A stretch of 64,000 bases of DNA, from assembly GCF_014201905.1 (NCBI RefSeq), contig NZ_JACHFM010000002.1:868001-932000 (forward strand). The letters are read 5' to 3'. The stretch comes from Amaricoccus macauensis. Lineage in GTDB: Bacteria; Pseudomonadota; Alphaproteobacteria; Rhodobacterales; Rhodobacteraceae. Both the position numbers and the translations under genes were made by a program. Positions 1-64,000 of the stretch are shown here, in pieces (within the stretch, counting starts at the first letter, position 1; every line of letters starts with the position of its first letter). A model generated the notes under the pieces. That model searched no databases and was not told the DNA's origin. It saw nothing but the letters and a program-made list of their open reading frames with translations.

Positions 1-137
1 CGGTCATCGACGCGATCTGCCGGCGCGATCCTGACGCCGCGCAGGCGGCCCTCCGGGCACTCGCCACCAGTGTGAAGGAGGCCATGGTCGCGCAGTCGCA
101 GGAGGCCTCCGGCGCCCGGGCGACCGCCCGGGCCTGA
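1..137 (+). CDS. GntR-type regulator, C-terminal end only (partial)
   Basis: The window opens inside a reading frame (codons from base 3) that ends at the TGA at 135-137. The 44 visible residues read as an amphipathic helix with the pattern DAI..RDPDAA..ALR.L, which is how the FCD ligand-binding domain of many GntR-family repressors ends. It is convergent with uxuA, and FCD regulators of the UxuR/ExuR kind often sit beside hexuronate genes, so a role in controlling uxuA is plausible. The DNA-binding half lies outside the window, so the family call rests on the tail and the context only. Confidence 0.5.
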   Translation, partial: VIDAICRRDPDAAQAALRALATSVKEAMVAQSQEASGARATARA

Positions 138-157
138 GCCGCGACCCGCGCCCGCTC

Positions 158-1354
158 TCAGCCCGCCGAGCGGGCGGCCGCGATCCCGTGCATCACGCCG
201 CGCAGCTCGGCGAGACCGCGCAGACGGCCGATCAGCGAATAGCCGGGGTTGATCCGCTCCTTGCCGATGTCGTCGGCCAGCAGATGCCCGTGGTCCGGCC
301 GGAGCGGGATTTGCCAGTCCTCGCGACCCTCGCCGATGCGCCGTTCCTGCTCTTCGAGGAGTGCCAGCACCACGGCCGGCATGTCGGCCGTTCCGCCGAG
401 GTGGTCGGATTCGTGAAACGAGCCATCCGCTTCGAGCGTGACATTCCTCAGGTGCGCGAAGTGGATCTTCGGTCCGAACTCGCGCACCATCGCCGGCAGG
501 TCGTTCTCCGCGCGCGTCCCGTAGGAGCCGGTGCAGAACGTGAGCCCGTTCGCCGGGCTCTCGGCGGCGGCGAGCAGCTGCCGGGCGTCGGCCGCCGACG
601 AGACGATCCGCGGCAGTCCGAACAACGGAAAGGACGGGTCGTCCGGGTGGATGCAGAGCCGGACCCCGGTCTCTTCCGCGACCGGCGTGATCTCGCGCAG
701 GAAGTACCCGAGGTGCCCGCGCAGCTCCTCCGGGCCGATGCCGTCATAGTCGGCGAGAGCGGCGCGAAAGCTCTCGCGGTCGTAGCTCCGTTCCGTCGCC
801 GGCAGCCCGGCAATGAGCACACGCTCGATGGCCGCCATCCCCGCCTCGCCACGCTCGGCGAGCCGCGCCTCGGCCTCACGGATCCGCTCGGGCGTATAAT
901 CGCCCTCGGCGCCCTGACGCTTCAGCAGGAAGACATCGTAGGCGGCGAAATCGACGGCGTCGAAGCGCAGCGCCAGCGCGCCGGTCGGCATCGGATAGCG
1001 CAGTTCGGTGCGGGTCCAATCGCAGACCGGCATGAAATTGTAGCAGATCGTCCGGATCCCGGCCCGGCCAAGCGCGCGGAGCGTGTCCTTGTACCAGCCG
1101 ATATAGCGGTCGCGCTCGGGCGTCCCGGTCTTGATCGAGTTGTGGACGGGAATGCTTTCGACCACCGCCCACTCAAGCCCCGCAGCCTCGATCTCCGCCT
1201 TGCGCCGGGCGATCGCATCATCGGGCCAGGGCGAGCCGTCGTAGATCTGATGCAGCGCGGTGACGATGCCGGTCGCGCCCGCCTGTGCGATGTGGGCGAT
1301 CGGCACCGGATCGTTTGGCCCGTACCAGCGGAAGCATTCCTTCATCTGTCGCAT
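158..1354 (-). CDS. uxuA: Mannonate dehydratase UxuA
   Basis: Dehydrates D-mannonate to 2-keto-3-deoxy-D-gluconate in the cytoplasmic hexuronate (glucuronate) pathway. The 398 residues match the usual length of about 395. Family features are the N-terminal [10 protein letters not shown], the metal-site stretch CIHPDDP near residues 234-240, [12 protein letters not shown] near 274-285, HFAHLRNV near 298-305 and RPDHGHLL near 352-359. The ATG at 1354 gives the conserved N-terminus. It is divergent from an SDR gene that starts about 140 bp away and convergent with a GntR-type regulator, so the cluster looks like a small uronate catabolic module. No mannitol-dehydrogenase-type UxuB is present; the neighbouring SDR could supply the fructuronate reductase step, which is inference. 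Confidence 0.93.
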
Positions 1355-1495
1355 GTCCCTGCCCTCCCAACGGCTTTGCCGTCCTGCCTAGCGGATGCCG
1401 GCCTGCGTTATCCACGACTTTTCGGTGCTGGCGCCAAGGTGCGGTCCTCGGCAATGATCTGCGCCGACAAAAGCATCAACAGGGACGCAAGCGAG

Positions 1496-2284
1496 ATGAT
1501 GGAGGACGAGTTCGAGGGGAAGGCGGCGCTGGTCACCGGCACGTCGGGAATCGGCCGGGCGAGCGCGATCCGGCTCGCCGAGGCCGGGGCGGAGGTGCTG
1601 GTCTGTGGGGTCGATGCCGGGGCGAATCGTGCGCTCGAAACCTTCGCCGCATCGCGTGGCCTGCCGATCCGGGTGCGCCGCGCCGATGTGACGCAGGAGA
1701 TCGAGGTGGAGGCGGCGGTCGCCGATTGCGTCGACCACTCGGGCGGTCTCGACATCATCGTCAACGCCGCCGCCGTGCATCCGTATGGCACGGTGCTCGA
1801 CACCGACGGGGCGACCTTTGCGCGCTGCCTCGCGGTCAACGTGGGCTCGATCCACCTCACCGCCCGTCACGGCATCCCGGAGATGATCCAGCGTGGCGGC
1901 GGGGCGATCGTCAATCTCTCCTCGGTGCAGGGCTATGCCTGTCAGCAGGGCATTGCGGCCTACGTGGCGAGCAAGGGGGCGATCCACGCGCTTACCCGCG
2001 CCATGGCGATCGACCACGCGGGCGCAAAGATTCGGGTGAACTCGGTCTCTCCCGGCTCGGTCAGGACGCCGATCCTCGCGCTCGCGGCGCAGAAGCTGGG
2101 TTCCGACCTGTCTGAGGAAGAGGTCTTTGCCCGCTTTGGCGCCGCGCACCCCATCGGCCGAATCGGCGAACCGGAAGAGATTGCCGAGATGATCGCCTAC
2201 CTGGTGTCCGACCGCGCGGGTTTCGTCACCGGCGCGGATTTCGTGATCGACGGCGGCCTGACCGCCGGGCTTGCGGTGCGCTGA
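1496..2284 (+). CDS. SDR family oxidoreductase (possible fructuronate reductase)
   Basis: Short-chain dehydrogenase of 262 residues using NAD(P)H. A Rossmann fold starts at residue 10, the active-site Ser is in LSS near 141-143 and the catalytic YxxxK is Y156-K160 (YVASK). The C-terminal GG in DFVIDGGL is typical. Two oddities are visible: the glycine motif reads TGTSGIG, one residue shorter than the usual TGxxxGxG, and the NNAG strand is replaced by NAAA. Two ATGs in a row (1496, 1499) and an upstream in-frame ATG at 1454 are possible starts; 1496 places the Rossmann fold as in other family members. Divergent from uxuA, so a uronate or aldonate substrate is likely but unproven. Confidence 0.8.
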   Translation: MMEDEFEGKAALVTGTSGIGRASAIRLAEAGAEVLVCGVDAGANRALETFAASRGLPIRVRRADVTQEIEVEAAVADCVDHSGGLDIIVNAAAVHPYGTVLDTDGATFARCLAVNVGSIHLTARHGIPEMIQRGGGAIVNLSSVQGYACQQGIAAYVASKGAIHALTRAMAIDHAGAKIRVNSVSPGSVRTPILALAAQKLGSDLSEEEVFARFGAAHPIGRIGEPEEIAEMIAYLVSDRAGFVTGADFVIDGGLTAGLAVR

Positions 2285-2315
2285 ACGCGCCCGTTGCGCG
2301 GGGGATGAACGGAAA

Positions 2316-2349
2316 GGGGCTGGAACCGGCGCGTCGCGGTTCCAGCCCC
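2316..2349. terminator. Bidirectional hairpin between SDR and MFS genes
   Basis: A perfect 12-bp inverted repeat (2316-2327 with 2338-2349, arm GGGGCTGGAACC) with a 10-nt loop lies between two convergent genes. On the minus strand it is followed by TTTCC, a weak T-run. A shared transcription terminator is the simplest reading. Confidence 0.7.
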
Positions 2350-2416
2350 TGTCCGTCTCGCGCAGGCGTCTCACGCGGGGCGCTCGTCGACCCGCGCGAA
2401 TTGGCAGCGCCGGGCC

Positions 2417-3709
2417 TCAGTGCATCTCGAGGCGCTGGCTCAGGAGCAGCGCCACGACGGTCACGATCGTGCCCGACAGCAGGTAGGCGCCCGAGGAGAA
2501 CAGCCCGTAGTTCGACGCGAGCCAGAGCGCCACGAACGGCGCGAAACCGGCGCCGAAGAGCCATGCCAGATCAGAGGTGAGCGCCGACGCGGTGTAGCGA
2601 TACTGCTTCTCGAACCGGGAGGCGACCGCTCCGGACGACTGGCCGAACGAGAACCCGAGCAGCGTGAAGCCCAGGACCATGAAGAAGAACTCGCCCACCA
2701 GCCCGCCGTCGAGCAGCGTCGGCGCGACGAGGGAATAGATACCGATCGCGACGGCGCAGATGAGCAGCAGCGCCCGACGCCCGATGCGGTCAGCCAGCGC
2801 GCCCGAGCCGATCACCGCAGCAAGGCAGATGAACACCGTGCCGATCTCGATCGCGAGGAATGCCGGCACGTCGGTGGTCGACTTCAGGTAGACCCATGAG
2901 AGCGGGAACACCGTCACCATGTGGAAGAGCGCGAAGGTGGCGAGCGGGGTGAAGGCACCGATCAGGATGTTCACGCCCTCGACCCGCAGCGTCTCGCGGA
3001 TGCGCGTCGGCTGCAATTCGAGGTTCTTGAACTGCCGCTCGTACTCGGGCGTCACAACGATTCGGAGCCGTGCGAACAGCGCCACCACGTTGATGGCGAA
3101 GGCCACGAAGAACGGATAGCGCCAGCCCCAATCGAGGAAATCGCTCTCGGGCATTGCAGTCAGGAGATACATGAAGAGCGCGCTTGCGACAAATAGACCC
3201 ACCGGTGCGCCGAGCTGCGGTATCATCGCATACCAGCCCCGCTGGTTCTCGGGCGCGTTCATCGCCAGCATGGACGCAAGACCATCCCAGGTGCCCCCGA
3301 GTGCAAGGCCCTGCGCGAAGCGCATGATGGCAAGAATCAGGATCGCATAGCCGCCAGCGAGCGAATAGTCGGGCATGAAGGCGATGCCCGCTGTAGCGCA
3401 GCCGAGCAAGAACAGCGCAGCAGTCAACTTGATGCCGCGCCCGTATTTCCGGTCGACCCACATGAAAAACAGCGTGCCGAACGGCCGGGCGACGAAGGCG
3501 AGCGCAAAGAGAAGGAAGGACAGCATGACGCCGTCCAGTGGTTCCGCAAAGGGAAACATTACCCGTGGAAATACCAGAACAGACGCAATCGCGAAAACGA
3601 AGAAGTCGAAAAATTCCGAGCTTCTTCCGATGATGACGCCAATCGCAATTTCCCCGGGGCTCGTTTCATGATCGACCGAGTCGTGGGCTGGGCCCGCCTG
3701 ATAGGCCAT
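2417..3709 (-). CDS. MFS transporter, MHS-like (metabolite:proton symporter)
   Basis: Inner-membrane carrier of 430 residues with about 12 hydrophobic segments. The opening segment GRSSEFFDFFVF is followed by RPFGTLFFMWVDRKYGR, the loop 2-3 signature of the sugar-transporter branch of the major facilitator superfamily and its metabolite:H+ symporter group. The repeat of this signature (DRIGRR) appears in the second half. It is convergent with the SDR of the uronate module and may import a uronate or related organic acid; the substrate cannot be read from sequence. The ATG at 3709 precedes a hydrophilic leader of about 20 residues. Confidence 0.8.
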   Translation of the reverse strand: MAYQAGPAHDSVDHETSPGEIAIGVIIGRSSEFFDFFVFAIASVLVFPRVMFPFAEPLDGVMLSFLLFALAFVARPFGTLFFMWVDRKYGRGIKLTAALFLLGCATAGIAFMPDYSLAGGYAILILAIMRFAQGLALGGTWDGLASMLAMNAPENQRGWYAMIPQLGAPVGLFVASALFMYLLTAMPESDFLDWGWRYPFFVAFAINVVALFARLRIVVTPEYERQFKNLELQPTRIRETLRVEGVNILIGAFTPLATFALFHMVTVFPLSWVYLKSTTDVPAFLAIEIGTVFICLAAVIGSGALADRIGRRALLLICAVAIGIYSLVAPTLLDGGLVGEFFFMVLGFTLLGFSFGQSSGAVASRFEKQYRYTASALTSDLAWLFGAGFAPFVALWLASNYGLFSSGAYLLSGTIVTVVALLLSQRLEMH

Positions 3710-3878
3710 TTCGCCCCCTTTCTTCGCTGAATCCCGCCGGAATTGTCCCGGCCCTCACTCCGACTCTCCTTATACCTCGGTGCGAGTATATGCTACGGGT
3801 GATTCAGGTTGTCCTTGCACATAGTCGCCAGACGTTGGATGGGAAGGTGTTAGTCCGGTACGGGGGTCTCGGGGGTCG

Positions 3879-4961
3879 ATGATGCGAAAACTGATAATCG
3901 GGATGTCGCCGCTTCTTCTGCTCGGCGGTTGTGGGATGGTGGTTCTATCACCATCTGGTTATGTAGCTGCACAACAACGTGATCTTTTGATCAGCTCGAC
4001 GTTACTCATGCTGCTCGTCATCATTCCGGTGATGGGCCTCACGGTGTTCTTCGCCTGGCGCTACAGCGCCAAGCGCGACGGGAACTACGACCCGAATTTC
4101 CACCACTCGACCGGTCTCGAGCTCATCATCTGGGCCGTGCCGCTGATGATCATCATCTGCCTCGGCGCGATCACATGGGTCGGCACCCACCGGCTCGATC
4201 CGTTCCGGCCGCTCACCCACATCGGCGAGCGCCGCCCGATCAGCCCGACGGTGGAGCCTCTCGACATCGAGGTGGTGGCGCTCGACTGGAAATGGCTGTT
4301 CATCTACCCGGAGTACGGCGTCGCCACGGTCAACGAGGCCGCCGTGCCGGTCGACCGGCCGATCAACTTCCACCTGACATCGCAGTCGGTGATGAACGCC
4401 TTCTACGTTCCCGCGCTCGCGGGCATGATCTACGCCATGCCGTCGATGACCTCGCAGCTTCACGCGGTCATGAACCTGCCCGGCGACTACGAGGGTTTCT
4501 CGTCGAACTACAGCGGCGCTGGCTTCTCCGGCATGCGCTTCCGCTTCCGCGGGCTCGACGCCCCGGACTTCACCTCCTGGGTCGCCGAGGCGCGCCGGAG
4601 CGGCGAAACGCTCGACCGGGCGCGTTATCTCGAACTCGCCAAGCCCTCGGAGAACGAGCCGCCGGTGTTCTTCGGCACCGTCGATCCCGACCTCTTCCGC
4701 CGCGCGGTCAACCGCTGCGTCGAGGACGGGCGCATGTGCGTCGACGAGATGATGGCGCTCGGCTCGACGGGCGGCACCGGCCTTCTCGGGACGATCAACA
4801 CCGTCGCCGTCGCAGGCCCGACATCGGCCTTCGGTGCACGGCCGTTCCACGTGGACGAACTCTGCACGCCGCAGGAGGCGATCCGGCAGTCCGGTCGCGA
4901 GAGCGTCGTGCTTCTCGATCCGGCCCCCCTGCCGATCTCCACCCCGGACGAAACTCTCTAA
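3879..4961 (+). CDS. cyoA: Cytochrome o ubiquinol oxidase subunit II
   Basis: Subunit II of the heme-copper quinol oxidase, which reduces O2 to water with ubiquinol while pumping protons. The 360-residue protein has a lipoprotein signal peptide with a lipobox LGGC near residues 15-18, two membrane helices (about 38-60 and 84-106) and a periplasmic cupredoxin fold. The Cu(A) ligand cysteines of cytochrome c oxidases are absent, as expected for a quinol oxidase, and the SVMNAFYVPALAGMIYAMP block is typical of CyoA. First of four tightly spaced genes (12 bp to cyoB). Two ATGs in tandem (3879, 3882) are equivalent start candidates. No clear promoter motif was recognised in the 169-bp divergent gap. 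Confidence 0.95.
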   Translation: MMRKLIIGMSPLLLLGGCGMVVLSPSGYVAAQQRDLLISSTLLMLLVIIPVMGLTVFFAWRYSAKRDGNYDPNFHHSTGLELIIWAVPLMIIICLGAITWVGTHRLDPFRPLTHIGERRPISPTVEPLDIEVVALDWKWLFIYPEYGVATVNEAAVPVDRPINFHLTSQSVMNAFYVPALAGMIYAMPSMTSQLHAVMNLPGDYEGFSSNYSGAGFSGMRFRFRGLDAPDFTSWVAEARRSGETLDRARYLELAKPSENEPPVFFGTVDPDLFRRAVNRCVEDGRMCVDEMMALGSTGGTGLLGTINTVAVAGPTSAFGARPFHVDELCTPQEAIRQSGRESVVLLDPAPLPISTPDETL

Positions 4962-4973
4962 GGACGGCAGAAC

Positions 4974-6986
4974 ATGGCTATCGAGACATTCGCGAGCCCG
5001 GAGACGAGCTTTCTGTTCGGCCGTCTGACCTGGTCAGCGATCCCGCTGCACGAACCCATCGTCGTCGTGACGTTCATCGTCGTGGCGATCGGCGGCATCG
5101 CGCTTCTCGGCGCACTGACCTACTTCAAGGTCTGGGGCTACCTCTGGAAGGAATGGTTCACCTCGGTGGACCACAAGAAGATCGGCATCATGTACATGGT
5201 GCTCGGCCTCATCATGCTGCTGCGCGGCTTCGCCGACGCGATCATGATGCGGCTTCAGCAGGCCATGGCCTTCAACGGGTCAGAGGGCTACCTGAACGCG
5301 CACCACTACGATCAGATCTTCACCGCCCACGGCGTGATCATGATCTTCTTCGTGGCGATGCCGTTCGTCACCGGCATGATGAACTACATCATGCCGCTGC
5401 AGATCGGCGCCCGAGACGTCGCCTTTCCGTTCCTGAACAACTTCTCGTTCTGGATGACGGTGGGCGGCGCGGTCATCGTGATGGCCTCGCTCTTCGTCGG
5501 TGAATTCGCCCAGACCGGCTGGCTCGCCTATCCGCCGCTCTCCGGCATCGCGGGCAGTCCATACGTCGGGGTCGACTACTACATCTGGGGCCTCCAGGTC
5601 GCGGGCGTCGGGACTACATTGTCAGGCATCAACCTGATCGTGACGATCGTGAAGATGCGCTGCCCGGGCATGACCATGATGCGGATGCCCGTCTTCACCT
5701 GGACCGCCCTCTGCGCGAACATCCTGATCGTCGCCTCGTTCCCGGTGCTGACCGCCTGCCTCGTGCTGCTCACCCTCGACCGCTACGTGGGCACCAACTT
5801 CTTCACCGCCGACAACGGCGGCAATCCGATGATGTACGTGAACCTCATCTGGATCTGGGGACACCCGGAGGTCTACATCCTCGTGCTGCCGGCCTTCGGC
5901 ATCTTCTCGGAAGTCACCTCGACCTACTGCGGCAAGCGGCTCTTCGGCTACTCGTCGATGGTCTACGCCACGGTCTGCATCACCGTGCTCTCCTACATCG
6001 TCTGGCTGCACCACTTCTTCACGATGGGCTCGGGCGCGAGCGTGAACTCGTTCTTCGGCATCGCGACGATGATCATCTCGATCCCGACCGGCGCGAAGCT
6101 CTTCAACTGGCTCTTCACCATGTATCGCGGCCGCATCCGCTACGAGCTGCCGATGATGTGGACGATCGCCTTCATGCTGACGTTCATCATCGGCGGCATG
6201 ACCGGCGTCATGCTCGCGGTGCCGCCGGCGGACTTCGTGCTGCACAACTCGCTCTTCCTGATCGCGCACTTCCACAACGTGATCATCGGCGGCGTGCTCT
6301 TCGGTCTCTTCGCCGGCATCACCTTCTGGTGGCCGAAGGCCTTCGGCTTCCGCCTCGACCCGTTCTGGGGCAAGGTCTCGTTCTGGTGCTGGGTCTCGGG
6401 CTTCTGGGTGGCCTTCACGCCGCTCTACATCCTCGGCTTCATGGGCGTCACCCGGCGCATGCGGGTCTTCGATGATCCGAGCCTGCAGATCTGGTTCCTG
6501 ATCGCCTCCCTCGGCGCGGTCCTCATCGCCATCGGCATCGCGGCGATGATCATCCAGTTCGCGGTCTCGATCTGGCGGCGCGACGAGCTCCGCGACACCA
6601 CGGGCGATCCGTGGGACGGCCGGACGCTCGAATGGGCGACCTCCTCGCCGCCACCCGCCTACAACTTCGCCTTCACGCCCGTCGCGCATGACATCGACGC
6701 CTGGTGGGACATGAAGACGCACGGCTACCGCCGGCCGCAGGAAGGCTTCAAGCCGATCCACATGCCGCAGAACACCTCGAGCGGCATCATCCTCGCCGGC
6801 CTCGCCACGGTCTGCGGCATGGCGCTCATCTGGTACATCTGGTGGCTCGCCATCCTCGCCTTCGCGGCGATGATCGCCACGGCGATCTGGCACACCTTCA
6901 ACTACAACCGCGACTACAACATTCCGGCAGCGGACGTGACGGCCGTCGAGGCCCAGCGCAGCCGCATGCTGGCAGGGAGGGCCTGA
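4974..6986 (+). CDS. cyoB: Cytochrome o ubiquinol oxidase subunit I
   Basis: Catalytic subunit of the bo3-type oxidase, 670 residues, about 15 membrane helices. The heme-copper ligands are all present: the Cu(B) histidine and cross-linked tyrosine in WGHPEVYI, the HH pair in WLHHFFTMG, and the heme histidines in HFHNVI. Length and the extra C-terminal helices fit CyoB rather than CtaD. It lies 12 bp after cyoA and 4 bp before cyoC. Heme O is needed for this enzyme, but its synthase gene cyoE is not in the window. Confidence 0.97.
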
Positions 6987-6990
6987 GGCC

Positions 6991-7629
6991 ATGAGCGCAT
7001 CCGCGATGGCAGCCGGCCAGCCCGCGATCGGCCGGACAGACTTCTACCTCGTCGAGGAACCGCACCACGAGGCCGGTGGCTTTACCCACCTCGGCTTCTG
7101 GATCTACCTGATGAGCGACTGTCTCATCTTCGCGGTGCTCTTCGCGACCTACGGCGTGCTCGGCGCGAGCTTCGCCGGCGGCCCGGGACCGCGTGACCTG
7201 TTCGATCTCGGGCTCGTCGCGCTCAACACGACGTTCCTGCTCATCTCCTCGATCACCTACGGCTTCGCCATGCTGGCGGTCTATCAGGGCGATCAGAAGA
7301 AGACGCTCATGTGGCTCGCGGTCACCGGCCTCTTTGGCGCGTTGTTCCTCGTGGTCGAGCTCTACGAGTTCTACCACCTGATCCACGAGGGCGCCGGTCC
7401 GCAGCGCTCGGCCTTCCTGTCGGCGTTCTTCGCCCTCGTCGGAACCCACGGACTGCACGTGACGTTCGGTATCCTCTGGCTGATCGTGCTCGTCGTGCAG
7501 ATCAACAAGCGCGGGCTCATCCCGGCGAACGTGCGGCGGCTCACCTGCCTGTCGCTGTTCTGGCACTTCCTCGACCTCGTCTGGATCGGGGTCTTCACCT
7601 ACGTCTACCTGTTCGGAGTCCTGCGATGA
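6991..7629 (+). CDS. cyoC: Cytochrome o ubiquinol oxidase subunit III
   Basis: Membrane subunit of the cyo oxidase with five hydrophobic helices in 212 residues, the usual CyoC length. The segments [32 protein letters not shown] and [17 protein letters not shown] are the conserved subunit III helices. The start ATG lies 4 bp after the cyoB stop, and the stop overlaps the cyoD start in an ATGA, which suggests translational coupling. No regulatory element is needed between these genes. Confidence 0.95.
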
Positions 7630-8042
7630 GCGCCGACCACAGCCAAGCGTACGCCAACGATCCGCACGCCCACGCCCACGATCCGCACGCGGCGCCCCAC
7701 GGCACGTTCCAGTCCTACGTCACAGGCTTCGTGCTCGCGGTGATCCTGACCGTGATCCCGTTCTTCCTGGTGATGGCGCGGCCGATCGAAAGCGCGGGCT
7801 ACACCGCGGCGATCGTGCTCTTCTGCGCACTGCTGCAAATCCTCGTCCACATGGTGTTCTTTCTGCACATGACACCAAAGGCCGAGGACGGGTGGCTCCT
7901 GCTCTCGACGATCTTCACCATCGTGCTCGTGGTCATCACGCTCGCGGGCTCGCTCTGGATCGTCTTCCACCTGAACAACAACATGATGCCGGGCGGCATC
8001 ATGGACGACATGATCCGCGAGGCGCCACCGCCCTCGAACTGA
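7626..8042 (+). CDS. cyoD: Cytochrome o ubiquinol oxidase subunit IV
   Basis: Small membrane subunit of 138 residues with three helices, read from an ATG that overlaps the cyoC stop (ATGA). The N-terminus is histidine-rich (repeats of DPHAH), then come [31 protein letters not shown] and a third helix near [18 protein letters not shown]. This matches CyoD, which helps assemble the Cu(B)/heme site. It closes the cyo operon; the next gene, a LacI regulator, starts 19 bp later on the same strand and could be partly read through. Confidence 0.93.
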
Positions 8043-8061
8043 GGGCGGGCCGGCGCGCCCG

Positions 8062-9060
8062 GTGGCTAAACCCACCTTCGCCGATATCGCCCGCGCCGCG
8101 GGCGTCGGCACCGCGACCGTCGAGCGCGTCCTGAACGGACGCGGCGGCGTGCGACCCGCGACGGTGGAGCGGGTCCTCGCCGCGGCTCGCGCCCTCGACA
8201 CGCCGCGCCGTCTGCCGGACGTGCATCGCGGGATTCTGCGCATCGACGTGATCTTGGTGCGGCCGGAAACCACCTTCTACCGCCGCCTCTCTCGCGCCTT
8301 CGAGCGCATCGCCGCCACCCTCGATCCGGTGGTCCGCGTCCACCGCACCTTCGCCGATGAGGCGGACGTCGGCGCCATCGCCGGGCTCATCGCCTCCGGC
8401 GAGCACCGCCGCGCCGGGCTGATCCTCGCCGTGCCGGACCATCCTGCCATCCGGGTCGCCGTCGAGTCCGTGACGCCCGCCCTGCCCGTGGTGCACGTGG
8501 TGACCCGCGCCCACCCGTCGATCGGCGAACTCGTCGCCATCGACAACTACGCCGCCGGCCGCACCGCCGCGCATTTTCTCACCACGATGCAGCGCCGCCC
8601 CGGCGGCCTCATCGCCATCGGCCACCCGATCTATCAGGTGCACCGCGAACGCCTGCGCGGCTTCTCCGACTACCTGACGGCCGCGCCCGGCACGCACGAC
8701 CTGCGCTTCGTCGGCTTCGGTCAGGACGAGGCACGCCGCTGCGGCGACGTGCTGCACCGCGCGCTCGAGACCTGGCCCGACATCGTTGGCCTCTACAACG
8801 TCGGTGCCGGCAACCGCGCCATCGCCGACGTCCTCCGCCGCCATCCGCGCGGGCAGCACGTGTTCTTCGTGGGCCACGAGCTTTCCGACGCGACTGCCGA
8901 GGCGCTGCGCGACCGCTCGATGCAGATCGTCCTCGATCAGGCCCCCGAGGCGCAGGCGCGACGCACCATCGACCTGATGCTGAGCCGCCTCGGCCTGCTC
9001 GACATGGCCGTGGACCCAAGCCCGATCCGCTTCGTCACCGTCACCGCCGAGAGTCTCTGA
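8062..9060 (+). CDS. LacI-family transcriptional regulator
   Basis: A 332-residue repressor starting at GTG. The N-terminal helix-turn-helix is residues 4-25 (FADIARAAGVGTATVERVLNG), followed by a periplasmic-binding-protein-like ligand domain (about 58-325) of the sugar type with LVAIDNYAAGRTAAHFL and QIVLDQAPEAQA. It is followed on the same strand by a hydroxylase, a Rieske ferredoxin and a sugar-binding protein, which it probably controls; a good palindrome lies at 9076-9095 just after its stop. The inducer is probably a sugar or cyclitol such as an inositol derivative, judging from the neighbours only. Confidence 0.88.
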   Translation: MAKPTFADIARAAGVGTATVERVLNGRGGVRPATVERVLAAARALDTPRRLPDVHRGILRIDVILVRPETTFYRRLSRAFERIAATLDPVVRVHRTFADEADVGAIAGLIASGEHRRAGLILAVPDHPAIRVAVESVTPALPVVHVVTRAHPSIGELVAIDNYAAGRTAAHFLTTMQRRPGGLIAIGHPIYQVHRERLRGFSDYLTAAPGTHDLRFVGFGQDEARRCGDVLHRALETWPDIVGLYNVGAGNRAIADVLRRHPRGQHVFFVGHELSDATAEALRDRSMQIVLDQAPEAQARRTIDLMLSRLGLLDMAVDPSPIRFVTVTAESL

Positions 9061-9075
9061 CTCCGCGGCGGACCG

Positions 9076-9095
9076 CTTGATCAGATCAGATCAAG
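9076..9095. promoter_or_regulatory. Candidate LacI operator palindrome
   Basis: Arms CTTGATC and GATCAAG are exact inverted repeats around a 6-nt centre (AGATCA). The site lies 16 bp after the LacI stop and 94 bp before the hydroxylase start. LacI-family proteins bind such symmetric sites, so this is the best operator candidate for the following genes. It lacks a T-run, which argues against a terminator. Confidence 0.45.
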
Positions 9096-9189
9096 AAGCC
9101 GGTCGCCCGGTGACCCGGCGCGGCGCTATCAGCACCCCCAGCAACGACCCGACGCCCGCACCCGGCGTCGCCGGAACGGGGGAGACGCC

Positions 9190-10233
9190 ATGGACGACCT
9201 GCAATTCGGCAAGCGCAACAAGCGCGGCGACTGGACGCCGAACGAGCCCGTCGCCCTCGCGCCGCTCTTCCGCCTGCCCTTCAGCCTGCGCGCGTTCTTC
9301 GCCTGGCTGCCGCACTACTTCCTGCCGTGGAACCTGCTCTTCGCCGCCTCCGCGGTTGCCTACTGGGCGTGGATCATCCCGCCCGTCGAGACCATGCGCA
9401 CCCTTGGCTGGGGCTGGCCGCTCTATCTCTACGCGGTGAACGCGCTGGCGACGTTCCTCTTCTATGGCGCATTCGAGCTCAACCTCTACGTTCTGAAGCG
9501 GCAGGACCGGCGCTTCAAATACAACGGCCGCTTCCCTGCCGAGCAGAAGAACAAGGCCTTCTGGTTCGAGCGCCAGAACCTCGACAACATCCTGCGCACC
9601 TTCCTCTCGGGCGTCACGATCTGGACCGCCTGCGAAGTCCTCGTGCTCTGGGCATTCGCGAACGGGTATGCCCCGTGGCTCGCCTTCGCCGACCACCCGG
9701 TCTGGCTCGCCTGCCTCGCGCTGGCGGTGCCGGTGATCCACGAGTTCCACTTCTTCTGCATCCACCGGCTGATCCACACGCCGTTCCTCTACAGGTGGGT
9801 GCATTCGGTGCACCACAACTCGGTCAACCCCTCGCCCTGGTCGTCGCTCTCCATGCACCCGGTCGAACATCTGCTCTACTTCGGAACGGTCTTCTACCAC
9901 CTGATCCTCCCGTCAAACCCGGTGCTTGCACTCTATCAGCTGCACTACGCGAGCTTCGGTGCGATCCCCGGCCATGTCGGCTTCGACAAGGTCGAGGTGG
10001 GCGAGGACCATGCGATCGACAGCCACGCCTACGCCCACTACCTCCACCACAAGTACTTCGAGGTGAACTACGGCGATGCGCTGATCCCGCTCGATAAGTG
10101 GTTTGGCACCTGGCACGACGGCTCGCCCGAGGGCGAGGCGCGGATGAACGACCGCTACCGCCGCCGCAAGGCAAGGCTCGCCGCCGCAGCAGCCGAGAAG
10201 GCACGCCGCACCGGCACCGCCGCAAACCCCTGA
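9190..10233 (+). CDS. Sterol desaturase / fatty acid hydroxylase superfamily protein
   Basis: Integral-membrane di-iron oxygenase of 347 residues. The histidine boxes that bind the two irons are visible: HEFHFFCIH at 184-192, HSVHH at 205-209 and HYLHH at 283-287. Four or five hydrophobic segments lie before and between them. A good ribosome site (GGGGGAG) precedes the ATG. The next gene, 39 bp on, is a Rieske ferredoxin that could hand it electrons. The tail is lysine/arginine and alanine rich. The substrate is not evident; the sugar-binding protein and LacI regulator nearby suggest a small polar substrate rather than a membrane lipid, which is inference. Confidence 0.87.
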   Translation: MDDLQFGKRNKRGDWTPNEPVALAPLFRLPFSLRAFFAWLPHYFLPWNLLFAASAVAYWAWIIPPVETMRTLGWGWPLYLYAVNALATFLFYGAFELNLYVLKRQDRRFKYNGRFPAEQKNKAFWFERQNLDNILRTFLSGVTIWTACEVLVLWAFANGYAPWLAFADHPVWLACLALAVPVIHEFHFFCIHRLIHTPFLYRWVHSVHHNSVNPSPWSSLSMHPVEHLLYFGTVFYHLILPSNPVLALYQLHYASFGAIPGHVGFDKVEVGEDHAIDSHAYAHYLHHKYFEVNYGDALIPLDKWFGTWHDGSPEGEARMNDRYRRRKARLAAAAAEKARRTGTAANP

Positions 10234-10272
10234 CACGCAATCCCCGACCCCGACACCCGAGGACGCCCCGCC

Positions 10273-10599
10273 ATGCCCACAGCCGCCGCGACCTGGATCA
10301 CCGCCTGCCGCCTCGACGACATCGAGCAGGAAGGCGCGCTCCGCTTCGACCACGAAGCCCGCACCTTCGCGATCTACCGCGGCCCCGACGACAGCGTCTG
10401 GTGCACCGACGGGCTCTGCACCCACGAGGCGGTCCACCTCGCCGACGGCCTCGTCATGGACTACGAGATCGAATGCCCGAAGCACTCGGGCGCCTTCGAC
10501 TACCGCACCGGTGAGGCCATGCGCCTGCCGGCCTGCCGCAACCTCCGCACCTACCGCGCCGAGGTGGTGGACGGCGACGTCCGCGTCGCCGTCGCCTGA
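10273..10599 (+). CDS. Rieske [2Fe-2S] ferredoxin, MocE type
   Basis: A 108-residue soluble Rieske protein. The cluster ligands are C49-x-H51 (CTH) and C68-x-x-H71 (CPKH). It resembles MocE, the ferredoxin of rhizopine catabolism, and other oxygenase ferredoxins such as BphF. It sits directly after a di-iron hydroxylase and probably feeds it electrons; no ferredoxin reductase is in this cluster. The start codon at 10273 follows the hydroxylase stop by 39 bp, so the two are likely co-transcribed. Confidence 0.88.
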   Translation: MPTAAATWITACRLDDIEQEGALRFDHEARTFAIYRGPDDSVWCTDGLCTHEAVHLADGLVMDYEIECPKHSGAFDYRTGEAMRLPACRNLRTYRAEVVDGDVRVAVA

Positions 10600-10673
10600 A
10601 GCTCCCCGCGCTTTCCCGCGCCCCTCAAGGCCGCTCGAACGGCCATGTCCCGACCCCAGGAGCAAACCCCAGG

Positions 10674-11612
10674 ATGCGCCTCGCCCTTTGCGCCACCGGC
10701 CTCGCCGCGCTTCTCGCAACCACCGCCAGCGCCGAGACCGTCGGCATCTCGATGCAGAGCTTTGACGACAACTTCCAGACCCTGCTGCGCAACGGTCTCA
10801 CCGCCCACGCGGCCGACCTCGGCGTCGACATCCAGGTCGAGGACAGCCAGCGCGACGTCGGCCGCCAGCTCAGTCAGGTGAACAACTTCATCGCCTCGGG
10901 GGTCGATGCCATGGTCATCACCCTCGCCGACACCGCCGCCGCGCCGGCGATCACCGCCGCCGCGGAGGCCGCCGGAATCCCGCTCGTCTACCTGAACCTT
11001 CAGCCCGAGAACGTCGCGACCCTGCCCGATGACGAGGCCTACGTCGGCTCGAAGGAGACCGAAGCCGGGATGCTCGGCGCCACCGAGGCCTGCCGGGAAC
11101 TGAAGGCCGCGGGCAAGACCGAGGCGCGCGCCTATATCATGATGGGAGATCTCGCCCACACCGCCGCGCTCCAGCGCACCCAGGCGGTGAAGGACGTGCT
11201 CGCCTCGCCGGACTGCAGCTTCATCGCGGTGAACGACGAACAGTCCGCCGGCTGGCTGCGCACCACCGCGCTCGACCTGATGACCAACTGGCTGACCACG
11301 GGCGATGCATTCGACGTGGTCTTCGCCAACAACGACGAGATGGCGATCGGCGCGACGCAGGCGATGAAGTCGGCCGGCGTCGACATGAAGGACGTGATCG
11401 TCGTGGGCGTTGACGCCACCCAGGACGGCCTCGCCGCCATGCAGGCCGGCGATCTCGACATCACCGTCTTCCAGAACGCAGGCGCACAGGCCGCCGGCGC
11501 CCTTGATGCCGCGCTCGCCCTCAGGAAAGGCGAGACGGTCGACCGCATCGTCTACGTGCCCTTCGAGCTCGTCACCCCCGACAAGCTCGACGCCTACAGC
11601 GCCCAGAACTGA
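10674..11612 (+). CDS. Sugar ABC transporter substrate-binding protein (orphan)
   Basis: Periplasmic binding protein of 312 residues with a cleaved signal peptide (about residues 1-20, ending ATTASA). The mature part has the two-lobed ribose/galactose/rhizopine-binding fold (Peripla_BP_4): the repeated pattern of VDAMVITLADTAAAPAI and FDVVFANNDEMAIGATQAM is typical of pentose and inositol binders. No ATPase or permease follows: a terminator and a convergent permease gene come next. It may work with a transporter encoded elsewhere or as a chemoreceptor partner. MocB of the rhizopine system belongs to this family. Confidence 0.87.
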   Translation: MRLALCATGLAALLATTASAETVGISMQSFDDNFQTLLRNGLTAHAADLGVDIQVEDSQRDVGRQLSQVNNFIASGVDAMVITLADTAAAPAITAAAEAAGIPLVYLNLQPENVATLPDDEAYVGSKETEAGMLGATEACRELKAAGKTEARAYIMMGDLAHTAALQRTQAVKDVLASPDCSFIAVNDEQSAGWLRTTALDLMTNWLTTGDAFDVVFANNDEMAIGATQAMKSAGVDMKDVIVVGVDATQDGLAAMQAGDLDITVFQNAGAQAAGALDAALALRKGETVDRIVYVPFELVTPDKLDAYSAQN

Positions 11613-11652
11613 GCGCCTCACGGAACATCGCATTGAGCGTCACCCGGGACGC

Positions 11653-11690
11653 GAAAGAGCCGGCGCAGGAGATCCCGCGCCGGCCCTTTC
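11653..11690. terminator. Bidirectional terminator hairpin
   Basis: A 14-bp stem with one mismatch (11653-11666 with 11677-11690; core GCCGGCGC/GCGCCGGC) and a 10-nt loop is followed on the plus strand by CTTTTGT and flanked on the minus strand by an AAAG complement. It separates the convergent binding-protein and permease genes. Confidence 0.8.
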
Positions 11691-11713
11691 CTTTTGTCCC
11701 TGTGTCCCGGAGA

Positions 11714-13120
11714 TCAGACGAACGCGAGATCGTCGCTCTTCTTCGACAGGCGGTAGCCGATCGCGAGAATTGCGAACCAGATCGGCGCGACGAAGAGCGC
11801 GATCCGGGTGCCGGAGTCGAAGCCGAGGAAGACGACGACCATGAGCAGGAAGGCGAGCACCGCCCAGTTGGTGAACGGCGCACCCGGCATGCGGAAGGAC
11901 ACCGGCTCGGCTTCACCACGGGCCACGGCCCGGCGATATCCGATGTGGGCGAGCATGATCATGCCCCAGGTCCAGATCGTGCCGACCAGCGCCACCGAGG
12001 TCACGTAGACGAAGACCTGCTCGGGGATGAAGTAGTTCAGCACCACGCCGAAGAGCATGACGATGACCGACGCGGTGATGCCGTTGGCGGGAACCTGGCT
12101 CTTGCTCACCTTGCCGAAGGCCTTCGGCGCCTGGCCGAAGTGGGCGAGGGTGTAGAGCATCCGCCCGGTGGAGAAGATGCCGGAGTTGCACGACGACGCC
12201 GCGGCGGTGATGACGACGAAGTTGATGACGAGCGCGGCAGCGGGCAGACCCATGCGGTCGAAGACCATGACGAACGGGCTTTCGCCGGCGGAGAACTCGG
12301 TCCACGGCACAAGCATCATCACGACGAGCAGCGCACCGATGTAGAAGACGAGGATACGCCAGACGACCGCGTTGGTGGCCTTGGGCAGCGACTTCGCCGG
12401 ATCCTCGACCTCGCCCGCCGTCACACCCAGAAGCTCAACGCCCTGGAAGGCGAACATCACCATCTGGAGCGCCAGCACCACGCCGAGCACGCCCGTCGGG
12501 AACATGCCGCCATGTGCCCAGAGGTTCGAGACCGACGCGACTTCCGCATGTTCGCCCGTGCCGAAGATCAGGAAGAGCGGGCCAGCGACGAGGAGGCCGA
12601 TGATCGCCACGATCTTGATGAGCGCGAACCAGAACTCCATCTCGCCGAAGACCTTCACGGCGATGAGGTTGGCCGCGTAGAGGACCGCGAGCGTCACCAG
12701 CGCCGGGATCCACTGTGGCACATCGGGGAACCAGTAGTTCGTATAGATACCGACGGCGGTGATTTCCGCCATGCCGGTCACGACCCACATGAACCAGTAG
12801 GACCAGCCAGTGGCGAAACCAGCGAACGGCGAGACGTACTCTTCGGCATAGGTCGCGAAACAGCCCGCGACCGGGCGATGGAGCATCAGCTCGCCGAGGG
12901 CGCGCATGATGAAAAAGATCACCACGCCGGCAATGGCGTAGGCGAAGATGAGCCCCGGCCCGGCGAAGGCAATCGCCCGGCCCGAGCCGAGGAAGAGCCC
13001 CACGCCAATCGCGCCGCCGAGCGCGATGAGCTGCACGTGGCGGTCTTTCAGTCCACGGTGGAAGTCCACCGCTTCCTGGCTTTGTTCAGCGTCAATAGCT
13101 GCCGCATCATGCGATCGCAT
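11714..13120 (-). CDS. Amino acid permease, APC family (CycA-like)
   Basis: Inner-membrane amino acid:proton symporter of 468 residues with 12 predicted helices. The family signature is near the start: RHVQLIALGGAIGVGLFLGSG, and later FAFQGVELLGVTAGEVEDP. This is the subgroup holding CycA (D-alanine, D-serine, glycine), AroP and GabP. It is the last gene of the leftward dadA-ridA-permease operon, so D-alanine and related D-amino acids or glycine are the likely cargo. The 75-bp gap to ridA holds a strong 11-bp hairpin that could set the relative level of the permease message. Confidence 0.87.
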   Translation of the reverse strand: MRSHDAAAIDAEQSQEAVDFHRGLKDRHVQLIALGGAIGVGLFLGSGRAIAFAGPGLIFAYAIAGVVIFFIMRALGELMLHRPVAGCFATYAEEYVSPFAGFATGWSYWFMWVVTGMAEITAVGIYTNYWFPDVPQWIPALVTLAVLYAANLIAVKVFGEMEFWFALIKIVAIIGLLVAGPLFLIFGTGEHAEVASVSNLWAHGGMFPTGVLGVVLALQMVMFAFQGVELLGVTAGEVEDPAKSLPKATNAVVWRILVFYIGALLVVMMLVPWTEFSAGESPFVMVFDRMGLPAAALVINFVVITAAASSCNSGIFSTGRMLYTLAHFGQAPKAFGKVSKSQVPANGITASVIVMLFGVVLNYFIPEQVFVYVTSVALVGTIWTWGMIMLAHIGYRRAVARGEAEPVSFRMPGAPFTNWAVLAFLLMVVVFLGFDSGTRIALFVAPIWFAILAIGYRLSKKSDDLAFV

Positions 13121-13161
13121 GTCGGGTATTCCTCCGGTCTGTTATTTGGGGGGACTGCTGG

Positions 13162-13187
13162 GGACCGCCCGCTGCGGCGGGCGGTCC
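13162..13187 (-). promoter_or_regulatory. Intercistronic hairpin between ridA and the permease
   Basis: A perfect 11-bp stem (13162-13172 with 13177-13187, arm GGACCGCCCGC) with a tetraloop TGCG. It lies inside an operon and is not followed by a T-run, so mRNA stabilisation or partial termination is more likely than a full stop. Confidence 0.55.
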
Positions 13188-13195
13188 GAGGGTGG

Positions 13196-13567
13196 TCAGC
13201 CGAGGCTGACCACCAGCTCGATCTCGACGCTGGCGCCGCGCGGCAGCGCCGCGACCTGGACAGTGGAGCGCGCCGGCTTGTGGCTGCCGAAGCGCTTCTC
13301 GTAGATGGCGTTGAGCTTGGCGAAATCGCCAAGGTCGGTGACGAAGACCACGGCCTTCACCACCTTGTCGAAGCTCGCCCCGGCTTCCTTCAGCACGGCG
13401 GCCAGATTGTCGAAGACCTGCTCGGTCTGCGCCTCGATCCCTTCGGGCATCGAGCCGTCGAGCGTCAGCGGGATCTGCCCCGAGGTGAAAAGCAGCTCCC
13501 CCACCTGCACGGCGTGGCAGTACGGCCCGATGGCTGCCGGGGCGCCGGCGGTGTTGATCGTCTTCAT
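13196..13567 (-). CDS. ridA: RidA family imine/enamine deaminase
   Basis: A 123-residue trimeric RidA (YjgF/YER057c/UK114) protein that hydrolyses reactive enamines and imines released by PLP enzymes and amino acid oxidases. The catalytic arginine lies in KPARSTVQV near residue 100 and the substrate pocket residues in GPYCHAV and LFTSGQIPL are present. Its ATG overlaps the dadA stop by 4 bp, so it is translationally coupled to the oxidase whose imine product (from D-amino acids) it would clear. The protein may be a RidA subfamily paralogue rather than the housekeeping copy. Confidence 0.9.
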
Positions 13568-14862
13568 GCAGTCACTTCCTTCTTCGGAGAGGCAAGGGTC
13601 TTGGCGGCCTCGGTGTAGCGTTCGAGTCCCAGGGGCCGCGCGTCAATTGCGGGAACCTGGCCGGAGACGAGATCGGCGAGCACGCGGCCCGAACCACACG
13701 ACATGGTCCAGCCGAGCGTGCCGTGGCCGGTGTTGAGCCAGAGGTTGGAAAACTTCGCCCGGCCGATCACCGGCGGCCCGTCCGGCGTCATCGGCCGGTG
13801 GCCGGCCCAGAACGAGCCGGTCCTGGCATCGCCGCCCGTGCCATAGAAATCCGTCACCACGTGCTCGAGGGTCTCGCGCCGGTTGGTGTGGAGCGTCTGC
13901 GAGTAGCCGTCGAGTTCGGCCATGCCACCCACCCGGATCCGGTCGCCCAGCCGGGTGATCGCGACCTTGTGGTACTCGTCCATCACCGTCGACTCCGGCG
14001 CGCCGGCGGGATCGGTGATCGGCACGGTCAGCGAATAGCCCTTCACCGGATAGACCGGCAGCTTGATGCCGAGCGGCCGCAGCAGGAGCGGCGAATAGCT
14101 CCCCAACGCGACGACGTAGGCATCGCCCGTCACCAGCCCCTGATCCGTCGCGACGCCTGCGATCGCGTCGCCATTCGTCACGAGCCCGGTGATGTTGACC
14201 CCGTAGCGGAATTCCACCCCCTTCGCGACGGCGAGATCGCGCAGCGCGTTGGTGAACTTGAAGCAGTCGCCGGTCTCGTCCCCCGGCAGCCGCAGGCCGC
14301 CGACGAACTTCTCGCGCACCAGCCCAAGCGCCGGCTCGACCGCAACGCAGCCATCGACGTCGAGCACCTCATGCGGCACGCCGAGATCGGCGAGCACGTG
14401 CACGTCCTTGGCCGAACCATCGAGCAGCTTCTGGGTGCGGAACACCTGCAACGTGCCCTGCATCCGCTCGTCGTAGGAGATACCCGTCTCGGCGCGCAGC
14501 TCCTTCAGCATGTCGCGGCTGTACTCCGCGATCGGCACCATCCGGCTCTTGTTCACCTCATACGCGGCGGCGTTGCAGTTCTTCAGCATCGCGAGCGCGA
14601 ACCGCCAGAACGCCGGGTCAGTGCTCGGCCGGATGAACAGCGGGCTGTGCCGCATGAACATCCACTTCACCGCCTTCATCGGGATCCCCGGCGCCGCCCA
14701 CGGCGAGGCGTAACCCGGCGACACCTCGCCGGCATTCGCGAAGCTCGTCTCGAGTGCCGGCCCCTCCTGGCGGTCGAGCACCACAACCTCATGACCGGCG
14801 GCAGCAAGGTACCAGGCACTGGTGGTGCCGATAACGCCGCTGCCGAGGATGACGATCTTCAT
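13564..14862 (-). CDS. dadA: D-amino acid dehydrogenase DadA
   Basis: FAD-dependent oxidase of 432 residues that deaminates D-amino acids, mainly D-alanine, to keto acids and passes electrons to the quinone pool. The dinucleotide motif GSGVIG is residues 7-12; [23 protein letters not shown] is the DadA signature, and [15 protein letters not shown] near the C-terminus closes the FAD site. First gene of the leftward operon with ridA and a permease. A consensus sigma-54 promoter lies at 14965-14980, giving a leader of about 90 nt, with activator boxes farther upstream. Confidence 0.93.
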
Positions 14863-14964
14863 GCAATGAGCCTTTCGATCTCGATGCCGGCCATGATCGG
14901 CCGGAGTGGCGGTGTTTCCCGGAGGCCCCGAATTGGACTGGTCCGGCAGTTCTACACTACGTTA

Positions 14965-14980
14965 AGCAATAAACGTGCCA
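14965..14980 (-). promoter_or_regulatory. Sigma-54 promoter of the dadA operon
   Basis: Read on the minus strand, bases 14980 to 14965 are TGGCACG-TTTA-TTGCT, an exact match to the -24/-12 consensus TGGCACG-N4-TTGC(A/T). The expected transcription start is near 14954, about 92 nt before the dadA ATG at 14862. Confidence 0.88.
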
Positions 14981-14995
14981 ATCAGAGTGCGCCCT

Positions 14996-15008
14996 CAAGC
15001 CATTGATT
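14996..15008 (-). promoter_or_regulatory. IHF consensus site
   Basis: The minus strand reads AATCAATGGCTTG, an exact fit to WATCAANNNNTTR. It lies between the sigma-54 promoter and the upstream activator boxes, where IHF bends DNA in classic sigma-54 systems. Confidence 0.65.
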
Positions 15009-15091
15009 TTGCACATGGCAAGGATGCATCCGCTGCAAGGCTCCTGTAAAGAATTCTTGACGCTGAATCTGCGTGCACGAAAAGGACGAGC

Positions 15092-15120
15092 TTGACCAAT
15101 GGGTTGCTCGTCTGTAATGT
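15092..15120 (+). promoter_or_regulatory. Sigma-70 promoter of the TyrR-like gene
   Basis: TTGACC at 15092-15097 and TAATGT at 15115-15120 are spaced by 17 bp. The -10 element overlaps the first TyrR-type box, so the regulator probably represses its own gene. Confidence 0.65.
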
Positions 15121-15149
15121 TTTCATTACACTGTATTGGAAGCGTTACA
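15113..15149. promoter_or_regulatory. Two tandem TyrR-type boxes
   Basis: Box 1 (15113-15130) is TGTAAT-N6-ATTACA, a perfect palindrome; box 2 (15132-15149) is TGTATT-N6-GTTACA. Both keep the TGTA-N10-TACA core of E. coli TyrR boxes. Their centres are 19 bp apart and about 165-185 bp upstream of the predicted dadA start, a normal enhancer distance. A weaker match, TGTAAA-N6-TTGACG, is at 15045-15062. Confidence 0.75.
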
Positions 15150-15152
15150 CCC

Positions 15153-16670
15153 ATGCGCATCGAGATCGCTTTCAGTGACCGCGTCGGCATCGCCTCTGAA
15201 ATTCTGACGGTGCTCGCCCACCACAGTCTCGACGCGGTCGAGGTCGAGGTCAATCCGCCGCACATCTATATCGATTCACCCGACCTCACCGATCTCGGGC
15301 CCCTGCTCCCGGAGCTCGAACAGGTGCAGGGCGTGCAGGCCATCCGGCCCGTCGACCTGCTGCCGGGCGCGCGCCGCAGGCTCTATCTCGACGCGCTGCT
15401 CGATGCCTTCGCCGACCCGGTGCTCGCGATCGACGCCAAGGGGCGAATGCTCGTCGCCAATGCCGCCGCCTCGGCTCTCGCGCCGGGTGCCGACCTCGCG
15501 ACCATCCTCGACGACCCCGCCGTCGCCCGCGATCTGCTCGACAGCGGCTTTCGCGCCCCGCCGCGCGAGGCCATCGTGCGCGGCGAGCCGTATCTCATCG
15601 AGGCCCGCCCGCTCGGTGACGGTGCCGGCGGCATGGTCCACCTGCACGCGCCGCAACGCCTCGGCGAGCGGATGAACGCGCTGCAACACCTGGGCGATGT
15701 CGGCTTTGACGGCCTGCTCGGCGCGGCACCGCCCATGCGGGCGCTGAAGCAGCGCGCCGCGCGCGTTGCCTCCGTCGACGGACCATTGCTCGTCCTCGGC
15801 GAGACCGGCACCGGCAAGGAACTGCTCGCCCACGCCTGCCACCGGGCAAGCCCGCGCGCCGAGAAGCCGTTCCTCGCGCTGAACTGCGCCGCGCTGCCCG
15901 AAAGCCTCGCCGAGAGTGAGCTCTTCGGCTACGCCGGCGGCGCGTTCTCCGGGGCCCGGCGCGACGGCAAGCCGGGGCTGCTGGAGCTCGCCGATCGCGG
16001 CACGGTGTTTCTCGACGAAATCGGCGAGATGTCGCTCTATCTCCAGGCCAAGCTCCTGCGGTTCCTGAACGACGGCAGCTTTCGCCGCGTCGGCTCCGAA
16101 CGCGAAACCCGCGTCGACGTGCGGATCATCTCGGCCACGCACCGCGACCTGCCGGCGATGATCGCCAAGGGTGATTTTCGCGAAGACCTCTACTATCGCC
16201 TGAACGTGCTGACGCTGGAAATCCCGCCACTGCGCGAGCGGGGCGACGACGTGATCCTGCTCGCGCGGCACTTCTGCACCCGCGCCGCGGCCCAGACCGG
16301 CAGCCCGGCCTGCCGCCTCTCGGCCTCCGCCGAGATCGCCCTCGCCGCGAACCCGTGGCCCGGCAACGTCCGGCAACTGGAGAACGCGATCTTTCGCGCG
16401 GTGACCCTCGCGGACCACACGACGCTCGCGTCCTCCGATCTCGAACTCGCCGGGGCGAGCACGACGACCGCCCCGGCCGACACCACGGCCGCCAGCCCGC
16501 CGGAAGGCACAAGCTGGGCCGAGGCCGTCGCGATCTTCGAGCGCGGCTTCCTCGAACGGCTCTATCCGCAATTCCCGTCGAGCCGGAAGCTCGCGGCCCG
16601 GCTCGGCACCTCACACACCACGATCGCGAACAAACTCAGGGAACACGGCATCCCGGGCGGACGCCCCTAA
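15153..16670 (+). CDS. TyrR-like sigma-54-type activator with ACT domain
   Basis: A 505-residue regulator. An N-terminal ACT domain (about 1-75, MRIEIAFSDRVGIASEIL) binds amino acids; a PAS-like region follows (about 75-180); then an AAA+ domain with Walker A GETGTGKE at 216-223, the sigma-54 contact loop GAFSGA at 263-268 (consensus GAFTGA) and a Walker B VFLDEIGEM. The C-terminal TyrR-type helix-turn-helix is about 468-502 (SRKLAARLGTSHTTIANKL). The ATG at 15153 lies directly after two TyrR boxes; an in-frame ATG at 15099 would lie inside the promoter. Divergent from the dadA operon, which it very likely activates in response to an amino acid. TyrR itself works with sigma-70, whereas this homologue keeps a near-intact sigma-54 loop. 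Confidence 0.9.
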   Translation: MRIEIAFSDRVGIASEILTVLAHHSLDAVEVEVNPPHIYIDSPDLTDLGPLLPELEQVQGVQAIRPVDLLPGARRRLYLDALLDAFADPVLAIDAKGRMLVANAAASALAPGADLATILDDPAVARDLLDSGFRAPPREAIVRGEPYLIEARPLGDGAGGMVHLHAPQRLGERMNALQHLGDVGFDGLLGAAPPMRALKQRAARVASVDGPLLVLGETGTGKELLAHACHRASPRAEKPFLALNCAALPESLAESELFGYAGGAFSGARRDGKPGLLELADRGTVFLDEIGEMSLYLQAKLLRFLNDGSFRRVGSERETRVDVRIISATHRDLPAMIAKGDFREDLYYRLNVLTLEIPPLRERGDDVILLARHFCTRAAAQTGSPACRLSASAEIALAANPWPGNVRQLENAIFRAVTLADHTTLASSDLELAGASTTTAPADTTAASPPEGTSWAEAVAIFERGFLERLYPQFPSSRKLAARLGTSHTTIANKLREHGIPGGRP

Positions 16671-17491
16671 GCCGCGCCCTCGCCGAGCGGCGTATAGACG
16701 AACCGGCCGCCCGCATCGCGCACCACGCCGATGCCGGGGAATTCGAGATGCGCCCCCGCCACGTGGCAGCCAGGCCGGCTGGCCCGGCGCAGCATCACGA
16801 GCCGGATCGCCCGCGCCTCCGCCTGATCGGCGTCGAGCTCCCAGCTCAGGTCCGGCCGTGCGAACTGGACCGCGGGCACGTGGACGATGTCACCCCAGAC
16901 GAGGAGCGTCTCGCCGGCACTTTCCACCTCGAAGGCGCTGTGCCCCACCTCATGCCCCCGCGCCGCGACGGCCCTCACGCCCGGTCCGATGTCCGCTCCA
17001 TCAGCGAACGGCTCCCGGCGGGCGCGAAACCGCGCCAGTCGCTCGCAAGCATCGAAGCGCGCGAGTTCCGCGTCCGGCACCAGCAGCCGTTCGAGGCGCG
17101 GGAAAGCATCGGCCCCGCCCGGCGCCACCAGCCCGTGGACGTGATCCTCGTGGGTGTGGGTGAGCGCAACGGTCGCGATTGCCTCCCGCACCACCCCGGC
17201 TGCATCGAGCGAGGCGAGAAGCCCGCCCATCGTCGGCTCCCAGGCGTCCGACGCACCGGTGTCGATCAGGATGTGCCGACCCTGATTGACGATGAGGAAC
17301 GCATTGACCGAAAGCCGCAAACGGCCATTCACGAGGCAGACCTCTTCCGGCAGATCAGGCCCGAAGGGCTGACCATCCGGCTTGCGCAGGCGTCCGGCCG
17401 GCAAATCCACGTAGCCGTCGTGAAGCGCGATCACCGTCACGTCACCCAGCGCATACCGCGCGAAGCCGGCACCCGAAGCGAGCTGCCGCAT
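16667..17491 (-). CDS. MBL-fold metallo-hydrolase
   Basis: A 274-residue protein of the metallo-beta-lactamase fold. The zinc-binding HxHxDH motif is H112-T-H114-E-D116-H117 (THTHEDHVHG), preceded by LIDTGASD near 75-82 and followed by later ligand histidines in RGHEVGHSAF. The start at 17491 is chosen because a perfect AGGAGG lies seven bases upstream; longer in-frame starts lack it. Its stop overlaps the stop of the TyrR-like gene by 4 bp on the opposite strand. Members include lactonases and esterases; the substrate is unknown. Confidence 0.85.
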   Translation of the reverse strand: MRQLASGAGFARYALGDVTVIALHDGYVDLPAGRLRKPDGQPFGPDLPEEVCLVNGRLRLSVNAFLIVNQGRHILIDTGASDAWEPTMGGLLASLDAAGVVREAIATVALTHTHEDHVHGLVAPGGADAFPRLERLLVPDAELARFDACERLARFRARREPFADGADIGPGVRAVAARGHEVGHSAFEVESAGETLLVWGDIVHVPAVQFARPDLSWELDADQAEARAIRLVMLRRASRPGCHVAGAHLEFPGIGVVRDAGGRFVYTPLGEGAA

Positions 17492-17600
17492 GTCGCCACC
17501 TCCTGAATTCCCCGCCGCAATTCCCCGCCGCCGGCCATTCACGTGTAGGGCGCTGCGGCCCGGCGTCGGGGTTCAGGATACCACGGCGGAGAGGCCCGCG

Positions 17601-18839
17601 TCAGGCGGCCTGCTGCACCGGCACCACCGGGGCGCCGAGATCCGACGCCACGCTGGTCGCCACGATCCGCGCCGTCGCCGCCGACAGCGTCCAGCCAAGG
17701 TGCCCGTGGCCGGTGTTGTAGAAGACACCCTGCGCCCGCCCGCGACCGACCCGCGGCAGCATCGAGGGCGTCATCGGCCGCAGACCGGCCCACGGCACCA
17801 CCTGCTCCGTCGAGACGCCGGGGAAGTGCTTCTGGCACCACTCGACCAGCGGCTGGATCCGGTCTGCCCGGATGTCCTTGTTCGCGCCGTTGAATTCGGC
17901 CGTCCCGGCGATGCGGAAGCGGTCGGCACCAAACCGGCTCGCCACGATCTTCGCCCGGTCGTCGAGCAGGCTGACCCACGGCGCCGCCGACTGGCTCGCT
18001 TGGTCAGCGAGGTTGACGGTGATCGAGTAGCCCTTCACCGGATAGATGTTCACCCGGTCGCCCAGCCCCTGCGCGATTGCCCGGCTGCGCGTGCCGGCGC
18101 AAACCACCACGCCATCGAAGACCTCGCTCGACAGCGGCGTCACGATGCGCACGCCACCCTCGACCGTCGCGACGTCGCCGACTTCCGCGCCAAAGCGCAT
18201 GTCAGCGCCGCGCCGGGCGCAGGCCGCGGCAAGGCCGACCGTGAACTTGTGGATGTCGCCGGAGCTGTCGCTCTCGGTCAGGAAGCCACCGACGAAGTCG
18301 CCGTGGAGCGCGGGCTCCACCTCATGGATCTCGCCCGGGCTCAGTTCCCGCCGCTCAAGCCCGCCCTGCGCCAGCAGGCCGTTCACCATGCGGGCGTGCT
18401 TCAGGTCCTTGGCGCTGGAGTAGAAGTGCAGGATCCCCCGCCGCTCCAGATCGAAGTCGATGCCCTCGCGCTCCGCCATCTCGAACAGCACCGTGCGCGC
18501 CGCGATCGCGAGCCGCACGGTCTCGATGGTGTTGGCCTTGTAGGTCGGGATCTTCGACAGGAACTCGGCCATCCACGCGAACTTGTGGAACGTCGGCCGC
18601 GGATTGACGAGCAGCGGCGCGTCGGCATGAAGCATCCACTTCAGCCCCTTCAGCACCGTGCCCCACTGGGTCCAGGTCTCGGCGTTCGACGCGGACAGCT
18701 GGCCGCCATTGGCGAAGCTCGTCTCCATGGCGGCATAGCGATGGCGATCGAACACCGTCACCTCGAAGCCGCGGTCCAGCAGCTCATAGGCGGTCGTCAG
18801 GCCGGTTACACCGGCGCCGATCACGGCAATACGGGTCAT
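17601..18839 (-). CDS. Second DadA-like FAD oxidoreductase, riboswitch-controlled
   Basis: A DAO-fold flavoprotein of 412 residues with the FAD motif GAGVTG at 8-13, the DadA-type METSFANGGQLSASNAETW and the C-terminal TGHGHLGWTLSAA. It is clearly related to the DadA encoded 2.7 kb away, but differs through its middle. The start ATG at 18839 lies about 45 bp after a tandem glycine riboswitch on the same strand, so its expression should follow glycine. This suggests a glycine-linked amine or D-amino acid as substrate (glycine, sarcosine or D-amino acids are all possible for the DAO family). Confidence 0.88.
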   Translation of the reverse strand: MTRIAVIGAGVTGLTTAYELLDRGFEVTVFDRHRYAAMETSFANGGQLSASNAETWTQWGTVLKGLKWMLHADAPLLVNPRPTFHKFAWMAEFLSKIPTYKANTIETVRLAIAARTVLFEMAEREGIDFDLERRGILHFYSSAKDLKHARMVNGLLAQGGLERRELSPGEIHEVEPALHGDFVGGFLTESDSSGDIHKFTVGLAAACARRGADMRFGAEVGDVATVEGGVRIVTPLSSEVFDGVVVCAGTRSRAIAQGLGDRVNIYPVKGYSITVNLADQASQSAAPWVSLLDDRAKIVASRFGADRFRIAGTAEFNGANKDIRADRIQPLVEWCQKHFPGVSTEQVVPWAGLRPMTPSMLPRVGRGRAQGVFYNTGHGHLGWTLSAATARIVATSVASDLGAPVVPVQQAA

Positions 18840-18883
18840 GTCACACTCCAAGGCTCGCGCGGCGTTTGGCTTGGCCGCAGCGC

Positions 18884-19056
18884 CCCCTCCGTGCCTGGAA
18901 CCTGAGAGCTTCACCCGACAAGAGTCGGGCTTTCTCCTTCGGTGGGCCCTTTCGGGGCCGCTTTCCGGAGTGTTGAGGCATTGCCGGTCCTTGGACCTGA
19001 GAGTTTCCGGGGCGCGGTTGCTCCTTCGGCGACGAGTCTCCCCGTCTTCTCCCGGC
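18884..19056 (-). promoter_or_regulatory. Tandem glycine riboswitch
   Basis: Read on the minus strand, two consecutive aptamers carry the conserved glycine-riboswitch cores: GCCGAAGGAGCAA with AAACTCTCAGGTCCAAGGAC (aptamer 1, about 19056-18985), then CACCGAAGGAGAAAG with GCTCTCAGGTTCCAGGCACGG (aptamer 2, about 18978-18884). The linker CTCCGGAAAG matches the CTCTGGAGAG joint of known tandems. A bulged GC stem (about 18853-18882) follows before the weak ribosome site CTTGGAG, and could be the expression platform. It precedes the DadA-like gene starting at 18839. Confidence 0.93.
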
Positions 19057-19140
19057 AGTGCCTTGATGCGGCGTGCATACGCGAGGCCGGTGATTCGCGC
19101 AACAGTTGTGAGTTCCCCTCTGCGGCGACATGCCGCGGAA

Positions 19141-20037
19141 TCAGGACGCCGCACCGCGGGCGGTCCGGTCGATCGCATCGACCACCACGCCCGCGCACCG
19201 GGCGGGCAGCTCGTGCCCCATCCCGTCGATCAGCAGAAGGCGCGCCCCCGGGATCGACGCCGCGGTATCCTCGCCACAGGCGGGCGGGATGACCGGATCG
19301 TCGCGGCCATGCACCACCAGCGCCGGGACACGAACGCACGCAAGCTCCGCCCGCCGGTCGCCGGCCACGGCAACGGCGGCGAACTGCCGCGCCGCTCCGG
19401 CGGGATCGTGGCCGCGCCGCACTTCGTCGAGGATGAAGGCCCGCTGCTCCGCCTCGTCGAACGCTCCGCCGCTGCCGGCGATCCGCCGGGCAAACGCCAG
19501 CCCTTCCGCCACGAACGCCTCCCGGTCGCGCGCCGGATCGGGTTTCGGGCGCAGCATCAGCGCCATCACGTCCGGCGTCGCCTGCGGCAGACCGGGGTTG
19601 CCGGTCGTCGCCATGACCGAGGTCAGCGACAGCACCCGCCCGGGATGGTCCGTCGCCATGATCTGGGCGATCATTCCCCCCATCGAGCGGCCGACCACAT
19701 GGGCGGCAGGAATCGACAGGGCGTCGAGCAACCCGACCGCGTCCGCCGCCATGTCGCGCAGCGTGTAGGGCACGGCCGGGATGCGGCCGGCCCGCAGCGA
19801 GCCCACCAGTGCGCCAAAATCCGGCGGGGCGAGTTGGTCGAGGTGCGTCGAGCCGCCGCTGTCCCGATTGTCGAACCGGATCACCTGGTAGCCGCGCCCT
19901 GCCAGCTCCGCGCAGAACGGGATCGTCCAGCGGATCATCTGCGTGCCGAGGCCGGAGATCAGCAGGACGACCGGATCCCCCTCGCGTCCGAAGCTCTCAT
20001 GGGCGAGTTCCACGCCGTTGGCGGCTGTCAGATGCAT
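19141..20037 (-). CDS. Alpha/beta hydrolase
   Basis: A 298-residue serine hydrolase. The nucleophile is S118 in the elbow GRSMGG, the acid is probably the D of HGRDDPVIP near 245 and the histidine lies in GMGHELP near the C-terminus. The oxyanion region LLISGLGTQMIRW is typical of proline-iminopeptidase and esterase-like members. The ATG at 20037 starts the domain directly; a longer frame upstream adds a proline- and arginine-rich leader with no support. It lies upstream of the riboswitch on the same strand but is probably an independent unit. Substrate unknown. Confidence 0.8.
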   Translation of the reverse strand: MHLTAANGVELAHESFGREGDPVVLLISGLGTQMIRWTIPFCAELAGRGYQVIRFDNRDSGGSTHLDQLAPPDFGALVGSLRAGRIPAVPYTLRDMAADAVGLLDALSIPAAHVVGRSMGGMIAQIMATDHPGRVLSLTSVMATTGNPGLPQATPDVMALMLRPKPDPARDREAFVAEGLAFARRIAGSGGAFDEAEQRAFILDEVRRGHDPAGAARQFAAVAVAGDRRAELACVRVPALVVHGRDDPVIPPACGEDTAASIPGARLLLIDGMGHELPARCAGVVVDAIDRTARGAAS

Positions 20038-20234
20038 CCCCTCGCCCCCCGGCGGCCCACACCTCTTCCCGAGGTCCCCTCTACGATCCAGGCGGCCGGG
20101 AAGCAACGCGAGCCTCGCCCGTGCGCGCGCACCGGCCGGCTACCCGCGATCGACCAGTCCTTCCTGAGCGTCTGGCCTCCCGAAACCCGCAATCGCGTCT
20201 ACGGGGAAATGCCTCAATCTTCGTTGCAATCTGG

Positions 20235-20263
20235 TTGACACGTATTGATTATCTCTGAAATAT
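20235..20263 (+). promoter_or_regulatory. Sigma-70 promoter of guaA
   Basis: TTGACA at 20235-20240 and AAATAT at 20258-20263 with a 17-bp spacer. The expected start near 20270 gives a 67-nt leader to the ATG at 20337. The remaining part of the 299-bp divergent gap shows nothing recognisable. Confidence 0.6.
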
Positions 20264-20336
20264 CAATGCGGTGACCACCGCGCGCAACTTGCGCAGCCCC
20301 CTTGCGAAACCCCCACACACGCCCTATTCCCACGCA

Positions 20337-21899
<1,563 letters not shown>

Positions 21900-22315
21900 T
21901 TCTGGCCTACCCAAACGCCGCCGCTTGTCTCCAATATGCCTCAATAACGCTCTGAAAATAACGAGTCTTTCCTCCTCCATCTTTCGCCGTCAATCGCAAG
22001 GCAAGCCTCGCGATGGACGGGGGAGCTGACGGTATGGGACGTCCTGTGACATCGCGGAATTGCACATACCGTCATGGCTACGAGAGATTTCGACGGTATT
22101 TCATTGAAAATACAGGAAGATTTCCGACCCGGATTGGTCAATTTTGGTCTGACGGTGTTTTTAGGGGCTCTCTGACGCTTCTTGAACGAATTCGGAGGGT
22201 CCGCCGCTTACTGATGTTTCATTGAAGACACTGAAACCAAAAGAAAAAATATGCAATGTCTCTGACCGTGACGGGTGTATGTCGTCGTGAACCCATCGGG
22301 CGCCGTGGTATCCCC
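21900..22315. other. AT-rich non-coding remnant after guaA
   Basis: No convincing gene is seen. G+C falls to about 43% over 22081-22260, far below the rest of the window, which indicates foreign DNA. A 10-bp perfect inverted repeat, TGACGGTATG/CATACCGTCA, lies at 22027-22036 and 22065-22074. The open frame 22013-22225 (70 codons) has no family features and ends without a ribosome site. Confidence 0.6.
22027..22074. repeat. Perfect 10-bp inverted repeat in AT-rich remnant
   Basis: Arms TGACGGTATG (22027-22036) and CATACCGTCA (22065-22074) enclose 28 bp that contain the 8-bp palindrome GGACGTCC. It may be a leftover element end or recombination site; nothing else identifies it. Confidence 0.4.
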
Positions 22316-22441
22316 TATGACGACCGGATGCACGGTCGACGCGAGACCTTGACCCTCGGTCGCTACGGGCCGGCGGGCCTCTCTGGTGCGCGGGCGAAGT
22401 TGATCGACGCGCAGCGCTCGATTCAGGAAGGTCGGTCGACT
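22316..22441 (+). pseudogene. Tyrosine integrase fragment (DUF4102 arm-binding domain)
   Basis: Forty-two codons encode the start of a phage/island integrase: YDDRMHGRRETLTLGRYG, then GARAKLIDAQRSIQEGRS. This is the N-terminal arm-binding (DUF4102) domain of P4-type tyrosine recombinases. The catalytic domain is missing; the frame runs into an IS3 transposase tail at about 22435. It lies between guaA and dusA, both used as attachment sites by such integrases, so it is probably the scar of a former island. Confidence 0.75.
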
Positions 22442-22532
22442 ACATCGAGCGCTTCTACAATCCCCGGCGACGGCACTCGACACTGGCTACATGAGCCCCG
22501 TCGAGTTCGAGGAGAAAGCCATGTTAGCTTAA
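22435..22532 (+). pseudogene. IS3-family transposase C-terminal fragment, frameshifted
   Basis: The frame from 22435 reads VDYIERFYNPRRRHSTL; after a one-base loss near 22480 the next frame continues GYMSPVEFEEKAMLA and stops at the TAA at 22530. This is the conserved tail of the DDE integrase domain of IS3-family OrfB proteins. The following CCTGGTGTCCGAAAACCGG looks like the terminal repeat of such elements. Only the last 32 or so codons remain. Confidence 0.8.
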
Positions 22533-22559
22533 CCTGGTGTCCGAAAACCGGCAGCCGGC

Positions 22560-22703
22560 CAGGTCCCTGTTGGCTCCGCCGTAGATGAAATCGCGCCCGC
22601 CGTTCCCGCTGATGAGATCGTCCCCAGCCCGGCCATGGATTGCGTCGGCCCTCGCGGTGCGCTGCAGCCGGTCCTCCCCGGTCGTCCCGAATATCGATGC
22701 CAT
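22560..22703 (-). pseudogene. Truncated RTX calcium-binding repeat gene, 5' end
   Basis: From the ATG at 22703 the minus strand reads MASIFGTTGEDRLQ, then repeats of the GGxGxDxIxG nonapeptide type (GRAGDDLISGNGGRDFIYGG). This is the start of a secreted RTX/hemolysin-type calcium-binding protein. It is cut at about residue 48, exactly where the IS3 end lies, so insertion of that element probably broke it. Confidence 0.7.
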
Positions 22704-22818
22704 TGGTCCGGTGGTCCTCCGAAAGGTCTGTATCCAATGGCGCAAGCTTGGGCTGACGGTCCCGATGTCGCAACCGGCATGACAGGCCGCCCGGACGCTC
22801 CTCTCCACCGCCTCGGGA

Positions 22819-23778
22819 TTAGGTGTTCAGTCCCGGCATCTGGTGGATGGGATTGACGATGAATCTTTCCGGCTCTGAAGTCCAGATTTTGCAGATGTAT
22901 TCGTAAGGCGTGAGGCCGCCGAGTGTCTTTAGGCGGCGGGCAAAGTTGTAGGCGGCCATGAAGTCGCCCAGGTGCGTTCGCAGCTGATCGTGGCGCTCGT
23001 AGTGGAAGCGTTTGACGGTCGCATCCTTGATCGTGCGGTTCATCCGTTCGACCTGGCCGTTGGTCCAGGGATGGTTTGGCTGGGTCAGCCGGTGTTCGAT
23101 ACCGCTGGCCTCGCAGATCATGTCGAAACGCATTTGCCGGGAGGTGGCGGTGTTTCGATTGCGGGGCTGATCGGCAAACTGAATGCCATTGTCGGTGAGG
23201 ATCGTGTGGATGCGGTAGGGCACCGCTGCCAGCACATGCTCCAGAAACTCCCAGGCGGTCTTCCTGTCGGCCATGTCCACGAGCTGCGTGACGGCGAACT
23301 TGCTGGTGCGGTCAATGGCGACGAAGAGATAGAGCTTTCCCTGCCCAGTCTGCACTTCGGCAATGTCGATGTGAAAGAAGCCGATGGGATAGCGCTTGAA
23401 CCGCTGTCGTTTCGGCTTTTCGCCGCCCACCTCCGGTAGGCGCGAGACGCCATGGCGCTGGAGGCACCTATGCAATGCCGAGCGCGTCAGATGCGGGATT
23501 GAGGGCTGAAGAGCGTAGAGGCAGTCATCGAGGGGCAGAAGCGTGTGGCGCCGGAACGCCACCACCATGGCCTCGTCCGCTTCGCTAAGCACCGTCGAAC
23601 GCGGCTCGGTGGGCCCGGTCTTACGGTCTTCGACCGTCTCCCGCTTACGCCACTTCGCCACCGTCTTCGGATTGATCCCAAGCTCCCGGCTCAGTTCCGA
23701 GAGCGAAGCCTGCGATCGCTGTATTGCTGCTCGGACGGCGTGCGTGGTCGTGGCGCTTCCATGACGAACTTGTCCCAT
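22819..23778 (-). CDS. IS481-family transposase
   Basis: A 319-residue DDE transposase with an N-terminal helix-turn-helix (LSELSRELGINPKTVAKWRK) and an rve integrase core: first Asp in FFHIDIAEV, second in ILTDNG and the Glu in NGQVERMNRT, so the catalytic triad is intact. The C-terminus has NFARRLKTLGGLTPYE, usual for IS481. The start at 23778 has GGAAGG seven bases upstream; an ATG at 23793 would overlap that site. Its stop codon lies in the flanking target tetramer rather than inside the element ends. The gene looks complete, so the element may be active. Confidence 0.88.
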   Translation of the reverse strand: MGQVRHGSATTTHAVRAAIQRSQASLSELSRELGINPKTVAKWRKRETVEDRKTGPTEPRSTVLSEADEAMVVAFRRHTLLPLDDCLYALQPSIPHLTRSALHRCLQRHGVSRLPEVGGEKPKRQRFKRYPIGFFHIDIAEVQTGQGKLYLFVAIDRTSKFAVTQLVDMADRKTAWEFLEHVLAAVPYRIHTILTDNGIQFADQPRNRNTATSRQMRFDMICEASGIEHRLTQPNHPWTNGQVERMNRTIKDATVKRFHYERHDQLRTHLGDFMAAYNFARRLKTLGGLTPYEYICKIWTSEPERFIVNPIHQMPGLNT

Positions 23779-23835
23779 AAGGCATCCTTCCATTCAAACG
23801 AAAGGATCACACCATCAAACCGTGGGATCAAACAC
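22823..23835. mobile_element. IS481-family insertion sequence
   Basis: The element is about 1.0 kb and holds one transposase gene on the minus strand. Its ends match as inverted repeats: GTGTTCAGTCCC on the left (22823-22834) and GTGTTTGATCCC read inward from 23835, 10 of 12 identical. The flanking tetramers are TTAG (22819-22822) and CTAG (23836-23839). IS481 is known to insert at CTAG, so these look like a target duplication with one change. Confidence 0.82.
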
Positions 23836-23838
23836 CTA

Positions 23839-24105
23839 GACCCGAACGTCTTCGGCCGATGCAGGCCGCGCGCCGGGATCGGCCGAGATCGCACCCGGAT
23901 GCGTGGCTCCCGAAGGGCGCCGCCAGCCCATGACGCCACCCCATGACGGACGTGCCGCCTCGCTTTATCCGCGCCTGCGCAGTATATCCGACCCCGCCGT
24001 CCCTGTGGCAGTCAGGCATGGCGCCACGGTTCCGCATCTCTCCGGGAGTCGTCCCCGATGGTGGACCCGTGGCATGGAAGCGGTCAGGAACGAGCCCGAG
24101 CCAAC
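23839..24105. other. Gap between the insertion sequence and dusA
   Basis: No gene, hairpin or clear promoter was recognised in these 267 bp. G+C is back at the level of the rest of the window. Open frames on both strands here have no family features. Confidence 0.5.
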
Positions 24106-25152
24106 GTGAAAGAACAGATCAACCATCGCGGACAACATCCGGAGTCCGCGCCAGACGCCCGAATTTACCCGGCCTCCCGCCTCTCCGTCGCACCGATGAT
24201 GGACTGGACTGACCGGCTGTGCCGCCTCTTTCACCGGCAGTTCACCCGCCGGGCGCTGCTCTACACCGAGATGGTGACGGCCGCGGCCGTCGTGCATGGC
24301 GACCGGGTGCGGCTCCTCGGGTTCGATCCGGCGGAGAAGCCGCTGGCGTTGCAGCTGGGTGGCGCGAGCCCGGGCGATCTCGCCACCGCGACGGGGGTTG
24401 CGCGCGAGATGGGGTTTGACGAGGTGAACCTCAACGTCGGCTGTCCGTCCGACCGGGTGCAGTCGGGTTGCTTCGGGGCGGCGCTCATGAAGACGCCGGA
24501 GCTCGTCGCCGACTGTCTCGCCGCGATGATCGAGGCGGCCGGGCCGGTGCCGGTCACGGTGAAATGCCGGATCGGTGTCGACGAGCAGGAGCCGGAGGCC
24601 GTGCTGCCCGCCTTCCTCGCCATGGTGGAGCGTACGGGCGTGCGCCATGTAGCGGTCCATGCCCGCAAGGCGTGGTTGCAGGGCCTGAGCCCGAAGCAGA
24701 ACCGTGAAATCCCGCCGCTCGACCACGGGCTCGTGGTGCGGATGAAGGCGGCGTTCCCCGGGCTCACTCTCTCCATCAATGGCGGCATCGCCGATCTCGA
24801 CACCGCCTGCGGCTTTCTCGATCGCGGCCTCGACGGCGTGATGATCGGCCGCGCGGCCTATCATTCGCCCGCGCTGCTCGGCGCGGTCGACCGGCGGGTG
24901 TTCGGCGAGGCGGTTGCAGACGTCAGCGGTGAGGCGGCGGTGCTCGCCATGCTGCCGTGGATCGAGGCCGAACTCTCCCGCGGCACGTCGCTTCACGCGA
25001 TCGTGCGCCATATGCTCGGGGCGTTTCAGGGCCGACCCGGCGCGCGCGCATGGCGCCGCCTCCTCTCGGAAGAGGCGCACCGGCCCGGCGCCGGCCCGGA
25101 CCTCGTCGAGCGCGCCCTCGCCCGCATCCAGCCGGAGGCGGAAGCTGCCTGA
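24106..25152 (+). CDS. dusA: tRNA-dihydrouridine synthase DusA
   Basis: FMN enzyme that reduces uridines 20/20a in the tRNA D-loop. The 348 residues begin the TIM barrel with RLSVAPMMDWTDRLCR; the catalytic cysteine is in NVGCPSDRVQSGCFGAALM, and HARKAWLQGLSPKQNR and INGGI are DusA-specific. The start is uncertain: GTG at 24106 gives a normal length, while an ATG at 24058 adds 16 residues. The 5' end of dusA is a known attachment site for dusA-associated integrases, and an integrase fragment lies 1.7 kb upstream, across an insertion sequence. Confidence 0.93.
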   Translation: MKEQINHRGQHPESAPDARIYPASRLSVAPMMDWTDRLCRLFHRQFTRRALLYTEMVTAAAVVHGDRVRLLGFDPAEKPLALQLGGASPGDLATATGVAREMGFDEVNLNVGCPSDRVQSGCFGAALMKTPELVADCLAAMIEAAGPVPVTVKCRIGVDEQEPEAVLPAFLAMVERTGVRHVAVHARKAWLQGLSPKQNREIPPLDHGLVVRMKAAFPGLTLSINGGIADLDTACGFLDRGLDGVMIGRAAYHSPALLGAVDRRVFGEAVADVSGEAAVLAMLPWIEAELSRGTSLHAIVRHMLGAFQGRPGARAWRRLLSEEAHRPGAGPDLVERALARIQPEAEAA

Positions 25153-25227
25153 CCGAGCCGGAGGCGGAAGCTGCGTGGACCGTGCCGGACGCGGCCTCAG
25201 CCGGCCACGGTCCGCCGCCGCCTGAAC

Positions 25228-26145
25228 TCAGTCGACGAACGGCTCACCGTACTCTCGCCGGCCGATCAGGAATGCATCCGCGACGATGCGCAGCGGGCTC
25301 ACGTCCACGTCGCTCTCGCGGGCGTGGATCAGGTCGGCAAACCGGCGGTAGAGCCGCGGATACTCCCTCTCCGCCTCGCGCAACTGCTCGGCCCCGTCGA
25401 TCGTGAGACGCGCGCCGCCCTCGGAGAGCACCAGCCGCCCCCCGTCGGTCTCGACGCTGATGTCCCAGGTCTGCGGCCCCCGCTGCAACCAGTCGAGATC
25501 AACGCTGACCGGATAGCCGCCGGTCCCCCGGAGGCTCGCCCGCGCCGCGACCGGCGTCTGGCGGTTCGCCGGAAAGACCAGCGTCGCCGCCTCGACCCGG
25601 AACGCGCCGGGCAGGATCGCCGTCAGGATCGAGAGCGCGTTGATCCCGGGATCAAAGACGCCAAACCCGGCCGGCTCCCAGATCCACGCCTGCCCCGGAT
25701 GCCAGCGCCGAACGTCCTCCTTCCAGACGATCGACGCCGACGTGATCCGCCGCCGCCCGAGCCAGTCCCGCGCCGCCGCGACCCCCGGCGCCTCGCGCGA
25801 GTGCCAGGTGGCGAATAGCGTCGCGCCCGTCGCCCGCGCCGCCTCCCGCATCGCCTCGACCTCGCCCAGCGTCGCCGCGGTTGGCTTCTCCAGCATCACG
25901 TCACGGCCTGCGGCGAGCGCCTTCAAAGCCATCTCCGTGCGCACCGACGGCGGCACGCAGAGCGAGACGGCCGCCTCCGGCCCGTCGGCGAGAAACCCGT
26001 CGATGTCCGTGAACTGCGCCACGCCCTCGACCGTCCCGCGACGCGACACCGCGGCCACCAGCTCGAAGTCCGGATCCGCAGCGATTGCGGGCACATGCTG
26101 ATCCCGGGCGATCTTGCCGATCCCCACCAGCGCCACCGGGATCAT
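25228..26145 (-). CDS. Sugar 1-dehydrogenase, Gfo/Idh/MocA family (L-arabinose/D-galactose type)
   Basis: NAD(P)-dependent oxidoreductase of 305 residues. The N-terminal Rossmann fold has VGIGKIARDQHVPAI at 6-20 and the catalytic EKP motif is in VMLEKPTAATLGEV. The stretches FATWHSREA, WKEDVRRWHPGQAWIWEP and GVFDPGINALSI match bacterial L-arabinose and D-galactose 1-dehydrogenases, which start the non-phosphorylative pathways by oxidising the sugar to its lactone. The ATG at 26145 begins the Rossmann strand directly; a longer frame adds a glycine-rich leader. It stands alone, convergent with dusA and without the rest of a sugar pathway nearby. Confidence 0.87.
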   Translation of the reverse strand: MIPVALVGIGKIARDQHVPAIAADPDFELVAAVSRRGTVEGVAQFTDIDGFLADGPEAAVSLCVPPSVRTEMALKALAAGRDVMLEKPTAATLGEVEAMREAARATGATLFATWHSREAPGVAAARDWLGRRRITSASIVWKEDVRRWHPGQAWIWEPAGFGVFDPGINALSILTAILPGAFRVEAATLVFPANRQTPVAARASLRGTGGYPVSVDLDWLQRGPQTWDISVETDGGRLVLSEGGARLTIDGAEQLREAEREYPRLYRRFADLIHARESDVDVSPLRIVADAFLIGRREYGEPFVD

Positions 26146-26339
26146 CGCCCTCCGTCCACCGTCCCCGCCACCGCCGCTCACGTCACCCTCCGCACCGTCC
26201 CTGCCGCGACCCTAGCCGCGACGCCGGCACGGGCAACCGGAAACCCGGCGCCCTCCCATGCAATGATCGACCACCGGCAGACCGGCCCCCGGCATGGCCC
26301 CGGCATGATGGCACCGGCATGTTGGTACTGGCGCCCGCC

Positions 26340-26597
26340 TCACCGCTGGTCGAGGTACATCACCCGGTAGATGCTCGCGACACAGAGCTGCTCGGTCCGC
26401 GTGAACGCCCCGTCGTGGTCGTGGTCGCACTTCTCGATGTGGATCGGGCTCATCTTCGGATACTGCCGCTCGATCGCGGCGAGGCTCACCACCTCTTGCC
26501 GGGCCGCGGCCGGCAATGCCACCAGCGTGGCGAGGATCACCAGCACGATCCCCGGCAGCAGCATCACCCCCAAATGCCTCCCGACTCCCAGCGACAT
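26340..26597 (-). CDS. Small exported EF-hand-like protein
   Basis: An 85-residue protein with a hydrophobic N-terminal segment (about residues 10-32, ending PAAARQ) that looks like a signal peptide or anchor. The mature part holds one EF-hand-type loop, DHDHDGAFTRTE, with Asp at positions 1, 3 and 5 and Glu at 12, flanked by two cysteines (KCDHD and QLCV) that could form a disulfide. A single calcium-binding loop in a periplasmic protein is the likely reading. Nothing in its surroundings reveals a function: it lies between a sugar dehydrogenase and carA. Confidence 0.6.
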   Translation of the reverse strand: MSLGVGRHLGVMLLPGIVLVILATLVALPAAARQEVVSLAAIERQYPKMSPIHIEKCDHDHDGAFTRTEQLCVASIYRVMYLDQR

Positions 26598-26734
26598 GTC
26601 CGAGCCCCCCAGACGACGGCAACGCCAGGCGACTCACAGGCCCCCGCCCGGCGCCGTCATGATCATCCTACACCCGAACCCCCCATGCCGCACGCCCGCG
26701 ACAAGGTGCCTCCCCGCGACTTGGGGAACGCCGG

Positions 26735-26763
26735 TTGACCCTTCCGGTCCCGGCTCCTATCTT
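26735..26763 (+). promoter_or_regulatory. Sigma-70 promoter of carA
   Basis: TTGACC at 26735-26740 and TATCTT at 26758-26763 with a 17-bp spacer place the transcription start near 26770, about 22 nt before the carA ATG. Confidence 0.6.
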
Positions 26764-26791
26764 CCGGGCAAATTCCCCGGGATTCGACAAA

Positions 26792-27988
26792 ATGACCAAC
26801 CTCGCCCCGTCCGACCAGGCGCTGGCATCGGCACCCGCCCGTGCGCTCCACCCCACCGCGGCGATCGTTCTCGCCGACGGACAGGTGTTCTGGGGCCGCG
26901 GCTTCGGTGCCACCGGCGAGGCGGTCGGTGAACTCTGCTTCAACACCGCCATGACCGGCTATCAGGAGATCATGACCGATCCCTCCTACGCCGGCCAGAT
27001 CGTCACCTTCACCTTCCCCCACATCGGCAACGTCGGCGTCAATGTCGAGGACGACGAGACCGCTGACCCGTTCGCCGCGGGCATGGTGGTGAAGTGGGAC
27101 CCGACCGAACCGTCGAGCTGGCGCGCCACCGCCGATCTCGCCGACTGGCTCACCCGGCGCGGCCGGATCGGTGTCGGTGGCGTCGACACGCGGCGCCTCA
27201 CCCGCGCCATCCGCCTGCAGGGTGCGCCGCATGTGACGATCGTGCATCAGCCCGATGGCGAGTTTGACCTCGACGACCTGCGCGCCAAGGCACGGGCTTT
27301 CCCGGGCCTCACCGGCATGGATCTGGCAAAGGACGTGACCTGCGCCCAGAGCTACCGCTGGGACGAAATGCGCTGGGCATGGCCCGAGGGCTACCAGCGC
27401 CGCGAGGGACCGGGCCGTCGCGTCGTCGCCATCGACTACGGCGCGAAGCGCAACATCCTGCGCTGCCTCGCCTCGGCCGGCTGCGAGGTGACCGTCCTGC
27501 CCGCCACCGCCACCGCCGAGGATGTCTTCGCCCACGACCCGGAGGGCCTGTTCCTGTCGAACGGCCCCGGCGACCCGGCAGCGACCGGCGAATACGCCGT
27601 GCCGATGATCAAGGAAGTGCTGGAGAAGTCGTCGATGCCGATCTTCGGCATCTGCCTCGGCCACCAGATGCTCGCCCTCGCCCTCGGCGCGAAGACGATC
27701 AAGATGAACCACGGCCACCACGGCGCCAATCATCCGGTGAAAGAGCTCTCCACCGGCAAGGTCGAGATCACCTCGATGAACCACGGCTTCACCGTCGATG
27801 GCCAGACGCTGCCCAAGGGCGTCGTCGAGACTCACGTGTCGCTCTTCGACGGCTCGAACTGCGGCATCGCCATGACCGACCGCCCGGTCTTCTCGGTCCA
27901 GCACCATCCCGAGGCGAGCCCCGGGCCGCAGGACAGCTTCTACCTCTTCGAGCGCTTCGTGGAGTCCATGGGGCAACCGCGCGATTAA
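26792..27988 (+). CDS. carA: Carbamoyl phosphate synthase small subunit
   Basis: Glutaminase subunit of carbamoyl phosphate synthase, feeding ammonia to CarB for arginine and pyrimidine synthesis. The 398 residues hold the N-terminal CPSase domain (LADGQVFWGRGFGATG, FNTAMTGYQEI) and a C-terminal class I amidotransferase domain with the catalytic Cys in GICLGHQM and His/Glu in QHHPEASPGP. The ATG at 26792 follows a good promoter; an in-frame TTG farther upstream coincides with the -35 box and is unlikely. carB is not in the window. Confidence 0.97.
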   Translation: MTNLAPSDQALASAPARALHPTAAIVLADGQVFWGRGFGATGEAVGELCFNTAMTGYQEIMTDPSYAGQIVTFTFPHIGNVGVNVEDDETADPFAAGMVVKWDPTEPSSWRATADLADWLTRRGRIGVGGVDTRRLTRAIRLQGAPHVTIVHQPDGEFDLDDLRAKARAFPGLTGMDLAKDVTCAQSYRWDEMRWAWPEGYQRREGPGRRVVAIDYGAKRNILRCLASAGCEVTVLPATATAEDVFAHDPEGLFLSNGPGDPAATGEYAVPMIKEVLEKSSMPIFGICLGHQMLALALGAKTIKMNHGHHGANHPVKELSTGKVEITSMNHGFTVDGQTLPKGVVETHVSLFDGSNCGIAMTDRPVFSVQHHPEASPGPQDSFYLFERFVESMGQPRD

Positions 27989-28007
27989 TCGTTAAGTCTC
28001 AACGGAC

Positions 28008-28022
28008 TTAACTGCCGTTTAA
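28008..28022. promoter_or_regulatory. CtrA-type site TTAA-N7-TTAA
   Basis: TTAA at 28008-28011 and TTAA at 28019-28022 are spaced by 7 bp, the full CtrA recognition pattern. It lies 48 bp before the ATG of the MshEN-glycosyltransferase gene. The first half is also the right arm of an 8-bp inverted repeat GTTAAGTC/GACTTAAC (27991-28012). Confidence 0.6.
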
Positions 28023-28069
28023 GCCTGGCGTACCAATGCTCGCATCTCAGCGTGACGCGAGTATCGGGC

Positions 28070-29920
28070 ATGGCACAGGTTCTGTCACTCAAGACCGCAG
28101 GGGCGCATCCGGCACCGGAGGCGCCCCGACGCTATCTCGGCGACGTTTTGGTCAGCTCGGGCCGGCTGGCCCGCGAACAGATCGACGCCGCCCTCCGGGC
28201 ACAGCGCGGACAGAACTCGCTCCTCGGCACCATCCTCGTCGTCGAGGGCCTGCTGTCGCAGGACGCCCTCACTGACGCGCTCTCCGAGCAGTCCGGCCTC
28301 GGCCGCGCGGACCTCGACACCGCCCCCCCGGACCCGATCCTGCTGCAAGGCGTCGACCCGCTCGTCTGCCTCAGGCTCGACGCGATCCCGTGGCGCAAGC
28401 GCGGCGGCCGGCTGGAAATCGCCATCGTCAACCCGGCGAACGGCCCCGCGGCGATCGCGGCGTTCGGACCGGCGACCCTCGCCCTCGCGTCGCCTGACGC
28501 GCTGCGGACCACCATCACCCGGGCCTTCGGCGCGCGGATGCGCCGCCATGCCAGCCACCGCTGTCCGAAACGCCTGAGCTGCCGCAGCCTCGTGCGAAGC
28601 GGCTTCAGCCGGCGCAAGGCGGCCCTTGCCATCGGTCTCGCCGGCGGCATCCTCGCCGCGCCGCTCGCCGCCCTCAACATCGCGCTCGCCTGGCTCCTCG
28701 TCGCGAACCTCTCGAACGTCGTCCTGCGCGGGGTCGCGCTCGCCACCCGCCTGCGACGCGGCCCCCAACCGGTCGCCTCCGCCCCGAAACTCGTCGATTC
28801 CCGACGCCTGCCCCGTGTGTCCGTGCTGGTGCCGCTCTGGCGCGAGGCGCGCGTGGCCGAACAGCTGCTCGACGCGCTGGGCGCCATGGAGTACCCGGCG
28901 CCGCTTCTCGACATCAAGCTGGTGCTCGAAGAGGAAGACCTCACCACCCGCGCCGCCATCGACCGCTGCACCCTGCCGCCGACCATCGACATCGTCACCG
29001 TCCCCTCCGGAGCGCTGCGCACCAAGCCGCTGGCGATGAACTATGCCCTGCCGTTCTGCCGGGGCGAGGTGATCGGCATCTATGACGCGGAAGACCGGCC
29101 CGACCCGGGCCAGCTCCGCGCCATCGTCCACCACCTGATGGACGCGAGCCCGGACGTCGCTTGCGTGCAGGGCTATCTCGACTTCTACAACGACCGGAAG
29201 AACTGGATGTCCCGCTCATTCACCATTGAATATGCGGTCTGGTTCCGGGTGTTCCTGACCGGCGTGCAGCGCCTCGGCCTGCCGATCCCGCTCGGCGGCA
29301 CAACGGTGTTCTTCCGCCGGCGGATGCTCGAGGAGATCGGCGCGTGGGACGCCCATAACGTCACCGAAGATGCCGACCTCGGGATGCGGCTCGCGCGCTT
29401 CGGCTACCGCTGCGAGATGATCCCGACCACCACCCTCGAAGAGGCGAACTGCGTCGGCGCAGCGGCATGGATCGGCCAGCGCTCGCGCTGGAACAAGGGC
29501 TACGCGCTCACCTGGGCCAGCCACATGCGCCGGCCGCTCCGGCTCTGGCGCGACCTCGGCTGGAAAGGATTCCTCAGTTTTCAGGTGCTGTTTCTCGGCA
29601 GCCTGACCGCCTCGGCCGCAATCCCGTTCTACTGGCTGACCGCTTTCGTGGCACTCGGGCTCGATGTCCCGGTCTGGGCACATGTGCCGCCGCTCATGGT
29701 CTGGGCGCTGCTCCTCACGGGGGCCACCGGGTCGGTCCTGATGATCACCGCGGCAAACGTCGGCCTGCGCGACCGCGCGAGCCGCGGCCGCTGGGGCTGG
29801 ACCATCGCGTTCCTGCCGCTCTACTGGCTCCTCGCCGCGGCGGCGGTCTATCGGGCGCTCTGGGAAGTCTTCACCGACCCGTTCCACTGGACCAAGACCG
29901 AACACGGCCTTGATCCCTGA
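28070..29920 (+). CDS. MshEN-glycosyltransferase family 2 fusion (NfrB-like)
   Basis: A 616-residue membrane protein joining two modules. Residues 23-45 and 52-74 are two copies of the MshEN pattern LGxxLxxxGxxxxxxLxxALxxQ, offset by 29 as in cyclic-di-GMP-binding MshEN domains. A hydrophobic segment (about 185-215) leads to a processive GT2 domain with an acidic motif YDAEDRP, TEDADLG and QRSRWNKG (the Q-x-x-R-W of polysaccharide synthases). Three more membrane segments end the protein. E. coli NfrB pairs the same domains with MshEN at the other end. It should make or export a polysaccharide when cyclic-di-GMP binds. An in-frame GTG at 28052 is an alternative start. Confidence 0.85.
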   Translation: MAQVLSLKTAGAHPAPEAPRRYLGDVLVSSGRLAREQIDAALRAQRGQNSLLGTILVVEGLLSQDALTDALSEQSGLGRADLDTAPPDPILLQGVDPLVCLRLDAIPWRKRGGRLEIAIVNPANGPAAIAAFGPATLALASPDALRTTITRAFGARMRRHASHRCPKRLSCRSLVRSGFSRRKAALAIGLAGGILAAPLAALNIALAWLLVANLSNVVLRGVALATRLRRGPQPVASAPKLVDSRRLPRVSVLVPLWREARVAEQLLDALGAMEYPAPLLDIKLVLEEEDLTTRAAIDRCTLPPTIDIVTVPSGALRTKPLAMNYALPFCRGEVIGIYDAEDRPDPGQLRAIVHHLMDASPDVACVQGYLDFYNDRKNWMSRSFTIEYAVWFRVFLTGVQRLGLPIPLGGTTVFFRRRMLEEIGAWDAHNVTEDADLGMRLARFGYRCEMIPTTTLEEANCVGAAAWIGQRSRWNKGYALTWASHMRRPLRLWRDLGWKGFLSFQVLFLGSLTASAAIPFYWLTAFVALGLDVPVWAHVPPLMVWALLLTGATGSVLMITAANVGLRDRASRGRWGWTIAFLPLYWLLAAAAVYRALWEVFTDPFHWTKTEHGLDP

Positions 29921-29941
29921 CCCCCTCGGGCCAGTTCACGC

Positions 29942-30571
29942 TCAGCCCAGATACTTCTCCGCATCGCGCTTCAGCCGGGTCTCGAAGGCCCGGCTGATGT
30001 GCTCGCGGATCGCGGCGTCGGCCGCGTCGCCGTCGCGCCCCTCGATGGCGTCGATGATCGCCTCGTGCTCGGCCAGCGCCTGCGGGCCCCGGCCCTCGGC
30101 CGCGAGCGAGGTGGTGGCGACGAGCGCCATGGAGCGATGCACCATCTCGAGCTGCTGGATCAGGAAGCGGTTGTGGCTCGCCAGGTGGATCTGGTGGTGG
30201 AAGCGCTTGTTGGCACGCGCCAGCAGTTCCGGCCGCGTGACGATCTCGCGGTCCCGGCGGGCAAGCTCGCGCAGCACCCGCACCTCTTCGGGCGCCGCGT
30301 GCTGCGCCGCGAGCCGGGCGGCGAGGCCCTCGAGCTCGGCGCGCACCACGTAAAGCTCTCCGAGCTGGTCGTGGGTCAGCGCCGAGACGACGAGACTGCG
30401 CCCGTCGCGCGCCAGCACGCCTTGCGTCTCGAGCCGCTGGAGCGCCTCGCGGATCGGGGTGCGCGACACGCCGAGACGCTCCGCAAGCTCCGATTCCACC
30501 AGGCGATCCCCGGGGCGGAACTCTCCCCGGTCGATGGCGTCGAGCACCAACTCGTATGGATCCTTGGTCAT
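29942..30571 (-). CDS. GntR-family regulator with FCD domain
   Basis: A 209-residue regulator. Residues 1-65 form the winged helix (YELVLDAIDRGEFRPGDRLVESELAERLGVSRTPIREAL in part), and about 75-200 the all-helical FCD ligand domain with a metal-site pattern: RFHHQIHLASHN near 118-129 and later EHISRAFE. FCD members usually respond to organic acids or sugar acids. It is divergent from a HAD phosphatase and a UbiH-type gene, with a near-perfect palindrome at 30653-30674 in the gap. The ATG at 30571 is preferred over a GTG at 30676, which would put the operator inside the gene. Confidence 0.87.
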   Translation of the reverse strand: MTKDPYELVLDAIDRGEFRPGDRLVESELAERLGVSRTPIREALQRLETQGVLARDGRSLVVSALTHDQLGELYVVRAELEGLAARLAAQHAAPEEVRVLRELARRDREIVTRPELLARANKRFHHQIHLASHNRFLIQQLEMVHRSMALVATTSLAAEGRGPQALAEHEAIIDAIEGRDGDAADAAIREHISRAFETRLKRDAEKYLG

Positions 30572-30652
30572 GTAGGGCCGGCCTGTTCGCGGGGACAAAG
30601 GCCGTGGCCTTCGCAAGCGGTGACTTTCGTTGATATTGCGTTGGTGCGCAAG

Positions 30653-30674
30653 GCATAATTGTTTTGAATCATGC
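30653..30674. promoter_or_regulatory. Candidate GntR operator
   Basis: Arms GCATAATT and AATCATGC (7 of 8 complementary) flank a 6-nt spacer. The site lies in the divergent gap, 82 bp from the GntR start, and is flanked by two direct copies of GGTGCGCAA (30643-30651 and 30685-30693). Confidence 0.45.
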
Positions 30675-30758
30675 ACTTGTTCGAGGTGCGCAACTTACGC
30701 GGCCACTGCCTCCCGTCTCGCGCTTGCCTGCGCCCGCGCCGAAGAGTAGTCAGACCCC

Positions 30759-31412
30759 ATGTCCCGTGCCCGCTTCATCCACGTCGAGACCTGGGTCTTC
30801 GACCTCGACAATACGCTCTATCCGCCCGCCGCGCGCCTCTTCGACCAGATCGAGGCCCGGATGAACGCCTACGTCATGCAGACCCTCGGGGTTGTCGAGG
30901 ACGAGGCGGCCCGGCTGCGGCGCCACTACTGGGAGACCCACGGCACGACCCTCGCGGGTCTCATGCGCGAGCACGCCATCGACCCGGTCGCCTACCTCGC
31001 CGACGTCCACGAGATCGACCTCGCCGGCATCACGCCCTCCGAGGCGCTGCGCGACGCCATCGCCCGCCTGCCCGGCCGCAAGATCGTCTACACCAACGGC
31101 TCCCGCGAGCACGCCCGCCGGGTGACTGCCGCCATCGGCCTCGACGGCGCCTTTGACCGGCTCTACGGCGTCGAGGACGCAGGCTACCTGCCCAAGCCCG
31201 AGCCCGCCGCTTTCGACGCGATCTTCGCCCTCGACGGCCTCGACACCACCCGCGCCGCGATGTTCGAGGACGACCAGCGAAACCTCCGCGTGCCCCACGG
31301 CCTCGGGATGCGCACCGTCCTCGTCGGCCCCGCCGTCGATCCCGAACCGGCTTACGCGCACGTCCATCACCGGACCGATGATCTGGCCGACTTCCTCGGG
31401 CGGCTCGCATGA
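30759..31412 (+). CDS. Pyrimidine 5'-nucleotidase-like HAD hydrolase
   Basis: A 217-residue HAD phosphatase of the SSM1/pyrimidine 5'-nucleotidase group. Motif I is FDLDNTLYP at about 14-22, motif II VYTNGSREHARR near 109, and motifs III/IV are KPEPAAF and FEDDQRNL. These proteins dephosphorylate pyrimidine nucleoside monophosphates. The next gene (UbiH-type) starts inside its stop codon (4-bp overlap), so they are co-translated. It is divergent from a GntR regulator. In many alphaproteobacteria such a gene stands alone, so the link to the flavin hydroxylase may be positional only. Confidence 0.85.
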   Translation: MSRARFIHVETWVFDLDNTLYPPAARLFDQIEARMNAYVMQTLGVVEDEAARLRRHYWETHGTTLAGLMREHAIDPVAYLADVHEIDLAGITPSEALRDAIARLPGRKIVYTNGSREHARRVTAAIGLDGAFDRLYGVEDAGYLPKPEPAAFDAIFALDGLDTTRAAMFEDDQRNLRVPHGLGMRTVLVGPAVDPEPAYAHVHHRTDDLADFLGRLA

Positions 31413-32650
31413 CCACCGCCGCCGGCATGACCCGGATCGACACCGACGTCCTCGTCGCGGGCGGCGGCGTCGCGGGCCTGACCGCCACCGCCGCCTTCGC
31501 GGCCGCGGGCTTCCGCGCGCTCTGCGTCGACCCGGTCCCGCCCGTCACCTCGGCCGAGGCCGACGGCTCGGACCTGCGCAGCACCGCGTTCCTGATGCCC
31601 GCGGTCGACCTCCTCGCCCGCGCCGGCCTCTGGGAGCGCCTCGCGCCCCACGCCGCACCGCTCCGCATCATGCGCATCGCCGACGCTGGCGGCGCCCCCG
31701 GGATCGTGCGCACCACCGCCGATTTCGACTCCGCCGAGATCGGAGCTGACGCCTTCGGCTACAACCTGCCGAACTGGCTGCTGCGCCGCGAAATGGTGGC
31801 CGCGCTCGACGAGACCCCGGGCGCCGAACTCCGCGCCGGCGTGCGCGTCACCGGCCTCACCCCGCGCACCGACGCGGCCCTCGTGACCCTCTCCGACGAC
31901 ACTCAGGTCCGCGCCCGCCTCGTCGTCGCTGCCGACGGCCGCGACAGCGCCGTGCGCGAAGCCGTCGGCATCGGCACCCGCCGCTGGGGCTACGGCCAGA
32001 AGGCGGTGGTCTTCACCGTCGCCCACGCCATGCCGCATCAGGGCGTCTCGATCGAAATCCATCGCACCGGCGGCCCCTTCACGCTGGTCCCGCTCCCCGA
32101 CCGCGACGGCGAACCTGCCTCGTCCGTCGTCTGGATGGACACCGGCCCCCGCGCCACCGCCCTCGCCGGGCTCGCCGAGGCGGAATTCAACGCAAGCCTC
32201 GCCGCCCGCAGTTGCGGCGTGCTCGGCGCAATCCGCGTCACGAGCCCACGCCGGGTCTGGCCGATCATCACCCAGATCGCCGACCGCCTCGACGGCCCGC
32301 GCACCGCGCTTGTCGCCGAGGCCGCGCACGTCGTCCCGCCAATCGGTGCACAGGGTCTCAACATGAGCCTTGCGGACCTCGCGACGCTCCTCGAACTGGC
32401 GGCAACAGCCGACGACATCGGTGCGCCGGACCTCCTCGACCGCTACAACCGCCAGCGGCACCGGGACATCCGCCTGCGCATCGCCGGCATCGACGCGCTG
32501 AACCGCGCCGCCATGGCCGAGGCTCGCCCGCTCCGCGACCTGCGCCGCCTCGGCCTCGCCACGCTCCACGGCCTGCCGCCACTCCGCCACGTCGCCATGC
32601 GTCTCGGCCTCGGGGCGCTCAGGCCCCGTGGCCACGCGGATAGGCATTGA
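31409..32650 (+). CDS. UbiH/UbiF/COQ6-type FAD monooxygenase
   Basis: Flavin hydroxylase of 413 residues that adds hydroxyls to the ubiquinone ring precursor in the membrane-linked pathway. The FAD motif GGGVAG is near residue 17, the second FAD/NAD motif is AADGRDSAVRE near 174, and the third is EAAHVVPPIGAQGLNMSLAD near 303-322. Length and motifs fit UbiH, UbiF or VisC; the exact ring position cannot be told. It overlaps the HAD gene by 4 bp, and its last 32 bp overlap the end of the convergent DUF1989 gene. Confidence 0.88.
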   Translation: MTTAAGMTRIDTDVLVAGGGVAGLTATAAFAAAGFRALCVDPVPPVTSAEADGSDLRSTAFLMPAVDLLARAGLWERLAPHAAPLRIMRIADAGGAPGIVRTTADFDSAEIGADAFGYNLPNWLLRREMVAALDETPGAELRAGVRVTGLTPRTDAALVTLSDDTQVRARLVVAADGRDSAVREAVGIGTRRWGYGQKAVVFTVAHAMPHQGVSIEIHRTGGPFTLVPLPDRDGEPASSVVWMDTGPRATALAGLAEAEFNASLAARSCGVLGAIRVTSPRRVWPIITQIADRLDGPRTALVAEAAHVVPPIGAQGLNMSLADLATLLELAATADDIGAPDLLDRYNRQRHRDIRLRIAGIDALNRAAMAEARPLRDLRRLGLATLHGLPPLRHVAMRLGLGALRPRGHADRH

Positions 32651-33473
32651 CCGGCGGCTGCTCCCAGCCCTCGGGAAGCGCCGCAGGCTTCAGGATCTCC
32701 ACCATCAGCGGCCAGCACTCCGCCGTATCGCTCGAATGCTGCGCACTGCAATCGCCGCCCGGGCACGCCGACAGCGCCCCGAGCAGGTCGATTTCCGCGA
32801 AGCACGTCAGCGCGTCGCCGGGTCGCACCGGGCTCGCCTTCATGATGTACTGCCCGGTCTGCCGGTCGAACCCGGTGCACATGAAGACGTTCAGCACGTC
32901 ATGCACGTAGCCCTCGGCTTCGCTGATCGGCATCCCCGTCGTCGCCGCGAACGCGCGAATCAGATTGGAGTGACAGCAGTGGTGATAGTCGCCGCCACTC
33001 AGCAACCGGTTGGTATATGGATCGCAGCGCGTGCCGATGACATCATGCACCCCGCAGCCGAACTCGTCCCTGCCGTACCATTCGAGGCTGTCCTCGACCA
33101 CGGTCGCCATCGGCCGGAGATACGGCAGGACCGACCAGAGCCGACACCCCGACGTCACGTGCGTCCCGTGCAGCGCCCGGGTCTTTCCCGAGAAGAACCG
33201 CTCGCCCAGCTCCCGTGCGTGCCAGAGGTTCAGATCCCCGACCTGCGGCCCGCCGACACTGGTAATGCGGAAGAAATGCCCCGCCGGTGCCATGAAGCAC
33301 CGCGCCTCGCGGGGCGGCACCATCACCACGTCGATCCTCTCCGCACCGTCGAGCGCGGCGCGGAACCCCGGCAAATCAACCGGCGGCAGCGTCTCGGGAG
33401 GATAACAGACGACCGGCCTGACCGCACGGCGGGCAGCGGCGTCAACGGGCTCAGCGGGCTCTGACATATTCAT
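32619..33473 (-). CDS. DUF1989 / urea carboxylase-associated family protein
   Basis: A 284-residue cytoplasmic protein of the DUF1989 family, whose members accompany urea carboxylase and some amine pathways. Conserved stretches include APAGHFFRI, GDLNLWHA, HDVIGTRCDPYTN and the cysteine/histidine group YHHCCHSNL, which may bind a metal. No urea carboxylase, allophanate hydrolase or guanidine gene lies nearby, so it is a solitary copy. Its 3' end overlaps the UbiH-type gene by 32 bp on the other strand. Two Met codons (33473, 33467) are possible starts. Confidence 0.75.
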   Translation of the reverse strand: MNMSEPAEPVDAAARRAVRPVVCYPPETLPPVDLPGFRAALDGAERIDVVMVPPREARCFMAPAGHFFRITSVGGPQVGDLNLWHARELGERFFSGKTRALHGTHVTSGCRLWSVLPYLRPMATVVEDSLEWYGRDEFGCGVHDVIGTRCDPYTNRLLSGGDYHHCCHSNLIRAFAATTGMPISEAEGYVHDVLNVFMCTGFDRQTGQYIMKASPVRPGDALTCFAEIDLLGALSACPGGDCSAQHSSDTAECWPLMVEILKPAALPEGWEQPPVNAYPRGHGA

Positions 33474-33496
33474 CGCGCGACCCTAGCGGAGGCCGC

Positions 33497-33518
33497 AGTC
33501 TCAGACCAGTCTCAGACC
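33497..33518. repeat. Tandem 11-bp direct repeat
   Basis: AGTCTCAGACC occurs twice without a gap (33497-33507, 33508-33518). The second copy covers the stop codon of the Lrp-type gene that ends at 33512. It is probably a replication-slippage duplication. Confidence 0.6.
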
Positions 33519-33966
33519 AGTGGCGGCTGATCTTTCTCTTCGGACAGCATGACGTTCGACTCGACGGCACCCACCCCCGGAAGCGTCATGATCCGCCGCC
33601 GGAGAATGCGCTCGAAGTCGGAAAGATCACGCGCCACCACCCGCAGACGATAGTCGAAGACACCGAGAACGTGCTGCACCACCTGCACCTCGGGGATTGC
33701 CGTCACCGCCCGCTCGAATCCCTCGAGGTCGAGCCGACCCTTCGCCGCCAGCCGCACGCCGACATACACCGTCACACCGAACCCGAGCTTCGCCCGGTCG
33801 AGCACCAGCCGCCGTCCGCGGATGACGCCCGCCTCCTCCAGCCGTCGGATCCGCCGCCACGCCGCCGGCTGGCTCAGGCCGACCGCCTCCCCGACCTGCT
33901 TGGCATTCAGCCCGCCATCGGCGGCAAGCGCCCGCAGGATGGCCCGGTCAAGGTCGTCGAGGTCGA

Positions 33967-33970
<4 letters not shown>
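33512..33970 (-). CDS. Lrp/AsnC family regulator (distal of pair)
   Basis: A 152-residue Lrp-type regulator: an N-terminal helix-turn-helix (LNAKQVGEAVGLSQPAAWRRIRRLEEAGVI in part, about 20-50) and a C-terminal RAM/AsnC ligand domain (about 65-145) with VYVGVRL and GVFDYRLRVVARDLSDFE. Such proteins form octamers and respond to amino acids. Its ATG overlaps the stop of a second Lrp gene by 4 bp, so the two are co-translated and may form mixed oligomers. Both are divergent from ilvC. Confidence 0.9.
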
Positions 33971-35584
<1,614 letters not shown>

Positions 35585-35596
35585 CGCGAGCCAATG

Positions 35597-35622
35597 GACG
35601 CGGCGCTTTCGGGCGCCGCGTC
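35597..35622 (+). terminator. Hairpin after ilvC
   Basis: A perfect 10-bp GC stem (35597-35606 with 35613-35622, arm GACGCGGCGC) and a 6-nt loop TTTCGG, 12 bp after the stop. There is no T-run, so it may act with Rho or protect the message end. Confidence 0.55.
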
Positions 35623-35711
35623 ATGTCGGCACGGGCGCACGAAAGCGTGTGAAGTCTCGCTTAACTCAGGCATGATTGCCGCGCGGCACACCGTCGCCCG
35701 GGGATCCCCAG

Positions 35712-37241
35712 ATGCGCGCACCCCTTGTTTCAGCCCTCGCCTTCGCCCTCGCCGCACACTCCGCATTCGCGGATCCGGTGACCCGCGACGCCGTCGTCGC
35801 CGCCCTTCCCAAACTCTCGACGATGGCGCAGCGCCTGGTCGATACCGGCGAGCTTCCGGGCCTTGCCGTGGCGGTCGTGCACGATGACGAAGCGGTGTTC
35901 CTCGGCGGCTTCGGTGTCCGCGCCATGGGCAATCCCGATCCGGTCGACGCCGACACGGTGTTCCAGCTTGCTTCGATGTCGAAGCCGCTGAGTTCGACAG
36001 TCATCGCCGCACTGGTCACGCAGAAGCTCGTCGACTGGGACGACAAGGTGGCGCTCATCGCCCCCGACATTCGCCTGCACGACGCCTACCCGAGCGCGGA
36101 AGTGACGATCCGTGACTTCCTGAACCATCGCAGCGGCCTGCCCGGCACCGCTGGCGACGATCTCGAAGCGATCGGTTACGACATGGCGGCGATCCGCGCC
36201 CGGATTCCGCTGGTGCCCCCGTCGTCGAGCTTCCGGGCGGGCTATGCCTACTCGAACGCCGGCTTTACCCTCGGCGCCACCGCCGCCGCGGGCGTGACCG
36301 GCCACGCGTGGGCGGACGTGGCCGAGACCGAACTCTATCAGCCGCTCGGCATGGCAGCGACGAGCTCGCGCCATGCCGACTTCGAGAGCCGGCCCAACCG
36401 CGCCGCGCTGCACGTCCGAGTGAATGGCGACTGGACGGCCGAACTCGTCCGCGACCCGGACCCGCAGGCACCGGCTGGCGGCGCCTCCTCGTCGGTGCGC
36501 GACCTCGCGCAGTGGATGCGCCTCGAACTGGCGCAAGGAACCTTCGCCGGCAAGCCCGCGATCTCGGCCGAGGCGCTCGCCGCGACACACGCACCGCTCT
36601 TCGCCCGTGGCCCGAACCCGGTGACCGGCGCAAGCTCGTTCTATGGCCTCGGCTGGAACGTGGAATACGGCAAGCACGGCCTCACCTGGGGTCACGCCGG
36701 CGCCTTCAGCCAGGGCGCCCGCACCCTCGTCACGCTCTACCCGGCCGAAAAGCTCGGGATCGTCGTGCTCGCCGGCGCCTTCCCGAGTGGCGCGCCGGAG
36801 GCACTGGCGGACAGCTTCTTCGATCAGGTCTTCGACGGCAAGGTCAGCCGCGACTGGCTCACGCCGTGGAACAAGGCCTACAACGACCTCTTCGGCCCAT
36901 CGATCGAAGCGACAAGGGCGATGTACGCCCATGTGCCGGACCCGGCCACCCCGCCCCTGCCCGCGAGCGCATACACCGGCACCTACGACAACGCCTATGC
37001 CGGGACGGCAACTGTCACCGGCAACGACGAGGGTCTCGTCCTGCACCTCGGCCCGCACGACCAGACCTACCCGCTGCGACACTTCGACCGGGACCGCTTC
37101 CTCTACATCTCCAGCCCGGAAATGCCGGAGGCGCCCGCCGCACTCACCTTCACCATCGGACCCGATGGTCGCGCCGGCAGTCTGACGGCCGAATCCCTCG
37201 ATTCGAGCGGCCTCGGCACCTTCGAGCGCCGCAGTGAATGA
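35712..37241 (+). CDS. Beta-lactamase-fold serine hydrolase, exported
   Basis: A 509-residue class C beta-lactamase/esterase-type enzyme. A signal peptide covers about residues 1-20 (ending HSAFA). The nucleophile motif SMSK is near residue 93, the YxN motif is in GYAYSNAG near 179 and the third motif is probably HAGAFSQG near 335. A C-terminal beta-rich domain of about 100 residues follows, as in D-aminopeptidase and EstB relatives. Likely a periplasmic esterase or D-amino-acid peptidase; true beta-lactamase activity is less likely. The start at 35712 is chosen for the signal peptide. Confidence 0.82.
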   Translation: MRAPLVSALAFALAAHSAFADPVTRDAVVAALPKLSTMAQRLVDTGELPGLAVAVVHDDEAVFLGGFGVRAMGNPDPVDADTVFQLASMSKPLSSTVIAALVTQKLVDWDDKVALIAPDIRLHDAYPSAEVTIRDFLNHRSGLPGTAGDDLEAIGYDMAAIRARIPLVPPSSSFRAGYAYSNAGFTLGATAAAGVTGHAWADVAETELYQPLGMAATSSRHADFESRPNRAALHVRVNGDWTAELVRDPDPQAPAGGASSSVRDLAQWMRLELAQGTFAGKPAISAEALAATHAPLFARGPNPVTGASSFYGLGWNVEYGKHGLTWGHAGAFSQGARTLVTLYPAEKLGIVVLAGAFPSGAPEALADSFFDQVFDGKVSRDWLTPWNKAYNDLFGPSIEATRAMYAHVPDPATPPLPASAYTGTYDNAYAGTATVTGNDEGLVLHLGPHDQTYPLRHFDRDRFLYISSPEMPEAPAALTFTIGPDGRAGSLTAESLDSSGLGTFERRSE

Positions 37242-37499
37242 GCGCAGCGGGCTCTCCCCGGCTTTCATACGGCCTTGAAACCTGGAGAGCAGTCGTTTTC
37301 CGGCAACAGCCGGAAAACCAGCAGAGGAAACCCTGCGCGCGACCAGCGCGCTCCGAATCGCGGCAAGGCCCGCGTCCCGATCCGGCGGCCTTCGAGCCGA
37401 CGCCGCCCCGAGGCGCCAGAAGTCGGCGTCAGCCGACGACGGCGGGAGGGGGGCTCGATGCCCCCCGGACGCCGGGTCCGACGCCGGACCACGGATAGC
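37242..37499. other. Convergent gap with several hairpins
   Basis: No gene is seen in these 258 bp between two convergent genes. Besides the terminator-like stem at 37295-37318, the run GGGGGGC-TCGAT-GCCCCCC near 37455 forms a 7-bp stem, and GCCGG/CCGGC copies surround it. Confidence 0.5.
37295..37318. terminator. Bidirectional hairpin after the serine hydrolase
   Basis: A perfect 10-bp stem (37295-37304 with 37309-37318, arm GTTTTCCGGC) with an AACA loop. It lies 54 bp after the hydrolase stop, between convergent genes. Confidence 0.6.
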
Positions 37500-38336
37500 T
37501 CAGTCGGTCACCCACTCGCTGGCCGCAATCCCCTGCAGCGCGAGAAGCGCCGTCAGGTCCGAATGCTCGAGGCGTGCATCGGCCTCTGCCGCCAGCGCCG
37601 GCTTCGCGTGGTAGGCAACTCCGAGGCCCGCCGCCCGCACCATGTCGAGATCGTTTGCCCCGTCGCCAACGGCAATTGCGTCCGCCACGGAGATCGCGCG
37701 CTCCTTGCACATCGCCTCGAGCGCGGTCAGCTTCGCCGCCCGCCCGAGGATCGGCCGCGCGGCCTGGCCGGTGAGCTTTCCATCCTCGATCAGCAGGGTG
37801 TTCGCCTGATTGTGCGCAAACCCCGCCTCCGTAGCCACCCGGGCGGTGAAATAGGTGAACCCGCCCGAGACCAGCGCCGTCTCGGCGCCGAGCGCGGCCA
37901 TGGTCCTGACCAGCGTCCGCGCCCCGGGATTGAGCCGCACCCGTTCGGCGTAGCACTCGGCAAGCGCCGACTCGGGCAACCCCTTCACCAGCGCCACGCG
38001 CGCGTCGAGCGCCGCCTCGAAATCAAGCTCACCGCGCATTGCCCGCTCGGTGATCGCGGCAACCTCGGCCTTCACGCCGGCGAAGTCCGCAAGCTCGTCG
38101 ATGCACTCGACGCTGATGATCGTCGAATCCATGTCGGCGATCAGCAGCTGCTTGCGCCGGCCGTCCACCGGGACAACGTTCGCGTCCATCCCTGGCACCG
38201 CGAACCCCGCCGGCAACGGGGCGTCGAGAACGATCTCGATCGCGCTCGGCGCCAGCCGCGTCACGCGGCCCGCGACGGTCTCGGCGGCGGCATCGGGAAC
38301 CCCCGCCGCCGCCGTCAGTACCAGAACCCCGGCCAA
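37500..38336 (-). CDS. serB: Phosphoserine phosphatase
   Basis: HAD enzyme that makes L-serine from phosphoserine. Motif I is ADMDSTIISVECIDELADF, motif II SGGFTYF, motif III around KLTALEAM and motif IV GDGANDLDMVRAAGLGVAYHAKP. An N-terminal regulatory segment precedes motif I by about 75 residues. No ATG fits: the frame is open far upstream through the aroG-type gene, so the TTG at 38336 is inferred as start (278 residues); it overlaps the neighbouring gene's stop region by spacing of only 2 bp. Co-transcribed with the DAHP synthase. Confidence 0.9.
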   Translation of the reverse strand: MAGVLVLTAAAGVPDAAAETVAGRVTRLAPSAIEIVLDAPLPAGFAVPGMDANVVPVDGRRKQLLIADMDSTIISVECIDELADFAGVKAEVAAITERAMRGELDFEAALDARVALVKGLPESALAECYAERVRLNPGARTLVRTMAALGAETALVSGGFTYFTARVATEAGFAHNQANTLLIEDGKLTGQAARPILGRAAKLTALEAMCKERAISVADAIAVGDGANDLDMVRAAGLGVAYHAKPALAAEADARLEHSDLTALLALQGIAASEWVTD

Positions 38337-38338
38337 GC

Positions 38339-39709
38339 TCAGATCGCCGCGCGCTGCGCCTGCAGCCGCTCGTGCAGCATCCCCGCGACGAGGAACGCGA
38401 GCTCGAGCGACTGGGCGGCATTGAGCCGAGGATCGCAGGCGGTGTGGTAGCGGTCCGAAAGATTCTCGTCCGTCACCGCTCTGACGCCGCCGGTGCACTC
38501 GGTCACGTCCTGGCCGGTCATCTCGAAATGCACGCCGCCCGGGATCGTCCCCTCGGCCGCGTGGATCGCGAAGAACTCCCGCACCTCGCGCAACACCCGA
38601 TCGAATGGCCGGGTCTTGTAGCCGGTCGCCGACTTCACGGTGTTGCCGTGCATCGGATCGCACGACCAGACGACCTTGCGGCCCTCACGCTCCACCGCGC
38701 GGATCAGCCGTGGCAGATGCTCCGCGACCTGCCCCGCCCCGAACCGCGCGATGAGCGTCAGCCGTCCCGCGTCGTTCTTCGGGTTCAGCGTGTCGATGAG
38801 CCGCAGCAGGTCGCTCTCGGAGATCGACGGGCCGCACTTCAGACCGATCGGGTTCTGCACACCGCGGCAGAATTCCACGTGCGCGCCATCCACCTGACGG
38901 GTCCGGTCGCCAATCCAGATCATGTGGCCGGAACCGGCCACCGGCACGCCGGTCGTCGAGTCGATGCGGCAGAGCGCTTCCTCGTACTCGAGAAGCAGGG
39001 CCTCATGGCTGGTGTAGAAGTCGACGCGGTGCAGCGAATCCGCCGTTTCCGGGCTGACGCCGGCCGCACCCATGAAATCGAGCGCGTCCGAGATCCGGTT
39101 CGCGAGCTTGTGGTACTCCTCGTAGCCGGACTGGCCGGCCGTGAAGTCGAGGGTCCACGAGTGCACGCGGGTGATGTCGGCGTAGCCACCCTGGCTGAAC
39201 GCACGCAGCAGGTTCAGCGTCGCCGCCGCCTGGGTGTAGGCCTGCAGCATCCGGTCCGGATCGGGGATCCGGGCATCGGGCGTGAAGTCGAAGCCATTGA
39301 TGATGTCGCCGCGATAGCTCGGCAGCTCGACACCGTCGGCTGTCTCGGTCGCGGCCGAGCGCGGCTTGGCGAACTGTCCGGCCATCCGGCCGATCTTCAC
39401 CACCGGGCACTTGGCCGAGAAGGTGAGGACGACCGCCATCTGCAGCATCACCTTGAAGGTGTCGCGGATGTTGTCGGCGGAGAACTCGCCAAAGCTCTCG
39501 GCACAGTCACCACCTTGGAGCAGGAACGCCCGGCCCTCGGCCACCTCGGCGAGCTGCGCGCGCAGCTTGCGCGCCTCGCCGGCAAAGACCAGCGGCGGAT
39601 AGGACGCGAGTTTCCTCTCCACGGCGCCGAGCGCGGTGGTATCGGGGTAGTCAGGCATTTGAATCCGCGGGCGCGACCTCCACGCGGATCGGGTCCAGTC
39701 GGCGCACAT
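38339..39709 (-). CDS. Class II (plant-type) DAHP synthase
   Basis: Condenses phosphoenolpyruvate and erythrose 4-phosphate to 3-deoxy-D-arabino-heptulosonate 7-phosphate, the first step of aromatic amino acid synthesis. The 456 residues show the class II features [11 protein letters not shown] near 62-72, [21 protein letters not shown]-like [12 protein letters not shown] and [10 protein letters not shown]. The ATG at 39709 gives the conserved leader [19 protein letters not shown]; a second Met at 39658 would remove it. serB follows after 2 bp, so phosphoserine phosphatase is probably co-translated. Confidence 0.95.
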
Positions 39710-39828
39710 GGGCGTAGCTCCGGTCTGCAGGTGTGGCGCCGCTCTTAATCGGTTCGCCGACCCTTGACCATACCCCCCGGTGGCCCCCCCACTGGGGGCT
39801 ACCTCTCACGGACAGCCCGCGAATCGTC

Positions 39829-40839
39829 ATGACCGCCACGCCAGCTCCCCGCCCAGACCCCCGCCCGGCTCCTCTCCCGGATCCCCGCCCGGACCGCTTT
39901 GTCTTCCTGCTGCTTGAAGACTTTACCCTCATCGCTTTCGCCAGCGCGATCGAACCCTTGCGCCTCGCAAACCGGATGTCGGGCCGGCAGCTCTACGAAT
40001 GGCAGGTCATCACCGCCGACGGCCAGCCGGCCGCCGCCTCGAATGGTGTCGTTGTCGAGGCCACGGCCGGTCTCGTGGCACTTGAGAAGAACACGACGAT
40101 CCTCGTTGTCGGCGGCGTCAACGTGCGGCAGGCGATCACCCGGCCGATCCTGACCTGGCTCCGGCGCGAGGCGCGCCGCGGCCTCCCGGTCGGCGCGGTC
40201 TGCACCGGGGCGCAGGTGATTGCAGAAGCCGGGCTTCTCGACGGCCGGCGCTGCACCATCCACTGGGAAAACCGTGACGGCTTCGAGGAGGAGTTCCCCG
40301 AGATCGAGCTCACCCACAACGTCTTCGTCGTCGACCGCGATCGCTACACCGCCGCCGGTGGCGCCGCCTCGACCGACCTGATGCTGAAGCTCATTGCCAT
40401 GCGCCACGGCACCGGCCTCGCCACCCTCGTCGCCGACCAGATGATCCACACGTCGATCCGCTCTGACCGGGACGAGCAACGCCTGTCGATCCCCGCCCGC
40501 ATCGGCATCCGCCATCCGAAGCTCGCGGCGGTCATCCAGCGGATGGAGGAGCACATCGAGGAGCCGATATCGCCCATGCTGCTCGCGCGCGACGCCGGCA
40601 TGTCCACCCGGCAGCTCGAGCGGCTGTTCCGTCGCTACCTCAACCGCAGTCCGAAACGCTACTACATGGAGCTTCGCCTCGCCCGTGCCCGCAACCTGCT
40701 GATGCAGACCGACATGAGCGTCATCTCCGTCGCCATGGCTTGCGGCTTCGCCTCGCCCTCGCACTTCTCCAAGTGCTACCGGGCGCTCTATCGCACCACG
40801 CCCTACCGCGAGCGGGGCGCCTCCGAAGAGACCGCCTGA
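39829..40839 (+). CDS. GlxA-family AraC-type regulator
   Basis: A 336-residue regulator. After a proline-rich leader (about 1-22) comes a DJ-1/PfpI amidotransferase-like domain (about 25-195) with the elbow GAVCTGAQVIAEAGLLDGRRCTIHW in part, then an AraC helix-turn-helix pair (about 225-325: LLARDAGMSTRQLERLFRRYL and ISVAMACGFASPSHFSKCYR in part). The group includes GbdR, CdhR and ArgR-type activators that sense quaternary amines, carnitine or arginine. The start at 39829 follows an imperfect G/C hairpin (39792-39816). Its last 37 bp overlap the end of the convergent histidine kinase gene. Confidence 0.88.
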   Translation: MTATPAPRPDPRPAPLPDPRPDRFVFLLLEDFTLIAFASAIEPLRLANRMSGRQLYEWQVITADGQPAAASNGVVVEATAGLVALEKNTTILVVGGVNVRQAITRPILTWLRREARRGLPVGAVCTGAQVIAEAGLLDGRRCTIHWENRDGFEEEFPEIELTHNVFVVDRDRYTAAGGAASTDLMLKLIAMRHGTGLATLVADQMIHTSIRSDRDEQRLSIPARIGIRHPKLAAVIQRMEEHIEEPISPMLLARDAGMSTRQLERLFRRYLNRSPKRYYMELRLARARNLLMQTDMSVISVAMACGFASPSHFSKCYRALYRTTPYRERGASEETA

Positions 40840-43298
40840 GGGGTTTCCTGCACGAAGGAGTGGACCTGCGTCGCGGTGAGCACATCGCGCAACGCCGCAC
40901 GCAGACCAGCGGCGCTGATCGGCTTGGTCAGGTGACCGTTCATTCCCGCGGCGAGACAGGCCTCGCGATCACCAGGCATCGCGCTGGCAGTGAGCGCGAG
41001 GATCGGCACGGTTGCCGCGGGGCCGCCCAGATCCCGGATCGCCCTCGACGCCGTCAACCCGTCCATCACCGGCATCTGCACATCCATGAGCACCACGTCG
41101 AAGCTCCCGTCGCGCACCGCGCGCACGGCCTCGGCTCCGTTCTCCACCATGGTCACCGTGTGCCCCGCGTCGCGCAGATAGGCGCTGAAGACGTACTGGT
41201 TCGTGGCGTGGTCCTCGGCGAGGAGCACGCGCATCGGCGGCTCCACCCCACGTTCGGCCGGCTCCTCCCGCGGCGTGCGTTCCGGCGTGACCGAACGCGA
41301 CGGGATCTCGACGCGAAACGTGCTGCCCATGCCCACGACACTGCGCACGCTCACGTGGCCGCCCATGAGTTCGGCGAGCTGCGCACAGATCGCGAGGCCG
41401 AGCCCGGTCCCGCCGGCGCGGCGCGCGAGCGAGTCGTCTGCCTGCATGAAGCGCTGAAAGATTTCGCTCTGATGCTCGTGGGAAATCCCGATGCCGGTAT
41501 CTTCGACCTCGATGACGAGCGTGCCGCCGGTCACCTCGCCCACGTAGTCCACGACGAGCATGATCTCCCCGCGATCGGTGAACTTGGTGGCGTTGCTCAG
41601 GAAGTTGGTCACGATCTGCCGCAGCCGAAGCCTGTCGCCGAGCACGAACCGCGGCACGGCAGCCATGACCTTGTGACTGATCGAAAGCCCCTTGCCGATC
41701 GCGTTCGGCGACATGAGATCCATCAGTTCGGCGACCAGCACGCGGATATCCACTGGCTCATGGCCGAGCATCACCTGCTGCGCCTCAAGCTTCGAGAAGT
41801 CGAGGATGTCGTTCAGAATCTCGAGCAGCGCCTCTGCGGAAGCGAGTGCAATCCGGCCGCGTTCACGTTGTTGAGGCGGCAGGGGATCGTCAAGCATCAG
41901 CCCGAGCACGCCCAGCAGACCGCTGATCGGCGTGCGGATCTCATGGCTCATCGAAGCGAGGAAGCGCGACTTCGCCGTTGTCGCCGCCTCTGCCTCCACG
42001 CGCTTCAGCTCGAGCTCTTGCTGCCGCTCCACCTCTTCGGTCACATCCCAGACGAGGCCGACGAGGCGGCGGGATCTGGACTGGTCCGCCTGAACCCGGG
42101 CCACGTCGCGGATGTGGCGCACCTCGCCATCCGGCAGGGTGATACGATAGGTGGCATTGAAGCGCTCGCCGGCGTTCGCAGCCGCTGACGCCTCGGCGAT
42201 CGTGTGACCCTTGTCGTCCGGATGGACCACCGCGTCCCAGTCGTCGAGGGAAAGGAACGCGCGCTGGTCGCCGGGACGACCGAACAGCGCCTTGGTGCGC
42301 GCGTCCCAAAAGAGATGACCCGTCGCAAGATCGAGCTCCCAGACCCCGACGTTCGAGCTGGCGAGCGCGAACTCGAGTCGGCGGGACAGCCGGGACAACT
42401 CCGCCTCGCGCTGGCGGATGATCACGACCTGCCGCTGGCGGGCCTCGACCATCCGCGCCGCCAGGAGGATCAATCCGATCAGCGATGCGCCAAGCAGCAC
42501 AAACAATGTCCTCGCGGCCCAGAGCGCCGGAGGCGGCGGCAGCCAGCCGCCGAGCGGCGTCGCCGCGAGGCGCCAGGCGCCACTCGGGGCCTTCACCTCT
42601 GTCACCACCGGTTCCGCCTCGAAGACTGACCGGGAACCGAACACCATCGAACGGTTCCCGTCATGGTCCGACGCCTCGACCGCCACGCTGATCGGCAGTG
42701 ACGGATCGTCGACCCCGGCCGCCTTGAAGAGCGCATCGGCATCGATGATCAATGACACGATGCCCCAGAACTTGTTGTCCGGGCCGACGAAGACCGATCC
42801 CCGCGCGGAGAAGTACCGGCCGCGGCGAGGCGTCTCGATCGGACCGACGAGAGAAATGCTGCGCCCACCGGGCTTGAGGAGAGCTGGCCCGAGTGTCTCG
42901 GGCTGGAACTCATATCCAATCGCGGAGCGATTACCCTCCTCCGGGTAGATCATCGAGATCACCCGCCCGGGTGCCGCGGCAATCATCCGCGCCTCCGACT
43001 GCTCGTTGAGGAGTTCCGCCCCGATCCGTCGAAAACGATCCGCGTCGATTCCGGGATCGACGCTGACCGTCGCGACGAGGCCGCGCAGCAGCTGCACATC
43101 GGCATCAAGCCGCCCCTGAAGGCCCGATGCGACAAGATTCAGCCGATCACCGACGCTTGCACGCGCTTCCTGACGCCAGACCCGTCGAGCCTGGTCGTCA
43201 TAGACCTTTCCGAAAAGACCGACCCCAACGACGACGAGGGCGATCGCAACAAGCGTCGCCCTCCGGGTCTGTCGTCGCGTTGCGTCGAGCCCGTCCAT
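40803..43298 (-). CDS. Hybrid histidine kinase with periplasmic sensor
   Basis: An 831-residue membrane sensor. Helix 1 (about 15-35) and helix 2 (about 272-292) bracket a CHASE-like periplasmic domain of about 235 residues. Then come a coiled linker, a PAS domain with PAC (about 315-440), HisKA with the phospho-His in SMSHEIRTPISG (about 460), HATPase with NFLSNATKF and GTGLGLAI, and a C-terminal receiver (about 695-810) with the phospho-Asp in VVLMDVQMPVMDG. The ATG at 43298 follows GGCAGGAGC; a longer TTG start at 43367 is unlikely. No partner response regulator is adjacent. It lies downstream of a polyamine-binding protein on the same strand. Confidence 0.9.
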   Translation of the reverse strand: MDGLDATRRQTRRATLVAIALVVVGVGLFGKVYDDQARRVWRQEARASVGDRLNLVASGLQGRLDADVQLLRGLVATVSVDPGIDADRFRRIGAELLNEQSEARMIAAAPGRVISMIYPEEGNRSAIGYEFQPETLGPALLKPGGRSISLVGPIETPRRGRYFSARGSVFVGPDNKFWGIVSLIIDADALFKAAGVDDPSLPISVAVEASDHDGNRSMVFGSRSVFEAEPVVTEVKAPSGAWRLAATPLGGWLPPPPALWAARTLFVLLGASLIGLILLAARMVEARQRQVVIIRQREAELSRLSRRLEFALASSNVGVWELDLATGHLFWDARTKALFGRPGDQRAFLSLDDWDAVVHPDDKGHTIAEASAAANAGERFNATYRITLPDGEVRHIRDVARVQADQSRSRRLVGLVWDVTEEVERQQELELKRVEAEAATTAKSRFLASMSHEIRTPISGLLGVLGLMLDDPLPPQQRERGRIALASAEALLEILNDILDFSKLEAQQVMLGHEPVDIRVLVAELMDLMSPNAIGKGLSISHKVMAAVPRFVLGDRLRLRQIVTNFLSNATKFTDRGEIMLVVDYVGEVTGGTLVIEVEDTGIGISHEHQSEIFQRFMQADDSLARRAGGTGLGLAICAQLAELMGGHVSVRSVVGMGSTFRVEIPSRSVTPERTPREEPAERGVEPPMRVLLAEDHATNQYVFSAYLRDAGHTVTMVENGAEAVRAVRDGSFDVVLMDVQMPVMDGLTASRAIRDLGGPAATVPILALTASAMPGDREACLAAGMNGHLTKPISAAGLRAALRDVLTATQVHSFVQETPQAVSSEAPRSR

Positions 43299-43410
43299 TG
43301 CTCCTGCCGGCCATGATCTGCTGCGCGGTCTAAAGGCAGCGCCGATTAATTCAACCTGAAATAGCAAAAGTCACGAGCTTTGTCGCGCCAAAATGAACGC
43401 GCTCGCAAAC

Positions 43411-43437
43411 ATGGCGGCTGCAAGCCGCAGCCGCCAT
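43411..43437 (-). terminator. Terminator of the polyamine-binding protein gene
   Basis: A perfect 11-bp stem (43411-43421 with 43427-43437, arm ATGGCGGCTGC) with a 5-nt loop, 41 bp after the stop. On the minus strand it is followed by GTTTGCG, a short T-run. Confidence 0.7.
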
Positions 43438-43477
43438 GCATGTTCGAGTTAATCGATATTCCGAAGTGAGAATCGAT

Positions 43478-44566
43478 CTACTGACCAGTCTGAACCTTAG
43501 TCCACAGCCGCGTCATGACCCGGTCAAGTTTTGCGTCATAGACCACGGTCGGGAAAAGCTTCGCCACGACATCAGCCGGCGGAAAGATCGCCGGATCGTT
43601 CTTGATGTCGTCTTCCACGAACTCCATGGAGGCGGTGTTGGCGTTCGCATACCAGACATAGTTCGTGATATCGGCGGTGATCTGGGGCTCCATGATGAAG
43701 TTCATCCACGCCAGTGCGCCTTCGGGGTTCGGTGCGTCTGTCGGGATCGCCATCAGATCGAACCATTGCTGGGCGCCTTCCTTCGGCACCGAGTATTTGA
43801 TCGTCACACCATTGTTCGCCTGTTCGGCACGATCCGCGGCGATGAACACGTCGCCGGAATAGCCGATGGAGACACAGACCTCTGCATTCGCGAGATCGGA
43901 GATGTACTGCGAAGAATGGAAATAGCGGACGTAGGGCCGCACCTTCTGCAAGAGCTCCGCCGCCTTGTCCATGTCATCGGCGCTCGTCGACTTCGGATCA
44001 AGACCGAGGTACGCGAGCGCGCTCTGCAGCACGTCAGTCTGCGAATCGAGCATGGTGATGCCGCAATCGGCGAGCTTCTCGGCATACTGCGGATCGAAGA
44101 CCAGCGCCCAGCTGTCCGTGGGCGCGTCATCGCCCAGACGCTTCTTCACCGCCTCCTCGTTGTAGCCGATGCCGGTCGTGCCCCACATGTAGATGACCGA
44201 GTGGGCATTGTCGGGGTCGTAAGCCGTGGCCCCCTGCATGATCGTCGGGTCCATGTACTTGAGGTTCGGCAGCTTCGACTTGTCGATCTCCTGATAGACC
44301 CCCGCCTTCAGCTGCCGCGCGAAGAAGCTCGAGGTCGGTACCACGACGTCGTAGCCGGAGTTGCCCGCGAGAAGCTTCGCCTCCAGGACCTCGTTCGAGT
44401 CATAGACGTCGTAGACGACCTTGTAGCCGGTCGCCTCCTCGAACTTCTTCACCGTGTCCTCGGCGATGTAGTCCGACCAGTTGTAGATGTGGACCGTCTT
44501 GTCCTGTGCAAAGGCGGGCGCCGCCATGAGGCCGAGGGCTGTCGCGAGGGTCAGGCGATGAAGCAT
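43478..44566 (-). CDS. Putrescine/spermidine-binding periplasmic protein (PotF-like, orphan)
   Basis: A 362-residue extracellular solute-binding protein with a signal peptide (about 1-20, ending APAFA). The mature start VHIYNWSDYIAEDTVKKFEEATG and later IGYSGDVFIAADRA and WMNFIMEPQITADITNYVWYANA are characteristic of PotF/PotD polyamine binders. The acidic pocket residues in NWSDY and the tryptophan/tyrosine positions fit a diamine. No PotG/H/I transporter genes are adjacent: a terminator follows and a PQQ dehydrogenase unit is divergent. It may serve a transporter elsewhere or the neighbouring histidine kinase. Confidence 0.88.
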   Translation of the reverse strand: MLHRLTLATALGLMAAPAFAQDKTVHIYNWSDYIAEDTVKKFEEATGYKVVYDVYDSNEVLEAKLLAGNSGYDVVVPTSSFFARQLKAGVYQEIDKSKLPNLKYMDPTIMQGATAYDPDNAHSVIYMWGTTGIGYNEEAVKKRLGDDAPTDSWALVFDPQYAEKLADCGITMLDSQTDVLQSALAYLGLDPKSTSADDMDKAAELLQKVRPYVRYFHSSQYISDLANAEVCVSIGYSGDVFIAADRAEQANNGVTIKYSVPKEGAQQWFDLMAIPTDAPNPEGALAWMNFIMEPQITADITNYVWYANANTASMEFVEDDIKNDPAIFPPADVVAKLFPTVVYDAKLDRVMTRLWTKVQTGQ

Positions 44567-44785
44567 TGTCGAGTTCCTTGGAGATGCCGCATTGGTCCGT
44601 CTCTAGCATCAATAATCGCCACGCGACCAGCATCATAGTCGCGTAAACAGCACCATCCGGTTTCCGCGACCATGCCTTGCCTGCTCTCTGACTGCCGGGT
44701 CGGGATGGAACACATGCCGGCCGGAGACGTTTCGCCATCCCGGGCAGATGGTCCGAAGGACGCAAGAAGCAAGAAGGACGTCGGG

Positions 44786-45169
44786 ATGTCGTACGCCGGA
44801 TCGAACCCCAATCGCGGAGCGCACACCCGGACTGGCGCGCTCATCCTCATCATCGTGTCGATTCTCGCGGGCGCCCTCACTCTCTGGCGCTACTTCACGC
44901 CGCTCTCCGGGGTCGAGGGCACGTCCGGCGCGCTGCTCGCCACGTTCGGTTGCGCGATGCTGGTCCTCGCCGGTGGCCTGCTGCACCGGCTGGAGCCGGG
45001 CGGCGCCCGCGCGCTTTTCCTGATCCTGAGCTGGGTCGGATCGATCCTCACGCTCATCGCGCTCCTGTTCCTGCACGGCTGGTGGGCGGCGGGGCTGCTT
45101 GGCGTCGGCGTCGTGGCGGTCGCGGTCGAGACGTTCAACCCCGTGCGCACCAGGAGGGCCTACGCATGA
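44786..45169 (+). CDS. Small membrane subunit of PQQ dehydrogenase (SldB-like)
   Basis: A 127-residue hydrophobic protein with about four membrane helices (about 18-37, 50-66, 73-90 and 93-110). Its TGA overlaps the ATG of the PQQ dehydrogenase gene (ATGA), so the two are coupled. The size, topology and position match the small subunit SldB of PQQ polyol/glycerol dehydrogenase, which corresponds to the membrane anchor of E. coli Gcd. It would hold the periplasmic large subunit at the membrane and pass electrons to ubiquinone. The ATG at 44786 has AAGGA upstream. Confidence 0.7.
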   Translation: MSYAGSNPNRGAHTRTGALILIIVSILAGALTLWRYFTPLSGVEGTSGALLATFGCAMLVLAGGLLHRLEPGGARALFLILSWVGSILTLIALLFLHGWWAAGLLGVGVVAVAVETFNPVRTRRAYA

Positions 45170-47169
45170 ACCGCCGTCCCGCCCTTGCTTCCGCTACCCT
45201 GGCCGCCGCGTTCGCCGCTCTCGCGGCAGGTCACGCCCTTGCACAGACGAATGCCCCCTACACGCCGCCGGCACCGCTGCTTGCCGACGTGGCACGGGCG
45301 CCAGCCGACGTTGCGCTGCCACTTCCTGACGGCACGCGCTGGGACACCTTCCACGGACAGCTCAGCGCCGAAAAATATTCGCCACTCGCCGAGATCACCG
45401 CCGCCAACGTCAGCGGGCTGAAGGAGGTCTGGAGCTACCACACCGGCGACATGTCCGACGGCTCCGGCAAGCTGCCCGAAACCGTGTGGTCGGCAACGCC
45501 GATCTTCGCCAACAACACGCTCTACATCGGTACGCCGTTCTACCGCATCATCGCTCTCGACCCGGCCACGGGGAAGGAGAAGTGGACCTTCGACACCCAC
45601 TCGACGCTCAAAGCGCTGACGCAACCGGCGCTGAAGTCACGCGGAGTGGCCTACTGGCAGGCGGAAAACCCCGTCGCGGGCGAGACTTGCCAGAAGATTG
45701 TCTACCTCGGCACCATGGACGCGCGCCTCTTCGCGGTCGATGCCGACACTGGCCAGCCCTGCAAGGACTTCGGCATCGACGGCGTGCTCGACGTCAACCA
45801 ATGGAACACCGAGAATGCCAAGTGGCCGCTTTCTCTGCTGCAACCGCCGACGGTGATCGGCGGCCGGCTGATCCTCGGCTGGGCCGGGATGGACTGGGTC
45901 TACGAGAGCGAGTCTCCCGGCTCGCTCTTCTCGCTCGACGCGCGGACCGGCAAGCTCCAGTGGACGTTCAAGCCGATCCCCGATGACCTCGCGGCAGATA
46001 CCGGCACGGCCAACATCTGGACCGGCGTCTCCTATGACGCGAAGCTCGGCCTCGTCTACGTGCCGGTTTCCTCGCCGTCGCCGAACTACTGGGGCGGCAA
46101 TCGCACCGCGCCGATCCCGCTGGCGACATCGACCACGGCGCTCGACATCGCGACCGGCGAGGTCGTGTGGTCGCGTCAGTGGGTCCACCACGACATCTGG
46201 GACTACGACATCAACTCCGCCCCGACCCTCATGGACATCACCGTCAACGGCAAGCCGGTACCCGCGCTGATCCAGGGGACGAAGATGGGCTTTCTCTTCG
46301 TGGTCGACCGCCGCACCGGAGAGGACGTCTGGCCGATCGAGGAACGCGATGTGCCGGGGAGCGACGTCGCGGGCGAGGTCTATTCCCCGACACAACCCTT
46401 CCCGACAAGGCCCCGGCCACTCCTTGACCAGTCGAAGAAGCCGCCGCTCTGGAAGCCCGCCGACATCGTCGGGCTCGGCTCCTGCTCACGCAAGTGGAGC
46501 CGGCTGAATTACGACGGCATGTACACTCCGCCCACGACCACGAATGACGGAACGCTCACCTATCCCGACAGCGCCGGCGGCGTGCAGTGGGGTGGCGTGG
46601 CGTTCGACCCGACAACCCAGACGGCGATCGTCAACACCTCGCACATCGTTCAGGAACTGAAGCTCTGGGCGCGCGCCGACTACGACAAGGCGGCGAACCT
46701 GAGGGGCAACGAAAGCGGCTTCTCGCCACAGGAGGGCGCGCCGTTCGGCATGTCGCTCTTCAACGCCACGAACTGGCTCGGGATGCCGTGCTGGGCGCCG
46801 CCCTTCGGCGAACTCGTCGCCCTCGACATGCACACCGGCGACGTGAAGTGGCGCCGCCCCATCGGCGCGTCGCAGCAGTACGGCTTCTACATGCCCGAGA
46901 GCATGGGCTCACCGACGATCGGTGGCCCGGCGATCACCGCTGGCGGGGTGATCTTCATCGGCGCCTCGATGGACGCCAAGGTGCGCGCCTACGCTCTCGA
47001 CGACGGCCGCGAGCTCTGGTCGGCCAACGTCCAGGCTCCGGCGGTTTCCATCCCGGCGGTCTACGAATACGAGGGCCGGGAGTACGTGGCGTTCACCGCC
47101 GGCGGCAATTCGATCCTGAAGGATCAGGTGGGTGATCAGGTCGTGGTCTACGCCCTGCCGAAGAAGTAG
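45166..47169 (+). CDS. Membrane-associated PQQ-dependent dehydrogenase, large subunit
   Basis: A 667-residue periplasmic quinoprotein. A signal peptide (about 1-26, ending GHALA) is followed by an eight-bladed PQQ propeller starting WDTFHGQLSAEKYSPLAEI. Quinone-linked features of the glucose/glycerol dehydrogenase branch are present (HHDIWDYDINSAPTL, GGVIFIGASMDAKVRAY, EYVAFTAGGN). No cytochrome c domain is attached, so electrons should go to ubiquinone through the small subunit. AGGAGG lies seven bases before the ATG, which overlaps the preceding stop. The sugar or polyol substrate is not readable, and no pqq biosynthesis genes are in the window. Confidence 0.87.
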   Translation: MNRRPALASATLAAAFAALAAGHALAQTNAPYTPPAPLLADVARAPADVALPLPDGTRWDTFHGQLSAEKYSPLAEITAANVSGLKEVWSYHTGDMSDGSGKLPETVWSATPIFANNTLYIGTPFYRIIALDPATGKEKWTFDTHSTLKALTQPALKSRGVAYWQAENPVAGETCQKIVYLGTMDARLFAVDADTGQPCKDFGIDGVLDVNQWNTENAKWPLSLLQPPTVIGGRLILGWAGMDWVYESESPGSLFSLDARTGKLQWTFKPIPDDLAADTGTANIWTGVSYDAKLGLVYVPVSSPSPNYWGGNRTAPIPLATSTTALDIATGEVVWSRQWVHHDIWDYDINSAPTLMDITVNGKPVPALIQGTKMGFLFVVDRRTGEDVWPIEERDVPGSDVAGEVYSPTQPFPTRPRPLLDQSKKPPLWKPADIVGLGSCSRKWSRLNYDGMYTPPTTTNDGTLTYPDSAGGVQWGGVAFDPTTQTAIVNTSHIVQELKLWARADYDKAANLRGNESGFSPQEGAPFGMSLFNATNWLGMPCWAPPFGELVALDMHTGDVKWRRPIGASQQYGFYMPESMGSPTIGGPAITAGGVIFIGASMDAKVRAYALDDGRELWSANVQAPAVSIPAVYEYEGREYVAFTAGGNSILKDQVGDQVVVYALPKK

Positions 47170-47174
47170 CGCCT

Positions 47175-47810
47175 TCAGGCGGCCCCAAGCGCGGGCGCGA
47201 GATCGCCGTAGCCCGTGAAGCGCCGCTCGTAGCCGAGCCCGAGCCTTGCGGCGCACCGTTCGGCCTCGGCGTCCAGCCATGGGTCCTCGGTCTGCGCCAG
47301 ATAGATCAGCCGCTCGTAGTTGCCGAACAGCATGTCACGCAACTCCGGATGCCGGTCGAGCCCCATGGGCCGCCAGACGAAGGCATCGAATTGCCGCACG
47401 AGGAAATCCGTCAGGTAGAAAACCCGCATCTCCTCATCGGCATGCCCGGCGAAAACGTCGTTGCCCTCGAAGAAGCTGTAGCAGTGCGGCCCCTCCAGCA
47501 TCTCGACACCGAGCTTCGCGCAGCGGGCCGCAAGCAGCCCGCCGGTGCCGCAGTCCGCATAGGCGACGAAAATCCGGGCGTAGCGGCCGCGCGCCTCCTC
47601 GACCGCGGCTGCGACCGCATCGGGGATCCGCTCGGGCCAGAGGTGCAGCTTCGCCGGCAGGCAGGCGAGGTCGAGATGCTCCCAGCCGTTCAGCCGCTTC
47701 AGCGCGAGGATTTCCCGCGCCAGCGCGCCGCAGGCAATGACGAAGACGGCGTCACGCGGCGTGGTGCCGCCCGGCCGCTCCGCTTCGGTCCCGTGATCCA
47801 TGGCCAGCAT
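47175..47810 (-). CDS. DUF1638 domain protein
   Basis: A 211-residue protein of the DUF1638 family, which is repeatedly found beside corrinoid proteins and corrinoid methyltransferases. Conserved pieces are VIACGALAREI, HLWPERI, YADCGTGG and GPHCYSFFEGND, with invariant-looking cysteines that could bind a metal or cobalamin. A corrinoid protein gene lies 140 bp upstream on the same strand, so the two are probably one operon. Function is unknown. Starts at 47810 or 47801 are both possible. It is convergent with the PQQ dehydrogenase. Confidence 0.78.
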   Translation of the reverse strand: MLAMDHGTEAERPGGTTPRDAVFVIACGALAREILALKRLNGWEHLDLACLPAKLHLWPERIPDAVAAAVEEARGRYARIFVAYADCGTGGLLAARCAKLGVEMLEGPHCYSFFEGNDVFAGHADEEMRVFYLTDFLVRQFDAFVWRPMGLDRHPELRDMLFGNYERLIYLAQTEDPWLDAEAERCAARLGLGYERRFTGYGDLAPALGAA

Positions 47811-47950
47811 CCCTGCGACGGTTCTGCGACAGCAGATCTAGTGCAGTGTGACGCAATCGGAAGGCCTGCGGGCAAGGAAAGCTGAACCCGGCCGGCGCCC
47901 GTGTCGGTTCGGGAACGCCCTCCTGCACGCGCCATCTGCCCCGTGTGCCT

Positions 47951-48655
47951 TCAGGCACGCGCCAACTGGTTGTGCTTGCGCGCCATGAAGTCCCTCGCCG
48001 TCTCGACCGCCACCGCCGCGTCGCGGCAATAGGCATCCGCGCCGATCGCCCGGCTGAACTCCTCGTTGAGCGGCGCTCCACCGACGAGGATCACGAAGTC
48101 GTCGCGCAGTCCCTTGTCCTTCAGGGTATCGATCACGACCTTCATGTACGGCATCGTCGTGGTGAGCAGCGCCGACATGCCGAGGATGTCCGCGCCCTCG
48201 CGTTCCAGCGCCTCGATATAGCTTTCCGCGGCGTTGTTGATCCCGAGATCCACCACCTCGAAACCCGCCCCCTCCATCATCATCGACACGAGGTTCTTGC
48301 CGATGTCGTGGATGTCGCCCTTCACCGTGCCGATCACCATCTTGCCGAGACGCGGCGCGCCGGTTTCCGCGAGCAGCGGCTTCAGGATCGCCATCCCGGC
48401 CTTCATCGAGTTCGCCGCCAGCAGCACCTCGGGGACGAAGAGAATGCCGTCGCGGAAGTCGATGCCGACGATCCGCATGCCCTCGACCAGCGCCTTCGTC
48501 AGCACGTCATAGGGCGTCCAGCCGCGCGCGAGCAGGATGTTCACGCCTTCGACCACCTCGTCGCGGAGGCCGTCGTAGAGGTCGTCATGCATCTGCGGGA
48601 CAAGCTCGTCGTCGGAAAGCTCGCTCAGGATGATGTCGTCGCCGTCGTCGGCCAT
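47951..48655 (-). CDS. Corrinoid (B12-binding) methyltransferase protein
   Basis: A 234-residue cobalamin-binding protein of the MtaC/MtbC/MtgC kind. A helical B12-cap domain (about 15-95, FVPEVLLAANSMKAGM) is followed by the Rossmann-like B12-binding domain with the cobalt ligand in DIHDIGKNLV (D-x-H-x-x-G), SALLTTTMPYMK and VGGAPLNEEF. Such proteins carry a methyl group between a substrate-specific methyltransferase (methylamine, glycine betaine and so on) and an acceptor. No methyltransferase is beside it in this window; only a DUF1638 gene follows. The frame is open far upstream, but the ATG at 48655 gives the family start. Confidence 0.88.
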   Translation of the reverse strand: MADDGDDIILSELSDDELVPQMHDDLYDGLRDEVVEGVNILLARGWTPYDVLTKALVEGMRIVGIDFRDGILFVPEVLLAANSMKAGMAILKPLLAETGAPRLGKMVIGTVKGDIHDIGKNLVSMMMEGAGFEVVDLGINNAAESYIEALEREGADILGMSALLTTTMPYMKVVIDTLKDKGLRDDFVILVGGAPLNEEFSRAIGADAYCRDAAVAVETARDFMARKHNQLARA

Positions 48656-48814
48656 GCCGCCGCCCTCGCCAGATGGAACTCCTGATCCGACAGCTAGACC
48701 CATCCCGAGCGCTTCGCCACATCCGGAAACGACCTTGCATCTGCCATCCCCGACCGGGCACGGGGCACGGGGACGGTTCTGGCGAATGTTCTTGTCTTGT
48801 TCTATCATCAGCCG

Positions 48815-49903
48815 ATGATCGGCGACGAATCGAACAGGATCCCGGACAAGTCCCGCCGCGCCCGCGGCGCCACGCTCAACATGGCCGGACGCTTCGAGCG
48901 GCTGGAGCATGTGGCCGTCGACGATGGTTGGGAGCGTGACGACGAAATCGCCCCGACCCGGACCGAGGTGGCGCTGGAGCGGCCCCGTTCGATCATCGCC
49001 CGCAACCAGAGCCCGGACGTGCCATTCGACCGGTCGATCAACCCCTATCGCGGGTGCGAGCACGGCTGCATCTACTGCTTTGCCCGCCCGACCCATTCGT
49101 TTCTCGGCCTCTCGCCCGGCCTCGACTTCGAGACGAAGCTGACGGCAAAGCCCGACGCCGCCCGCGTCCTCGCCGCCGAGCTTTCGCGTCGCGGCTACCG
49201 CCCGGAGCCGATCGCCATCGGCACAAACACCGACCCCTATCAGCCGATCGAAAAGCGCTACGGCGTCATGCGCCAGATTCTCGGCGTTCTCAGTGATTTC
49301 CGGCATCCGGTTCACATCCTGACGAAGGGTGCGCTGATCGAGCGCGACGCCGACATCCTCGGGGAAATGGGCGCCACCGGGATCGCCTCCGCCGGCCTGA
49401 CGATCACCACCCTCGATCGCCGCCTCGCCCGGGCCATGGAGCCGCGCGCGGCGGCGCCCGAGCGCCGGCTCGCGGCTCTCCGCCACCTGAAGGCCGCCGG
49501 CTGCCCGACGCGGGTCTCCATCGGCCCGGTGATCCCGGGGCTGAACGACCACGAGATCGAGGCGCTGCTCGGCGCCGCGGCCGACGCGGGGGTCGGTGGA
49601 GCGGGTTACATCGTCCTGCGCCTGCCCCGCGAGGTCGGCCCGCTGTTCCGCGACTGGCTCGAGGCGCATTACCCGGACCGGGCGAAGCGGGTCATGGGCC
49701 TCGTGCGCGAGATGCACGGCGGTCGCGACTATGACCCGGCGTGGGGCAAGCGCATGAAGGGTGAAGGCGTCGTCGCCGAACTCATCGGCCGCCGCTTCGC
49801 CGCCGCCTGCTCCCGCCTCGGCATCAACCGCGGCCTCAAGCCGCTGCGGACCGACCTGTTCCGGCCGCCGAGCGCCGGCCCGGAGCAGCTAGCGCTGTTC
49901 TGA
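48815..49903 (+). CDS. PA0069-family radical SAM protein
   Basis: A 362-residue radical SAM enzyme. The [4Fe-4S]-binding cysteines are in CEHGCIYCF (CxxxCxxC, near residue 84-91), preceded by SINPYRGC; TNTDPYQPIEK and GLTITTLD are typical of the spore-photoproduct-lyase-like PA0069 group. Its reaction is unknown. The N-terminal basic region (GRFERLE) is usual for the group. Divergent from the corrinoid protein gene, with 159 bp between them where no clear promoter was recognised. A start 18 bp upstream is possible. Confidence 0.88.
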   Translation: MIGDESNRIPDKSRRARGATLNMAGRFERLEHVAVDDGWERDDEIAPTRTEVALERPRSIIARNQSPDVPFDRSINPYRGCEHGCIYCFARPTHSFLGLSPGLDFETKLTAKPDAARVLAAELSRRGYRPEPIAIGTNTDPYQPIEKRYGVMRQILGVLSDFRHPVHILTKGALIERDADILGEMGATGIASAGLTITTLDRRLARAMEPRAAAPERRLAALRHLKAAGCPTRVSIGPVIPGLNDHEIEALLGAAADAGVGGAGYIVLRLPREVGPLFRDWLEAHYPDRAKRVMGLVREMHGGRDYDPAWGKRMKGEGVVAELIGRRFAAACSRLGINRGLKPLRTDLFRPPSAGPEQLALF

Positions 49904-50046
49904 GAGAGGATGGACTGGCAATCCATTGTTATCACGCCACATACTTCCCGGCATGGCTTTGCGTCCGATGACGTCGCGGGTTCGTGGCTTCGGACGGATG
50001 CCCGTGTCTGGTACACTCAGGCCTGCCAACACCGGAGGGATCCACG

Positions 50047-50415
50047 ATGCCGGACCGTCGAACCATGCTGGCCGGCATGGCCAGCCTGCCCCTGCTGCCG
50101 CACGTGGCCCGGGCGCATCATGGCTGGGCATGGGCCGAGGATGTCGAGTTCACCTTGTCCGGCACCATCACGCGCGCCCGGCTCGGCAACCCGCACGGCG
50201 AACTCGAGGTCGCGGCGGAGGACGGCGCCTGGATTGCCGAGATCGGCCAGCCATGGCGAAACGAACGTGCGGGCCTGACCGAGGAAATGCTGGCACCGGG
50301 TACCCCGGTCACCCTAGAGGGTCACCGCTCGCGTGACCCCGACGAACGGGTGATGAAGGCCGAGCGGCTCGTGATCGCAGGCAAGACCCACGACCTCTAC
50401 CCCGACCGGACCTGA
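50047..50415 (+). CDS. DUF6152 family exported protein
   Basis: A 122-residue protein with an N-terminal signal that carries a twin arginine (PDRRTMLAGMASLPLLP, ending ARA) and may use the Tat route. The mature part starts HHGWAW and is a small beta-rich DUF6152-type domain with NPHGELEV and PGTPVTLEGHRSRDP. GGAGGG lies just upstream of the ATG. Six bases separate it from the next membrane protein gene, a pairing that suggests joint function at the envelope. Function unknown. Confidence 0.72.
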   Translation: MPDRRTMLAGMASLPLLPHVARAHHGWAWAEDVEFTLSGTITRARLGNPHGELEVAAEDGAWIAEIGQPWRNERAGLTEEMLAPGTPVTLEGHRSRDPDERVMKAERLVIAGKTHDLYPDRT

Positions 50416-50421
50416 AACGGC

Positions 50422-50874
50422 GTGGAGGGCCTCTTCGCTGGCATTGAGGCCTCCGACCTCGCCACATGGCTGCGCCGCAGTCGCTGGACCTATCCGGCAG
50501 TCAACACCGCCCACGTCTTCGGTATCGCGCTGCTGTTCGGGGCGATCGTTCCCATGGACCTGCGCCTTGCCGGCCTCTGGGGCCGGGAGTTGCGCGTGTC
50601 GGCGGTCGTCGCTCTGCTGCGCCCCGTCGCTGCCATCGGCGCCGGCGTCGCGCTCCTGACCGGTGCGCTGCTCTTTGCGGTGCAGGCGACGGACTACGCC
50701 GCTCTGCCACTTTTCTGGGCCAAGATCAGCCTCGTCACGCTCGGCCTAGCACACGCGCTTGTTCACGGTCGCATCGCCGACATGGGCCCCGCACGGCAAC
50801 GCCGCGCGGGTCTTCTCTCCGCCGGTCTATGGGCCGCGGTGATCGCCTGCGGCAGGACGCTCGGGTATCTCTAA
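50422..50874 (+). CDS. DUF6644-type membrane protein
   Basis: A 150-residue protein with four membrane helices (about 27-46, 60-88, 95-115 and 128-147) read from a GTG six bases after the DUF6152 stop. The pieces YPAVNTAHVFGIALLFGAI and PMDLRLAGLWG, with a histidine in helix 1 (TAHVFG), resemble DUF2214/DUF6644 proteins, some of which may bind heme. It is translationally linked with the exported DUF6152 protein. Function unknown. Confidence 0.72.
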   Translation: MEGLFAGIEASDLATWLRRSRWTYPAVNTAHVFGIALLFGAIVPMDLRLAGLWGRELRVSAVVALLRPVAAIGAGVALLTGALLFAVQATDYAALPLFWAKISLVTLGLAHALVHGRIADMGPARQRRAGLLSAGLWAAVIACGRTLGYL

Positions 50875-50880
50875 AGTGAC

Positions 50881-51810
50881 TCAGCGAACCCGGATCCCCG
50901 CCGCGTCATCCCAGTGCAGCGGCTTCGGCGATGCCGGCAACGGCGCGTCCGCGTCCGAGACGGCGATGCCCTCGGGCGTGTCGGGCGGGCAGATCGCCAC
51001 GTAGCGGGCATAGCCGCCGACGCCGCCCTTGAACTTCGGGAAACCGATCGCCACCAGACAGCCGACGGGCGGCACCTTGTCGAGGTTCGCCACGCCCTCA
51101 GCCTGGGCATAGCCGTGGTGCATGAGCCAGTGCTCGCCCTCGAGCGTCGGCGTCGCGTCGGTGTCGAGCGGCTCGTGGCCGTGGAAAAGGATGTGCCGCT
51201 GCTCGTGCAGGAACTTCAGCGCATCGAGACCGACGCCGGGGAACGGCGTCTTCGCCGCGAACTCCCGGTCCGGCCAGCGCTTCGACCAGTCCGAGCGCAC
51301 GAAAACCACCGAGCCCGCCGGAATCTGGCCGTACTTCGTCTCGAACGCCTCGACGTCGGAGACCTGAAGGGCGTAGCCGAAATCCTTCGCCACCTGCTCC
51401 TGCATCTGGATCACCACCAGCGGCCGCAGGGTATAGGTCGCCGGCAACTCGTCGATGCCGGGAAACTCCGGCGCCCAGTGCGCGGGCGGGTCGAGCTGGG
51501 TTCCAAGCTGGTCGGTCGGCAGGGTGTAGGCCGTCGCCTCGAAACCGTGCTTCTCGTAGGTGAAGACGTCCCCCTTCTTCGCGTAGCCTTCGAGATCCTG
51601 ACCCGCCGTCGCCTGCGCGAACGCCGGGTCAGCGAACCTGGGCCAGACGGGGATCTCCGGGGTGATGACGTGGCTGAGGTCGATGTACTTCGCCCCCTTC
51701 AACCCTTCGGTGTAGACGCTCCAGAGCCCCGGCTCCTCTGCCGCCGCCATCCCCACGATGCCCGTGGCAATCACCACGCCCACGACCGCACATCTCCACC
51801 GTCCCCGCAT
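50881..51810 (-). CDS. Exported cyclase-family (kynurenine-formamidase-like) protein
   Basis: A 309-residue protein of the cyclase/formamidase family (PF04199) with a signal peptide (about 1-24, ending GMAAA). Family features are KYIDLSHVITPEIPVW near 41-56, a metal-binding motif TQLDPPAHW in place of the usual HxGTHxDxPxH, and the later FHGHEPLDTDATP with EGEHWLMHHGYAQAEGVANL. The first histidine-bearing motif is partly changed, so metal binding may differ. The enzyme is periplasmic, unlike cytoplasmic KynB. It is convergent with the DUF6644 gene with 6 bp between stops. Substrate unknown. Confidence 0.83.
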   Translation of the reverse strand: MRGRWRCAVVGVVIATGIVGMAAAEEPGLWSVYTEGLKGAKYIDLSHVITPEIPVWPRFADPAFAQATAGQDLEGYAKKGDVFTYEKHGFEATAYTLPTDQLGTQLDPPAHWAPEFPGIDELPATYTLRPLVVIQMQEQVAKDFGYALQVSDVEAFETKYGQIPAGSVVFVRSDWSKRWPDREFAAKTPFPGVGLDALKFLHEQRHILFHGHEPLDTDATPTLEGEHWLMHHGYAQAEGVANLDKVPPVGCLVAIGFPKFKGGVGGYARYVAICPPDTPEGIAVSDADAPLPASPKPLHWDDAAGIRVR

Positions 51811-51923
51811 TGTCTTCTCCCCCTGCGACTGACCGAGGACCCGACCCTATTCCCTTCCGCGCGCCGATCAATTCCCCGCGCGCAGCCGCCGCACACTGGC
51901 GCGGGTGGGCGCGCGTCGCCTAT

Positions 51924-52370
51924 ATGAGGGCGATGTTCGCAAACCTGCTCCGCCACCTCGCGTCACCGCCGCGCGCCCTCGCCGCCGACGAGGGTCAGGT
52001 GGCGCTCGCCGCGCTGATGGTGCGGCTCTCCCGGAGCGACGACAACTATTCCGAGACGGAACGCCGCCGCATCGACGCGGTCCTGTCCCAGCAGTATGGG
52101 CTTGCTCCGGACGCCGCGGCACGGGTGCGCTCGGTGGCCGAGGACCTCGAGGCCACTGCACAGGACACGGTCCAGTTCACCCGCCTCGTGAAGGAAGCGG
52201 TGCCCTATGAGGAGCGGGTGGGTGTCGTCGAGGCGCTTTGGCGCGTTGCCGTGGCGGACAGCGTCAACGCGGACGAACACAGCCTGATGCGGCTTGTCAC
52301 CGGCCTCCTCGGGGTATCGGACGTGGACTCGGGTCTCGCCCGCCAGCGCGCGCTCAGGCGCGAAAGCTGA
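51924..52370 (+). CDS. TerB-family protein
   Basis: A 148-residue all-helical TerB-type protein (tellurite-resistance fold). The pattern VALAALMVRLSRSDDNYSETERRRIDAVL near 24-52 has the acidic metal-binding residues, repeated in RVAVADSVNADEHSLMRLV near 108-126. No ter gene cluster is present; solitary copies are common in alphaproteobacteria, where the role is undefined. ATG codons at 51924 and 51933 are both possible. The OmpV-like gene ends 3 bp after its stop on the other strand. Confidence 0.83.
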   Translation: MRAMFANLLRHLASPPRALAADEGQVALAALMVRLSRSDDNYSETERRRIDAVLSQQYGLAPDAAARVRSVAEDLEATAQDTVQFTRLVKEAVPYEERVGVVEALWRVAVADSVNADEHSLMRLVTGLLGVSDVDSGLARQRALRRES

Positions 52371-52373
52371 GGC

Positions 52374-53234
52374 TCAGAAATCGAGGCTCAGGCTACGGGT
52401 CACGCCAAGCCGGAGTCTCAGCTGATCCTCGGAGCCGGCATCGGTGATCGGCGAGTCTCCGGCGTCGCCGGTGAGACGGTTCCAGCTGGCCGCGCCCTCG
52501 ACGCCCCAGCGCGAGCCGACCATGTAGCGCGCCCCGACCTCGATGCCGGCGGAGTAGAGCCCGCCCTCCGCGTGATGCGCTGCGAGCCCCGAGGCCGCCT
52601 CCTGGCGTTCGCTGACCCCGAAATAGGTGCTCGCGAAACGGTCATCACCGAAGGCGAGCCGCGGCCCGATCGAGAGCGTCAGCCCTTCCATCGGCCGGGC
52701 GATGCCATCAATCCCGACCTCGCCGGTCCAGGCGTTGGTGCCGACGATGCCATAGCGCACGTCAGTGAAGACCCGGTAGCTCCGCTGCTCGTAGCCGAGG
52801 CCGATGCCTGCCTCGAAGGTCGGGTCCACGTCGCCCAGGCCCGCGAGCGCGCCCGTCGCATCGCGGCCGCCGACATAGCGCGCGGAGCCGCGAATGTCCC
52901 AGCCCGAGCGCACCCCGGCCGCAGCCGGTCCCGCCGCGCCCCAGTCGAAGCCGCCGGGCAGGCGCGCGAAATCGAACCGCACACCGGCATCCGGCCCGAG
53001 CTTGTAGTCGTCCGACCCGAAGTAGGACGGGCTGACCGCGATGCCGCCTCGGACCGTCACGATTACCCGCGACTCGTCGCCCGGGGCGCCGGTCCCGATC
53101 GGAAGGCTCGGATCGATGTCGATGGGTGCGGACATTTCGGCCGTCTGGGCATGGACAGGCGCCACGGCGCACACGACCGGGAGCAGCGACAGAGCCGCCA
53201 CGAACGCCGTCCGAATGTAGAGCCCGAAGCCCAT
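52374..53234 (-). CDS. MipA/OmpV family outer-membrane protein
   Basis: A 286-residue protein with a signal peptide (about 1-29, ending APVHA) and a beta-barrel pattern that ends in the aromatic LSLDF, the usual outer-membrane assembly signal. VRGGIAVSPSYFGSDDYKLGPDAGVRF in part and GARYMVGSRWGVEGAASW in part match the MipA/OmpV family, which acts in murein-enzyme scaffolding or as small porins. The ATG at 53234 has a GGGAG site upstream; the frame stays open far beyond it but is antisense to aroB there. Regulation not visible. Confidence 0.82.
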   Translation of the reverse strand: MGFGLYIRTAFVAALSLLPVVCAVAPVHAQTAEMSAPIDIDPSLPIGTGAPGDESRVIVTVRGGIAVSPSYFGSDDYKLGPDAGVRFDFARLPGGFDWGAAGPAAAGVRSGWDIRGSARYVGGRDATGALAGLGDVDPTFEAGIGLGYEQRSYRVFTDVRYGIVGTNAWTGEVGIDGIARPMEGLTLSIGPRLAFGDDRFASTYFGVSERQEAASGLAAHHAEGGLYSAGIEVGARYMVGSRWGVEGAASWNRLTGDAGDSPITDAGSEDQLRLRLGVTRSLSLDF

Positions 53235-53362
53235 CGTTCTCCCGGAGGAACCACCCGCAACGCCAAAAGCGTCCACCGGATCCTCTGACGAATTCTTAAC
53301 CGTGCCCCGTGGGGTTGCAACACCGCTGCCCCCCGGCCGGCAGCTCGGGCCGCCGTGCCAGG

Positions 53363-54493
53363 TCACGACAGCGTCAGCCGCGACCGCTCCGCCAGTGCGT
53401 CCGCAAGGAGGGCGCGGACGGGTGCCAGGTCCACGTCGCGCGCGACGAATGCCTCGCCGATGTCGCGCGCCAGAATGAAGGTGATCCGCCCGTCGCGCAC
53501 CTTCTTGTCCTGCGCCATCAGCCCGAGCAGCGCATCGGCGTCCGGCAGCTCGCCCGGAATGTCGGCGAGCCGCCGGCGCATTCCCATGTGGGCGAAATGT
53601 TCCGCCGCCCGGCTCGGCGCTTCCTGCGAGCAGAGCCCGAGCCGCGCCGAGAGCTCGAAGGCGAGCACGCAGCCGATCGCCACGCCCTCGCCGTGCAGCA
53701 GACGGTCGCCATAACCGGTCGCCGCTTCGAGCGCGTGACCGAAGGTGTGGCCGAGGTTCAGAAGCGCCCTGTCGCCTTCCTCCGTCTCGTCGCGCACGAC
53801 GATCTCGGCCTTCATCTCGCAGGACCGCCGCACGGCATGGGCGCGTGCCGCCGGGTCGCCCGCCCTGAGCGCCGAAGCGTTGGTCTCGAGCCAGGCAAAG
53901 AACTCGCTGTCGCCGAGCAGGCCGTATTTCGCAACCTCGGCATAGCCCGCGAGGAAATCCCGCTCGGGCAGCGTGTCGAGAAGACCAGTGTCGGCGAGGA
54001 CCAGCCGGGGCTGGTGGAACGCTCCGACGAGGTTCTTGCCCTGCGGGGAGTTGATCCCGGTCTTGCCGCCGACCGAGCTGTCGACCTGCGCGAGCAGCGT
54101 GGTCGGGATCTGGACGAAGCCCACCCCGCGCCGCAGGACCGCCGCGGCAAACCCGGCGAGATCGCCGACGACACCGCCGCCAAAGGCCACGACCACGTCG
54201 TCGCGCGCCACTTTCTCGCCGATCAGCCACTCTACCGCGGTCTCCAGCGATCGCCAGCCCTTCGTGGCCTCACCCGGTTCGAGCGCGAGAACCGACGAAG
54301 CGATCCCGGCGGCCTCGAGGCCCGCAGCGAGCGTCGGGCCGTGCAGGGCGGCAACCCGCGCCTCGGTCAGCACGGCGACGCGCGGCCGGCGGAGAAGCGG
54401 CGCGATCGCGGTCCCGGCCTGCGCCAGCAACCCGGCGCCGATGCGAATGTCATAGGCGCGCGTGCCGAGCGGCACGTGGACGATATCGATCAC
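53363..54493 (-). CDS. aroB: 3-dehydroquinate synthase
   Basis: Converts DAHP to 3-dehydroquinate in the shikimate pathway. The 376 residues carry the NAD site (VVAFGGGVVGDLAGFAAA), the zinc-site residues in the GHTFGHALEA stretch and the KGWRSLETAVEWL region. The start overlaps the aroK stop by 4 bp, so the pair is co-translated as aroK-aroB. Length agrees with family members of about 360-380 residues. Confidence 0.96.
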   Translation of the reverse strand: MIDIVHVPLGTRAYDIRIGAGLLAQAGTAIAPLLRRPRVAVLTEARVAALHGPTLAAGLEAAGIASSVLALEPGEATKGWRSLETAVEWLIGEKVARDDVVVAFGGGVVGDLAGFAAAVLRRGVGFVQIPTTLLAQVDSSVGGKTGINSPQGKNLVGAFHQPRLVLADTGLLDTLPERDFLAGYAEVAKYGLLGDSEFFAWLETNASALRAGDPAARAHAVRRSCEMKAEIVVRDETEEGDRALLNLGHTFGHALEAATGYGDRLLHGEGVAIGCVLAFELSARLGLCSQEAPSRAAEHFAHMGMRRRLADIPGELPDADALLGLMAQDKKVRDGRITFILARDIGEAFVARDVDLAPVRALLADALAERSRLTLS

Positions 54494-55092
54494 GTGGGTT
54501 CCTCAAGAGTGGCGCCGCGGTTGCTGGCACCGCTGCGGTCATGTGCGCGGATGGCATCGACGACCCGGCGCGCCATCGCCTCGGGGCTGTAGCCCCGACA
54601 GCAGTCCACCGTGATGTCCGCCTCGGCGTAGAAGGGCGACCTGCGCTCGTTCAGATCCACGAGGACTGCACGCGGGTCTGCAACCTGCAGAAGCGGCCTG
54701 CCCGGCCGGTCCCGGACCCGCTCATAGAGCAGATCAACGTCCGCCCGCAGCCAGACGGAGGTGCCGTGCGTCCTGATTTCGGCGCGGGTGCGCGGGTCGA
54801 TGAACGATCCGCCGCCGGTGGCGAGCACGCCCGGTCGTTCCGCGAGGAGGCGCGAGATCACCCGCCGCTCGCCATCACGGAACGCGGGTTCGCCGAACGT
54901 CGAGAAGATTTCGGGGATCGTCATTCCCGCCGCTTCCTCGATCTGGACGTCGGAATCGGCGAAACCAACGCCGAACAGGGCCGCGAGCCGTTTGCCAACA
55001 CTGGTCTTGCCCGCGCCCATCAGGCCCACGAGGACGATCGTTCGGCGGAGCTTCGGTTGACCCGGCCTGGTCTCGGCAGTCATCGCGGACAT
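54490..55092 (-). CDS. aroK: Shikimate kinase
   Basis: Phosphorylates shikimate with ATP. The 200-residue protein has the Walker A GLMGAGKTSVGKRLA at about 24-38, the substrate-binding DSD in FADSDVQIEE, RDGERRVI and the glycine triad ATGGGSF, with the lid arginine in RPGRPLL. The first 15 or so residues are an extension. It is first of the aroK-aroB pair and divergent from a tiny membrane protein gene. Confidence 0.95.
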   Translation of the reverse strand: MSAMTAETRPGQPKLRRTIVLVGLMGAGKTSVGKRLAALFGVGFADSDVQIEEAAGMTIPEIFSTFGEPAFRDGERRVISRLLAERPGVLATGGGSFIDPRTRAEIRTHGTSVWLRADVDLLYERVRDRPGRPLLQVADPRAVLVDLNERRSPFYAEADITVDCCRGYSPEAMARRVVDAIRAHDRSGASNRGATLEEPT

Positions 55093-55223
55093 TCAATCAT
55101 CGCAATTGCCGTGCTGACGCGCCCAAGCTAGAGTCCCGCCCACGGTCAATCGCGGCGGATGATCCCCGTGATTGACGGCTAGAGAACGCGGCGTCAAGCC
55201 GGGACCGGGCAGAGCAGGACAGT

Positions 55224-55352
55224 ATGCGTATTTTCGGCAGGATATTACTCTATCTCGTGATCGTCGCCGTCGTCGGACTCGTTGGGTTCGCGTTCTTTTC
55301 GGATCTCCCGGCGCCCCAGAGGGACGTCGAGGTTCCCGTCGAGGCGAAGTGA
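55224..55352 (+). CDS. Tiny single-span membrane protein (42 aa)
   Basis: From the ATG at 55224 the 42 residues read as a positively charged start (MRIFGR), one membrane helix (ILLYLVIVAVVGLVGFAFF) and a short acidic tail with PAPQRDVEVPVEA. Its stop overlaps the GTG start of the next gene (GTGA at 55349-55352), showing translational coupling. The order aroK, tiny protein, long helical protein, xerD suggests a conserved neighbourhood. Function unknown. Its codon use matches its neighbours. Confidence 0.75.
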   Translation: MRIFGRILLYLVIVAVVGLVGFAFFSDLPAPQRDVEVPVEAK

Positions 55353-56950
55353 GCGCGCCGGAGTTCTGGCGACGTCCTGGCGGCTGCGCGACCGCCCTGG
55401 CCGCCCTCGGGCTGCTTGCTGCGGGTTCCGGTCAGGCGGCCGAGCCGCGGAGCGCGATTCCCTGGCTCTCCGAGAGCATCCAGAACGTTGCAGCGCCGCC
55501 GGCGCGCCCGTCCACCGGCCCGATCCGGCCCGGCACACCCGGGGCCGACGACACGATCAGCGTGACGCCGCTGCCGGAGGTCAACCGCGATGCCATCGGC
55601 CTGCTGCCGCCCGACTCGACCGGCTTCTCGCGACGCCTCTGGGACGGACAGTCGGCCGAGGCGGTTCGGGACGAAATCCTCGACACCCCGGGCACCGGCG
55701 TTCCCGAGGCGCGGGCGCTCTTTCAGCGTGTGCTGCTCGCCGAAGCCGACCCTCCCACGGGCTCGGACGCGGACACCAGCGTCCTTATCGCCCGGCTCGA
55801 CCGGCTGCTCGACATGGGCGCGCTGGAGAAGGCCGCCGCTCTCGTCGAGGCCGCGGGCCCGGATACGCCCGATCTCTTCCGGCGGTGGTTCGACACCGGG
55901 CTTCTGCTCGACCGCGCCGCCGAGCCCTGCGCCGCCCTGCGGCAGAACCCGTCGCTTTCGCCGACCCTGCCGGCGCGTGTCTTCTGCCTTGCCCGCGGCG
56001 GTGACTGGGGAGCGGCGGAGATCACCCTCACCCTCGGCCGGCAGCTCGGCCAGATCGAGCCCGACCAGCAGGCGCTCCTTGCGCGCTTTCTCGATCCCGA
56101 GCTTTTCGAGGAAGCCGAGGAACCGCCGATCCCCGACCCGCTGACGCCCCTCGATTTCCTGATGCGTGAGGCCGTGGGGCTGCCGCGCCCGCCGGGATCG
56201 CTGCCCAATGCCTTTCTCGTGCAGGATTTGACCGAACATACCCCGATGCGGATGCGGATCGAGGCGGCGGAGCGCCTCACGCTGACCGGCGCGATCGACG
56301 GCGGCCGGCTTCTCGCCGCCTATCGCTCGGGCGAGCCTGCGGCCTCCGGCGGCGTCTGGGACCGGGCGGCCGCGGTTCAAGGCCTCGATGCGGCCTTCGA
56401 TGTCAGCGAGGCCCCGGACGGCTCCGGCCCGACCGCCAATCTTGCCGCCAGTCTTGCCACAGCCGATGCAGCACTCGGAACCCGGGGTTTGCGCGTCGTC
56501 CTTGCTCGGGGCTACGCCGACCGGCTCGCCGGGATCAATCCGGCCGGCTGGTCGCAGCCCGATCGCAACCGGCTGGCCGAGCTTCTGCTACTCGGCGGGC
56601 GCACGGACGCGGCCGCCGCGGTGCCGGACACCAGCCCCGCCGTCGCGACGGCGCTGGCGATCGCGCGCGGCGACACCGCCCCGGAGGCCCCGAGCGAACT
56701 TGCGCGCTTCGCCGTCGCCGGGCTGACCGCCGGCGAGGCGTCCGACGATCGCGAGCGCCAACTGGCCGGCCTCGTCGCCACGGGCCGGCAGGGCGAGGCG
56801 CTGCTCGAGGCGATCACCCTCGTCGCCGCGGGCCCCTCGGTCGATCCGCAAGGCCTGCGTGCTGCCCTGCTCACCCTGCGGCTTGCCGGTCAGGAGCCGG
56901 CGGCGCGCACCCTCGCCATCCAGACCCTGCTCGCGGAGGCCACGCGATGA
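55349..56950 (+). CDS. Exported alpha-helical repeat protein, uncharacterised
   Basis: A 533-residue protein starting at a GTG that overlaps the preceding stop. A hydrophobic segment (about 13-30) looks like a signal peptide. The mature part is helical and leucine/alanine rich, with TPR-like hairpins (for example the stretch DRLLDMGALEKAAALVEAAG near 150-170), and two proline-rich linkers. It resembles no characterised enzyme. It is coupled to the tiny membrane protein before it and overlaps xerD by 4 bp, so all three are one transcription unit. A periplasmic scaffold is a guess. Confidence 0.7.
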   Translation: MSAPEFWRRPGGCATALAALGLLAAGSGQAAEPRSAIPWLSESIQNVAAPPARPSTGPIRPGTPGADDTISVTPLPEVNRDAIGLLPPDSTGFSRRLWDGQSAEAVRDEILDTPGTGVPEARALFQRVLLAEADPPTGSDADTSVLIARLDRLLDMGALEKAAALVEAAGPDTPDLFRRWFDTGLLLDRAAEPCAALRQNPSLSPTLPARVFCLARGGDWGAAEITLTLGRQLGQIEPDQQALLARFLDPELFEEAEEPPIPDPLTPLDFLMREAVGLPRPPGSLPNAFLVQDLTEHTPMRMRIEAAERLTLTGAIDGGRLLAAYRSGEPAASGGVWDRAAAVQGLDAAFDVSEAPDGSGPTANLAASLATADAALGTRGLRVVLARGYADRLAGINPAGWSQPDRNRLAELLLLGGRTDAAAAVPDTSPAVATALAIARGDTAPEAPSELARFAVAGLTAGEASDDRERQLAGLVATGRQGEALLEAITLVAAGPSVDPQGLRAALLTLRLAGQEPAARTLAIQTLLAEATR

Positions 56951-57888
56951 GCGATTCCCGTTGGCTCGAACGCTTCCTCGAGGCGATCCAGGCCGAACGC
57001 GACGCGGCGAGAAACACCACGCTCTCCTACGCGCGCGACCTCACCGACTTTTCCGGCTTCCTCGCGGCGCGCGGCCGGGATCTGGCGGTCGCCGAGCGCA
57101 CCGAAATCGAGGCCTATCTCGTCGATCAGGCCGATCGCGGCATGGCGGACTCGACCCGCGCCCGCCGCCTCTCGGCGATCCGACAACTCTTCCGCTTCGC
57201 CTTTCTCGAGGGCTGGCGCGAGGACGATCCCGCCGCGCTCATCCGCGGCCCGAAGCGGCAGAGGGCGCTGCCCGCCTCGCTGGCCGAGGCCGATGTCGAC
57301 CGCCTGCTCGAAGCCGCGACGAGCTTCGGCCGCAACCCGGCCGACCGGTTGCGCGATACCTGTCTGATGCAGCTCCTCTATGCCACCGGCCTGCGGGTTT
57401 CCGAGCTGGTCTCGCTGCCAGTTGCCGCGGCGCGTGGCGATCCGCGCATGATCCTCGTCCGTGGCAAGGGCGGTCGCGAGCGCATGGTCCCGCTCTCCCC
57501 CCCGGCTCGCGAGGCTCTTGCGGCCTGGCTCGTGCATCTCGATGCGACCGCCGCGCCGGGGCGCCCGCGCTCGGCCTATCTCTTTCCGTCGCGGGGCCGC
57601 CGGGGCCACATGACCCGGGAGCGCTTCTTCCTGCTCGTCAAGGACCTCGCGCGTTTCGCCGGGCTCGACCCGACGCACATCTCGCCGCACACGCTGCGCC
57701 ACGCCTTCGCCACCCACCTTCTGGCCCATGGTGCCGATCTTCGGGTGATCCAGACCCTACTCGGCCACGCCTCGATCGCCACGACCGAGATCTACACACA
57801 TGTCATCGAGGCCCGCCTCAAGGAGCTTGTGCTTGAACGGCATCCCCTCGCGACCCGTGACCACGCGCTTGAAGCGCTGCCGCGCTGA
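56947..57888 (+). CDS. xerD: Tyrosine recombinase XerD
   Basis: Site-specific recombinase of 313 residues that resolves chromosome dimers at dif with XerC. An N-terminal SAM-like core-binding domain (about 5-90) precedes the catalytic domain. Catalytic residues are visible: Arg in YATGLRVSEL, Lys in GKGGRERMVPL, the HxxR in SPHTLRHAFATHLL, His in LLGHASI and the nucleophile Tyr in TTEIYTHV. Its ATG overlaps the helical-protein stop by 4 bp. No dif site was recognised in the window. Confidence 0.93.
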   Translation: MSDSRWLERFLEAIQAERDAARNTTLSYARDLTDFSGFLAARGRDLAVAERTEIEAYLVDQADRGMADSTRARRLSAIRQLFRFAFLEGWREDDPAALIRGPKRQRALPASLAEADVDRLLEAATSFGRNPADRLRDTCLMQLLYATGLRVSELVSLPVAAARGDPRMILVRGKGGRERMVPLSPPAREALAAWLVHLDATAAPGRPRSAYLFPSRGRRGHMTRERFFLLVKDLARFAGLDPTHISPHTLRHAFATHLLAHGADLRVIQTLLGHASIATTEIYTHVIEARLKELVLERHPLATRDHALEALPR

Positions 57889-57933
57889 CCGCATAACGGA
57901 CAAGAGACCGCCCGACATTCGAGGACGATCCCG

Positions 57934-59205
57934 ATGCAGCCGCCGACCGAGGCCCTGACACTCGCCGTGCTTCTTGGCACCGGCGTGGCGATCGTCGTGC
58001 TTCTCATGGCCTCCGCCCTGCTGGCGGCCTTCGGCACCGCCACTTCCACAGTGAGCCGCAGCCGCCTGCAGAGCCTCGCCGAGCGGGGCACCACAGGCGC
58101 CGCGCAGGTTCTCGCCCTGGTCGAAGACCGCGAACGCCTCGTGGCGGCCGTGCTGCTCGGCACCACAGCGGCGAACGTCCTCGCGACCGCCCTTGCAACC
58201 GGTCTCTGCCTGCGCCTGCTGCCGCACTGGGGCGTTGCCGTCGCCGCGATCGTCATGACGCTCGTGATCACGCTTCTGGCGCGCCAGTTGCCGCGCGCGG
58301 CCGTCGAATCGAATGCCGAGGCGGCGGCGATCGGACTGGTGCGCCCGATCGGCCCGCTGGTAAGTGTTCTCGCGCCGGTCGCCGGGCTGTTTCAGGGCCT
58401 CGCTGCCCGTCTGCCCGTCGCGGCCCGCGCCGAGCCCGAGCCGGACCCGCGCGCCGATCTCACCGAACGCTCGCCCGAAGCCGAGGAGCGCGATGCAGTG
58501 CTCGAAGCGCTCAATCTCGGCGAGCGGCAGGTCGAGGAGGTGATGATGCACCGGCGCGACATCGAGATGATCGACGCCGAGGCGCCGCCCGACGAGATCC
58601 TCTCCCAGGCCATCGCCTCGCCGCACACCCGGCTGCCGATCTTCCGGGGTGAGCCGGAGAACATCGTCGGCGTCATCCACGCCAAGGACCTTTCCCGCGC
58701 CGTCCACGCTTTCGTGCAGGACCAGCGCGGCGCAGGCGCTCTCGACGGCTTCGACGTCATGGACGTGGCGATGGAGCCCTATTTCGTGCCGGAAACCACG
58801 ACGCTCGAGGAGCAGCTCCACGAGTTCCTGCGGCGCCGGGCGCATTTCGCCCTCGTCGTCGATGAGTACGGCGCCTTGCAGGGGCTCGTGACACTCGAGG
58901 ACATCCTTGAGGAGATCGTCGGCAACATCACCGACGAGCACGATGTGGAGACCGCGGACGGCATCGAGCGCCAGCCTGACGGCTCGGTCGATGTCGATGG
59001 CAGCGTGTCGATCCGCGAGCTCAACCGGGCCTGTGACTGGAACCTGCCGGATGAGGAGGCGAACACCATCGCGGGCCTCGTGCTCCACGAGTCCCAGTCG
59101 ATCCCGAACGAGGGCGAGGTCTTCAGCTTCCACGGCTTCCGCTTCGAGGTGCTGGGCCGGGAACATCAGCGGCTGACCCGCCTGCGGGTGCGCAGGCTGA
59201 CCTGA
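57934..59205 (+). CDS. CNNM/CorC-type CBS-domain membrane protein
   Basis: A 423-residue inner-membrane protein of the HlyC/CorC (TlyC, CNNM) family. About three membrane helices (about 8-30, 68-85, 92-112) form the DUF21 domain; two CBS repeats follow (about 200-330, with MMHRRDIEMID and VDEYGALQGLVTLEDILEEIVG) and the C-terminal CorC/HlyC domain (about 345-420). The family acts in magnesium and cobalt efflux or homeostasis. It lies 45 bp after xerD on the same strand. Confidence 0.9.
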   Translation: MQPPTEALTLAVLLGTGVAIVVLLMASALLAAFGTATSTVSRSRLQSLAERGTTGAAQVLALVEDRERLVAAVLLGTTAANVLATALATGLCLRLLPHWGVAVAAIVMTLVITLLARQLPRAAVESNAEAAAIGLVRPIGPLVSVLAPVAGLFQGLAARLPVAARAEPEPDPRADLTERSPEAEERDAVLEALNLGERQVEEVMMHRRDIEMIDAEAPPDEILSQAIASPHTRLPIFRGEPENIVGVIHAKDLSRAVHAFVQDQRGAGALDGFDVMDVAMEPYFVPETTTLEEQLHEFLRRRAHFALVVDEYGALQGLVTLEDILEEIVGNITDEHDVETADGIERQPDGSVDVDGSVSIRELNRACDWNLPDEEANTIAGLVLHESQSIPNEGEVFSFHGFRFEVLGREHQRLTRLRVRRLT

Positions 59206-59288
59206 GCAGGCAGCGTTCGGCGTCGTTGCGAGGGCTCGCACGAGCGGGTAGCCTCGCACATTCTCGCAACCACAAGGCGGACGAACCG

Positions 59289-59900
59289 GTGCCCGGAACC
59301 CTGATCTTCGATATCGGCAACGTGCTCCTGCGCTGGGAGCCGCGGGCGCTTTTCCGGCAGCTCCTGCCGGATGACGCGGCGGTGGATGCCTTCCTCGCCG
59401 AGGTCGGCTTTTCCGAGTGGAACCACCAGTTCGACGCCGGCCTGCCCTGGGACGACGGTGTCGCGGCGCACTCCGCGCGCTTCCCGCACCGGGCCGAGCT
59501 TATCGCCGCCTATCACGCCCGCTGGCACGAGACGATCCTCGGCCCCGTCGAGGGGATGCCGGAGCTTCTCGCAGAGCTCTCCGCCGCCGGCGTGCCACTC
59601 TACGCGATCACCAACTTCTCCGAGGCGAAGTTCTCCGAGACGCTCGAGCGCCATCCGTTCGTGGCCAACAGCTTCCGCGACATCGTTGTGTCCGGCACGG
59701 AGCGGCTGACGAAGCCGGAGCCCGAGATCTTCCGCCTCTGCCTCGACCGGAATGGTCTCGCGGCCAGCGATGCGGCCTTCATCGACGACTCCGCGAAGAA
59801 CGTGGCCACGGCAGACGCGCTCGGACTGAAGGGTATCCTCTTCACCGACGAGCCCGCCCTTCGCCGCGCGCTCCGGGACGAGATCGGGCTTGCGGTCTGA
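59289..59900 (+). CDS. HAD-IA hydrolase
   Basis: A 203-residue haloacid-dehalogenase-type phosphatase. Motif I is IFDIGNVLLRWEP at 5-17, motif II YAITNFSEAKF near 105 and motif IV FIDDSAKNVATADALG near 168. The GN variant of motif I (DIGNVL in place of DxDGTL) is usual for the epoxide-hydrolase-N-terminal-like and YihX-type branch. The GTG at 59289 starts the domain directly and has no better upstream alternative. It follows the CorC-like gene by 83 bp. Substrate unknown. Confidence 0.83.
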   Translation: MPGTLIFDIGNVLLRWEPRALFRQLLPDDAAVDAFLAEVGFSEWNHQFDAGLPWDDGVAAHSARFPHRAELIAAYHARWHETILGPVEGMPELLAELSAAGVPLYAITNFSEAKFSETLERHPFVANSFRDIVVSGTERLTKPEPEIFRLCLDRNGLAASDAAFIDDSAKNVATADALGLKGILFTDEPALRRALRDEIGLAV

Positions 59901-59906
59901 AGCCGC

Positions 59907-60938
59907 TCAGAGGTTTTCCGGGGTGAAGACGTCCATGGGGAGCACGATCTGGTTCGGCACCCGTGGCCCCTGCTCGTCGAGGGCCTGCGCCACCGCATCG
60001 ACCAGCCGCTCCGCCAGCCGCTCGATCGGCTCGCAGATCGCCGCGGTCAGCACGCCCTCGGCGAGCGCCGCGCGCACCTCGGGCTGAAGCGAAGGGCAGA
60101 TCATCGCCGGTCGGCGCTCAGGCTCGATCAGCCGCAGGCCCGCAACGCCTCCCGCCGCGCCCCCTCCGGCGAGGTAGACCCCCACCAGATCCCGGTGGCG
60201 CTCGGCAAGCTGAACGATGGCATCCTGCGTCGCCGTATCGGACTCCGAGTTCACCACGGCGTCGAGGACCATGAACTCCGGGGCTTTTTCGCGATAGTAC
60301 GAGCGAAAGCCCATCTCGCGCAGCTCGTGCCCGTGAAAGCGCCGGCTGCCGACGATCACCGCCACCTGCCCCACGCGCGGCGCGCATTGCCGGATCAGCC
60401 AGCCTGCCGTCCGGCCCGCCTTGCGGCTGTCGATGCCGAGATAGGACGTCCGGACCGCCGGCGCACAATCTGAAAGCAGGGTGAAGACCGGGACGCCCGC
60501 GTCCACCACCTCAGCGATCGCCGCCGCCACCGCCGCGTGGTCCGGGCTCACCAGTGCCACCGCATGGCAGCGCCGCGCCAGGCGCCGCAGGCGCAGGGCG
60601 ATATCGTCGGGATCGTCATCGACCCAGTAGTCGAGCCGCGCCACCCCGCGAAACACCCGCGACCCGGCGATCGCCCGCTGCAACTGGCGCGCAAGGTCGG
60701 CGTAAAACGGCTCGTCGGGCCGTTGCAGCAGCACGCCGACCGCCACCTCCGGCAGTTGCTCGCGCAGCCGCGAGCGGATGAGCCCGACCGCGTGGAAGCC
60801 GATCCGCTGCGCCGCCTCCAGCACCCGGCGCGCGGTATCCTCTCGCACGGGAAGCCGGCCGTTCACCACCCGGTCCACCGTCGCGACGCTCACGCCGGCC
60901 TCGCGCGCCACGTCCGCGACCGTCGGACGGCTCACCAT
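59907..60938 (-). CDS. LacI-family transcriptional regulator
   Basis: A 343-residue repressor with the helix-turn-helix at about 5-26 (VADVAREAGVSVATVDRVVNG) and a sugar-type ligand domain (about 60-335) with LGIDSRKAGRTAGWLI and VGVYLAGGGAAGG. It is divergent from the MocD-like desaturase with 124 bp between starts; an 11-bp palindrome TGCGATTCGCA (61001-61011) and two CTGATAGA repeats lie in the gap. The ligand domain pattern is shared with cyclitol and rhizopine regulators, so an inositol-type inducer is possible. Confidence 0.88.
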   Translation of the reverse strand: MVSRPTVADVAREAGVSVATVDRVVNGRLPVREDTARRVLEAAQRIGFHAVGLIRSRLREQLPEVAVGVLLQRPDEPFYADLARQLQRAIAGSRVFRGVARLDYWVDDDPDDIALRLRRLARRCHAVALVSPDHAAVAAAIAEVVDAGVPVFTLLSDCAPAVRTSYLGIDSRKAGRTAGWLIRQCAPRVGQVAVIVGSRRFHGHELREMGFRSYYREKAPEFMVLDAVVNSESDTATQDAIVQLAERHRDLVGVYLAGGGAAGGVAGLRLIEPERRPAMICPSLQPEVRAALAEGVLTAAICEPIERLAERLVDAVAQALDEQGPRVPNQIVLPMDVFTPENL

Positions 60939-60964
60939 GCAACAACTCCCCCGCGCGTTGGTTT

Positions 60965-60982
60965 CTGATAGAACCTGATAGA
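60965..60982. repeat. Direct repeat CTGATAGA in the LacI/desaturase gap
   Basis: CTGATAGA occurs at 60965-60972 and 60975-60982, one helical turn apart, 27-45 bp upstream of the LacI start. This phasing is typical of protein-binding half-sites. Confidence 0.4.
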
Positions 60983-61000
60983 TTTCATGGCAACGAAAAT

Positions 61001-61011
61001 TGCGATTCGCA
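61001..61011. promoter_or_regulatory. Candidate LacI operator upstream of desaturase
   Basis: TGCGA-T-TCGCA is a perfect odd palindrome lying 52 bp before the desaturase ATG and 63 bp from the LacI start. Its position fits repression of both divergent genes. Confidence 0.4.
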
Positions 61012-61062
61012 CCGTTCGCACGTATCCCCGAGGCAGGAACGACGGGCTTTCGGGAGGCGATC

Positions 61063-62196
61063 ATGGTGGACGAAACGCTGGCCGACTTCTCCCCGATGGG
61101 AAAGACGCGCGGCGGCCGCGGGCGCGATTACAGCCTGCTCGGCCCCGACGCCCGGCGGGCGGTCGAGACCGGCCTGAAGGCCGCCGAGTGGTATCACACC
61201 GACCTGCCGCGCAAGGAAATGAAGGCGTTCATGCAACGCTCCGACCAGCCGGCGATCCGCGACACGGCGATCTGGATCGGCTGCATGGTGGCCTTCGCAG
61301 GTCTTGGCATCGGCATCTGGGTCTCGGGCCATCCGTGGCTTTCACTGCCGTTCTGGCTCGCCTACGGCGTGCTCTACGGCTCGGCCTCGGACTCGCGCTG
61401 GCACGAGTGCGGCCACGGCACGGCGTTCCGGACGCAGTGGATGAACGATTGGGTCTATCAGATCGCGTCCTTCATGATGATCCGCAACCCGTACACCTGG
61501 CGCTGGAGCCACACCCGGCATCACACCGACACCTACATCGTCGGCCTCGACCCCGAGATCGCCATCATGCGCCCCCCCGCGATGTTCAAGCTGTTCCTGA
61601 ACTGGTTCGGCATCATCGACGCCTGGCACAGCCTCGGGCGGATGCTCCTGAACGCCAGCGGCCGGATCCATCCGGAGGAGGCGACCTTCATCCCCGCGTC
61701 GGAGCAGCCGAAGGTGATCCGCGTCGCCCGGATCTGGACGCTGATCTACGCCGCGACCATCGCGCTCTCGATCGCCTTCCAATCGATCCTGCCGCTGATG
61801 GTGATCGGTCTGCCAAGGCTCTACGGCGCGTGGCACCACATCATGACCGGGCTCCTGCAACATGGCGGCCTTGCCGAGAACGTGCTTGACCACCGGCTGA
61901 ACTCGCGGACGGTCTACATGAACCCGGTCTCGCGGTTCATCTACTGGAACATGAACTACCACGTGGAGCATCACATGTTCCCGATGGTGCCCTACCACCA
62001 GCTGCCGGCGCTCCATGAGCGGATCAGGCACGACCTGCCGGCGCCGAACCGCTCGATCGCCGCGGGCTTCGCCGAGATGTGGCCGGCGGTCGTGCGTCAG
62101 CTCCGCTACGAGGATTACTTCCTGAAGCGCGAGCTGCCGCCGACGGCAAAGCCCTACCGCGCAGACTTCCACGCCGAGGCGCTGGGCGCCACCTGA
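61063..62196 (+). CDS. Membrane fatty-acid-desaturase-type oxygenase (MocD-like)
   Basis: A 377-residue integral-membrane di-iron enzyme. Histidine boxes are HECGHG near 116-121, HTRHHTDT near 150-157 and HVEHHMFP near 302-309; hydrophobic segments lie at about 68-105 and 225-255. This is the branch holding MocD, the hydrocarbon oxygenase of rhizopine catabolism, and similar hydroxylases. GGGAGG lies six bases before the ATG. It is divergent from a LacI repressor. A MocE-like ferredoxin is encoded about 50 kb away at 10273-10599, not here, so its electron donor is uncertain. Confidence 0.87.
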   Translation: MVDETLADFSPMGKTRGGRGRDYSLLGPDARRAVETGLKAAEWYHTDLPRKEMKAFMQRSDQPAIRDTAIWIGCMVAFAGLGIGIWVSGHPWLSLPFWLAYGVLYGSASDSRWHECGHGTAFRTQWMNDWVYQIASFMMIRNPYTWRWSHTRHHTDTYIVGLDPEIAIMRPPAMFKLFLNWFGIIDAWHSLGRMLLNASGRIHPEEATFIPASEQPKVIRVARIWTLIYAATIALSIAFQSILPLMVIGLPRLYGAWHHIMTGLLQHGGLAENVLDHRLNSRTVYMNPVSRFIYWNMNYHVEHHMFPMVPYHQLPALHERIRHDLPAPNRSIAAGFAEMWPAVVRQLRYEDYFLKRELPPTAKPYRADFHAEALGAT

Positions 62197-62207
62197 AGCC
62201 TGCAAGG

Positions 62208-62819
62208 TCAGATGAAGTAGATGCGGTCCGGCAACTCGTTCGGGCCGCTTTCCGCGCTCGGGTAGTGCTCGACGAGCACGGTCGAGCACATCCCGATCGC
62301 CGCGATGAAGCCGTCAGCGACACGGCCCTCCCGCACATGCGCAATCAGTGCATCGACGGCACCCTGCCAGTGCGACTGGGGCACCCGCTCGGCAACGCCG
62401 TCGTCAGCGATGATCCGGGCGTAGTGCTCGGCCAGCGACACGAAGATCAGGATGCCTGAGCGCTCCTCCTTGCGCGAGACGCCCCGGGTGAAGAACTGTT
62501 CCGTCGCCACGCGAAACGCCATCGCCCGCCGTGCCCGGCGCGGGATCAGCGCCACCCGTACCGGCGGCAGGCAGAGCAGGATCGCCCCGACCAGAAAGAC
62601 CAGAACCTGCACCGAAAGGATTGTCGTCACCGAGAGCGTGGTGAAGGCGACGAGAAGCCACGGCGCGACCAACGCCGCGATCGCCGCGAGCAGGATCGGC
62701 AACGCGCCGCTGTCGGCCGACTGATCGGCGAGCACGCAGACGATTTCTCCGCTCGTCTTCGTCTCGACATCGCGGATTGCGGCGGTGATCCGGTCACGAT
62801 CCTCGGGAGACATCTCCAT
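62208..62819 (-). CDS. TPM-domain membrane protein (distal)
   Basis: A 203-residue protein with a TPM-type start (ITAAIRDVETKTSGEIVCVLAD, residues 10-31), two membrane helices (about 42-60 and 67-86) and the rest of the TPM fold (GILIFVSLAEHYARIIAD near 121-138). TPM proteins occur with LemA and act in envelope or photosystem maintenance. Its ATG overlaps the stop of the preceding TPM gene (TAATG), so the pair is coupled. Last gene of the lemA operon in this window. Confidence 0.85.
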   Translation of the reverse strand: MEMSPEDRDRITAAIRDVETKTSGEIVCVLADQSADSGALPILLAAIAALVAPWLLVAFTTLSVTTILSVQVLVFLVGAILLCLPPVRVALIPRRARRAMAFRVATEQFFTRGVSRKEERSGILIFVSLAEHYARIIADDGVAERVPQSHWQGAVDALIAHVREGRVADGFIAAIGMCSTVLVEHYPSAESGPNELPDRIYFI

Positions 62820-63625
62820 TACCAGCTCCCCGATGCGCCGCCGCCACCGGACGACCCGCCGCCGCCGGAGAACCCGCCACCCCCGCCGCCGAACCCGCCG
62901 CCGCCGCGCCCACCGCCGAAGCCGCCGGAGCGCCCGCTGCCGGAGGTCACGAGGAGGGCGAACATCACGTTCATCACCAGCCGGCGGAAGCCCGGCGAGA
63001 TGGTGAAGAGTGCGAAGAACCCGAAAAACCCGGCGATCAGCAGCCAGTCGGGCGGCCCCGCCTCAGGCTGACGGTCAAGACGCAGGTCGGGCCGCGCCGC
63101 CCATTCGGAGGCGTCGGTGGTGAGCACGGTGATGATGTCGTCGACACCGCGCACGACGCCGCCACTGAAATCCCCGGCCTTGAACCGTGGGGTGATGGCG
63201 TTGGCGATGATGACGCTCGAAAGCGCGTCGGTCAGCGTGCCTTCGAGGCCGTAGCCGACCTCGATCCGCACCCGCCGCTCGTTCGGAGCGACCAGCAGCA
63301 GCACGCCGTTGTTCTGCGTCGCCTCCCCGAGCCGCCATGCCCGGAAGAGCTCGTTGGCGTAGGGCTCGATGGCCTGACCGTCGAGCGACGAGACGGTCGC
63401 AACGACGAGCTGGATGCCGGATTTGGTTTCCAGCTCCACGAGCTTCGGCTCGATGTCGGCCTTCGCCTCCGGCGAGAGGATGCCCGCCTGATCGACGATG
63501 CGGCCGGTCAGCGGCGGAAAGGTCTGTGCCCAGGCAACCGCCGCGATGAAGACAAGGGCGACCGCAAGCAGCCACGCGCCGGGGCGCGAGGCACTGCGAC
63601 CGCCATGTCCCATCAGGCGACCCAA
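62819..63625 (-). CDS. TPM-domain protein with glycine-rich tail (YgcG-like)
   Basis: A 268-residue protein: signal or anchor helix (about 15-33), a periplasmic TPM domain (about 36-170; FPPLTGRIVDQAGILSP, NNGVLLLVAPNERRVRIEVGYGLEG in part), a second membrane helix (about 193-213) and a C-terminal glycine/serine-rich tail of about 45 residues ending GASGSW. This layout is that of YgcG-type proteins found beside LemA. It lies 4 bp after lemA and overlaps the next TPM gene by one base. Two Met codons (63625, 63613) can be the start. Confidence 0.88.
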   Translation of the reverse strand: MGRLMGHGGRSASRPGAWLLAVALVFIAAVAWAQTFPPLTGRIVDQAGILSPEAKADIEPKLVELETKSGIQLVVATVSSLDGQAIEPYANELFRAWRLGEATQNNGVLLLVAPNERRVRIEVGYGLEGTLTDALSSVIIANAITPRFKAGDFSGGVVRGVDDIITVLTTDASEWAARPDLRLDRQPEAGPPDWLLIAGFFGFFALFTISPGFRRLVMNVMFALLVTSGSGRSGGFGGGRGGGGFGGGGGGFSGGGGSSGGGGASGSW

Positions 63626-63629
63626 GGCA

Positions 63630-64000
63630 TCAGAACTTCACGGTAGGCGGGGTCTGGGCGGCGTCGTTCGCGGTGAAGTCCGCCATCGGCTTGGTGCTGC
63701 GGAAGACCGTGTTCGCCCAGATGATGCCCGGGAACGTGCGAAGAGACGTGTTGAAGGCCCGCACTGCCTCGATGTAGTCGCGCCGGGCGATGGTGATGCG
63801 GTTCTCCGTCCCCTCAAGCTGCGATTGCAGCGCGAGGAAGTTCTGGTTCGACTTCAGGTCGGGATAATTCTCGCTGACCGCAAGCAGCCGCCCGAGCGCA
63901 CCGCTGAGCTGGCCCTGCGCCTCCTGGAAGGCCTTGATCTTCGCCGGATCGGTCAGATCGTCCGCGGTGATGGTGACTTGCGTCGCCTTGGCGCGGGCCT
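63630..64000 (-). CDS. lemA: LemA family protein (partial, 5' end beyond window)
   Basis: The minus strand from the window edge reads into a stop at 63630-63632. The 123 visible residues include NYPDLKSNQNFLALQSQLEG, TENRITIARRDYIEAVRAFN and FPGIIWANTVF, which are the LemA signature helices, and end with FTANDAAQTPPTVKF. LemA is a membrane-anchored helical protein; the N-terminal anchor is outside the window. It is the first visible gene of the lemA-TPM-TPM operon. Confidence 0.93.
   Translation of the reverse strand, partial: ARAKATQVTITADDLTDPAKIKAFQEAQGQLSGALGRLLAVSENYPDLKSNQNFLALQSQLEGTENRITIARRDYIEAVRAFNTSLRTFPGIIWANTVFRSTKPMADFTANDAAQTPPTVKF

Follow-up and report, generated by a model that had tools for sequence, protein, structure and literature searches.

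The 290-bp region between dadA and a divergent regulator gene in Amaricoccus macauensis very probably serves as a module that places D-alanine catabolism under sigma-54 control through the TyrR-type protein that the regulator gene encodes. It lies within the window, the whole 64,000-nucleotide stretch of DNA that was analysed, and is taken here as positions 14863–15152, since the regulator ATG is at 15153. The earlier note, which had delimited the region as 14862–15153, has the -24/-12, the IHF and the two box elements in the right places, and its regulator start (15154) is one base off. In the proposed mechanism, the TyrR-type protein would occupy three boxes upstream of dadA and, on sensing a ligand that is most likely D- or L-alanine, would form an AAA+ oligomer. 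DNA looping, aided by IHF, would let this oligomer meet the sigma-54 RNA polymerase parked at the -24/-12 element, and ATP use by the TyrR-type protein would then open the promoter of a putative dadA-ridA-permease operon. When bound to boxes 1 and 2, the regulator may also limit its own synthesis.

The elements of the region can be read directly in the DNA (Table 1), and the predicted -24/-12 element, the box pair and the third box exceed chance. The exact -24/-12 site facing dadA, already pointed out in the earlier note, is present, and a pattern scan with TGGCACGNNNNTTGCW finds this one site in the whole window. The 4.83-Mb genome holds three such sites, as compared with none for the pattern read backwards, and among 20,000 dinucleotide-shuffled versions of the 290-bp region the element appears in two. 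The two TGTA-N10-TACA palindromes described earlier are also found, and at least two such boxes are seen in 0 of 20,000 shuffles of the same region; the strict box has four sites in the genome, two of them in this control region, and the reversed control pattern has 30. This part of the earlier inventory was right but overlooked a third box, whose matrix score is matched by 0 of 2,000 shuffles and which is present at the corresponding place in most relatives. For the box matrix, 86 boxes of relatives were used, with the window left out; they come from 33 of the analysed loci, and the matrix is circular for those, not for the window or for other groups. The other two strict genome sites were considered as further regulon targets and dropped: one (L197) falls within a repeat-rich coding frame and L198, the second, has a box-matrix score of 2.9.

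Table 1. Features of the dadA control region and its flanking genes (positions in the window)
Feature	Position	Strand	Basis
Amino acid permease	11714–13120	minus	PF00324; NF008272 509.9 bits, below cut-off 732
ridA-type deaminase gene	13196–13567	minus	TIGR00004 157.6 bits, cut-off 106.25
dadA, D-amino acid dehydrogenase	13564–14862	minus	NF001933 678.8 bits, cut-off 383
Predicted sigma-54 promoter element -24/-12, TGGCACG-TTTA-TTGCT (TGGCACG-N4-TTGCT), toward dadA	14965–14980	minus	exact consensus
IHF-like site AATCAATGGCTTG, in the promoter–third box interval	14996–15008	minus	exact consensus
Third TyrR-type box, TGTAAAGAATTCTTGACG	15045–15062	plus	matrix score 19.9
Weak candidate sigma-70 promoter of regulator, TTGACC-N17-TAATGT	15092–15120	plus	read from sequence; no match in the sigma-70 scan
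Weaker IHF-like site (the second), GACCAATGGGTTG, immediately ahead of box 2	15094–15106	plus	7/9 consensus positions
TyrR-type box 2, TGTAATGTTTTCATTACA	15113–15130	plus	TGTA-N10-TACA
TyrR-type box 1, TGTATTGGAAGCGTTACA	15132–15149	plus	TGTA-N10-TACA; 19 bp from box 2
TyrR-type enhancer-binding protein, 505 aa	15153–16670	plus	PF00158 3e-66, HTH_50

The domains and the contact loop of the regulator are likewise seen in its sequence. It has an AAA+ sigma-54 interaction domain (PF00158, 222.7 bits, cut-off 20.2) and a TyrR-type helix-turn-helix (HTH_TypR, TIGR04381, 74.4 bits, cut-off 30), and its residues 1–109 match the structure of the N-terminal domain of E. coli TyrR (2jhe, 2.9e-13); Pfam gives no ACT or PAS match. 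When compared with the curated TyrR equivalog NF008085 the score is 449.5 bits, below the cut-off of 576, and by its matches the protein is classed as a TyrR relative, not as TyrR in the strict sense. The sigma-54 contact loop, judged intact from its residues, is GAFSGA, one residue off GAFTGA, and this deviation is counted against the sigma-54 model; the same loop is common to the window and 10 other loci of the set (for example, L003 and L126). The genome encodes one rpoN (a single PF04552 match, 193.6 bits) as well as ihfA and ihfB, both above the model cut-offs.

On the other side of the control region, the ridA frame overlaps the end of dadA by 4 bp, and the nearest model of the permease, below its cut-off, is a D-serine/D-alanine/glycine transporter (NF008272). 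There are no glycine cleavage genes beside the regulator; its neighbours are dadA, ridA and the permease, and these would point to alanine rather than aromatic amino acids as the signal. A second D-amino acid dehydrogenase gene is found near the dadA locus (17604–18842, minus strand, PRK12409, 687.8 bits, cut-off 494), and a metallo-beta-lactamase-fold protein is encoded next to the end of the regulator gene (16670–17542, minus strand), its nearest model being the AidB lactonase (151 bits, below the cut-off of 360).

It is conceivable, but very unlikely, that the regulator works like E. coli TyrR, which acts via sigma-70 according to the accessible text of PMC6375630, or like the pseudomonad PhhR, responding to aromatic amino acids, with the -24/-12 element being incidental or belonging to another enhancer-binding protein. 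The ACT-PAS-AAA+-HTH family is the same, the boxes are of a similar type and the genome has 11 PF00158 matches, of which 8 are strong; however, the loop of E. coli TyrR and PhhR is altered, whereas it is intact here, the neighbours are alanine genes, and a sigma-70 promoter scan of 14863–15200 finds no match. The relatives also argue against this alternative. The comparison covers 106 full-length TyrR-type regulators including that of the window, sampled among the matches listed (L002, which repeats the window, was dropped), and a loop is called intact when it reads GAFTGA, GSFTGA, GAFSGA or GAFTSA and altered when it reads anything else. The divergent layout of promoter and boxes, seen directly in the upstream sequences, occurs in 61 of 83 intact-loop loci and in 0 of 23 altered-loop loci, and shuffling the upstream regions yields it in 0 of 2,120 cases. 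For 16 of the altered-loop loci, phhA is matched within the fetched sequence. When tandem arrangements are counted as well, the layout is present in 75 of 83 intact-loop and 1 of 23 altered-loop loci, all these locus counts being non-independent observations. The exception to the loop–layout rule, L179, is counted against the model: this Pseudomonas-type locus, which the tree places with the Pseudomonas glycine regulators, has lost the sigma-54 loop but retains, downstream, three boxes and a promoter-like element. Neither layout is seen in eight intact-loop loci (L035, L039, L042, L170, L177 and three Bacillota).

Divergent dadA with a -24/-12 element toward it is found in 34 of the 106 loci, the window included, among the matches listed. 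The other 33 comprise 31 from Azospirillum (29 assigned at genus level), one from an Azoarcus plasmid and one from a Burkholderiales assembly. The Azospirillum loci are near copies, two of them (L032 and L154) having identical intergenic sequences, so that the dadA relatives are not independent, and this is also counted against the model, as is the long dadA leader of the window, with 104 bp from the -12 element to the ATG when compared with 42–63 bp in the 33 relatives. The same layout also faces methionine gamma-lyase (22 loci), alanine racemase (2), racemase plus dadA (1, L003), an alanine-type carrier (1) and, in one locus, an unassigned gene; the target names were checked on 8 example proteins. 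In L003, from a genome of the same genus, the divergent operon opens with alanine racemase, followed by dadA. The methionine gamma-lyase arrangement is found in the upstream regions L120–L125, L156–L169, L048 and L190, and many of the TyrR-type genes divergent to it (17 loci) encode the loop GAFTSA. In a tree of 78 of the 106 proteins, the regulator of the window is sister to that of L003 (support 100/99) and belongs to a 15-row set together with the Azospirillum dadA/alr regulators (99/83). Full-length relatives are found in 2 of 37 genomes of the family of the window, and the module is therefore called patchy there, which may reflect transfer or loss.

The box pair has the 19-bp spacing in 54 of the 61 divergent loci, and the distance from the promoter to the nearest (third) box is 52–56 bp in 48 and 62–66 bp in 10 (58 of 61 together), the remaining loci having 31, 44 and 86 bp, one each. 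In the window, the spacings along promoter, third box, box 2 and box 1 are 65, 68 and 19 bp. The two main spacing classes, as measured from these predicted elements, are about one helical turn apart, which fits face-of-helix constraints. The distance from the third box to the pair is less regular (64 to 103 bp, or 42 to 144 bp where two boxes are seen), and the phasing interpretation is not extended to this interval. Taken together, the intact loop, the rpoN gene, the -24/-12 element, the three boxes and the shared layout support the proposal of the earlier note that the TyrR-type regulator would act as a sigma-54 activator of dadA; its claims of a distinct variant and of a regulator -10 box are not supported, as discussed below.

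The IHF consensus WATCAANNNNTTR noted earlier near the promoter is indeed present, 15 bp from the -24 element. There is one exact match in the window and 28 in the genome, as compared with 8 for the reversed pattern. Since 223 of 20,000 dinucleotide-shuffled versions of this 290-bp stretch (1.1%) contain an exact match, the site taken alone is only mildly unlikely by chance. Conservation of the site as an exact consensus was dropped, as only 2 of the 34 dadA-divergent regions have an exact match, the window and L150, where it is elsewhere in the region; a looser, position-based test was therefore used, in which the pattern WATCAR-N4-TTR was scored over 9 positions in a thinned locus set. A score of 7/9 or more is reached near the promoter, at offset 17–20, by 13 of 30 thinned loci (shuffles: mean 1.0, maximum 5) and before box 2 by 17 of 26 (shuffles: mean 1.1, maximum 5); the second IHF-like site of the window has this conserved place, 6 bp ahead of box 2, and overlaps the possible -35 of the regulator. 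The window scores only 5/9 at offset 17–20, because its exact site is at offset 15 on the opposite strand; the sister locus L003 has a CAA-N4-TTG core at the same offset as the window, with a best score of 7/9.

It is possible, though we do not favour it, that the sigma-54 assignment is right and the IHF-like sites are unused, being chance matches in an A+T-richer spacer, with another bending protein or none. The shuffle frequency of the exact match is in agreement with this, as is the score of at most 7–8 of 9 positions in the majority of relatives, and all 12 Azospirillaceae loci of the thinned set score below 7/9 near the promoter, which is counted against the model. However, the IHF-like cores cluster at few offsets, since near the promoter all 14 are at 15, 21 or 22 and ahead of box 2 the distance is 4–7 bp for 13 of 14, and 0 of 1,000 permuted consensuses equal the real one at either place when offset and strand are left free, which was done because the offsets had already been picked from the same regions. 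In the regions compared, the position of the predicted IHF-like sites is fixed in many, but not all, lineages, and from this positional conservation the use of IHF at the predicted sites of the dadA control region is likely.

Boxes 1 and 2 sit 21–40 bp ahead of the regulator start codon, and from this position autoregulation is plausible. The earlier note had gone further, with a box overlapping the -10 of the regulator and built-in autorepression. The position of the boxes fits autorepression, but the candidate -10 has three of the six TATAAT bases, and scanning for sigma-70 promoters gives no match; because the proposed -10 is poor, autorepression is weakly supported. We consider it highly improbable that repression of the regulator gene is the main role of the boxes and that dadA is driven from another promoter. 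The proximity of boxes 1 and 2 to the start codon (at most 40 bp) would agree with such a role, but in the tandem loci, that is L037 (dadA downstream), L119 and L155 (alr match in the locus) and 11 of 16 Pseudomonas-type loci (gcvP and glyA checked in two), the boxes and the promoter are shifted into the space between the regulator and the downstream gene. There the boxes go with the target promoter, since they stand with a sigma-54 site and away from the regulator promoter.

Sigma-54 control of dadA by the TyrR-type protein is well supported but not new, and the arrangement is very like that of Azospirillum. The earlier note had regarded it as a distinct variant; two published systems argue otherwise. 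For A. brasilense Sp7, the accessible text of PMC6375630 (PLoS One 2019) describes divergent tyrR-dadA, three TyrR boxes, a predicted -24/-12 promoter and a GAFTGA-type loop, and reports that in a tyrR mutant dadA mRNA is absent and growth with D-alanine as sole carbon source is lost. When compared with this published description, the window has the same divergent dadA, -24/-12 element and three boxes, but its loop is GAFSGA, ridA and permease genes follow dadA, and it has IHF-like sites, whereas the main text of PMC6375630 has no occurrence of IHF. GcsR of Pseudomonas aeruginosa, in the accessible text of PMC4894688 (mSphere 2016), is a TyrR-like protein of the sigma-54 type that activates glycine catabolism; it resembles the regulator of the window in being a TyrR-like activator with a predicted RpoN site, three boxes and a non-aromatic amino acid. 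It differs in its glycine cleavage target, which is in tandem downstream of the regulator, and in its 18-bp boxes (TGTAACG-N4-CGTTCCG), whose arms are unlike those of the window. The literature search found nothing nearer than these two papers among the matches listed, subscription papers being mostly outside its scope.

With the window, the range of the Azospirillum TyrR-dadA system grows by another alphaproteobacterial family, in a clean and testable layout, and predicted IHF sites are added, which are absent from the accessible text of PMC6375630 and PMC4894688. The comparison also shows that catabolic genes for alanine, methionine and glycine all can have this layout upstream and that it tracks the intact loop, so that the protein loop would predict the use of sigma-54 by TyrR relatives. 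A specific prediction concerns the methionine gamma-lyase branch; no paper on this enzyme together with TyrR is found among the literature matches listed. Residues 7–16 of the N-terminal domain differ among the alanine, methionine, glycine and aromatic groups, which is no more than suggestive of a role in effector specificity. We lean, by a little, towards a view in which intact-loop TyrR-type proteins keep a stereotyped enhancer module while the target changes, and in which loss of the loop accompanies loss of the sigma-54 layout. Such a module would consist of the 19-bp box pair with a third box, of IHF-like bend sites (one or two) and of a -24/-12 element at one of two helical registers; its targets would be dadA and alr, the gene of an alanine carrier, that of methionine gamma-lyase and the glycine cleavage genes. 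If this is true, these proteins would be switches for alanine, methionine and glycine that form one class, with a single DNA architecture around which their ligand range, their targets and their sigma factor have evolved.
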